The notes beneath the pieces were generated by a model. That model had not been told where the DNA came from, made no database searches, and saw nothing but the letters and a program-made list of their open reading frames with translations. This document shows, one piece after another, positions 1 through 34,321 of a stretch of 34,321 bases of DNA. Source of the DNA: Methanooceanicella nereidis (GTDB lineage Archaea > Halobacteriota > Methanocellia > Methanocellales > Methanocellaceae); assembly GCF_021023085.1 (NCBI RefSeq), contig NZ_PGCK01000018.1, forward strand, positions 1 through 34,321. The letters run 5' to 3'. The position numbers and the translations under genes are program-made. The stretch's first letter is position 1, and each line of letters opens with the position of its first letter.

Positions 1-130
1 GGAAGGCAAACCCTCAGAGATATAAACACTTTTTAATCCCATAAAAAGAAAAATATCTCAACACAAGAGGAAAACGCCTTCCAACAAAAACACCGAACAA
101 CCACTCACACACCAACGGAACTACTGGAGT

Positions 131-160
131 CCATAGAGCTCTTAACTATGAAAAACTTTT
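131..160. repeat. Left flanking direct repeat of the palindromic element
   Basis: This ~30-bp segment (starting ccatagagctcttaactatg) recurs at 871-900 with two or three mismatches in the same orientation. The pair encloses the large palindrome at 160-788. The direct repeats could be a target duplication or recombination footprint. This is seen directly; the origin is inference. Confidence 0.7.
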
Positions 161-788
161 TAATGGTCTCTGTAAAGACTTGCATGTAACATCTATTATG
201 GTATCGATGTTCTGCAGTTATGCCTGTCGGATGGCAGGTAGACACGTAACCTCACAGAAACACGGAAACACAAAATTTTTTTTAGAATTTAAGGGCACAA
301 AAACCCAAAGGTTCACTCACCAAACCACAAAGGGCTCCAGTATCACCGTCAACGCGCTAAAGTCTCTAATGCACGGCTTAATGCTCGAAGTGCTCTAAGT
401 CACCAACGCTAAAACAAGACCCGAACATTCTCCAAAAACACTAAATTTTAACTGCACGGTTGACGCTTACACGACAAATAGCCCTGCTATAAGTCAAGGG
501 AAACACAAACCGGGATATTAAACTTTCGTGCTTTGGAGAATGTTCGGGTCTTGTTTTAGCGTTGGTGACTTTGAGAGGTTAGTGCGTTGAGCCGGGCGTT
601 AGAGGTGTTAGAGCGTTGACGGTGATACTAGAGCCCTTTGTGGTTTGGTGAGTAAATTCTTAGTGCTTTTCGTGACCTTAAAAAATCATATAAAAAAATT
701 TTGTGTTTCCGTGTTTCTGAGAAATTACGTGTCTACCTGCCATCCGACAGGCACAACCATAAAAACTCCATCTCAAAGACCATTTAGT
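160..788. repeat. Large imperfect palindrome (arms >200 bp, 95-nt loop)
   Basis: Two arms are reverse complements of each other in four strong blocks: 222-249 with 725-752 (28/28), 255-282 with 692-719 (28/28), about 315-360 with 610-656 (few mismatches), and 398-436 with 532-570 (39/39). A weaker outer match (GGTCTCT near 164 with AAAGACC near 776) extends it to the stated limits. The central loop is 437-531. No convincing gene lies inside: both short reading frames here fall in the arms and mirror each other. The wording (cacagaaacacggaaacac) resembles the repeat at the right end of the window. It is probably a dispersed extragenic repeat able to form a long cruciform; no transposase is present. 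Confidence 0.85.
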
Positions 789-870
789 AAGACACATTTT
801 TCATTCTTAAAACCTGAGCAAGACCCCGCTCATCAAAGATTTAGTGGTGAAAAATAGTGGACCTTCGAGC

Positions 871-900
871 CCATAGAGCCCTTAACTATGAAAAATTTTG
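871..900. repeat. Right flanking direct repeat of the palindromic element
   Basis: Partner of 131-160, same orientation, offset 740 bp. The stretch from here to the first gene (901-1037) holds only the TATA element noted below. Confidence 0.7.
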
Positions 901-989
901 GCATACATATCATACTAGGAACAGATACAAAATCATGAGCAGGAGAGACAGGCTACTAAGCGGTAATGGTCCAACCGGAGACATAAATC

Positions 990-998
990 ATATATAAC
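990..998 (+). promoter_or_regulatory. Candidate TATA box for the 1038 gene
   Basis: The sequence atatataac lies about 45 nt before the first start codon, so transcription would begin near 1017-1022 and give a leader of about 20 nt. Assigned by spacing only. Confidence 0.4.
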
Positions 999-1037
999 TG
1001 GGGATAATAGTACATATACCGGATAAGAAAGCAAATA

Positions 1038-1544
1038 ATGCAGGCCTTCAATATGAAGCCCGATAACAGTAAAAACAGGGATAAAATGGAAAAAGAAGAA
1101 ACTCAATCACTTGTTCTCGACGCTTCGAGCGTAGTCTTAGGTGCCGGTCTGTTCCTCCTGTGGAAGACCATTATTAACAGCCTGGTATACTCCGTAATGA
1201 AAATGGGCTACGGAGCGAGCCTCACCGAATTCATATATTCGGGACAGGTCATGCAGTGGCTTACTGACGGCCCCCTGTTATTGTTCATTGTCGGGACACA
1301 TCTTTTCATTAATAATATCCGGGGACAGGACTCTAAAAAGCAGTTCGACATCGACATGATAAAAGGCATCCTTGCCGGCTTCATAATATGGCTTGAGGTA
1401 TGCACTGTAATATCTATCGCACAGTACAGGCTGGACTATATGTTGAGCATTACAGCCGGGTATGCTTTGATGGTCATTATCGTGCTCGCTTTACTGGTCA
1501 AGATATTCAAGCTTGATAGGGATAAAGCCAAGTTGCATCTATGA
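1038..1544 (+). CDS. Four-helix integral membrane protein of unknown function
   Basis: This 168-residue frame has a charged N-terminus followed by four hydrophobic segments (about 28-50, 72-92, 107-128 and 134-156) and a basic tail, so it should be a small polytopic membrane protein with a cytoplasmic C-terminus. I do not recognise a family and see no catalytic motif. The start is uncertain. The first ATG has no ribosome binding site, an in-frame ATG follows at 1053, and a third at 1086 has AGGGAT three bases upstream, similar in spacing to the tetR start further on. The gene stands alone, and 1545-1610 downstream contains nothing recognisable. Confidence 0.65.
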   Translation: MQAFNMKPDNSKNRDKMEKEETQSLVLDASSVVLGAGLFLLWKTIINSLVYSVMKMGYGASLTEFIYSGQVMQWLTDGPLLLFIVGTHLFINNIRGQDSKKQFDIDMIKGILAGFIIWLEVCTVISIAQYRLDYMLSITAGYALMVIIVLALLVKIFKLDRDKAKLHL

Positions 1545-1610
1545 TCTTACTTTTTCAGACCGGCCATTTTCATTAATATCGGCGTATATCGCCCTTAGTT
1601 TACCGATCGT

Positions 1611-1630
1611 GAGAGAAATGATTTATAATA
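1611..1630 (+). promoter_or_regulatory. Strong BRE/TATA promoter with no ORF downstream
   Basis: GAGAGAAATG followed by ATTTATAAT matches the promoters at 5782 and 9801 almost base for base. Expected initiation is near 1648-1652. The only annotated gene downstream lies on the opposite strand, so the promoter should drive the structured RNA described next. Confidence 0.6.
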
Positions 1631-1647
1631 CTTTTAAAGAGTAATAT

Positions 1648-1791
1648 ATGGCGAGCGCAGAGCAAGCCCCCTGATCCCGGGATAGTGGCCCCGGGGTCCT
1701 TAATTTTTAAAAACCATGATCCAAAAGGACAGAATTTATGGACGCTCCGGGAAAATACCGGGGCGTAAACAGATAATAATTGCATTTTTTT
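1648..1791 (+). ncRNA. Candidate small structured RNA with its own terminator
   Basis: Downstream of a good promoter the sequence can form a 9-bp GC-rich hairpin (1673-1681 with 1690-1698, loop 8 nt) and a second 9-bp hairpin (1742-1750 with 1758-1766, loop GAAAATA, one G-U pair), followed by a T7 run at 1785-1791. Apart from an 8-codon frame (MASAEQAP, 1648-1674) there is no open frame on this strand. The combination suggests a stand-alone transcript of about 140 nt. It would end just short of the convergent gene at 1806-2882 and could influence it if read-through occurs. The family is unknown and the call rests on structure and context only. Confidence 0.45.
1742..1791 (+). terminator. Hairpin plus T-run terminator
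   Basis: A 9-bp stem (1742-1750/1758-1766) is followed 18 nt later by TTTTTTT. Archaeal termination mainly needs the T-tract; the hairpin is an added feature. Confidence 0.5.
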
Positions 1792-1805
1792 ATGACGTTA
1801 AAATA

Positions 1806-2882
1806 TCATACGTAGTCGTCAAACAATAATAGCCTGCTGCCGTCCTTGAAATTGGCATTGACGATAATATGGGATCCTGCGCGATCCATATCTACTGATG
1901 AGTATTTCCCCGGTTTTATGTCTTCCCCGGTCAGGTTCAGGAATGAGCCTATATAATATCGGGAACCGTTCACGATGCCGGCCGATGATAATGGCGAGTC
2001 CACAGGCGCCAGCGCAGTATCAAGGATGTTGCAGCCGTTCACGAAGATCGTAAAGGGCATTGAGTCATCCAGCAGGCCAGTGCATTCTCCGCCATGACAG
2101 ATGATCGATATTGAGTCGTCCGCGATCCTCTCTATGCTCAGGCCGTATGGACCGTATGGCGTACTATAGGCGAGCCCGCATACGCATCCGACTGTCGAAG
2201 ATGCCGGAGGGGCGGCCAGCAGGATCAATAATACTGCGGCTATCTTAAAAATGACCTTAGAGGAGTCATTCTTTTTAGCGTTATATTTGACCTTGCTTTC
2301 TTTTCGTAACAAAAAATGAGTGTATACGTATGCCGCGATCGCTCCGAGGGATACGCATATCAGACAGGACAAAAAGAAGAACTCTATCCCGGCAATTAAA
2401 GATCCGTAGCCGTAAAGAGGCGTGTTCATGATCGTGTCGCCCAGCCGGTCATAAGCGGACATATTCGGGTTTGTTGGATGGTTTAGAAGGAATCCAAGGT
2501 TAAAGAGTATTATGAGCAGGACCAAAAATACCGGCATTATCACGAGCGCTGCGGTTACGCCTGCTATAAATGCGCTGATCAAGGATTCTTTAAATACCGG
2601 GGAGGAAGTAATGTCGCGGTTTTTCTTAAATAGTGTGTTTGTAAGGGATACGGACATGATCCCTCCCATCATCAGGATACCCGCTTCGGACATCAGCAGG
2701 TGTATGTCCCTGACTAAAAAGAACCTCCAGTTATATTCGACCGGGAATGACCAGACAGAGCCGATGACAAAGAACGCGGCGATAAAAAGAATACCGCAGA
2801 CCAGTCCGGCCGCAATAGATCTACCGATAAATGAAAAATATTCTTTTACCGACCACTCTGGAAATATGCCCATGATGTCCAT
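1806..2882 (-). CDS. Membrane protein with five helices and a C-terminal outer domain
   Basis: The 358-residue product has hydrophobic segments at about 22-44, 62-82, 101-133, 158-192 and 209-229. A soluble domain of about 128 residues follows, with Cys at 233 and 235, a CHGGEC motif and several Asn-X-Ser/Thr sites, which suggests it faces outside. No family is recognised. The start ATG follows AAGGGT; an ATG three codons later is equally possible. A TATA-like stretch (gattatatac, near 2936-2945) lies upstream. It is transcribed on its own, 236 bp from the next minus-strand gene, and its 3' end faces the candidate RNA at 1648-1791. Confidence 0.75.
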   Translation of the reverse strand: MDIMGIFPEWSVKEYFSFIGRSIAAGLVCGILFIAAFFVIGSVWSFPVEYNWRFFLVRDIHLLMSEAGILMMGGIMSVSLTNTLFKKNRDITSSPVFKESLISAFIAGVTAALVIMPVFLVLLIILFNLGFLLNHPTNPNMSAYDRLGDTIMNTPLYGYGSLIAGIEFFFLSCLICVSLGAIAAYVYTHFLLRKESKVKYNAKKNDSSKVIFKIAAVLLILLAAPPASSTVGCVCGLAYSTPYGPYGLSIERIADDSISIICHGGECTGLLDDSMPFTIFVNGCNILDTALAPVDSPLSSAGIVNGSRYYIGSFLNLTGEDIKPGKYSSVDMDRAGSHIIVNANFKDGSRLLLFDDYV

Positions 2883-3118
2883 ACCCTTGATATTCTGGAT
2901 ATTACGTTAAAATCAATTAACTCTCAATCTTATAGTATATAATCTTTGTATCGGAATATCAGTACATATATGCTGGAAATAGTTCTTTTTACCGGATCCG
3001 GTTGAAGATTATCGCCGGAGTAGCGATACACCTATCGATATAAGATCAATAGTCTTCGCATGATAGCCTCAAATCGAAATTAAAATTATTTTTGACCCTG
3101 TGGATTTATTAGCCGGCT

Positions 3119-3619
3119 TTAAAGCTTCGGGAAAAATTTTTTGAGGTAAGGCTTTAACGTGTAATACTCCAGGCCGCCGAGGATAGATACTAACGGGTGC
3201 AGTATCAAATAAAACAGGTACACTATAACCCAGAAGCTGTTCATTTCCAGGCCGTAAAGGAACCTGTTCGCGGAGCCGCCGTAGACGAAGAACAGGCCTA
3301 TTGCCGATAATAATAATGTCTCCACGGTCATTTTTATTGTTCCCGCGCATCCCGACGCCAGTATAACGTCTATGAGGTTAACGCCTTTCATATGCGACAA
3401 ATGCACTGACAGTGACCCTATGGCCCCGACTATCAGAAAAGATATGACGATCCATAGGACGAACCATAACAGGCCTTCATAGATGACATCAAAGGACTGT
3501 CCGGACTGATCGGCAAGGTCAGGATGTATCATCTGTACTGTCAGGTACAGCAGGGCGATAGCGATCACGCTTCCCAGTATACCTGCCATTATCGCCGGCC
3601 TAAGTCTCGAGCCCATCAT
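3119..3619 (-). CDS. Small polytopic membrane protein, unknown function
   Basis: This 166-residue protein has four hydrophobic segments (about 7-30, 48-70, 83-113 and 127-150) and a basic C-terminus (ending KKFFPKL). The start is supported by GGATGAT just before the second of two possible ATGs. There is no recognisable motif. It sits between the unknown membrane protein at 1806-2882 and the membrane-anchored regulator, all on the minus strand but with gaps of 94 bp or more, so co-transcription is uncertain. A TATA-like tttatatt lies near 3640-3650. Confidence 0.7.
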   Translation of the reverse strand: MMGSRLRPAIMAGILGSVIAIALLYLTVQMIHPDLADQSGQSFDVIYEGLLWFVLWIVISFLIVGAIGSLSVHLSHMKGVNLIDVILASGCAGTIKMTVETLLLSAIGLFFVYGGSANRFLYGLEMNSFWVIVYLFYLILHPLVSILGGLEYYTLKPYLKKFFPKL

Positions 3620-3713
3620 ATCATCCTGAAAAAACTATGTTGAATATAAAGGAGGAATATTTAACACTTACCCACAGACAGGCAGAATAAATATAATATT
3701 AAAAAAATTAGAT

Positions 3714-4478
3714 TTATTCCTTCATCATACCAGGACACTGGTAATTCAGCGGTATGAACTTTCTTAGCACTTCTTTCGAGCCCGTATTAATAAAGTATTT
3801 TTTGAACTTCCCGTCCTGCTCCGCCTCTACAATGTTATCGGCGATGAACTTTTGTATATACCAGTGGACAGTGCTCTTGTCCAGCCCGAACTTTTCCGAA
3901 AGCTTCTGGTTCGTGATGCCCGGCTCGTCCAGAATGGCCTGCAGCATGGACCGGCTGGTATCGTTCCTGAGATGTGACGTTATCACTTTTTCGCTTTCGT
4001 CCATGCCCATGGAGTTCCGGTAGATGCGGGTGAACTTGCCCATTTTTTGAAGGATGATCTTGCCTTCCTGCTCGAGCATCTGGATATGATATTTTACTGT
4101 GCCGTTCTTCATGTTCCGGGACGATGTGATCTCCGAAGGAGTGCATCCCGGGTTACTCACCACATAATTAAAGATGATCTGCCTGTTCCTGTTGGCCAGG
4201 ACGTTCTGCATCCTGTTTATAATGACAGGGGCCAGGCCTATGGCGCCGAGCACTATGAGCAGGCCGTCCGCTATCGCGGCGATCTTTATCCACAGCGGAA
4301 GGTCAAGGTAGGATACGGAAGCGGCGTCCGTCATTTCTGGAGAGATACCGATATCTCCGGCCGGCTTGACCACGTAATCGCCGGGGCCTTTTGAGAGAGG
4401 TAATAAAAACACTGAAGCAATGATTATCGCGCTAAGCACCAGTATTGACACTGCCACAAGCTTCAGATCGATCTTCAT
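3714..4478 (-). CDS. Membrane-anchored transcription regulator with two winged-helix domains
   Basis: The 254-residue product starts with a signal-anchor helix (about 8-28), an outer loop of about 33 residues and a second helix (about 62-86). Two winged helix-turn-helix units follow, at about 96-155 and 166-232. Each shows the ArsR/MarR-like pattern: CTPSEITSS then GTVKYHIQMLEQEGKI, and GITNQKLSEKFGLDKSTVHWYIQKF. Archaeal proteins of this form are thought to sense at the membrane and bind DNA inside. I chose the ATG at 4478 because GGAGAACG precedes it by 8 nt; a longer frame from 4508 would overlap the upstream gene. The gene is 20 bp downstream of the secreted protein gene (4499-5389), so they probably form an operon. 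It is the natural candidate to bind the 15-bp motif found at both nearby promoters; that link is inference. Confidence 0.85.
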   Translation of the reverse strand: MKIDLKLVAVSILVLSAIIIASVFLLPLSKGPGDYVVKPAGDIGISPEMTDAASVSYLDLPLWIKIAAIADGLLIVLGAIGLAPVIINRMQNVLANRNRQIIFNYVVSNPGCTPSEITSSRNMKNGTVKYHIQMLEQEGKIILQKMGKFTRIYRNSMGMDESEKVITSHLRNDTSRSMLQAILDEPGITNQKLSEKFGLDKSTVHWYIQKFIADNIVEAEQDGKFKKYFINTGSKEVLRKFIPLNYQCPGMMKE

Positions 4479-4498
4479 GGTACGTTCTCCGTTTTTGA

Positions 4499-5389
4499 CT
4501 ATTCGCATCCTGTGCGGATATAATATTCTTCTTTGCCCGCGATATCAATGCCATTAACCTTAAGGTTCCATTGCCCCGTCGCGAGCCCGTCCTCATTCGA
4601 GACCTCCAGGTTGATACGTCCGTCCATCTCGCCGTCTGAATCATCATAATACGGCCCGAGGATATGGCCGTCAGGCGTGTATATCAGAAGCCTGAGATCG
4701 TTCTTCGGCTCCTTCCATTTCATGTCGACTACCAGGGATGTGCTGGCTTCGCTGACTTCGCACTGGTGCCAGTTTGTCTGGCCCTGTAAAATATCGTTGT
4801 TAAGCTCTACCTCCGGGAAGTCATTTAAGACCGGCATCCCCTGTCGCTTAAACATGATGCCGCCATAGAACACACAGTCGAAAGTCCCGTCTTCGACCGG
4901 GACGGACTCAGGAGGGGGCACACGGAAGTACCTCGAAGGGGGGCCATCTTCGCTGAAATTCATCATGAAGCCGGCCATATATTTCAAGTCGAAATTTTCC
5001 GGGGTCACTCCGTCCGGATGCATTTTCATCCACATCAGCGGAATGGATTCCTGCCTGTGATCATTGGGCCTCAGCACGAGCATCTTTCCTGCCATAAAGC
5101 TATCCTTTGAGACAGGGAAAGGCTTCTCATGCATCGATCCTTCATGGAAAATAAAATCACAGGATAAGTTGGGATCTCTAAGATCGAGCACCATTGTCGT
5201 GTAGTTCACGTCGGAAAATTTTGAGACCATGCCGATGTCAATGTCTTTCACCGGAATGGCATTCATCGCTATATCCGCACTGGCTTCTTCGGCCATTCTT
5301 GCCGTGCCCGTCACCTGGCCAAAGGAGCTATAAGACAGCGATATCATCAAAAGCCCGAGCAGTAAGATAATCCCACTCTTTTTAAGCAT
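4499..5389 (-). CDS. Secreted protein with PPC-like C-terminal beta domain
   Basis: The 296-residue product begins with a clear signal peptide (KK, then a hydrophobic core to about residue 24). The mature part is soluble. The last ~85 residues contain DLRLLIYTPDGHILGPYYDD and, further on, GQWNLKVNG, the pattern of bacterial pre-peptidase C-terminal (PPC) beta-sandwich domains, often seen in secreted archaeal proteins. No catalytic residues are evident, so it may be a sensor or binding protein. It is the first gene of a unit with the membrane-anchored regulator. Its promoter (cttaaata on the minus strand, near 5421-5429) is directly preceded by the shared 15-bp motif at 5436-5450. The function is not known. 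Confidence 0.75.
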   Translation of the reverse strand: MLKKSGIILLLGLLMISLSYSSFGQVTGTARMAEEASADIAMNAIPVKDIDIGMVSKFSDVNYTTMVLDLRDPNLSCDFIFHEGSMHEKPFPVSKDSFMAGKMLVLRPNDHRQESIPLMWMKMHPDGVTPENFDLKYMAGFMMNFSEDGPPSRYFRVPPPESVPVEDGTFDCVFYGGIMFKRQGMPVLNDFPEVELNNDILQGQTNWHQCEVSEASTSLVVDMKWKEPKNDLRLLIYTPDGHILGPYYDDSDGEMDGRINLEVSNEDGLATGQWNLKVNGIDIAGKEEYYIRTGCE

Positions 5390-5435
5390 TAATACCGATA
5401 GGATATGTTATTTCATGGCTATTTAAGCATTTTGA

Positions 5436-5450
5436 CCATATTGTCCAACT
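5436..5450 (-). promoter_or_regulatory. Operator-like motif AGTTGGACAATATGG at the secreted-protein promoter
   Basis: On the minus strand AGTTGGACAATATGG lies 8 nt before the TATA-like CTTAAATA of the 4499-5389 gene. The same motif with one change occurs upstream of the divergent ABC exporter at the same place relative to its TATA box. The match with 5741-5755 extends beyond the motif: a 30-nt stretch (5424-5453 against 5727-5756) agrees at about 26 positions. Confidence 0.6.
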
Positions 5451-5542
5451 GAAAGATAAAAATAGCTGTACTGTAGCTTGATACACAAGCATTTACAGAG
5501 CGTATGATTAGCATATATCAGGATTTTTCGAAAGCCCGAAGG

Positions 5543-5605
5543 CCCCGGGATATTACGATATCCCCGGGTCTTTGAGCCTCCGGGTGAAACAGGCTTGTGT
5601 TTTTT
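5543..5605 (+). other. GC-rich double hairpin with T-run (possible small RNA or terminator)
   Basis: A strong stem (CCCGGG-ATAT, 5544-5553, pairing with 5558-5561 and 5563-5568 with one bulged C) is followed by a shorter stem (5574-5579 with 5591-5596) and then T6 at 5600-5605. The layout resembles the candidate RNA at 1648-1791. The promoter evidence is weaker here (only agcatatatc near 5512). The rest of the 5390-5847 gap holds just the operators and promoters listed. Confidence 0.35.
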
Positions 5606-5740
5606 ATATTTGGGTAAGATTTCGCAGAGGATTAACTGGCTTATCCGGTTTTAATAGGGTGGTTAATTCCCGGGTGATGTTTTATTTCCCGTGCCACATC
5701 CAATAAAAATGTTAATTAGCATACCTTTTAAGCTTTTTGA

Positions 5741-5780
5741 CCAAATCGTCCAACTGTGGCAGGATAGTTGGACGATATGG
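5741..5780 (+). promoter_or_regulatory. Inverted-repeat operator upstream of the ABC exporter
   Basis: CCAAATCGTCCAACT (5741-5755) is followed after 10 nt by its near reverse complement AGTTGGACGATATGG (5766-5780). The right half lies 9 nt before the TATA box ATTTATAA (5790-5797). Together with 5436-5450 there are three copies of the motif between the divergent units and, by eye, no other clear copy in the window. A dimeric regulator is expected; the neighbouring wHTH protein is the best candidate. Confidence 0.65.
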
Positions 5781-5781
5781 C

Positions 5782-5797
5782 GAGAAATCATTTATAA
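5782..5797 (+). promoter_or_regulatory. BRE/TATA promoter of the ABC exporter operon
   Basis: GAGAAATC plus ATTTATAA, nearly identical to the promoters at 1611 and 9801. Initiation is expected around 5817-5823, which rules out the longer upstream reading frame starting at 5737 and supports a start at 5848. Confidence 0.6.
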
Positions 5798-5847
5798 TCA
5801 CTTCTCTAATGCCTCGTGTGGAAGCACTCGAAAAGGAGATGGCTTTA

Positions 5848-6753
5848 ATGATAAGGACAGAGAACCTGACAAAAATTTACGATGGCGTCAGGGCCGTGGA
5901 CTCACTCTCCCTTGAAGTGAAAGAGGGAGAGGTATTCGGGTTCCTGGGCCCCAACGGCGCCGGAAAAACGACGGCTATCGGCATGATGGTCGGATTGATA
6001 GAGCCCGCGGAGGGGAAATGTCTCATCAATGGCGTCGACGTGATCAAGAACCCGCTCGACGCAAAGAGGATGACAGGATACCTCCCCGACGGAGTAGGCT
6101 TTTATGCTCACCTTAGCGCAAGGCAGAACCTGAAATATTTCTCGAAGTTCTATGATATGGAAAGCGGGGATGCTGACAGGCGTATTGCCGAGCTTCTGGA
6201 CTATGTAGGGCTCGCCGGAGTGGAGAAGCCCGCAGGAAGCTTTTCCAGAGGCATGAGGCAGAGGCTTGGACTGGCTCAGGCGCTTTTGAACGACCCCGAG
6301 ATAATATTCATGGACGAGCCGACCAACGGCCTGGACCCGCAGGGCGTGATGCAGTTCAGGCACGCGATAAACGATCTTGCGAGGAAGGGCAAGACGATAT
6401 TTTTCTCATCCCATATCATGGAAGAGGTGCAGCAGGTATGTAATACGATAGGCATCATCACCAAAGGGAAACTGATTGCGAGCGGCACGATCGAAGATGT
6501 AAAGAGGAAGATGAGCGGCAGCGACAGGTACACCATCCTGATCAAAGTGGCCGGCGACATGCCAAAGCTTGCCGACACAAGGATCATGGACGCCGTATAC
6601 AATAACGGAAGCGCGGTCATAGAATCTTCTATAGACATCAGGGATGACATATCGACAGAGCTTTACGGGAAAGGTGTCAGGATACGCGAGCAAAGGCTGG
6701 TCGAAAGGTCTCTTGAGGACGTGTTCCTGGAAACGGTATACGGAGGAGCGTAA
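5848..6753 (+). CDS. ABC transporter ATP-binding protein (ABC-2 exporter type)
   Basis: This 301-residue nucleotide-binding subunit powers the permease encoded next. Visible motifs are Walker A GPNGAGKTT (34-42), the signature SFSRGMRQRLGLAQAL (131-146, FSRGM replacing the usual LSGGQ), Walker B IIFMDEP (152-158), the D-loop GLDP and the switch His in SSHIMEE (189). The segment after 225 is the variable C-terminal extension common in this exporter family. The start at 5848 is chosen because AAGGAG lies 9 nt upstream and because the promoter excludes earlier starts. The permease begins 2 bp after the stop. The operator at 5741-5780 suggests regulation together with the secreted-protein/regulator pair. 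The cargo cannot be deduced. Confidence 0.93.
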   Translation: MIRTENLTKIYDGVRAVDSLSLEVKEGEVFGFLGPNGAGKTTAIGMMVGLIEPAEGKCLINGVDVIKNPLDAKRMTGYLPDGVGFYAHLSARQNLKYFSKFYDMESGDADRRIAELLDYVGLAGVEKPAGSFSRGMRQRLGLAQALLNDPEIIFMDEPTNGLDPQGVMQFRHAINDLARKGKTIFFSSHIMEEVQQVCNTIGIITKGKLIASGTIEDVKRKMSGSDRYTILIKVAGDMPKLADTRIMDAVYNNGSAVIESSIDIRDDISTELYGKGVRIREQRLVERSLEDVFLETVYGGA

Positions 6754-6755
6754 AA

Positions 6756-7838
6756 ATGAAAAAAGAACTTATCGTAGCTAAGAAAGAGTTTAACGATCAT
6801 CTTACCAGCAAGCGCTTTTTAGTCATCCTGGGTGCCCTTATATTACTGTCCATCGTCGGCATAATCTCGGGGATAACCGAATACAACTCCCAGCTAGATG
6901 ATTACAGGGCGAATATGCAGGGAGCGTCGCAGATAATGATGGGCCCGCAGCAAACTCAAATGCCCACCGTGCTCCTTGTATTTCAGAGCATCAACGACTA
7001 CTTCCTTATCATAGGATTGGCGCTTGCCGTATCCATGGGATTTGACGTCATATCGCGGGAAAAAGAGGACGGCTCGTTAAAATCGTTATTGACGCATCCC
7101 GTGTACAGGGATTCTATCATTAACGGAAAGACCATCGGCTCTGTATCGATGCTTACCGTGGTGCTTGCAGCAATGTTCCTCATGACCATCGCGTTCATGC
7201 TGTTCTGCGGCCTTGTTCCGACGGGCGATGACATGGTAAGGATAGGCATGTATTTCGTCATGACCTTGCTGTACTGCGTCACGTTCTTCTCGATATCCCT
7301 TGTGATGTCTACGTGGGCTAAAAACTCGGCCATGTCAGTAGCATACACTCTTGGCGTACTGCTTTTCGTAGTATTGCTGCCCATGCTGTCGTTCAACATT
7401 GTCGGACTGGCGATGGGAGAGGAGCCGGATATGCTGGTAGTGTCAACAGATGCTCAATCCGCGAACTCCCAGGACATCAGGATCAACTCTGGCAATCCCG
7501 GTAACTCCACCAGGCAAATGATGACGATCAGCCCGGAATATACGTCCTACTGGGAGACAAGAAACCAGATAACGGGCATTATCAACATGATATCGCCCGT
7601 GAACAACTTCCAGTGTATATCCGAAGTATTGTTAGAAAAACTCAAATCGCCTATCAGCACTATTGCCGGATCTAACGTCCGGGTCAACTTCCAGACTTAC
7701 GGCAGACTGCCGTCCAGCGAGATATATGCGACGGATTCGCTGTCATCGGTGATCGTTAACATAATATCGCTGATAGTGATCTCAATAGTGGCATTAGCGG
7801 CATCCTATGTTAAGTTCATGAGGGCGGATGTAAGATGA
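6756..7838 (+). CDS. ABC-2 family permease
   Basis: The 360-residue membrane subunit has an N-terminal helix (about 20-40), a cluster of helices between about 78 and 215, a long outer loop (about 220-320) and a final helix (about 332-353). Family-typical signs are the amphipathic N-terminus (KKELIVAKKEFNDHLTSKRF) and SREKEDGSLKSLLTHPVYR after the second helix, as in ABC-2/NosY-type permeases. Its ribosome binding site (GGAGGAGC) lies in the last codons of the ATPase gene, and its own stop overlaps the next start (ATGA), so the three genes are translationally coupled. Confidence 0.9.
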   Translation: MKKELIVAKKEFNDHLTSKRFLVILGALILLSIVGIISGITEYNSQLDDYRANMQGASQIMMGPQQTQMPTVLLVFQSINDYFLIIGLALAVSMGFDVISREKEDGSLKSLLTHPVYRDSIINGKTIGSVSMLTVVLAAMFLMTIAFMLFCGLVPTGDDMVRIGMYFVMTLLYCVTFFSISLVMSTWAKNSAMSVAYTLGVLLFVVLLPMLSFNIVGLAMGEEPDMLVVSTDAQSANSQDIRINSGNPGNSTRQMMTISPEYTSYWETRNQITGIINMISPVNNFQCISEVLLEKLKSPISTIAGSNVRVNFQTYGRLPSSEIYATDSLSSVIVNIISLIVISIVALAASYVKFMRADVR

Positions 7839-9244
7839 AAAACAGTAGGATCATCCTGCCGCTATTGATGCTGTTGCTGACGGCCTCCGCGATCCCTGCG
7901 TCTGCGGACAGCGGGTACCAGACAGTTTACTCGAACTGGGTGAACAGCGGAGAGATAGTACAGGCGAACGGATGCTATGTCAATATTACAGTAGCAGGCC
8001 CGGGATATGTTCATGCGGTGGTAAAGAGCCCGGAATACCCTGACGGCGATGTGACAATATCGACAGGCAACTCGTACTACTATTACGGTGTGATCAAGAT
8101 CTACGTGGTGGAAGTGGACGAGTCAATAGGTCGTGCCCTTGTGGACATCTCCAAACCTGTCGATTCGGTAGAGACCTCAGGCACCACGCTGACCTGTGAT
8201 GTCCCCGGACAGTTAGCGCTGGGCGGTGACAGCATATCTTTCCCCATCATCATAAAGAACGATAACGGGGATGATAAGACATATACCCTTTCGTCTTCAA
8301 GCGATGCGGGCTGGGAGACAGGCTTCATGTACGGGGATAAGGGTATTTACAAGATATATGTCCCTCAAGGCCAGTCGAAGACCGTTAACCTCGTGGTGGA
8401 AACAACGGCCAGCAGCGACATAGGAGAAAAGAAGGTCACCGCAAAAGTTGACAGCCTGAGTATTGACCTCTATGTATATATCACGAGCGTGAACCAGACC
8501 ACAGAGATATCTTCCAGGTATAGCTCGAAAATTTCGTCCATAGGGGAGAAAAGCCTGTACGAGCTGAGCATTAAGAATATCCAGTCAACGGAGAACAGTT
8601 ACGGCCTCTCTGTGGACGGGCTTCCTGAGAACTGGTATTACAGGTTCAAGGAATCCTCGACGAGCACTGATGAGATGGCCGAGGTCATCGTACCGGCTGA
8701 TTCAGTAAAGACCATCATTCTGGAGATAGTCCCGCCTTACAGCGTTACTGAGGGAGAGTATAACTTTACGGCAAAAATCGAGACACCTGATGGTGTCACT
8801 ATAGAAAAAGACCTGACGTTAAAGCTGAAGAGCAGCGTCGGCATGACCGTGACAAGCTCAAAGCTCGCCTATGATTCAAAGCCGGGCGAAACATTCAGCA
8901 TCGACGTGTACGTCACGAACGACGGCACGGGCGGAACTCTGACTAACGTCAATCCGGAAGTGACCGCTCCTGACGGATGGGTCATAAATTGCTATCCGGA
9001 AATGATCAGCACTATCAAAGCAGGCGAGACGCAAAAGTTCACGATAAGCGTCCAGTCGCCGGGCAATATCGTCGCCAGCGACTATGAAGTAGATATAGAT
9101 GTGAACAGTGATCAGGTCATGAAAGAAAAGACCTACAGGATCACGATCGCGACCGAGTCCTACATACCGTACATTGGCGGCGCGATCATTATAATGGTGC
9201 TGGCAGGGCTTGTCCTGGTGTTCAGGAAATACGGGCGCAGATAA
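7835..9244 (+). CDS. Surface-anchored protein with NEW3-type beta domains
   Basis: This 469-residue protein has a signal peptide (1-24, ending ASA), a long outer region rich in Thr and Ser with several N-glycosylation sites, and one C-terminal helix (about 444-462) followed by RKYGRR, so it is anchored with its bulk outside. Three beta-sandwich-like units can be made out around 120-210, 225-315 and 335-430. They carry hallmarks of the NEW3 / COG1470 group, such as PADSVKTIILEIVPP and AGETQKFTISVQSPG. In archaea such proteins often accompany ABC-2 exporters. It overlaps the permease stop by 4 bp, which points to a shared machine. A T7 run at 9261-9267 probably ends the transcript. Confidence 0.82.
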   Translation: MKNSRIILPLLMLLLTASAIPASADSGYQTVYSNWVNSGEIVQANGCYVNITVAGPGYVHAVVKSPEYPDGDVTISTGNSYYYYGVIKIYVVEVDESIGRALVDISKPVDSVETSGTTLTCDVPGQLALGGDSISFPIIIKNDNGDDKTYTLSSSSDAGWETGFMYGDKGIYKIYVPQGQSKTVNLVVETTASSDIGEKKVTAKVDSLSIDLYVYITSVNQTTEISSRYSSKISSIGEKSLYELSIKNIQSTENSYGLSVDGLPENWYYRFKESSTSTDEMAEVIVPADSVKTIILEIVPPYSVTEGEYNFTAKIETPDGVTIEKDLTLKLKSSVGMTVTSSKLAYDSKPGETFSIDVYVTNDGTGGTLTNVNPEVTAPDGWVINCYPEMISTIKAGETQKFTISVQSPGNIVASDYEVDIDVNSDQVMKEKTYRITIATESYIPYIGGAIIIMVLAGLVLVFRKYGRR

Positions 9245-9260
9245 ATGCGCCTGTTATCGC

Positions 9261-9267
9261 TTTTTTT
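9261..9267 (+). terminator. T-run terminator of the ABC exporter operon
   Basis: TTTTTTT 17 nt after the stop of the NEW3-type gene, before the next TATA box. Confidence 0.4.
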
Positions 9268-9291
9268 AGCCAGAAGTTAGCAGGAGGCTTT

Positions 9292-9299
9292 TTATAAAT
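9292..9299 (+). promoter_or_regulatory. TATA box for the 9363 gene
   Basis: TTATAAAT downstream of the exporter operon, with expected initiation near 9320-9325. Confidence 0.45.
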
Positions 9300-9362
9300 G
9301 GATTAAAAAATTAAGGATTGGCCATAGACCATATGGCCGGCCAGTATCGAGAGGAACCGGAC

Positions 9363-9767
9363 ATGGAATGGCAAAACGGCCTCAAGGAACTATCAAGGAA
9401 TAACCTGTACCTTGCTGTCTTTATAATATCTGCTATAATTGTCATGATAGGCGTTTTTATGACTCTTTCCGTCTCGGTGAAAAGCTTTTATCTTGTTTTT
9501 GAGGGTATAGGGCTGGCATCTCTTGTGTATTACTTATCCGACATAAAAATAAGGGACAGGATACGCCTCCTGTTTATCAGCCTGTCTTGCTTCGCGGCCG
9601 CATTCTGGTGGACAGGGTATTTTTACTTTATCAATAGCGAGGTAAATGCAGGATTATTCTATCTTTTGATAGGATTTGTTTTGATAGGTATAGTATTCTG
9701 GCTGTATCAGAAGAACATTAAAAAGTCGGGGGCCCAGGCAAAGATATCGGAGTTCGACGGCTTTTAA
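9363..9767 (+). CDS. Small four-helix membrane protein, unknown
   Basis: The 134-residue product has four hydrophobic segments (about 13-38, 42-60, 66-92 and 96-118) and a short polar tail. No family is recognised. I chose the ATG at 9363 because GAGG precedes it by 8 nt. An in-frame ATG at 9333 and a TTG at 9318 are alternatives; the TATA box at 9292 makes the TTG unlikely. The gene has its own promoter and is separated by 115 bp from the next one, a second small membrane protein. Confidence 0.65.
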   Translation: MEWQNGLKELSRNNLYLAVFIISAIIVMIGVFMTLSVSVKSFYLVFEGIGLASLVYYLSDIKIRDRIRLLFISLSCFAAAFWWTGYFYFINSEVNAGLFYLLIGFVLIGIVFWLYQKNIKKSGAQAKISEFDGF

Positions 9768-9800
9768 TATAGATCATATATGTTTGTTCACTTTTACTGA

Positions 9801-9817
9801 GAGAGATTATTTATAAT
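9801..9817 (+). promoter_or_regulatory. BRE/TATA promoter of the 9883 gene
   Basis: GAGAGATT followed by ATTTATAATT, the third member of the promoter set with 1611 and 5782. Initiation is expected near 9838. Confidence 0.55.
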
Positions 9818-9882
9818 TCCATTTTTAAATTATGTGATAGTAGACGACCGTACTGGAAAATTGATCCGGTCAAGGTGCTGAC

Positions 9883-10446
9883 ATGGACGGGAACATGATA
9901 ATGGGCATGCGTCATTCGGGCTGGATAAGATTAGCCCTTGAGACAGTATCAGTATTTGCGATATTTTTTATCGGGATATTTTTCTATAACGGAGATCCCG
10001 ATATGGCGATAATAGTATCCTTGTCTGTAGCCCTGTTCTACCTGCTGGTCTATGTGCTGACAGGAAAAAGCATGTTGAGGCGTTACGTTCCGGAAGAGGA
10101 GATCGAATTAAAAAATAGAGGCTCGCTAGGGGTGCTGGCATCGCTGGCATTCTTCGCGGTAGGGCTTGTGACCGTGACCGAAAACACCATCGTTTTTTCG
10201 TCAACTATATTTACCGGGCTTTTTATCTTTTTCTCTTCGCTGGGAATGCTGACGGAAAGGAACAGGAGGATGCTCAATATGGTGGCTGCGATATCGCTTC
10301 TGCCGATACCTTTTATCATTTCCGTGGACATCGAGGACGTATATGTTAAAGCGCTATTATACTTGATCGGTGCAGCGTGGCTTTTCTTTATCCTGTCAGG
10401 AGCATACGGGATGATCATAAAAAAGAAAACGAAGCAATATGGCTGA
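9883..10446 (+). CDS. Six-helix membrane protein, unknown
   Basis: The 187-residue protein has six hydrophobic segments (about 15-34, 42-60, 83-101, 104-123, 131-149 and 153-178) with charged turns (RRYVPEEEIELKNR, TERNRR) and a lysine-rich C-terminus. The start is supported by AAGGTG 5 nt upstream. There is no recognised family or active-site motif. It is convergent with trpA, whose stop lies 38 bp away, so the two transcripts probably terminate against one another. Confidence 0.7.
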   Translation: MDGNMIMGMRHSGWIRLALETVSVFAIFFIGIFFYNGDPDMAIIVSLSVALFYLLVYVLTGKSMLRRYVPEEEIELKNRGSLGVLASLAFFAVGLVTVTENTIVFSSTIFTGLFIFFSSLGMLTERNRRMLNMVAAISLLPIPFIISVDIEDVYVKALLYLIGAAWLFFILSGAYGMIIKKKTKQYG

Positions 10447-10484
10447 ACCCTAAAGGACCGGCTCGCTGTAAGAGTCCGCCATAT

Positions 10485-11297
10485 TCATTTCTTGCTCACT
10501 GTCATTGCTTTTAACGGGCTGGTGCCCGATTTAAGGCCTTTTAAGAAATCGATTATATCACCCATTGTTGATCCCTTTCCGATACGGTCCACGATCGCGC
10601 TACCGACTATAGCCCCGTCGGCCCCCATGCCGATAATTGACTGTACTTGTTCGGGCCGGGAAATGCCGAAGCCTACGGCAACGGGTATGCCGTTAGAACA
10701 TTTTATTGTAAGATCAAGTGTCTGCTTAATGCTCTTTGAGATACTTTCCCTTGCCCCTGTCACTCCCATAGTCGATACCAGATAAACGAAACCTGATGCG
10801 TTATCCAGTATCATCGACATCCTTTCAGGGGAAGTATTCGGCGTCACGATGTTGATATAGTCCACGACTTCAGACTTACATAGTGCCCTGACATCGCCGC
10901 TTTCTTCATATGGCAGGTCGGCTATTATCAGTCCCGCGACCCCGGTCCTTGCGCATTCTTTAATGAAACGCCCGACACCATACTGCAGCACGATATTGTA
11001 ATAGGTGAGATACACTATCGGGACCTTTTTATCCAGCCTTTCGACTATCTCGAACGCCTTATCCGTGTTCATGCCCGCTTTCAATGCCCGGTCTACGGCA
11101 GCCTGTATCACGGGGCCGTCCGCTATCGGGTCCGAGAACGGGACGCCCAGCTCAAGCACGTCCACATTGCCCGAATCTATCAAGGATTGGGCTATCATTA
11201 AAGATTCTTCGGGAGAAGGATCGCCTAACGTGATGTAAGATATCAGGGCTCCCTCATGCCTGCTCTTGAGAGTCTCGAATTTTTCTTTTAGCCTCAT
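10485..11297 (-). CDS. trpA: Tryptophan synthase alpha subunit
   Basis: TrpA splits indole-3-glycerol phosphate into indole and glyceraldehyde 3-phosphate and channels indole to TrpB. The 270-residue length is normal. The catalytic Glu sits in [18 protein letters not shown] and the catalytic Asp in [10 protein letters not shown]; the phosphate-binding glycines are in [10 protein letters not shown] and [12 protein letters not shown]. The start overlaps the trpB stop (ATGA), with GGGGGT 6 nt upstream. It is the last gene of the trp operon. Confidence 0.97.
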
Positions 11298-12472
11298 ATG
11301 GAGACCCCCATTTGCTTCGCCACTGTCTCGACGTCCTTATCTCCTCTTCCCGACAGGTTGACTATAACTGTGTCGTTTTTCTCAAACCCTTTGCTGTTCT
11401 TTATCGCCCATGCGACCGCATGTGAGGACTCCAGCGCCGGCAGTATGCCTTCCACCATTCCCAGTTCCTGGAAAGCGAACAGCGCTTCGTCGTCCGTTGC
11501 ATAGCTGTATTCTGCCCTTCCGACATCCCTTAACAATGCATGTTCCGGCCCTACGGCGGCATAGTCGAGCCCTGCGGAAACGCTGTGCGTATCCTGTATC
11601 TGGCCGTATTTGTCCTGAAGCACATACGTATATGATCCATGCAGCACGCCTTTTGTGCCGGTCTGGAACCGCGCCGCGTGCTTGCCGGACTCTATCCCGC
11701 AGCCGCCGGCTTCCACGCCCACAAGGCGCACATTCTCATCCTTCAGGAAACCGGAGAATATCCCTATCGCATTGCTGCCTCCGCCGATGCATGCGACGAT
11801 GCACGAAGGTAGCTTTCCCTCGCGCTCAAGTATTTGAGCTCTCGCTTCTTTCCCGATAACGCTCTGGAAATCCTTTACCATGGCAGGGAACGGGTGTGGC
11901 CCGTAGGCGGTACCGAACAGGTAATGAGTGTCATCGAGACAGGTGACCCAGTGGCGCATGGCTTCGCTTATGGCATCCTTCAGTGTGCGCGTGCCGTTCT
12001 TCACAGCGACGACCTCCGCGCCCAACAAACGCATCCTGAACACGTTCATCTTCTGCCTTGCGATATCGACTTCGCCCATGAATATCGTACACTTCATCCC
12101 GAGAGCCCTGGCAGCGGTCGCGGTAGCCACTCCATGCTGGCCTGCGCCTGTCTCCGCTATCAGCCTCCTCTTACCCATCTTTTTAGCAAGAAGCGCCTGT
12201 CCGATCGTATTATTGATCTTGTGGGCGCCGGTGAATGCCTGGTCCTCGCGCTTGAGATATAACTTAAGCCCATACTTCTCGCTCATGTTCCTTGCGAGCG
12301 TGAGCGGTGTGGGCCTGCCAACGAACTCTTTTAGATAATTTTCAAGCTCGGCCCTGAAACCGGGGTCGTTCCGGTACCTTTGGTATCCTTCATCCACGTC
12401 TTTCAATGCCGGCACAAGCATCTCCGGGACATACATGCCCCCGTATTCCCCGTATCTTCCTGTCTGCAGCAT
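11294..12472 (-). CDS. trpB: Tryptophan synthase beta subunit
   Basis: TrpB condenses indole with serine to give tryptophan using PLP. The 392-residue length and N-terminus ([19 protein letters not shown]) fit the main TrpB1 form, not the longer TrpB2. The PLP lysine is in [10 protein letters not shown] and the phosphate loop in GGGSNAIG. I place the start at the ATG 1 nt after the trpF stop, where GGGAGG lies 8 nt upstream. A longer in-frame start at 12517 would run into trpF and lacks homology. The stop overlaps the trpA start. Confidence 0.97.
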
Positions 12473-12473
12473 T

Positions 12474-13121
12474 TCAGGCCTCCCTTGCACCGATGATAAA
12501 GTCCCTGACCAGGTCAATATCTTTTATAAAGCTCTTTTGCCCCTTCATTTCCACTCCACTTGATACGTCCACGGCGAACGGCCTTACTGACCGTATCGCA
12601 TTCCCTACGTTCGACGGCGACAATCCGCCGGCAAGGATCACCGGCATCGATAGTGCGGAGACTATCTCTCCGGATATCGACCAGTCATGTGTTGCCCCGC
12701 TTCCGCCTTTAGCGGGTGATGCCGTGTCCAAAAGGATTGCGTCGGCAGAACCCTTGTATGAAAGCGACCTTTCTACCTCGGCGCCTTCGCCCACATGTAT
12801 GGTCTTTATCAGGCGAATTCCCGGAAGCGCCTGTCTTATTCTCAAGAGCGTTTCCGGAGACTCGTTCCCGTGAAGCTGTATGGCGCCCGGCCTGATCCTC
12901 AGCGCGGCGTCGATCACTTCCTCATGGGACGAAGGCATCATCACGATGACCGGCGTGATGAACGGCGGAAGCCTTCTCGTTATTTCCCTCGCTTTCTCTA
13001 CCGTTATGCGGCGGGGGGAGACTTTAACGTTGACGAGCATTCCCACTGCGTCGGCTCCGGCCATCGCGCAGCTTACGGCGTCCTCAACGCTGGTGACACC
13101 GCATATCTTTACCCTGGTCAT
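12474..13121 (-). CDS. trpF: Phosphoribosylanthranilate isomerase
   Basis: TrpF carries out the Amadori rearrangement of phosphoribosylanthranilate to CdRP. The 215-residue TIM barrel has the catalytic Cys in the N-terminal VKICGVT, the catalytic Asp in [10 protein letters not shown], and the phosphate-binding end in [16 protein letters not shown]. The start overlaps the end of trpD by 4 bp. Separate trpF and trpC genes are normal for archaea. Confidence 0.96.
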
Positions 13122-14146
13122 GCGTATGCCTCCGCAAGCCGGGAACTTTTTAGGTAGGCATTCATTATTTCAAATGCTCGCCCTGAGTCTATAGACTCCG
13201 ATGCCAGTTCAAGCGCGTCCTCTATCGAACCTGCCTTTCCGCCGACATATATGCCGCATGCCGCGTTCAATAATACCACGTCTCTCTTCGGGCCTTTCTT
13301 CTTTTCTTGTAGTATATCGCGGGTTATCAGGCAGTTCGAATATGGATCGCCTCCCTGCAGGTCTATGACTTTTACCTCCCGTATGCGGAAATCGGACGGG
13401 TGGATGCTGTATATCTCTAGCTTTCCGTCAGTGACCTCGCATATCCTGGTCGGCCCGATAGTAGAGACCTCGTCCAGCCCGCCCACACCATGCACCACAA
13501 GTGCTTTTTCGACACCCAGGTCCGACAGGACTTTTGCGATGAGCGGTAAAAGCTCTTCATCGTATACTCCCATGACCTGCGCCTTTGCAGAAGCAGGATT
13601 AGTGAGAGGGCCCAGAACGTTGAACACGGTCCTTATCCCGATCTCTTTTCTGGGCCCGATGGCATGTTTCATGGCCGAATGAAATAATGGGGCGAACATG
13701 AAGCCAAAGCCGATCTCCTCTATGTTGGCCCTGACCTTTTCCGGCGGCATGTCTATCTTTGCACCAAGGGCTTCCAGCAGGTCAGCGCTTCCCGATTTAG
13801 AAGTCACCGAGCGGTTACCGTGTTTAGCCACAGGCACGCCAGCCCCTGCCACTACGAAAGACGCTATTGTGCTGATATTGAACGTCTTTATGGCGTCGCC
13901 GCCTGTGCCGCACATGTCGACTAACCTTCCTCGCACTTTAGGCTCGATGCGATGGGCGAACTCCCTCATGACCCGGGCGAACGAAGCGATCTCGGATGCG
14001 GACCCGCCTTTCAGGCTCATCGCCGTAAGGAAACTGCCTATCTGCGCCTGGGTGGCCTCACCAGACATTATTCTCCTCATCGCGTCCTCTGCTTCCCCTG
14101 ATGTAAGATCTTTTCCGGCCACGAGTTTTTGGATGTATTCCCTCAT
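13118..14146 (-). CDS. trpD: Anthranilate phosphoribosyltransferase
   Basis: TrpD transfers the phosphoribosyl group of PRPP to anthranilate. The 342 residues include the PRPP-binding signature DMCGTGGDAIKTFNIST and the following KHGNRSVTSKSGSADLLEALG, both complete. The N-terminal helical domain (about 1-70) is of typical length. The start overlaps the trpG stop (ATGA), and the 3' end overlaps the trpF start. It is not fused to trpG, unlike some enterobacterial versions. Confidence 0.97.
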   Translation of the reverse strand: MREYIQKLVAGKDLTSGEAEDAMRRIMSGEATQAQIGSFLTAMSLKGGSASEIASFARVMREFAHRIEPKVRGRLVDMCGTGGDAIKTFNISTIASFVVAGAGVPVAKHGNRSVTSKSGSADLLEALGAKIDMPPEKVRANIEEIGFGFMFAPLFHSAMKHAIGPRKEIGIRTVFNVLGPLTNPASAKAQVMGVYDEELLPLIAKVLSDLGVEKALVVHGVGGLDEVSTIGPTRICEVTDGKLEIYSIHPSDFRIREVKVIDLQGGDPYSNCLITRDILQEKKKGPKRDVVLLNAACGIYVGGKAGSIEDALELASESIDSGRAFEIMNAYLKSSRLAEAYA

Positions 14147-14730
14147 GCTTTCGAGCCCCCTTCAGATGCGCCGAAAAGGAAATTTTTCAACAGTGCCTTG
14201 CCGTTTTCCGTGAGGACAGATTCGGGGTGGAACTGGACTCCCTCAATCGGATAATCTCTGTGTCTTACTCCCATTATCTCACCGTCGGGGCTCGTGGCAG
14301 TGACCTTGAGGCATTCGGGCAGCCCGCTCTTTTTAATGGTCAGAGAATGATACCTGGCCGCGACAATGGGCTCTTTCAGCCCGGAGTATATGCTCTCGCC
14401 GTCATGCTCTATCCTGCTGGGTTTACCATGCATCGGTGCAGATGCCCGTGATACCGTCCCGCCGAACGCTATGCCGATACACTGATGGCCCAGACACACG
14501 CCCATTATCGGTATTTTCTTGCCCATCGTCCGGATGATGTCGACACACCTGCCTGCATCCTCCGGCTTTCCCGGGCCTGGACTGATGATTATCCTGTCCG
14601 GGGACAGGGACGCGATCTCTTCGGGGCCTGCCGTATTCGGCACGACCTCGGGCTCGCAGCCAAGCTCCCCGACGTATTGATACAGGTTATAAACGAATGA
14701 GTCGATGTTATCGATGATCACTACTTTCAA
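14143..14730 (-). CDS. trpG: Anthranilate synthase glutamine amidotransferase subunit
   Basis: TrpG releases ammonia from glutamine for TrpE. The class I amidotransferase motifs are complete: oxyanion loop SPGPGKPEDAG, nucleophile Cys79 in GVCLGHQCIG, and His-Glu in GVQFHPES near the C-terminus. I choose the TTG at 14730, one base after the trpE stop, because AAAGGAGG lies 8 nt upstream and the N-terminus (KVVIIDNIDSFVYN) then matches the family. The ATG at 14754 would add eight unrelated residues inside trpE. The length is then 195 residues, normal for TrpG. Confidence 0.95.
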   Translation of the reverse strand: MKVVIIDNIDSFVYNLYQYVGELGCEPEVVPNTAGPEEIASLSPDRIIISPGPGKPEDAGRCVDIIRTMGKKIPIMGVCLGHQCIGIAFGGTVSRASAPMHGKPSRIEHDGESIYSGLKEPIVAARYHSLTIKKSGLPECLKVTATSPDGEIMGVRHRDYPIEGVQFHPESVLTENGKALLKNFLFGASEGGSKA

Positions 14731-14731
14731 C

Positions 14732-16264
14732 TTATTTGCCTCCTTTAATGGCATACCCTATGGCTTTCATCATCGCCGCCCCTTTGTTCATCGATTCTAC
14801 GTACTCGTTCTCCGGAACGGAGTCCGTGACAATGCCGGCCCCTGCCTGAACATAGGCCTTTCCGTTCTTCAGGAGGATCGTGCGTATGGCGATGGCAAGG
14901 TCGGCGTTATCGTTAAAACAGAAATATCCGACGCAGCCCGCGTAAAGGCCGCGCCTTCTTCCTTCCAGCTCTTCGATTATCTGCATAGCCCGGGTCTTGG
15001 GGGCGCCGGAGACTGTGCCGGCTGGAAATGTGGCTGCAAGCACATCTATGGCATCCTTATCATCCTGAAGCTCGCCCACAACGTTGGACACGATGTGCTG
15101 CACGTGAGAGTATTTTTCCACGGCCAGATAGTCGTTGACCACGACCGTGCCAAACCTGGATACCTTTCCTGCGTCGTTACGTCCCAGGTCGACAAGCATC
15201 ACATGCTCTGCAAGCTCCTTAGGGTCGGCTTTCATCTCGTCCTCCAGCCGTTTATCATCTTCTTCTGTGGCACCCCTCGGCCTTGTCCCTGCTATCGGCC
15301 TTACAGTGACTTTGCGGTCTTCGACCTTTGCGAGGATCTCGGGGCTTGAGCCAGCGATGACAGTATCCCCGAACTCCAGGAAATACATGTATGGGGACGG
15401 GTTTATCTCCTTCAATGCCCTGTACAGAGCGACAGGGTCGATGTCCGCCGTTATCTCCGCACGCTGCGAGAGCACGATCTGAAATGCATCCCCGTCGAGT
15501 ATGTATTCCTTCGCGCGCTCGACCATTTTTACGAACTGCTCTCGGGAAGTGGAAAACTTCACTTCCATGTGCTGTTCTCCGGAAGCGTGTTCCTCGAATC
15601 GGGGGGTCTCGCCTTTCATGGCTTCTTTCATTGACCTTATCCTGCCTATGGCAGCTTTCACCTGACCGTCACGGTCATTTCCGTCATCGATCGCGCTGGA
15701 TACCAGCAGTGTCATTTTTTGCTCATGGTCATAGACGACGAGGTCTTTTACAAATAAAAGCTCGGCGTCCTGGCATCCGATGTCGTCGTCGGCAGTGTCG
15801 CCGATATTATCCACATACCGGATAAAATCATAGGAGATATATCCTGCAAGGCCTCCGAAAAATACGGGCACTTGAGGGTTATAACCGTAAAATGATTCCT
15901 CATGCACGAACACCGGCCTTGCAGGCTTGAAGCCTGCCATTATATCCTTTAAAAGTTTTACCGGCCCTCCAGGATAGTTCTCCACGATGGAACCGTCTAT
16001 AGATATCTCCCCGTCCTTTATGGATATGACAGAGCCGCTGCTGCCGATGAATGAGTATTTTGCAGATTTTCCGCCTGTGTCGGCAGATTCTAACAGAAAT
16101 GAATAGGCTCCCGGGCTCTTAAGTTTTAAATATGCCTCAAGAGGGGTGATCTCGGGCCGGATGGCTTCTATCACCGGGATGACATTTGAAGGCCTGGAAC
16201 GCCTTCTTTGTATATTATCTAAGCTAAGCGTATCATGCTTTCCGTAGAAACGTGTCTCCTGCAT
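14732..16264 (-). CDS. trpE: Anthranilate synthase component I
   Basis: TrpE converts chorismate to anthranilate with ammonia from TrpG. The 510-residue protein has the N-terminal tryptophan-feedback motif (SFLLESADTGG), the chorismate-binding core (VRPIAGTRPRG, HVMLVDLGRND) and the C-terminal PAGTVSGAPKTRAM and YAGCVGYF segments, so it should be active and feedback-inhibited. The ATG at 16264 shares one base with the trpC stop (TAATG) and has GGGGG about 9 nt upstream. A longer frame from 16354 lies inside trpC and is not homologous. Confidence 0.97.
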   Translation of the reverse strand: MQETRFYGKHDTLSLDNIQRRRSRPSNVIPVIEAIRPEITPLEAYLKLKSPGAYSFLLESADTGGKSAKYSFIGSSGSVISIKDGEISIDGSIVENYPGGPVKLLKDIMAGFKPARPVFVHEESFYGYNPQVPVFFGGLAGYISYDFIRYVDNIGDTADDDIGCQDAELLFVKDLVVYDHEQKMTLLVSSAIDDGNDRDGQVKAAIGRIRSMKEAMKGETPRFEEHASGEQHMEVKFSTSREQFVKMVERAKEYILDGDAFQIVLSQRAEITADIDPVALYRALKEINPSPYMYFLEFGDTVIAGSSPEILAKVEDRKVTVRPIAGTRPRGATEEDDKRLEDEMKADPKELAEHVMLVDLGRNDAGKVSRFGTVVVNDYLAVEKYSHVQHIVSNVVGELQDDKDAIDVLAATFPAGTVSGAPKTRAMQIIEELEGRRRGLYAGCVGYFCFNDNADLAIAIRTILLKNGKAYVQAGAGIVTDSVPENEYVESMNKGAAMMKAIGYAIKGGK

Positions 16265-17034
16265 TACAGTTCGCCCCCTTCCACGAACGCTTTGAGCAGT
16301 GCCGAGGGATACGCCGACATCATCAATGCGCTGCCTATAAGGGCCGCGTCGCAAAACTGAAGCACATATCTTAGCTGTCCGGGGTCCTCTATCCCGGAAG
16401 CGCTGACCCTGACGCCTTCGACAAAACCTGCAAGCCTTTCAGTCCTTTTTATGTCGATCTTGAGAGTGTCCTTGTCCCTGTTATTTATCGCGAACAGCTT
16501 TGCACCTGCGGATACTGCACGGCCGGCATCTTCTTCGCTATGGATCTCGACCAGCGGCTCCATACCGTACCTGCGGGACTCAGATATCATTTCTCCAAGA
16601 CCTTCGCTGTCAAAAAATGAGGATATGAGAAGCAGGCTGTCAGCGCCGTAATGATAGGATTCTTTCACCTGGCTTATGTCGAAAAGAAAATCCTTTCTCA
16701 GTACCGGCACCTTCCTGTCTCTCGATACTTCCTTGAGCGTATTGAGCGAGCCCCGGAAAAATTTTGGCTCGGTGAGGACCGATATCCCGCATGCGCCGCT
16801 ATTTACGAACGCCTTGCTGATCTGGCGCGGGTCATCGATCTTTCTTAACTGCCCCGCTAGAGGCGATGCAGGCTTGATCTCCGCTATCACCGGGTTTTTA
16901 CCTTCCGCTTTCGCCCTGCAGATAGAGTCGATAAGGCTCATGGGCTTTCTGATGACCTTGACCTCCTGGTCGAAGGGCCTGAAATCTTTCATGCGGGAGC
17001 GCAATATGCTGTTAAAGTCCAATTCACTCACCAT
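16264..17034 (-). CDS. trpC: Indole-3-glycerol phosphate synthase
   Basis: TrpC closes the ring of CdRP to form indole-3-glycerol phosphate. The 256-residue TIM barrel shows AEIKPASPLAG, VLRKDFLFD (catalytic Lys), FAINNRD and SASGIEDPGQL. The Pro in KPASP replaces the more usual Arg/Cys. It is the first gene of the operon trpC-E-G-D-F-B-A. I place the start at the ATG at 17034; an in-frame TTG two codons earlier is the alternative. There is no ribosome binding site and the predicted leader is only ~23 nt. The start codon lies inside the array of TGTACA-like hexamers, so a repressor there would block transcription and mask the gene start. Confidence 0.95.
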   Translation of the reverse strand: MVSELDFNSILRSRMKDFRPFDQEVKVIRKPMSLIDSICRAKAEGKNPVIAEIKPASPLAGQLRKIDDPRQISKAFVNSGACGISVLTEPKFFRGSLNTLKEVSRDRKVPVLRKDFLFDISQVKESYHYGADSLLLISSFFDSEGLGEMISESRRYGMEPLVEIHSEEDAGRAVSAGAKLFAINNRDKDTLKIDIKRTERLAGFVEGVRVSASGIEDPGQLRYVLQFCDAALIGSALMMSAYPSALLKAFVEGGEL

Positions 17035-17069
17035 GTACAATTTAGTACATTATTGTATATTATTATACA
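17034..17069 (-). promoter_or_regulatory. Array of four TRP-box-like hexamers, 10-bp period
   Basis: TGTACA, AGTACA, TGTATA and TATACA begin at 17034, 17044, 17054 and 17064, exactly one helical turn apart and all variants of one palindrome. The TRP box of the archaeal regulator TrpY (Methanothermobacter) is TGTACA, from established knowledge. The array covers the expected transcript start (near 17057) and the trpC start codon, a typical repressor position. Further copies lie at 17104 (TGTGCA) and 17143 (TGTACA). No trpY gene is in the window. Confidence 0.7.
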
Positions 17070-17078
17070 CAATAGCCA

Positions 17079-17087
17079 TTATATAAA
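17079..17087 (-). promoter_or_regulatory. TATA box of the trp operon
   Basis: TTTATATAA on the minus strand, about 25 nt before the centre of the hexamer array. Confidence 0.6.
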
Positions 17088-17189
17088 CGTTACTCATTGA
17101 GAATGTGCAATAAAAAAGACATTTAAAAGACTCCCTGAAAAATGTACAAATATATACGTATAAACCGCAAAGGATTTTAAATTCGAGCG

Positions 17190-17198
17190 CTTATATAC
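17190..17198 (+). promoter_or_regulatory. TATA box of the 47-residue membrane peptide gene
   Basis: CTTATATAC about 20-28 nt before the ATG at 17218. Initiation is expected near 17217-17220, so the mRNA may be leaderless or nearly so. TGTACA-like hexamers at 17104 and 17143 lie upstream. Confidence 0.45.
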
Positions 17199-17217
17199 CA
17201 TGCACAGGGAGCGCAGC

Positions 17218-17361
17218 ATGTTCGAGGATATAATTAAGAAATATTTTACCAACGAAGAAGGCGTCTTCGAATTTAACGAGCATATAGACAAGTTCGCGCT
17301 TATCTACGCCGGGATGATACTGGTGACCAGCATAATGCTAAAGGCGCTAGGGGTAATATGA
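17218..17361 (+). CDS. Small single-helix membrane protein (47 residues)
   Basis: An open frame too short for most gene finders encodes MFEDIIKKYFTNEEGVF..., an amphipathic, acidic first half and a hydrophobic helix (about 27-46) ending LKALGVI. Support: codon use rich in G/C third positions like neighbouring genes, GGGAG 6 nt before the ATG and a TATA box at the right distance. An in-frame ATG at 17200 would add six residues. It is divergent from the trp operon and shares its hexamer-rich control region, so co-regulation is possible but unproven. The function is unknown. Confidence 0.65.
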   Translation: MFEDIIKKYFTNEEGVFEFNEHIDKFALIYAGMILVTSIMLKALGVI

Positions 17362-17446
17362 TCGTGATTAAATGAACGGCCGCTTATTCGTAGACCATTG
17401 ATCAGTTATTGCTTTTAATATTGAAAAAGAGTTAAAAAATATTTAT

Positions 17447-17476
17447 GGAGACCTTTGACTTTCATCAAAGACCTCC
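17447..17476. terminator. Hairpin between convergent genes
   Basis: GGAGACCTTTGA (17447-17458) pairs with TCAAAGACCTCC (17465-17476) at 10 of 12 positions around a 6-nt loop. It lies 18 nt beyond the RND transporter stop and is preceded by an A-rich stretch that reads T-rich on the minus strand, so it probably ends the RND transcript. Confidence 0.45.
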
Positions 17477-17494
17477 TGCTTCAACATCCCATTT

Positions 17495-20400
17495 TCACTT
17501 CTCAGTCTTTTCTTTGGAAAACGGCATCCACCAGTTGTACTTCTTCATCAGCACCATCACGGCCGGCACAACGACAAGTCTCATTACTGTCGCGTCCAGT
17601 ATGATGGCTAGACACAGCACGAACCCGAACTCTTTCAGTTCCAGCATATCCGATAGCAGCATGGACCCGAAAGCGGACGCCATGACAGCACCGCAAAGCG
17701 TGATGATAGTCCCTGTAGCCTCGACCGCGTGCGTGATGGCTTCCTCTTCGCTCTTACCGTTCAAGACCTCTTCGCGGATACGCGATACGAGGAATATGTC
17801 GTAGTCCACGCCAAGCCCCATGAGCACGCAGAACAGCATTATCGGCAGCAGCCAGATAATGGACGCTCCCATCCAGAACTGGAACACGATTATGAACGCT
17901 GCCAGTGTCCAGAATATGCTCATAAGCAGCGTGACAACCAGACGCGCCGGCGTGAATACCGACCTTAGCAGGGCTACCAGCACAAAGAATATGCCGATAA
18001 GCACGACAGGTATGACAATTCCATAATTATCCGTGCATATCTTCTGGTACTCGAACATGCCTATGGACGCACCGCCAAGAAGCAGTGATACTCCGCTCCC
18101 GGGGCCGTTTTCATATTCGGTCAGCTTTGACTGTATGGACTCCGTGGTCTTCCTTGCGCCTTCGGCGAACGGCGAGCCTTCGAACGAGACATAGATCACC
18201 GTGGTCTTCCCGTCCATGCCCGTGTTGTCCTCCATATAGGACTTATAGAACTCTTCCTCGATGTCAGGATAAGACTCCAGGTCGTTATAATCAATGGTGC
18301 TGCCATCCGGCCTTGTCATTGAATATACCTTCTCGACGCCGCTTATACCCGCGATCGTAGCGGAGATATCTTCGATCTGGCCTAACGCACCCGATGTATA
18401 ATTACCTGAGCTGTCAGTGAGATTATACGGGAGCGTGACGACTATCATAGCCTTTTCGAAAGCGCCGCTCCCGAACTCATCGTTTATAAGGTCATATCCG
18501 ACTTTACTCTCTATGCCGCCCGGCATCATGGATATGAAATCCATTCCCAGGGTAAGCTGCGAATAGATCATTATCGCCGGTATGGTCAACAGAAGCGCGA
18601 TGAGTAAGATGACCTTGGAGTTTTTTATCACAGCCCTTGTGATCTTTGACCATAGCCCGGTAGTAAAGCCGGTCGTGCCGGAGTTGTATATTTTCCTCGG
18701 CCAGAACAGCCTGTCGCCGACGACCATCAGGACAGCGGGAACAAGCGTCAGTGCGACCAGCATGGATAACATGATACCCACGGCAGTGCCGACTCCCACC
18801 GACCTGAAAACACCCTGGTCTACGAGTATCAGCGCCCCGAAGCCTATCATCGCAGTAGTGCCGCTTGAGGCTATGCTTTTACCGGCGTTCCTGACCGCTG
18901 CCTTTACAGAGTCCGCGATCTCAGAGCCTTTCGAGCGCTCCTCGGCATATCGTGATAGCATGAACACGCAATAATCAGTCCCCGCTCCCAGCATGATGAC
19001 CAGCATGAAGGTCATCACAAGATAATAGAACTGGAAGCCTGTGCTGAGAACCCCCATAACACCGAAAGCCGCCACTATGGCAGTGCCTATGAGGATAAGA
19101 GGCACGAACGGCGTAAGGAACGACCTGAAGTATATGCCCAGGAGTAACAGTATCAACACTATTGTGACCTTATCGATCCTGTCGACATCCGCCATGGACG
19201 CGCTCTCGGTGTCCATGGACATGGCCGACGTGCCAGTCACGTATGCCATGACATCCGGATACTTCCCGTCCTGCAGCATTCCTGATATGTGGCCCCTTAT
19301 GATCTTGACCGCCTCGATCGAACTCGCGGCATCGTCCAGGTCGCTCGTCGTTATGATATAAAGCGTGATGCTGCCCGAAGCCAGCGTATTGACGATCGAG
19401 TCCGGGAATATCTGCGGGTCATCGTATCCGTGGGACATAACCCAATCGGATGCGAACCCCTCAAGCTCAGGCCCGGTCTTTCCTCTGCCCAGGTCCAGCA
19501 GCGCTTTAAAGTATGTGGTATTGCCGGTTATGTTAATCTCATCGGCGATCTTGAACGCCACATAGTCTTTTAGCGTCTCGTTAGTCGCGTTCCTGCCGAG
19601 GCCGTATATATCCAGCACGAACTCTCTTTCCGTATCATTAAGATCCTCCAGGGCCTCGTTCAGGACGTAATCGGATATCACTTCATCTTCGGGATCCTGT
19701 CCCATGGCAAATATGTCGCGCACAGCTTCCTGCTCGGTATCGTTCAGGCCTTTACATACTTTCTTTATGACATATTTATCGTAATCTTCGCTGGTCACGA
19801 ATTCGCCCAGCGCCCACGCGTCCCTGACGACCTCGGCGGCATCTTCGTCAAGGTCCTTAACTGCCTGGTCGACAATATATGAGCCTGCGCGGTCCTTTGA
19901 CGGGCTCCTGCCCAGCGCGTACAGGTCTCGTGCTGCCTTGCTTTCGCTGTCGGACATTCCGGCAGTGATCATGTTTATTACGAAACCGTCTATGGCGCCT
20001 TCTGACGGGTTCTGGCCGAGGTTATAGATCGCCATAAGACGCTGCCGGTCATCGTCCGACGTTAGTCCCTGGGCGGCCATTGCCCTGCCGACGATGAAAC
20101 TGGCAAGCTCCTGCTGATCCTGGTATCTCGCGAGATCGAAGTTCTGCACAAAGTCCATCATCATCGGCTGCTGATCCTGAGGCATGCCGGAAATAAATCC
20201 GGGTGCGGCTGCGGATATTGTCTCCTGCGCCCTCGCATATGGGTCTGCAGTGCCCGCATGATTTGCCCATTCGGCGTTGAAGGCCCCGAGATATCCCAGC
20301 GCCATGTCTCTCTGGGACTGGTCCTGCATCGCGTTATTGATGTAGTCGGCAGTGTTCTGGTACGCTATCGAGTTCAGCGTCGTATCGTTCAGGGACGAGT

Positions 20401-21076
20401 TCGACTGCTGTGCGGCGCTCCATGCGTTCGCATAATATAGCGGGACTCCAAAAAGGATGTCAGCGACACCTTTCATCTGGTACAGGCCGGAATGCGCCAT
20501 GACTATCTGGTCTCTTGCCTCGTACATTTTGGCGCTCGACGCGATAGCCTGCTGTACAGCCTTTCTCAGTTCGTAGTTTGCGCTTGAGACGTTATCTTTA
20601 AGATAATACAGGTCGCGGTTATTGTTCCGGACGGTGTCTGTAGCATTATAAAGCTCGTAGTTCAGGTCCGAGGCGTTATCATAGAGCTCGAACATCGCAT
20701 CGTAGAGCTCCGGCGTCATATTGACGAGTGCCTCACGATGGATATCGTAGATGGAAGACGTCCCCGTAACGTTCTTTATCGACGCGTCTCCCATTATCGT
20801 GGCGTTCAGGTCATCTATGAATGGTATAGTTGCCGATTTGTTATCGGACTCGATGACTACAAGAATGTTATTTTTCGCCTCGCTCGGGAACACTTCATCA
20901 TACTTGTCCTGTGCGACGAAAGCCCCGAGGTCCCTGGGTATGAAATTTTGGGTGTCGTATTCAAGATTCTGCATGAACACCCCGGTTAACGGAAGTGATA
21001 TGACGAACAGGATCACCCACAGGGCGATAACCGCCCATGAATATTTCGTGATAATATCGCTTAGCTTATTGAACAT
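17495..21076 (-). CDS. RND/MMPL superfamily exporter with repeat-containing outer domain
   Basis: The 1,193-residue protein has the two-half RND plan. The first half has a helix at 13-35, a very large outer domain (about 36-630) and five or six helices between 634 and 790. The second half has a helix at 820-840, an outer domain (841-1015) and helices from 1018 to 1175. The proton-relay Asp lies in GAGTDYCVFMLSRY (697-710) and GLGVDYDIFLVSRI (1087-1100), typical of the MMPL/HAE3 group. The first outer domain is much longer than usual: residues 130-330 are helical and Gln/Asn-rich, and 340-550 consist of six ~35-residue repeats. It follows tetR by 17 bp and is probably repressed by it. The substrate is unknown; lipids or amphiphiles are typical for the family. 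Confidence 0.92.
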   Translation of the reverse strand: MFNKLSDIITKYSWAVIALWVILFVISLPLTGVFMQNLEYDTQNFIPRDLGAFVAQDKYDEVFPSEAKNNILVVIESDNKSATIPFIDDLNATIMGDASIKNVTGTSSIYDIHREALVNMTPELYDAMFELYDNASDLNYELYNATDTVRNNNRDLYYLKDNVSSANYELRKAVQQAIASSAKMYEARDQIVMAHSGLYQMKGVADILFGVPLYYANAWSAAQQSNSSLNDTTLNSIAYQNTADYINNAMQDQSQRDMALGYLGAFNAEWANHAGTADPYARAQETISAAAPGFISGMPQDQQPMMMDFVQNFDLARYQDQQELASFIVGRAMAAQGLTSDDDRQRLMAIYNLGQNPSEGAIDGFVINMITAGMSDSESKAARDLYALGRSPSKDRAGSYIVDQAVKDLDEDAAEVVRDAWALGEFVTSEDYDKYVIKKVCKGLNDTEQEAVRDIFAMGQDPEDEVISDYVLNEALEDLNDTEREFVLDIYGLGRNATNETLKDYVAFKIADEINITGNTTYFKALLDLGRGKTGPELEGFASDWVMSHGYDDPQIFPDSIVNTLASGSITLYIITTSDLDDAASSIEAVKIIRGHISGMLQDGKYPDVMAYVTGTSAMSMDTESASMADVDRIDKVTIVLILLLLGIYFRSFLTPFVPLILIGTAIVAAFGVMGVLSTGFQFYYLVMTFMLVIMLGAGTDYCVFMLSRYAEERSKGSEIADSVKAAVRNAGKSIASSGTTAMIGFGALILVDQGVFRSVGVGTAVGIMLSMLVALTLVPAVLMVVGDRLFWPRKIYNSGTTGFTTGLWSKITRAVIKNSKVILLIALLLTIPAIMIYSQLTLGMDFISMMPGGIESKVGYDLINDEFGSGAFEKAMIVVTLPYNLTDSSGNYTSGALGQIEDISATIAGISGVEKVYSMTRPDGSTIDYNDLESYPDIEEEFYKSYMEDNTGMDGKTTVIYVSFEGSPFAEGARKTTESIQSKLTEYENGPGSGVSLLLGGASIGMFEYQKICTDNYGIVIPVVLIGIFFVLVALLRSVFTPARLVVTLLMSIFWTLAAFIIVFQFWMGASIIWLLPIMLFCVLMGLGVDYDIFLVSRIREEVLNGKSEEEAITHAVEATGTIITLCGAVMASAFGSMLLSDMLELKEFGFVLCLAIILDATVMRLVVVPAVMVLMKKYNWWMPFSKEKTEK
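19427..20059 (-). repeat. Six ~35-residue repeats in the RND outer domain
   Basis: The units begin near residues 340, 375, 410, 445, 480 and 515 of the transporter. Each has an acidic start (SDSE, DEDA, NDTE, NDTE), then a helix ending in ALGR/AMGQ/GLGR, then a second helix (DYVLNEALEDL, DYVAFKIADEI). The pattern suggests tandem two-helix units. The repeats have diverged at the nucleotide level, so they are old. Confidence 0.75.
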
Positions 21077-21093
21077 GCTGTAACCGCCTCATA

Positions 21094-21726
21094 TCAAATA
21101 AGGTCCCGGCATTTTACCGATAATTTAAAAGTTCCCGTCTTTACTCCAAGGACTTTCTCAACTATCTCTTTAGCAGCCAGTAATTTTCTGTTGATCTCCT
21201 CTGTGTTTTCCAGGAGAGACATCGAGTCATGCAAGTATCCGAACATCACAAGTAAAAGTTCCGTAGTCTCTCTCGGATAGCCTGTCCTGAACAGCCCTTC
21301 GCTGATCCCCTGTTCTAAGACTTGTCCCACCTTAGGTATGATCAGCGCGTTGATCTGCGAGGAATACCTTTGATGTATCAGAATGTTCTTTTCGTAATGC
21401 AGGAATTGCACCATCTTCTGTTTGCCTTTCGGGAAATCGAAGGACAGGTCGATGATCATCTGGAGTTTTTGCTGTGCGTTAAGCTCATCGTCTCCGCATA
21501 TCTTATCGACCATACTTTCGAAGTTTCGGAAATAGCGCTCTATTACCTCATTCAACACATCCTCTTTCGAATTAAAATAATAGTAAAAAGTCCCCTGGGC
21601 GACGCCGATGTTCTTCACGATGTCGCTGACGGTCGTCTGGTCATAGCCTTTTTCAATGAACATGCTTTCGGCAGTATCTATGATCTCGCTTTTTCTCTCT
21701 AGAGGGTCTTTGGATATTCGTGCCAA
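21094..21726 (-). CDS. TetR-family transcriptional repressor
   Basis: The 210-residue protein has the TetR N-terminal helix-turn-helix: AESMFIEKGYDQTTVSDIVKNI then GVAQGTFYYYFNSKEDVL (about 18-60). A helical ligand-binding domain follows. The start codon is TTG, supported by GAGGTGAT three bases upstream; no better ATG is available. It is the first gene of a two-gene unit with the RND exporter, the usual arrangement for a drug- or lipid-responsive repressor of an efflux pump. The palindrome at 21745-21761 just upstream is its likely operator, so it should also regulate itself. The inducer is unknown. Confidence 0.92.
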   Translation of the reverse strand: MARISKDPLERKSEIIDTAESMFIEKGYDQTTVSDIVKNIGVAQGTFYYYFNSKEDVLNEVIERYFRNFESMVDKICGDDELNAQQKLQMIIDLSFDFPKGKQKMVQFLHYEKNILIHQRYSSQINALIIPKVGQVLEQGISEGLFRTGYPRETTELLLVMFGYLHDSMSLLENTEEINRKLLAAKEIVEKVLGVKTGTFKLSVKCRDLI

Positions 21727-21744
21727 TTTATCACCTCTGATATA

Positions 21745-21761
21745 ACTGACTAATTGTCAGT
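21745..21761 (-). promoter_or_regulatory. Palindromic TetR operator
   Basis: ACTGAC-TAATT-GTCAGT is a perfect inverted repeat with 6-bp arms, followed by a further CAGT half-repeat. It lies 19 bp before the tetR start and about 20 bp after a TATA-like cttaaatat (near 21779-21787), so it covers the expected transcript start. The remaining gap up to 21991 shows nothing else. Confidence 0.65.
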
Positions 21762-21991
21762 CAGTATAGAAGCGCTTTACATATTTAAGGTTATTTATAT
21801 ATCATAAAAATTTATATGACAAATGATTGGGTTTTTAGCGATTTAAAGTCATATCATCCCGAAATAAAGATACTATAAGACGTATCCGTCAATAGAGTCG
21901 CTGTAAAAAATGTAGATATTGAACCCTAATCTTGTTCATATTGTCAATGGCCCCCTGACAAAAACACGAAATGACACTAATCGGAAAAAGA

Positions 21992-22927
21992 TCATTTGAG
22001 CTCTTTAAGCTCTTTAGTGTGTGATCCCGGATTCTTTGCCAGATAGACAGCAGCGCCGGGCTTATGAAGAAGCGTACAGTTCATGCACGTCCATACGGGG
22101 TATCCTTTAGTGCTCAGGATCCACTTGCCGAACTCGGGGTCTTCGCACGGGTACAGCGGGCAGAAACAGTGCGTACAGTCCTGTCCCTCGTAATGGCATG
22201 GGTAATAGCTACATTTCCCTTTCCCGTTCGCCTCGGACGGATGTGATATCCAGTAGGGGCCCTGTTCATTTTGGGCGTATATGAAAACCCTGCTCTTGAC
22301 CTTATCGTTTCCGACGACAGCGTGCTGGCGCTTAATGCCTTCGGTGACGCCTTTTTTAACGCATCTGTATATACTCTGGCCCAGGTTCGTGTATGTGCCC
22401 GAGTATTCGTAGAACGCGGGCTCGCATAAGCTGCCGTAATCCCTTACCTCGGTAAGCACGGCTACGGCATCGGTAGTGGTCCCGGTGAACTCGAAGCCCA
22501 TCTCGAAGAGCGCTTTCGCCTTTGCCTCGGTAGCCGTGATGACCGCGCTGCCTATGGCTCCCTCCGACATCTTCCCGTGGACTATCAGGATAATGTTGAT
22601 CGTTCCGGGCACATGAGGGTCATGGCAGGGATTGCTGATGCCTGCCGTAATGAATGCCGTTATCAGGTGATCCCTTACGACGCACAGGTTTTCCATGTAC
22701 ACGGCAGTCATAAATCCGAAATACGGAAAGTCGGCGCCCAGCTTTGAGGCGACCTCGTCCATATATTTTACCGGGTCGTCATGGTTGAAGTCTTTGTTAA
22801 CATGATGGTTAATGATGGATCGCACTCTTTTTCTTCCGCCGTTTATGCCTGTGCTGAAACCATCAAGATCTCCTTTTATGATAAGCGTATCTTCATTAAC
22901 ATAATATCTCAAACTTCGCACCACCAC
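21992..22927 (-). CDS. cbiZ: Adenosylcobinamide amidohydrolase (CbiZ) with Cys-rich C-terminal domain
   Basis: CbiZ cleaves the aminopropanol chain from adenosylcobinamide to give adenosylcobyric acid, letting archaea salvage incomplete corrinoids. The family is visible in RYYVNEDTLIIKGDLDGFST, TAGISNP, INIILIVHGKMSEGAIGSAV and TEAKAKALFEMG. From about 225 onward the protein continues into a separate domain rich in Cys (GKCSYYPCHYEGQDCTHCFC, then CMNCTLLHKPG), as in the cysteine-rich small domain PF04071, which often occurs near corrinoid genes. I place the start in a GTG cluster at 22927 (311 residues) because a TATA-like ttatatac at 22984-22991 makes the longer frame from 23071 unlikely. 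It is divergent from a BtuF-like gene, which supports the corrinoid role. Confidence 0.88.
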   Translation of the reverse strand: MVVRSLRYYVNEDTLIIKGDLDGFSTGINGGRKRVRSIINHHVNKDFNHDDPVKYMDEVASKLGADFPYFGFMTAVYMENLCVVRDHLITAFITAGISNPCHDPHVPGTINIILIVHGKMSEGAIGSAVITATEAKAKALFEMGFEFTGTTTDAVAVLTEVRDYGSLCEPAFYEYSGTYTNLGQSIYRCVKKGVTEGIKRQHAVVGNDKVKSRVFIYAQNEQGPYWISHPSEANGKGKCSYYPCHYEGQDCTHCFCPLYPCEDPEFGKWILSTKGYPVWTCMNCTLLHKPGAAVYLAKNPGSHTKELKELK

Positions 22928-23211
22928 GCGACCGGATAACGTAAAGCCCCGGATATGATAATGTTGTATGATGCGAATAGTCCTTATATACTTGATGCTT
23001 AGCAGCGTATTCCTTAAAGCCGTGTGCTTTAAGGCTCTGATTTCCCGATCCCCGTATGAATTCGCGGACAAAGGCGCAAAAAACTAATGGCTATAAGAAC
23101 AGACCAATATGGAACGATTTTTTGTTGCGGGCATTATAATCTAGATAATTTTAAAATCTAAAACTTTTTAAAGCAAACTTTATGTATAGAAAGCCCTTAC
23201 TAATACTAGAA

Positions 23212-23231
23212 AAATTGATTATTATCAATTT
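23212..23231 (+). promoter_or_regulatory. 20-bp palindrome upstream of the corrinoid-binding protein
   Basis: AAATTGAT-TATT-ATCAATTT has perfect 8-bp arms and ends 19 bp before the start codon, between a probable TATA element (ctttttaaa, near 23164-23172) and the ribosome binding site. It is a good candidate operator, possibly for a metal- or corrinoid-responsive regulator. I saw no cobalamin-riboswitch-like structure here. Confidence 0.5.
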
Positions 23232-23250
23232 AAACTGAGGTGGATAACAT

Positions 23251-24195
23251 ATGGACCTAAAAAAACAGATAGCAATCGTTGCATTGCTGGTAATCCTGAT
23301 CACAGCTATGTGCGGGTGCACACAGACTAACGATACTTCGTCTAACACTACATCCGCAAAATACCCGATGGAGATCACCGACGATTACGGAAGGGTCACA
23401 ACCATAACAAAGGCCCCTGAAAAGATCGTATCATTGACCCCGGCGAACACGGAGATATTATTCGCTCTCGGGCTTGGTGACAAAGTGGTCGGTAACACCG
23501 ACTATTGCAACTATCCGGAAGAGGCTAAGAGCAAGACCAAGGTCGGCGGCATCACTAACGTGAACGTCGAGCAGATAGCGGCCCTTGACCCGGACGTCAT
23601 TTTCGCAGGATCGCTCAGCAAAGAGGATATGGTCGCAAAATTAGACTCGATGGGTTACAAGACCATAGCTCAAGACCCGAGGAACGTTACTGGAATAAAG
23701 CAGACTATTATGATGATAGCCGACGTATGCGATGTTAAGGATAACGCCACCAGGCTTATCGAAGATATGGACACAAGGGTGGCGAAAGTCACTGACATCA
23801 CTTCTAAGATGAACGAGAGCGAAAAGCCAAAAGTTCTCATGGTAGTATGGCATGACCCCGTATACGTGGCCGGCTCGAACTGCTATGGCGACGACATCAT
23901 CAAACTGGCCGGAGGCATTAACGCAGCATCGGGAATAGAAGATTATGGCGTGATGAACACAGAGGCCATAATCGAAGCTAACCCGGACGTCATAATAGTC
24001 ACGATCGGAGAGGGAATGGATGTGCCGTATGATTACTTCAAGAACGCGACCGAGCCATGGCTGAAGGACATTAACGCCATCAAGAACGGAAGAGTTTATG
24101 GCATTGACTCGGACACGATCTCCCGTGCAGGCCCGAGATTGCCTGATGCGGTAGAAGCTATGGCAAAGGCCATATACCCGGAACTTTTTAACTAA
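23251..24195 (+). CDS. btuF: Corrinoid/iron-type periplasmic binding protein (BtuF-like lipoprotein)
   Basis: The 314-residue protein has a lipoprotein-like signal peptide (hydrophobic to residue 20, Cys at 21 and 23), a Ser/Thr-rich spacer, and a class III substrate-binding fold with two lobes joined by a helix: APEKIVSLTPANTEILFALG, VNVEQIAALDPDVIFAGS, LKDINAIKNGRVYGID and RAGPRLPDAVEAMAKAIYPE. This family delivers cobalamin or iron chelates to ABC importers. Divergence from cbiZ favours corrinoids. GAGGTGGA lies 8-9 nt before the ATG. No btuC or btuD gene is in the window, so the importer must be elsewhere. It could also bind an iron siderophore. Confidence 0.88.
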   Translation: MDLKKQIAIVALLVILITAMCGCTQTNDTSSNTTSAKYPMEITDDYGRVTTITKAPEKIVSLTPANTEILFALGLGDKVVGNTDYCNYPEEAKSKTKVGGITNVNVEQIAALDPDVIFAGSLSKEDMVAKLDSMGYKTIAQDPRNVTGIKQTIMMIADVCDVKDNATRLIEDMDTRVAKVTDITSKMNESEKPKVLMVVWHDPVYVAGSNCYGDDIIKLAGGINAASGIEDYGVMNTEAIIEANPDVIIVTIGEGMDVPYDYFKNATEPWLKDINAIKNGRVYGIDSDTISRAGPRLPDAVEAMAKAIYPELFN

Positions 24196-24244
24196 AGAGT
24201 AAAAAAATAAGTTGCCGTGGTCTTCTTAGGCCCGGCATACGCAC

Positions 24245-24251
24245 TTTTTTT
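24245..24251 (+). terminator. T-run terminator after btuF
   Basis: TTTTTTT about 50 nt after the stop, preceded by a weak inverted repeat (ttgccg with cggca). Confidence 0.4.
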
Positions 24252-24358
24252 CATTATCCCTTAGAGAGTAAACGTTATTTACTAGTTGTGTACATTTATG
24301 ATGGTCAATAATGATAGATTACCCTGAATGGGGATGTCTAAAATATTTAAAACAAAAA

Positions 24359-24367
24359 TATATAAAT
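24359..24367 (+). promoter_or_regulatory. TATA box of the acyl-CoA synthetase gene
   Basis: TATATAAAT with initiation expected near 24385-24390, leaving a leader of about 10 nt before the ATG at 24398. Confidence 0.5.
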
Positions 24368-24397
24368 AATTCAAAAAGATAGTTGGATGCGGATTCC

Positions 24398-26482
24398 ATG
24401 TTAGAAAAGATGTTTTACCCGGCAAGCGTCGCCGTTATCGGCGCGTCAACAGAGAAAGGAAAAGTAGGTAGAGCAGTGCTCGATAATCTCATCGATGGCT
24501 TTGGCGGAAAGATATTTCCGATAAACCCTAAAGCCCCTGAGATCGAGGGTATCAAGTGCTATAAGAGCGTCCTGGAAGTTCCGGGAGACATCGACCTTGC
24601 AGTCATAGTCATTCCTGCAAAGTTCGTACCCCAGTCGGTCAAAGAATGCGGTGAAAAGGGCATCAAGAACCTTGTCATAATATCCGCAGGATTCAAGGAA
24701 GTAGGCGTAGAGGGTGCAAGGCTCGAAAACGAGGTAAAGGAGATAGCAAAGAACTACGGGATCAGGATCGTCGGCCCGAACTGTCTGGGTATCCTGAATA
24801 CATATTCCAAATGTAATGCGTCGTTCGCGAAAAAAATGCCCCCGAAGGGGAACATGTCTATCATAACACAGTCCGGTGCACTCGGTACAGCGATCCTCGA
24901 CTGGTCTGAGATGACCGATGTAGGCTTTGCGAACTTCGTAAGCCTGGGTAACAAGTCGGACCTGAACGAGATAGACTTCATGCAGGCCTGGAAAGAGGAT
25001 AAGGAAACTAATGTCATTTTAGCATATCTCGAAGGCATCACAGACGGCCAGAGGTTCATCAACGTCTCAAGGGACGTCACGAAAGAAAAGCCCGTCATAG
25101 TCGTTAAGAGCGGCAGGACTGGCGCAGGTGCCAGAGCGGTATCGTCCCATACGGGCAGCCTGGCAGGCGCTGACGCGGCATACGACTCTGCGTTCGCACA
25201 GTGCGGCGTCATACGCGCGGACACTGTCGACCAGTTCTTTGACCTCGCGGGCGGGTTCTCCGGCCAGCCGATCCCGAAGGGTGACAGGGTGGTCATCGTT
25301 ACGAACGCGGGCGGACCGGGTATCCTTGCGACCGACGCGTGTGAAAAATACGGGTTAAAGATAGCCACTTTATCGACCGAGACCGTGGAGAAGCTAAAGA
25401 CCACTCTTCCGCCGGCCGCTAACTTCTATAACCCTGTAGACGTGCTTGGAGATGCTCCCGCAAAACTATATGATTTTGCCCTGGAGACCGTCCTTGCCGA
25501 TGAAGGAGTCGACGGTGTTATAGTCCTGGCCACGCCGCAGTCTATGACCGATCCGGTCGGGATAGCGGAGGTCATCGCCAGGCTCAGGAAGACGACTGAT
25601 AAGCCCATACTTCCATGCTTTGTCGGCGGCACCGTGATGGCCGAAGGCGTAGAGGAGCTAAAGAAATATAAGCTCTATAATTATGAGGACCCTGACAGGG
25701 CTGCGTATACGCTGCGCCAGATGGACAGGTTCAACAAGATACGCAATCGCGTATACGAGAAACCAAGGCAGTTCGACGTGGACAAGGAGACCGTCAGGAA
25801 GACCATTGAGGATTCCAGGAAGGCTGGCATCTCGGTGCTTGGACTTGAAGCCCTCCCGGTGCTCGAGGCTTACGGTATCCCGACATTAAAATACAGGGTC
25901 GTCGACAACGCTGAAAAGGCAAAAGAGACCGCCAGGGAATTCGGTTATCCGGTCGTCATGAAGATCGTCTCGCCGCAGATCATCCACAAATCTGACGTGG
26001 GCGGCGTTCGAGTGGGCCTCGACAGCGACGAGGCGTTAGAGAACGCGTACAATAAGATGATGACTGATGTAAAGGCCGCCGTGCCGCACTGCCGTATCCA
26101 TGGCGTATTGATACAGCAGATGGCCACCGGAGGAAAAGAGGTCATCCTTGGAATGAACCGCGACCCGCAGTTCGGCCCGCTCTTAATGTTCGGCCTTGGC
26201 GGCATATACGTAGAAGTTCTGAAAGACGTACAGTTCAGGGTAGCGCCGCTTACCGAACAGGATGCCCTGGGAATGATCTACGGCATTAAGACGCATCAGA
26301 TGCTTGAAGGCACCAGAGGCGAAAAGCCGTCGGACATAGAGAAGCTCATCGAGCTGCTCCAAAGGCTCTCGCAGCTTGTGACGGACTTCCCCGAGATATT
26401 AGAGCTTGACATCAACCCTGTCAAGGTATATGAAAAGGGCAAGGGCTGCCTTGCGCTGGACGTAAGAATGACTATACAGTAG
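24398..26482 (+). CDS. ADP-forming acetate/acyl-CoA synthetase, fused alpha-beta subunits
   Basis: This enzyme interconverts acetyl-CoA (or another acyl-CoA), ADP and phosphate with the acid, CoA and ATP, usually making ATP by substrate-level phosphorylation. The 694-residue chain has the alpha part first: CoA-binding Rossmann domain (PASVAVIGAS, 8-17; GPNCLGI near 130) and the CoA-ligase domain with the phosphohistidine loop SSHTGSLAG (near 250). The beta ATP-grasp part follows (about 475-694), with IIHKSDVGGVRVG carrying the second His and ELDINPV near the end. I use the ATG at 24398 because the TATA box at 24359 excludes the TTG at 24383. It is transcribed alone. The substrate range cannot be read from sequence. 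Confidence 0.93.
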   Translation: MLEKMFYPASVAVIGASTEKGKVGRAVLDNLIDGFGGKIFPINPKAPEIEGIKCYKSVLEVPGDIDLAVIVIPAKFVPQSVKECGEKGIKNLVIISAGFKEVGVEGARLENEVKEIAKNYGIRIVGPNCLGILNTYSKCNASFAKKMPPKGNMSIITQSGALGTAILDWSEMTDVGFANFVSLGNKSDLNEIDFMQAWKEDKETNVILAYLEGITDGQRFINVSRDVTKEKPVIVVKSGRTGAGARAVSSHTGSLAGADAAYDSAFAQCGVIRADTVDQFFDLAGGFSGQPIPKGDRVVIVTNAGGPGILATDACEKYGLKIATLSTETVEKLKTTLPPAANFYNPVDVLGDAPAKLYDFALETVLADEGVDGVIVLATPQSMTDPVGIAEVIARLRKTTDKPILPCFVGGTVMAEGVEELKKYKLYNYEDPDRAAYTLRQMDRFNKIRNRVYEKPRQFDVDKETVRKTIEDSRKAGISVLGLEALPVLEAYGIPTLKYRVVDNAEKAKETAREFGYPVVMKIVSPQIIHKSDVGGVRVGLDSDEALENAYNKMMTDVKAAVPHCRIHGVLIQQMATGGKEVILGMNRDPQFGPLLMFGLGGIYVEVLKDVQFRVAPLTEQDALGMIYGIKTHQMLEGTRGEKPSDIEKLIELLQRLSQLVTDFPEILELDINPVKVYEKGKGCLALDVRMTIQ

Positions 26483-26489
26483 TCATTCT

Positions 26490-26516
26490 GGTCTTTTTTC
26501 ATTTCTTATTTCTTTT
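26490..26516 (+). terminator. T-rich terminator of the acyl-CoA synthetase gene
   Basis: Three T-tracts (TTTTTT, TTTC, CTTTTT) within 27 nt of the stop, the usual archaeal form. Confidence 0.5.
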
Positions 26517-26619
26517 TATACCATAAGGGTAATATCTATAAGTTATACCGGGTATCTGGTATTGTAGACGAAGGCGTTTCAATGTAAGATGCTTATCCGG
26601 AACTGGATGGTGGGTGCCA

Positions 26620-27363
26620 TTGAAGTATTCGAAAGTAAAAATGAGAGTTAAGTACCTTATGGTCATAGCCAGCATAATCGTAGGCACTGCCGTTTTGCTC
26701 GTGATACCTTTTTTCCAGCCTAATCTTGCGATCTACATAACGATAATCGCGCTGGGCCTTGCCCTTGCGCTTCAAAAATACATAGCGAGCTTCGTAGGAC
26801 ACTTCGTCATAAAAGGATCGAACATCTTTGACGTCGGGGACCGCATCAGGATAGATAAGGTCAAGGGCGACGTGAAACACCTTGGGCTTTTCCACATCAT
26901 CCTGGACGAGGTCGGCGAGGATGAAAAGCTCGGCGGGGAGCTCACGGGAAGAATATTCCACATCCCCAATCTTGTAGTCCTTGACCAGCCCGTGCTTAAT
27001 TATTCGAGAGGCTACACGATCAATGAGGAGCTTACCAGGTGCGGCTACATGTTCGATGAGATAAGGATACCGCTGAAAACAGATAGCGACATCAAGAAAG
27101 GGGTCGAGATATTATCCGTACTGCTGAGCCATGAGAACAATAAGTTCTTAAAGAATTCAATGGAAGCCTTCGGCGAAAACCTGCCTAACTTCGCCCATGA
27201 CCTGGACAAGGGCCCCAGGATAACGGTACATATCGATGAAGGCAAGATATGGATAAAAGGAAAGTTCGTCACTCCCCTGAAACAAAGAAACCAGCTAAGG
27301 ACAAAAATAAACCTTCAGTTCATCGAGCGCATACGTGAGGACAAAACTGTGGAAATTGCCTGA
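26620..27363 (+). CDS. Short MscS-type mechanosensitive channel, copy 1
   Basis: The 247-residue protein has two helices (about 12-30 and 36-60). The second carries the MscS pore pattern LALALQKYIASFVGHFVI, followed by the beta domain signature FDVGDRIRI, GLFHIILDEVGEDE and FHIPNLVVLDQPVLNYS. Small MscS channels open under membrane tension to release solutes. Starting at TTG (26620) aligns with the ATG of the paralogue, and GGTGG lies about 6 nt upstream; a GTG at 26614 is the alternative. The C-terminal part (about 130-247) is typical. It is 93 bp upstream of its paralogue. Confidence 0.85.
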   Translation: MKYSKVKMRVKYLMVIASIIVGTAVLLVIPFFQPNLAIYITIIALGLALALQKYIASFVGHFVIKGSNIFDVGDRIRIDKVKGDVKHLGLFHIILDEVGEDEKLGGELTGRIFHIPNLVVLDQPVLNYSRGYTINEELTRCGYMFDEIRIPLKTDSDIKKGVEILSVLLSHENNKFLKNSMEAFGENLPNFAHDLDKGPRITVHIDEGKIWIKGKFVTPLKQRNQLRTKINLQFIERIREDKTVEIA

Positions 27364-27456
27364 GACGGAATATTTTCCGGACCATCTTGTATCGCCAGCC
27401 GCCGCCTAAAAAAGTTTATATCCATACAGCGCTCTTCTCTTAAAGATCATAACCCT

Positions 27457-28203
27457 ATGAAATATTCGCAGCTGAAGGTCAGGATAAAATATCTTGTCAT
27501 CACCATTTTAATATTAGCTTCGGCGGCTGTCGTTCTTTTGATCCCGTTCTTTTATCCGGGCCTTGGGGCATATATTACCATACTGGCCGTGGGAGCGTCT
27601 CTCGCCTTACAAAAATATATAGCGAGCTTCGTAGGATTCTTCGTCATAAGATGGTCAAGCATATTCGACGTCGGGGACCGTATCAGGATAGGTAATGTGA
27701 AGGGTGACGTTAAGCATATCGGGCTGTTCCATATCATAGTCGACGAGGTAGGCGAGGATGAAAAGCTCGGCGGGGAGCTCACGGGAAGAATATTCCACAT
27801 CCCCAACCTGCTTGTTCTTGACCAGCCCGTGCTGAACTTCTCGAAGGATTTTTCGGTAAACGAGGAGCTTATTTCATGCGGGTATATATTTGATGAGATA
27901 AGGATCCCGCTGTCGACAAAAAGCGATATTAATAAGGCGATCTCGGTGCTGGATGGGATTCTCAGGGCGGAGAACATGGAATCCGTGAAAGCGGCAAAGG
28001 TCATCTATGAGAAGGGGCTGCCGAATTTCATGAAGGATATTGAGAACGGCCCGAAGATAATGATACATATCGACGAAGAGAAGATCTGGATAAAAGGAAA
28101 GTTCGTCACCCAGGTCAGGGACAGGAACATGGTCAAGACCAGGATAAGCCTGAGGTTCATCGAAAGCATACGGGATGACGAGACGATACAGATAGCAAAA
28201 TAA
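27457..28203 (+). CDS. Short MscS-type mechanosensitive channel, copy 2
   Basis: The 248-residue paralogue of the preceding gene has the same two-helix core and beta domain (ALQKYIASFVGFFVI, FDVGDRIRIG, FHIPNLLVLDQPVLNFS). A TATA box (gtttatatc near 27413-27421) gives it its own promoter. A 56-nt stretch (27751-27806) is identical to copy 1 (26914-26969) including third positions, although the surrounding DNA differs. The last 77 bp are repeated at 30563-30639. The intact 3' end therefore lies beside the AT-rich island and could have been supplied by it. Confidence 0.87.
   Translation: MKYSQLKVRIKYLVITILILASAAVVLLIPFFYPGLGAYITILAVGASLALQKYIASFVGFFVIRWSSIFDVGDRIRIGNVKGDVKHIGLFHIIVDEVGEDEKLGGELTGRIFHIPNLLVLDQPVLNFSKDFSVNEELISCGYIFDEIRIPLSTKSDINKAISVLDGILRAENMESVKAAKVIYEKGLPNFMKDIENGPKIMIHIDEEKIWIKGKFVTQVRDRNMVKTRISLRFIESIRDDETIQIAK
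28127..28203 (+). repeat. 77-bp direct repeat, left copy (end of MscS copy 2)
   Basis: Runs from the 25th codon before the stop to the stop codon of the channel gene. It matches 30563-30639 at 76 of 77 positions; the only change is A28200 against G30636, in the last lysine codon. Candidate attachment site (attL-like). Confidence 0.85.
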
Positions 28204-28304
28204 GTTTAGGAAAAAATAGAGATTCTATCTAATCTTTGGAAACGTTATTGTAGAATTTTTGCGATAAAAAATAAATACCGAAAAAATCCATAAATCAATA
28301 ATTT

Positions 28305-28415
28305 TTATCCAGCCCAATTTGTTACTGCTAATACTGCTATTAACATAAACATTAGTATCAAGGCACCTGCAAAAATGGTAATTAGAATCGCAAATATTGA
28401 TTTGATATCCATCAT
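28305..28415 (-). CDS. 36-residue single-helix membrane peptide
   Basis: The frame starts with two ATGs (M-M-D-I-K) and is almost entirely one hydrophobic helix (about 6-30), ending NWAG. GGTGG lies 5-8 nt upstream of the ATG pair, partly in the spacer after the upstream gene. It ends a run of three small genes (28892 down to 28305) with short gaps, so they are probably co-transcribed. The function is unknown; sizes like this are known for toxin peptides and small regulators of membrane complexes, but nothing here identifies one. Confidence 0.5.
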   Translation of the reverse strand: MMDIKSIFAILITIFAGALILMFMLIAVLAVTNWAG

Positions 28416-28426
28416 AATCCACCGTT

Positions 28427-28597
28427 TTAACGATTGCCTAACGCTATCCATCCTAACCCGATTAATAACAGGATTACAATAGTGCTTCCTAAAATCGTTG
28501 TAATGCTTTGGCCATCTACTCCATTAGCACCTGCATAAAAACATAGTGCTAATATAATCCCAAAAATAATGATAAGGAATCCGCCAATATTTACCAA
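28427..28597 (-). CDS. 56-residue two-helix membrane protein
   Basis: The frame starts at TTG and encodes hydrophobic segments at about 5-22 and 37-53 with a short polar hairpin (GANGVDGQS) between them. No in-frame ATG is available; a weak ribosome binding site (GAGTTGAT) precedes the TTG by 3-4 nt. It lies 19 nt after the preceding small gene and 11 nt before the next. No family is recognised. Confidence 0.45.
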   Translation of the reverse strand: MVNIGGFLIIIFGIILALCFYAGANGVDGQSITTILGSTIVILLLIGLGWIALGNR

Positions 28598-28616
28598 TTA
28601 ATCAACTCGCATTATT

Positions 28617-28892
28617 TTAGTAAGTCCACTCGTACCATAAAGATGCTATTGCCTTAGCTATGACATTACAAATGATAGGAACGCCCATTATTATCCCAAT
28701 AATACCAATCAGGTTTAACGGCTCAGGCCATGAAGCTACGAACCCGATGGCGCTCAATATAAATAAAGATAATTTTACTTCACCGGTAATTATTACATGC
28801 TCCATTAACCATGATGAGATATTATTGTAGCCCAATATTCCTAGAAACACTGCGGCTATTATTAATAGTTTAAATTTATCGTAACCTTTCAT
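28617..28892 (-). CDS. 91-residue multi-helix membrane protein
   Basis: The product has a short charged N-terminus (MKGYDKFK), then hydrophobic segments at about 9-22, 37-53 and 58-82, and ends with an aromatic tail (WYEWTY). The start at 28892 is supported by GAAGGT 5 nt upstream; an in-frame ATG at 28976 would add 28 residues and overlap no other gene. It is the first and largest member of the three-gene cluster. No family is recognised. Confidence 0.55.
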   Translation of the reverse strand: MKGYDKFKLLIIAAVFLGILGYNNISSWLMEHVIITGEVKLSLFILSAIGFVASWPEPLNLIGIIGIIMGVPIICNVIAKAIASLWYEWTY

Positions 28893-28984
28893 ATTTACCT
28901 TCGCATTATATAATCGATAATTATACAAGTAGTTCATTAAATACTTTCTCTTAAAAATAGCCTCAACGTTAGCCACTTATGCAC

Positions 28985-29004
28985 ATATATGTATATACAT
29001 ATAT
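28985..29004. promoter_or_regulatory. 20-bp AT palindrome upstream of the mini-gene cluster
   Basis: A perfect palindrome of alternating A and T around GTATATAC lies about 95 bp before the 28892 start and 9 bp before the alternative ATG at 28976. It may be promoter, operator or both. Confidence 0.35.
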
Positions 29005-29029
29005 TTCAAATATTTAGAAAAAATAACAA

Positions 29030-29068
29030 TATAAAAAAATTGGGGCGCAGATAAGTTTAAACCGCGCC
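29030..29068 (-). terminator. Hairpin-T terminator of the 95-residue gene
   Basis: On the minus strand GGCGC (29068-29064) pairs with GCGCC (29048-29044), followed by a T7 run at 29038-29032. The stem starts just before the stop codon at 29057. Confidence 0.5.
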
Positions 29069-29344
29069 ATTCACTATTTTAAAGAAAGGTTTAATGATAG
29101 ATCCCCAGGATGCCACAATTAAACCCATTACACAGATGATGGTTATCGTAAGTACCACTATCTTAATGTAAGGATTTATGATATCATGGACCTCTTGTCT
29201 CTCTTTCTCCAGAACTTTACCAGACTCTTCCGCTATATTATCAGCTAATCTAAATGTAAACTCCTTTGTAGTTGTAGTAAGACATTTACATGCTGATGGG
29301 ACTCCTATACTGGCAATATCCTGAATATTTACTAAAAACTCTAT
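29057..29344 (-). CDS. 95-residue one-helix membrane protein with no standard start codon
   Basis: An open frame reads IEFLVNIQDIASIGVPSACK..., with a charged helical middle part (RLADNIAEESGKVLEKERQE, about 32-51), a membrane helix (about 60-82) and a short tail. The perfect-looking ribosome binding site GGGGGTGAG is followed 6-7 nt later by ATA where ATG would be expected, and an in-frame stop lies just upstream, so no ATG, GTG or TTG can start it. Either ATA is used, the ATG has mutated, or the sequence has an error. The frame is followed by a good terminator, which argues that it is or was a real gene. Confidence 0.45.
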   Translation of the reverse strand: MEFLVNIQDIASIGVPSACKCLTTTTKEFTFRLADNIAEESGKVLEKERQEVHDIINPYIKIVVLTITIICVMGLIVASWGSIIKPFFKIVNGAV

Positions 29345-29603
29345 TAATATCTCACCCCCTCGTCGAATAGGCTTTCATAGTCTACACTATATCAACACAA
29401 AACCGAGGAGCATTATCAAAAAAGTTTATATAGGAATGTTGAGTATCCTACATATTGGAAAAAATTCTTTTTGACATGCGCCGATCTTGTATCGGTTATG
29501 TTTTATTTATGTTTTAATCTTGATTATATACCCCCAGATATTAAGCACTCGCTTATATAATAAGCGTTTCTATTTTAAAAATGTGTTCTATTTAAAATAT
29601 TTA

Positions 29604-29628
29604 TGTGGCAGGGAAAAAACCTGCCACA
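29604..29628 (-). terminator. Terminator-like hairpin after the 47-residue gene
   Basis: TGTGGCAGG (29604-29612) pairs with CCTGCCACA (29620-29628), nine pairs around a 7-nt loop. On the minus strand it begins 8 nt after the stop at 29636, with T6 in the loop. Confidence 0.5.
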
Positions 29629-29635
29629 GACACAA

Positions 29636-29779
29636 TTATCTTTTACGTGCCCTTATGATTTTGCCAATAGTACGCCTGTACACATCGTGCCCGAAGTCCT
29701 GACCAAATCCGGTCATAAACGCCATAGCACCGCAGATAAACAAGCCTCCGGCTATAGTTACCAAAGTATAGAAATCCAC
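29636..29779 (-). CDS. 47-residue membrane peptide with basic tail
   Basis: Starting at GTG with GGAGG 7 nt upstream, the frame encodes one membrane helix (about 5-24, VTIAGGLFICGAMAFMTGF) and an Arg/Lys-rich cytoplasmic tail (RRTIGKIIRARKR). The ideal ribosome binding site and the following hairpin terminator make it likely to be expressed. It faces the same way as the other island genes. No family is recognised. Confidence 0.6.
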   Translation of the reverse strand: MDFYTLVTIAGGLFICGAMAFMTGFGQDFGHDVYRRTIGKIIRARKR

Positions 29780-30239
29780 ATTGGATCCTCCTTTATATTT
29801 TTATTCCATATCAGTGCTGATCCAAAAAGTCGTATGAGTGCGAAAGTTTTTAATAGCGTATTACTATTAATATTATGGAATAGTTTGCTTACGCGCCCAC
29901 ACAAAATTTCGGGCTATATATTTATTTTTTTATTCCATTTATCACCTCTTGATTATTATATGATGTTTATTGGTTACCACATACCACTTGTCTAGGTTGA
30001 AAAGCCAATATATGATGACCTTACTACTTGTACTGCTTGCAAGGTTATAAGTGTTATGTTTACATTTTGTAAATAATTATATAAATAGGGTTTTTTCACT
30101 TATACCCCTATATACTGATATTTTTAAATTTTTATTATACATCATTAAAACTTAATTGTATATAAACTGAACAAGGTAAAAAGAAAATATTCGTAGCCAG
30201 AATATTTTTTCTTTTAATACGTTCCATGCTAAAACAATC
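29780..30239. other. AT-rich segment without a gene
   Basis: No convincing open frame is present. On the minus strand a perfect ribosome binding site (GAGGTGAT, near 29942-29949) is followed by ATG-GAA-TAA only, so it may be the start of a lost gene. The words ggaataaaaa(a/t)ataaa recur on the minus strand near 29793-29807 and 29920-29936. Confidence 0.4.
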
Positions 30240-30562
30240 GTAAAAATTTTGGGAGAATTACCATCGATGACAGATACAAAATATAAAGGACATGATGTCA
30301 TAATATATTTCAACAGCGAGCCGACCATAGACGGCATATAATAAAAAGGCCGGGAACATTTTCGACTTTCCTGCCGTAAACCAAATCTGAAAGATGAAAG
30401 AAGACATAGGTCTTGACGCCACCCGCTGGATAATATTCACTTACTTTAGGGGCAATGCTTCCAAGAGGACGACCGAAGACATTGTAAAAACCGTGCAAGT
30501 AAGAGATAGCATTCTGTAGACGGGCATAACTGCACTTGTTGAGAATATAGAAGTTGTAGGAG
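30240..30562. pseudogene. Degenerate segment with broken frames on both strands
   Basis: This part is less AT-rich than the rest of the island. On the minus strand a frame without stops runs from the right-hand 77-bp repeat to about 30310 (HGFYNVFGRPLGSIAPKVSE, then YYPAGGVKTYVFFHLSDLVY) and then needs a frameshift to continue. On the plus strand a frame continuous with the 77-bp repeat is interrupted by three stops. I cannot assign a family to either. It is best described as remnants of a gene disrupted by rearrangement. Confidence 0.35.
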
Positions 30563-30639
30563 ACATGGTCAAGACCAGGATAAGCCTGAGGTTCATCGAA
30601 AGCATACGGGATGACGAGACGATACAGATAGCAAAGTAA
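30563..30639 (+). repeat. 77-bp direct repeat, right copy (orphan MscS 3' end)
   Basis: Repeats the final 25 codons and the stop of MscS copy 2 with one difference. The upstream sequence is unrelated to the channel, so this is an orphan gene end (attR-like). If the island inserted by site-specific recombination, this would be the displaced original end. Confidence 0.85.
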
Positions 30640-30689
30640 TGCTTGCGAAAAAAGATAAAGGAGAGATTATAACAAAGATACGTAATCTT

Positions 30690-31253
30690 TTACTGTTTTA
30701 TCTTTTCCAGATACCATTCCCGGAATCCAAGAAGTGCGCGCCTCCTGTGGCTGACCTCGTTCTTCTGCTCGACTTCCATTTCCCCTATCGGATATTTTCT
30801 GTAATTTGTTATCGGGTCGTATCCGAACCCCATCGTCCCTTCCTCCTCGAATGACACATCCACATGCCATATGCCTTCGAAGGTCACCGGCTCTCCGCCG
30901 GGCTCACAGTATCCCAGGTAGGAGCGGTATTGCGCTTTACGGTTCTCGACGCCTTCCATCAGCTTTAAGATGCCCTTATTTCCGACGGTCTTTTGCACAT
31001 ATGATGAATACGGCCCCGGGAACCCGTTCAACGCATCGATGAATAGTCCCGAATCTTCGACCATGACAGGCTTCTTTAGTTCTTCCGCGCAATATTTTGC
31101 GCCGTAAGCGGCGATCTTTCCGAGGTCGTTATCCTGGAGCTCGGGGTACGGCATGTTGACCTGTTCGACGTCGAAATTTTCTTTAAAAAGATGTTCTGCT
31201 TCCCTGAATTTTCCTGCGTTAGTGGTGACGAAATAAAGTTTAGGTCTTTCCAT
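30690..31253 (-). CDS. rdgB: XTP/dITP diphosphatase (Ham1/RdgB family)
   Basis: This enzyme removes non-canonical purine triphosphates (XTP, ITP, dITP) from the nucleotide pool. The 187-residue product shows the family motifs in order: FVTTNAGKFREAE (substrate loop), VMVEDSGLFIDALNGFPGPYS, GFGYDPIT and SHRRRALLGF at the C-terminus. The ATG at 31253 gives the normal archaeal length; a longer frame from 31310 adds a hydrophobic stretch of no known role. A TATA-like aatttattt lies about 25-30 nt upstream. It is convergent with the orphan MscS end. Confidence 0.93.
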   Translation of the reverse strand: MERPKLYFVTTNAGKFREAEHLFKENFDVEQVNMPYPELQDNDLGKIAAYGAKYCAEELKKPVMVEDSGLFIDALNGFPGPYSSYVQKTVGNKGILKLMEGVENRKAQYRSYLGYCEPGGEPVTFEGIWHVDVSFEEEGTMGFGYDPITNYRKYPIGEMEVEQKNEVSHRRRALLGFREWYLEKIKQ

Positions 31254-31338
31254 GGTATCTAAAGATACTCCGGTAAAAAAATAAATTTCGATAAAAAAGC
31301 CTGATAACACATTAAAATAAAATAAAAAAATTAAAAAA

Positions 31339-32478
31339 TCAGAAGATCGAGAGGAATATTCCCAATCTCCATATCAGGAAAACTATGGCTGGTAAGGAAA
31401 AGCTTTTTGCAGCATCTTTTATGGCTTCGACCTCATTATTGAACGCGTCGAATATGTCTTTCCAGTTAAGCACCTGTTGCTGTTCGGCCGGAGTAAGGCT
31501 ATCCCAGTCGGACGAGTTATTTCCGGACAGGAAACTATCAGCCTGGACAATAGCGGCCTGCACAGTCGCATTGGGTGTAAAGCCGTTTATGATGTTGAAC
31601 TTGGTCCCGAGCAACTGGGCATAAAGCTTATCGATGCCGTTGTTCGCATCCGGGATATTCAATATATCCACAGCCTGCTGTGTCGTTGTGACAGCTACCG
31701 TCTTTTCCCCTCCGGGATTGCCCAGGTACACTGTCGTATTGTTCAATATATTGGAAATATCTTCAGGATGGTTCTTCCAGAAACCAATCGTTCCGCCTGG
31801 CCCGGGTGTTGGAGTCGGGGTAGGTGTAGGTGTAGGGGTTGGAGTCGGGGTAGGTGTAGGTGTAGGGGTTGGAGTCGGGGTAGGGGTTGGAGTTGGAGTT
31901 GGAGTAGGTGTAGGCGTCGGGGTAGGGGTAGGTGTAGGTGTAGGGGTTGGAGTCGGGGTAGGGGTTGGAGTTGGAGTTGGAGTTGGTGTAGGTGTAGGCG
32001 TCGGAGTAGGTGTAGGTGTAGGCGTCGGAGTAGGTGTAGGTGTAGGCGTCGGAGTTGGTGTAGGTGTAGGCGTCGGAGTAGGTGTAGGGGTTGGAGTCGG
32101 AGTTGGAGTGGGCGTCGGGGTTGGAGTCGGAGTCGGGGTAGGTGTGGGCGTGGGCGTGGGCGTCGGAGTACAAGTCGGCGTGCACGTCGGCTTTGGAGTG
32201 CAGGTAGGTTTTGGAGTGCATGTCGGTACCGGGGTGCAGGTGCATGTCGGCGTAGGCTCTACTAAAGGTTCAGATGCAGGGATAGGATTCTCATCAGGTA
32301 ACGGCGGGCACGGAGGCAGATATCCATTATTATCGGAACAATTCGCGATAAGGTCGGAATACTCCTCGTTATCGTTTTGATCATAGACGTTATTATCGCA
32401 TGCGTATACTATCTGTGTCAAATAAAATAGTATGACAAGGATCACTATTAATGGGGTTATTTTTTTACGGAATCTCAT
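31339..32478 (-). CDS. Surface protein with Cys-rich head, 60-fold Thr-Pro linker and GFWKNH domain
   Basis: The 379-residue protein has a signal peptide or N-anchor (about 8-26), a short acidic part, a Cys/Pro/Thr-rich stretch (about 55-105, with repeated CTPKPT-type units), then 60 consecutive Thr-Pro pairs (106-225), and a globular C-terminal domain of about 150 residues starting GPGGTIGFWKNHP. The GFWKNH motif is known from secreted proteins of bacteria and archaea, where its role is unclear. A final hydrophobic segment (about 362-379) could be a C-terminal anchor. The Thr-Pro run would form a stiff, probably glycosylated stalk. No partner genes are adjacent. Repeat length probably varies between strains. 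Confidence 0.8.
   Translation of the reverse strand: MRFRKKITPLIVILVILFYLTQIVYACDNNVYDQNDNEEYSDLIANCSDNNGYLPPCPPLPDENPIPASEPLVEPTPTCTCTPVPTCTPKPTCTPKPTCTPTCTPTPTPTPTPTPTPTPTPTPTPTPTPTPTPTPTPTPTPTPTPTPTPTPTPTPTPTPTPTPTPTPTPTPTPTPTPTPTPTPTPTPTPTPTPTPTPTPTPTPTPTPTPTPTPTPTPTPTPTPTPGPGGTIGFWKNHPEDISNILNNTTVYLGNPGGEKTVAVTTTQQAVDILNIPDANNGIDKLYAQLLGTKFNIINGFTPNATVQAAIVQADSFLSGNNSSDWDSLTPAEQQQVLNWKDIFDAFNNEVEAIKDAAKSFSLPAIVFLIWRLGIFLSIF
31804..32163 (-). repeat. Hexanucleotide minisatellite encoding (Thr-Pro)60
   Basis: Sixty 6-bp units, all ACN-CCN in the reading frame, with varied third positions arranged in longer period patterns. Such arrays change length by slippage or recombination. The two other frames and the opposite strand stay open through it, which explains long antisense frames here. 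Confidence 0.9.
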
Positions 32479-32679
32479 ACAACCGATTACCTCTTACAAT
32501 ATAATAATATAATTCATTATATAAATGTTAATTATAAAAAAAGCGATTATTTTACTTAAGCAAGCTATTTAATAGTTAATTTTTCCAGCAAGCGGTTATT
32601 TGTACCGGATTTGGAAAATAATTTAAAAAATATCTGAACATGGAACAAGCTATATAATAAGCGAATTAATATGTTAATA

Positions 32680-32688
32680 AATATAAAA
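32680..32688 (+). promoter_or_regulatory. TATA box of fprA
   Basis: AATATAAAA in a very AT-rich leader region (32479-32729), with initiation expected near 32707. Nothing else is recognised in that 250-bp gap. Confidence 0.4.
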
Positions 32689-32729
32689 TTTGACCGTTGT
32701 CGGCTTTTTCATATGTAGCGAGGCCTGTT

Positions 32730-33905
32730 ATGAATCATGAAGTCAAGAATGGAATATACTGGGTAGGCGCGATCGACTGGGACCTCAGGGATTTTCACGG
32801 CTACTCGACCCCTAAAGGTACGACTTATAACGCATACCTTATAGTGGACGAAAAAATAGCCCTGGTTGATACGGTAAGGCAGGGATTCTTCGATGAGATG
32901 CTGATGCGCGTATCAGGTATAGTCGAACCTGAAAAAGTGGATTATCTTATCATAGACCATCTGGAAAAAGACCATTCCGGGTCCATAGAGGATGCCATGA
33001 AGGTCTTTAAGAACGCGAAGATCATCAGTTCAGAACGCGGTAAAAAAGGGCTCGACGAATGGTATGATAATAAGTGGCCTATCATAGTCGTAAAAACAGG
33101 AAGCACTCTTAGTCTGGGTAAAAAGACATTAAAATTCCTGGAGACGCCGATGCTTCACTGGCCAGATAATATGATGACGTACGCGGAAGAAGACCGTGTT
33201 TTGATATCGAGCGACGCGTTCGGGCAGCATATCGCTTCATCGCAGAGATTTGAAAATGATATGCATTATGATATCAGGGAAGACGCCCGGACATACTATG
33301 CGAATATACTCATGCCTTTTGCACCCCTCATTCTTAAGTTATTAGATAAGGTAAAGGATGTCAACATTCAGCCGGAGATAATAGCCCCGGCTCACGGCCT
33401 GATATGGCGTTCCCCGGAAAAGATACTTGAGGCGTATAAGAGATGGAGCATGTTCGAGTCCGGGCCGAAGATCGTCATAGCATATGACACGATGTGGGGA
33501 ACGTCGAGCAGGATGGCAAGGCTGATAGCTATCGGCGCTATAGATGAGGGTGTCGAGGTAAGGATGTACGACATCAGGAAATCCCACATCAGCGAGATAG
33601 TGAGTGACCTGCAGGATGCCAGGGCTTTCGCACTGGGCTCGCCTACCCTGAACAACGGGATGTTCACGAGCGTGGGAGCGCTGCTGACATACCTTAAAGG
33701 CCTGAAGCCGAAGAATAAGATAGGGGTCGGATTTGGCGGATACGGATGGGCTGGAGGCGCGGTCAAAGAGATCACTGAAGCTTTAAAGTCAATGGGCCTG
33801 GACACCATAGAGCCCGGATTCCAGGTCAAGTACGTCATGAAGAAGGACGACGAAAAGGAATGCATCGACCTCGGAAGACGGATAGCGAAAAGGATCAAGG
33901 AGTGA
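32730..33905 (+). CDS. fprA: A-type flavoprotein FprA (F420H2 oxidase / flavodiiron protein)
   Basis: FprA reduces oxygen to water using reduced F420 in methanogens and protects against oxygen. The 391-residue protein has a metallo-beta-lactamase-like domain (1-~250) with the di-iron ligands visible: HLEKDHSG (His, Glu, Asp, His), PMLHWPDNM, SSDAFGQH and PAHGLIWR. A flavodoxin domain (about 255-391) begins KIVIAYDTMWGTSSRMA, the FMN phosphate loop. I use the ATG at 32730 because GAGG lies upstream and the N-terminus (EVKNGIYWVGAIDW) then fits the family. A rubredoxin-like gene follows after 14 nt. Confidence 0.95.
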   Translation: MNHEVKNGIYWVGAIDWDLRDFHGYSTPKGTTYNAYLIVDEKIALVDTVRQGFFDEMLMRVSGIVEPEKVDYLIIDHLEKDHSGSIEDAMKVFKNAKIISSERGKKGLDEWYDNKWPIIVVKTGSTLSLGKKTLKFLETPMLHWPDNMMTYAEEDRVLISSDAFGQHIASSQRFENDMHYDIREDARTYYANILMPFAPLILKLLDKVKDVNIQPEIIAPAHGLIWRSPEKILEAYKRWSMFESGPKIVIAYDTMWGTSSRMARLIAIGAIDEGVEVRMYDIRKSHISEIVSDLQDARAFALGSPTLNNGMFTSVGALLTYLKGLKPKNKIGVGFGGYGWAGGAVKEITEALKSMGLDTIEPGFQVKYVMKKDDEKECIDLGRRIAKRIKE

Positions 33906-33919
33906 ACGGGAGGATCAAA

Positions 33920-34030
33920 ATGGCAAAATGGATTTGTACCGTGTGCGGATACATACATGAAGGAGAGACCCCGCCCGAGGAATGCCCGCTCTGCGGAGCA
34001 CCCGCGTCGGCGTTCAAGCAGGTGCCTTAG
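33920..34030 (+). CDS. Minimal rubredoxin (36 residues)
   Basis: A short frame missed by length cut-offs encodes MAKWICTVCGYIHEGETPPE and then ECPLCGAPASAFKQVP. Two CXXC pairs (Cys6/Cys9 and Cys22/Cys25) form a rubredoxin iron site. The short loop between them matches the rubredoxin-like domain at the end of rubrerythrins more than classic 52-residue rubredoxins. GGGAGGA lies 6 nt upstream. Placement 14 nt after fprA suggests it is an electron donor to the flavodiiron protein. Methanogen FprA can use F420H2 directly, so the partner role is inference. Confidence 0.88.
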   Translation: MAKWICTVCGYIHEGETPPEECPLCGAPASAFKQVP

Positions 34031-34109
34031 CGCTCTGTATCGTAAATTCTTTACATAACTCATCTTTGATCAGTCTTAACACGAAGGCAACTAAGGGCAC
34101 AGGCTTTCA

Positions 34110-34130
34110 CCACGAAGCGCACGAAGGCGA
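34110..34130. repeat. Inverted copy of the 43-bp repeat core
   Basis: CCACGAAGCGCACGAAGGCGA is the reverse complement of the core of the tandem unit that begins at 34184, so the two could form a hairpin. Weaker related words (acgaaggcaa) lie at 34081-34090. Confidence 0.7.
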
Positions 34131-34183
34131 ACAAGGAACACAAAGGACTTTTTTAGAAGATTAGCATATATTAAAATAAATTT

Positions 34184-34321
34184 GTGTACCTTACTCGCCT
34201 TCGTGCGCTTCGTGGTTAACAGTCTAGTGTACCTTACTCGCCTTCGTGCGCTTCGTGGTTAACAGTCTAGTGTACCTTACTCGCCTTCGTGCGCTTCGTG
34301 GTTAACAGTCTAGTGTACCTT
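34184..34321. repeat. 43-bp tandem repeat, 3.2 copies, cut by the window end
   Basis: Units start at 34184, 34227, 34270 and 34313, identical over 43 bp and without unique spacers; each contains GCCTTCGTGCGCTTCGTGG. The array continues past the window. Its wording resembles the palindrome at the left end of the window, so both probably belong to the same class of extragenic repeats. Confidence 0.9.

Follow-up and report, generated by a model that had tools for sequence, protein, structure and literature searches.

A gap of 261 bp between two convergent genes (positions 1545-1805), at the start of a contig of Methanooceanicella nereidis with its 3.19-Mb genome, carries a unit whose best-supported reading is a lineage-specific archaeal intergenic small RNA; we give this reading a probability of about 0.5. 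Transcription of the unit as a discrete RNA is, judging from its sequence, marginally more probable than that. A unit of this kind is an ordinary object, and this one was the most extreme in a 434-kb background sample, which consisted of the window (the whole 34,321-nt stretch of DNA analyzed) and 20 stretches, each of 20 kb, and in which genes were called by a simple long-ORF rule. The small-RNA reading had been proposed earlier from the sequence alone and is retained in part: a consensus promoter, the absence of a gene, a strand-biased fold, and a T tract speak for it, whereas no homologue was found, and the hairpins may instead be 3′-end structures. The coordinates of all features are collected in Table 1.

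Table 1. Features of the candidate unit, its flanks, and the related sites in the window
Feature	Positions	Strand	Remarks
Upstream ORF	1038-1544	+	168 aa; T5 at 1551-1555, 7-11 nt past the stop
Facing (convergent) ORF	1806-2882	−	358 aa
BRE/TATA promoter of the candidate RNA	1613-1632	+	GAGAAATGATTTATAATACT; TATA box TTTATAAT at 1622-1629
Predicted small RNA, full length	1650-1791	+	about 142 nt; start presumed from TATA spacing
Hairpin 1	1673-1698	+	9 bp, 7 G-C pairs, one U-G pair, loop of 8
T5 tract	1704-1708	+	just 3′ of hairpin 1
Weak middle hairpin	1714-1741	+	−5.0 kcal/mol, z −1.0; alone not significant
Hairpin 3	1742-1766	+	9 bp, 7 G-C pairs, one U-G pair, loop of 7
T7 tract	1785-1791	+	presumed archaeal terminator
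8-codon frame MASAEQAP	1648-1674	+	named in the sequence-only reading
27-codon GTG frame	1685-1768	+	inside the unit
12-codon ATG frame	1738-1776	+	inside hairpin 3, with AGGA 8 nt before it; not taken for a gene
61-aa frame across the unit	1600-1785	−	judged non-coding
Hairpin resembling hairpin 1	5544-5568	+	CCCGGGATA..CCCCGGG; regulator/ABC gap
Sister promoter, ABC-transporter operon	5782-5798	+	GAGAAATCATTTATAAT
Third promoter of the group	9801-9817	+	precedes the ORF at 9883

The convergent gap and its promoter

The gap lies between a plus-strand ORF of 168 residues and a minus-strand ORF of 358 residues. Neither gave a match in Pfam, and neither has a homologue in three relatives from the family (G001, G002, and G003). 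The product of the facing gene is probably a membrane protein, to judge from its hydrophobic stretches; of the 391 other phylum genomes, 8 gave weak matches to it, and the viral and genome collections contained no relative. The T7 tract that would end the unit is 14 nt from the stop codon of this convergent gene, whose 3′ end the transcript would face. On the minus strand, only U4 tracts follow that stop codon before a U5 is reached at 1713-1709; the gene is transcribed toward the unit, and its 3′ UTR thus probably extends over the small RNA's 3′ half.

The promoter core GAGAAATGATTTATAAT at 1613-1629 matches a purine-rich BRE followed by a TATA box. The candidate RNA therefore has, by sequence match, a basal BRE/TATA promoter of its own, as is expected of an archaeal intergenic small RNA. 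This promoter had been described as almost identical to two mRNA promoters, which is true of the core but not of the whole 30 nt: positions 1611-1640 agree with the site at 5780 in 20 of 30 nt and with that at 9799 in 21 of 30. A 9-nt segment, ATTTATAAT, is identical in the promoters at 1613, 5780, and 9799. Local alignment of the gap scored 48 against 9768-9882 (reached by 0 of 200 shuffles) and 45 against 5390-5830 (reached by 3 of 200).

We searched four genomes of the family for GAGAARTSATTTATAAT with up to two mismatches. The organism's own genome contained 10 sites, five on each strand (control, 4), three of which lie within 8.2 kb of one another. Sites without a mismatch occur in the 3.19-Mb genome only at 1613 and 5782, the latter belonging to the ABC operon at a distance of 4.2 kb; because the pattern had been designed around these two sites, their number measures rarity and is no independent test. 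The core precedes the orthologous ABC operon in G002 as the exact match GAGAAATSATTTATA and that in G001 as CAGAAATGATTTAT, a 13-nt match; it is absent at the ABC operon of G003, where the region has diverged. At the ABC promoters and at several further genes of G002, a TTGGAC operator stands upstream of the core. It is absent ahead of the candidate promoter, which thus shares its basal type with the ABC operon but not the visible operator.

Two further elements were seen near these promoters. An inverted repeat, GGCGTATATCGCC, noticed by eye at 1581-1593, some 20 nt ahead of the candidate promoter, is a possible regulator site. Ahead of the ABC operon (window 5390-5830), an operator-like palindrome, CGTCCAACTGTGGC..GATAGTTGGACGAT, directly precedes GGCGAGAAATSATTTATA, and related forms occur in the family relatives and ahead of several other G002 genes (loci L103, L106, L109, L100, and L092 together). 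The palindrome perhaps marks a candidate regulon of the winged-helix regulator encoded at 3714-4508.

The strict pattern GAAA.{1,4}TTTATA occurred at 12 sites in the 434-kb sample, seven of them intergenic. For four of these seven, an ORF starts on the same strand no more than 250 nt away, and one more is 92 nt ahead of a tRNA-like call, which indicates that strict sites are mostly real promoters. Orphan sites, defined as having no same-strand ORF within 350 nt, were the candidate and L042:18570, or three if the tRNA-like call is discounted, and the candidate alone among these three has a tract of T6 or longer in range. Under two looser promoter definitions, such a tract followed 5 of 34 and 8 of 36 orphan sites; the candidate had the best length-normalized fold under both, among the 5 and 7 units listed, and the unit ranked second in the first of these lists (L045:7280) extends into a copy of a repeat element of about 700 bp. 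Sense/antisense tests of the fixed patterns were weak (17 versus 8 and 6 versus 1). These patterns replaced a trained promoter matrix, which was discarded because it had learned AT-richness only and scored 26 of 53 convergent gaps at least as high as the candidate.

Fold, ends, and reading frames of the unit

The two 9-bp GC hairpins named in the sequence-only reading are both present, with a weak hairpin between them. Positions 1641-1791 fold with −51.7 kcal/mol (z −3.35), which none of 200 shuffles equaled; the fold of the exact unit is milder (−48.8 kcal/mol, z −2.78; 2 of 200 shuffles as good). Across computations, z ranged from −2.8 to −3.6 on the plus strand and was −0.70 on the minus strand, no better than shuffles. 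The U-G pair of each strong stem becomes a mismatch on the opposite strand, and the stems are complete in the plus-strand RNA only: hairpin 1 has −17.7 kcal/mol on the plus strand versus −14.4 on the minus strand, and hairpin 3 has −17.7 versus −11.7. A z value of −3.35 or below was found in 16 of 420 other intergenic windows, at least two of which fall inside repeat copies (L047:9806 and L045:7206). The 88 kb of intergenic sequence in the sample contain 13 such GC hairpins, and the candidate gap is the only one in the 434 kb that holds two. Six of the 13 lie in convergent gaps, the candidate's own two included; the other four are 0-23 nt past a stop codon, and T-rich tails follow some of them.

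Transcription presumably starts at about 1650, as we assume from the usual TATA spacing. With this start, the length to the T7 tract is 142 nt, in accord with the unit of about 140 nt and the T7 run claimed before, and with the 50-500 nt and U-tract end of a small RNA; both ends are predicted. The U5 and the U7 may each be an RNA end, and termination at the U5 would yield a possible short form of about 59 nt. A T7 alone is unremarkable: intergenic DNA holds 0.72 per kb per strand, and roughly 0.2 would be expected in the gap. Of 190 stop codons, 54 had a tract of six or more T residues within the next 60 nt in the sense direction, compared with 22 of 190 in the antisense direction, and this sense excess indicates that they probably are terminators in this genome. 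Archaeal termination at U tracts does not need a hairpin, according to PMC8716108. Hairpin 3 is 18 nt away from the T7, and this spacing shows that the two do not form a bacterial-type terminator; a GC stem with a T run directly after it, the bacterial intrinsic type, is found at hairpin 1 only.

No credible protein gene was recognized in the unit, its plus-strand frames of 8, 12, and 27 codons being too short for a judgment. It was said to hold only an 8-codon frame, which proved incorrect insofar as frames of 12 and 27 codons also lie inside it, none with real support, and a 37-codon plus-strand frame extends beyond the T7. The codon scores of the 8- and 12-codon frames (0.05 and 0.11) come from frames too short to be reliable, and that of the 61-residue minus-strand frame was −0.322, compared with −0.035 at the 5th percentile of real-gene segments.

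Search for relatives and the second hairpin site

The unit is single copy in its own genome. No relative was found in 40 related genomes, which gave short chance-like matches only, and no homologue in 391 other genomes of the phylum, where the best pieces measured 19-38 nt (E 1e-3 to 1e-2; 13 genomes, none in the family). Plasmids and phages held no relative either. Exact patterns, which miss diverged copies, found hairpin 1 in none of the viral contigs and hairpin 3 in none of the genome contigs. Rfam 15 had no match in the window at the gathering cut-off; the best match below it in 1545-1810 was an FMN riboswitch (10.7 bits versus 66.2, E 5). Conservation in relatives, which would support a small RNA but is not required for one, was thus not seen. 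Such lineage restriction is not unusual, because 21% of intergenic sRNAs were conserved among three Methanosarcina species in PMC5867862, and PMC6560208 calls sRNA132 a newly evolved RNA of Haloferax.

Several candidate relatives were rejected. A locus in Methanocella (G001, L010; E 0.002) offered an AT-rich match of 35 nt beside a transposase-like gene and, by eye, no comparable hairpin pair. At L092 in G002, the same promoter and operator have no clear gene behind them, and no similar RNA was seen. A locus in the organism's own genome with one promoter mismatch, L102, shares only the promoter with the candidate. In its own right, L102 (1385-1520, minus strand) is a second gene-less unit with an orphan promoter, GAGAAATGATTTATGAT, and it faces the 3′ end of a gene, which we take to be ArgF-like.

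The pattern CCCGGGATA, 2-20 nt, CCCCGGG, written from both own-genome sites, has two occurrences in the genome, one within hairpin 1 and the other at 5544-5568, and one in G003. The GC hairpin at 5544-5568 has a T6 tract further on, to about 5606, and a fold z of −2.04. This common hairpin prompted a search for pairing between the candidate RNA and the leader of the regulator operon (3714-5389), which was rejected. When accessibility was ignored, the first 59 nt ranked this leader 1st of 360, and the full RNA ranked it 52nd; with folding costs included (cofold), the gain was −1.4 or −3.8 kcal/mol, against median gains of −2.9 and −6.2 for the 1432 leader windows. The candidate could serve a local regulon as its RNA arm, in which case it would be produced along with the transporter and feed back on the facing gene or the regulator operon. 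This idea, which we consider improbable, stems from the ABC promoter being the closest match in the genome, the third promoter at 9801, and the hairpin echo, found in this genome only in the two gaps.

The window also holds, at 148-854, a copy of a repeat of about 700 bp with internal inverted repeats (312-436/532-656 and 217-282/692-757) and no ORF of at least 80 residues among the ORFs listed. The genome carries it at no fewer than 40 places, as counted from the 40 that were scored among 166 candidates, most near-full copies having 82-94% identity, and 30 other genomes gave a single weak match of 116 nt. The repeat apparently represents a giant-hairpin family specific to the lineage. Elsewhere, the minus-strand ORF at 31339-32478 encodes a very long Pro-Thr repeat.

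Alternative readings, possible action, and known counterparts

Several observations tell against a small RNA: the lack of a homologue in the 40 relatives and the 391 other genomes; the 16 of 420 background windows that fold equally well, with a z of only −2.78 for the exact 142-nt unit; the preference of GC hairpins for convergent gaps (6 of 13), as terminators would show; and the missing TTGGAC operator of the ABC promoter. The convergent setting, with its share of GC hairpins, equally fits the chief rival, in which hairpins and T tracts are terminators or 3′-UTR stabilizers of the convergent genes and the TATA-like site is fortuitous, and CTTAATTTTT directly behind hairpin 1 has been called terminator-like. 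We regard this as unlikely, though a serious contender. The hairpins begin as far as 129 and 198 nt past the stop codon of the plus-strand gene, which has its own T5 close behind that codon; on the minus strand, a mismatch breaks both stems, and the fold does not exceed that of shuffles; and a chance match so similar to the core of the ABC promoter is improbable.

The intact promoter core and both intact stems, together with the strand bias of the fold, also weigh against a promoter and leader left over from a lost or rearranged gene, transcribed or not and without function, since an unused relic should decay. The locus may indeed have been rearranged, as the flanking ORFs have no homologues in the family; moreover, only a single genome yielded the unit, and a copy of the repeat present in at least 40 places lies about 760 bp upstream. 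Such a relic seems distinctly unlikely to us. A tiny protein gene, of 8, 12, or 27 codons on the plus strand or 61 on the minus strand, is highly improbable: the 12-codon frame does have its AGGA, and translated small ORFs are reported in Methanosarcina mazei (PMC11456600), but the minus-strand frame scores as non-coding, the 12- and 27-codon frames would lie in stable stems, and no relative of the unit's DNA turned up.

As a small RNA, the candidate resembles sRNA154 and sRNA162 of M. mazei, which are likewise intergenic and within 50-500 nt, and sRNA154 has a stable structure with two stem-loops, as predicted for the candidate (PMC5867862). The likeness is by description only: sRNA154 has known targets, responds to nitrogen starvation with expression, and shows conservation within Methanosarcina, whereas the candidate is a sequence without a relative. 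According to PMC6560208, sRNA132 of Haloferax volcanii is monocistronic, has a BRE/TATA promoter, is confined to a single genus, and is associated with an operon for an ABC transporter, its putative site of interaction being in the 3′ UTR; the candidate resembles it in such features at the level of description only. Unlike the candidate, sRNA132 is backed by deletion and expression data and has homologues in its genus. Archaeal 3′-UTR antisense RNAs, a class named in PMC5867862, share with the candidate the convergent arrangement and the probable overlap with the facing 3′ UTR; in the candidate this overlap is deduced, and 14 nt separate the end of the unit from the facing stop codon.

In the mechanism that we propose for the small RNA, TBP and TFB would bind the BRE/TATA element at 1613-1632, and RNA polymerase would start near 1650. 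The RNA would fold into two strong GC hairpins flanking a weak one and would end at the U7 after about 142 nt and partly at the U5 after about 59 nt. Its 3′ half would probably overlap with the 3′ UTR of the convergent gene, and the likeliest action would be cis-antisense pairing or transcription interference at the 3′ end of that gene. The level of the facing mRNA would thereby be coupled to the conditions that activate the promoter type common to the unit and the neighboring ABC operon. Action at the facing 3′ UTR, suggested by the anatomy of the locus, is put forward tentatively, with the odds against it.

In the literature searched, the titles and abstract openings on this methanogen family mention no such RNA. 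If transcribed, the unit would be a small-RNA candidate with a defined promoter, structure, and end in the family, and it would provide an easy test of 3′-end antisense control in archaea. If it is not transcribed, a promoter, hairpins, and a T run can coincide between convergent genes.
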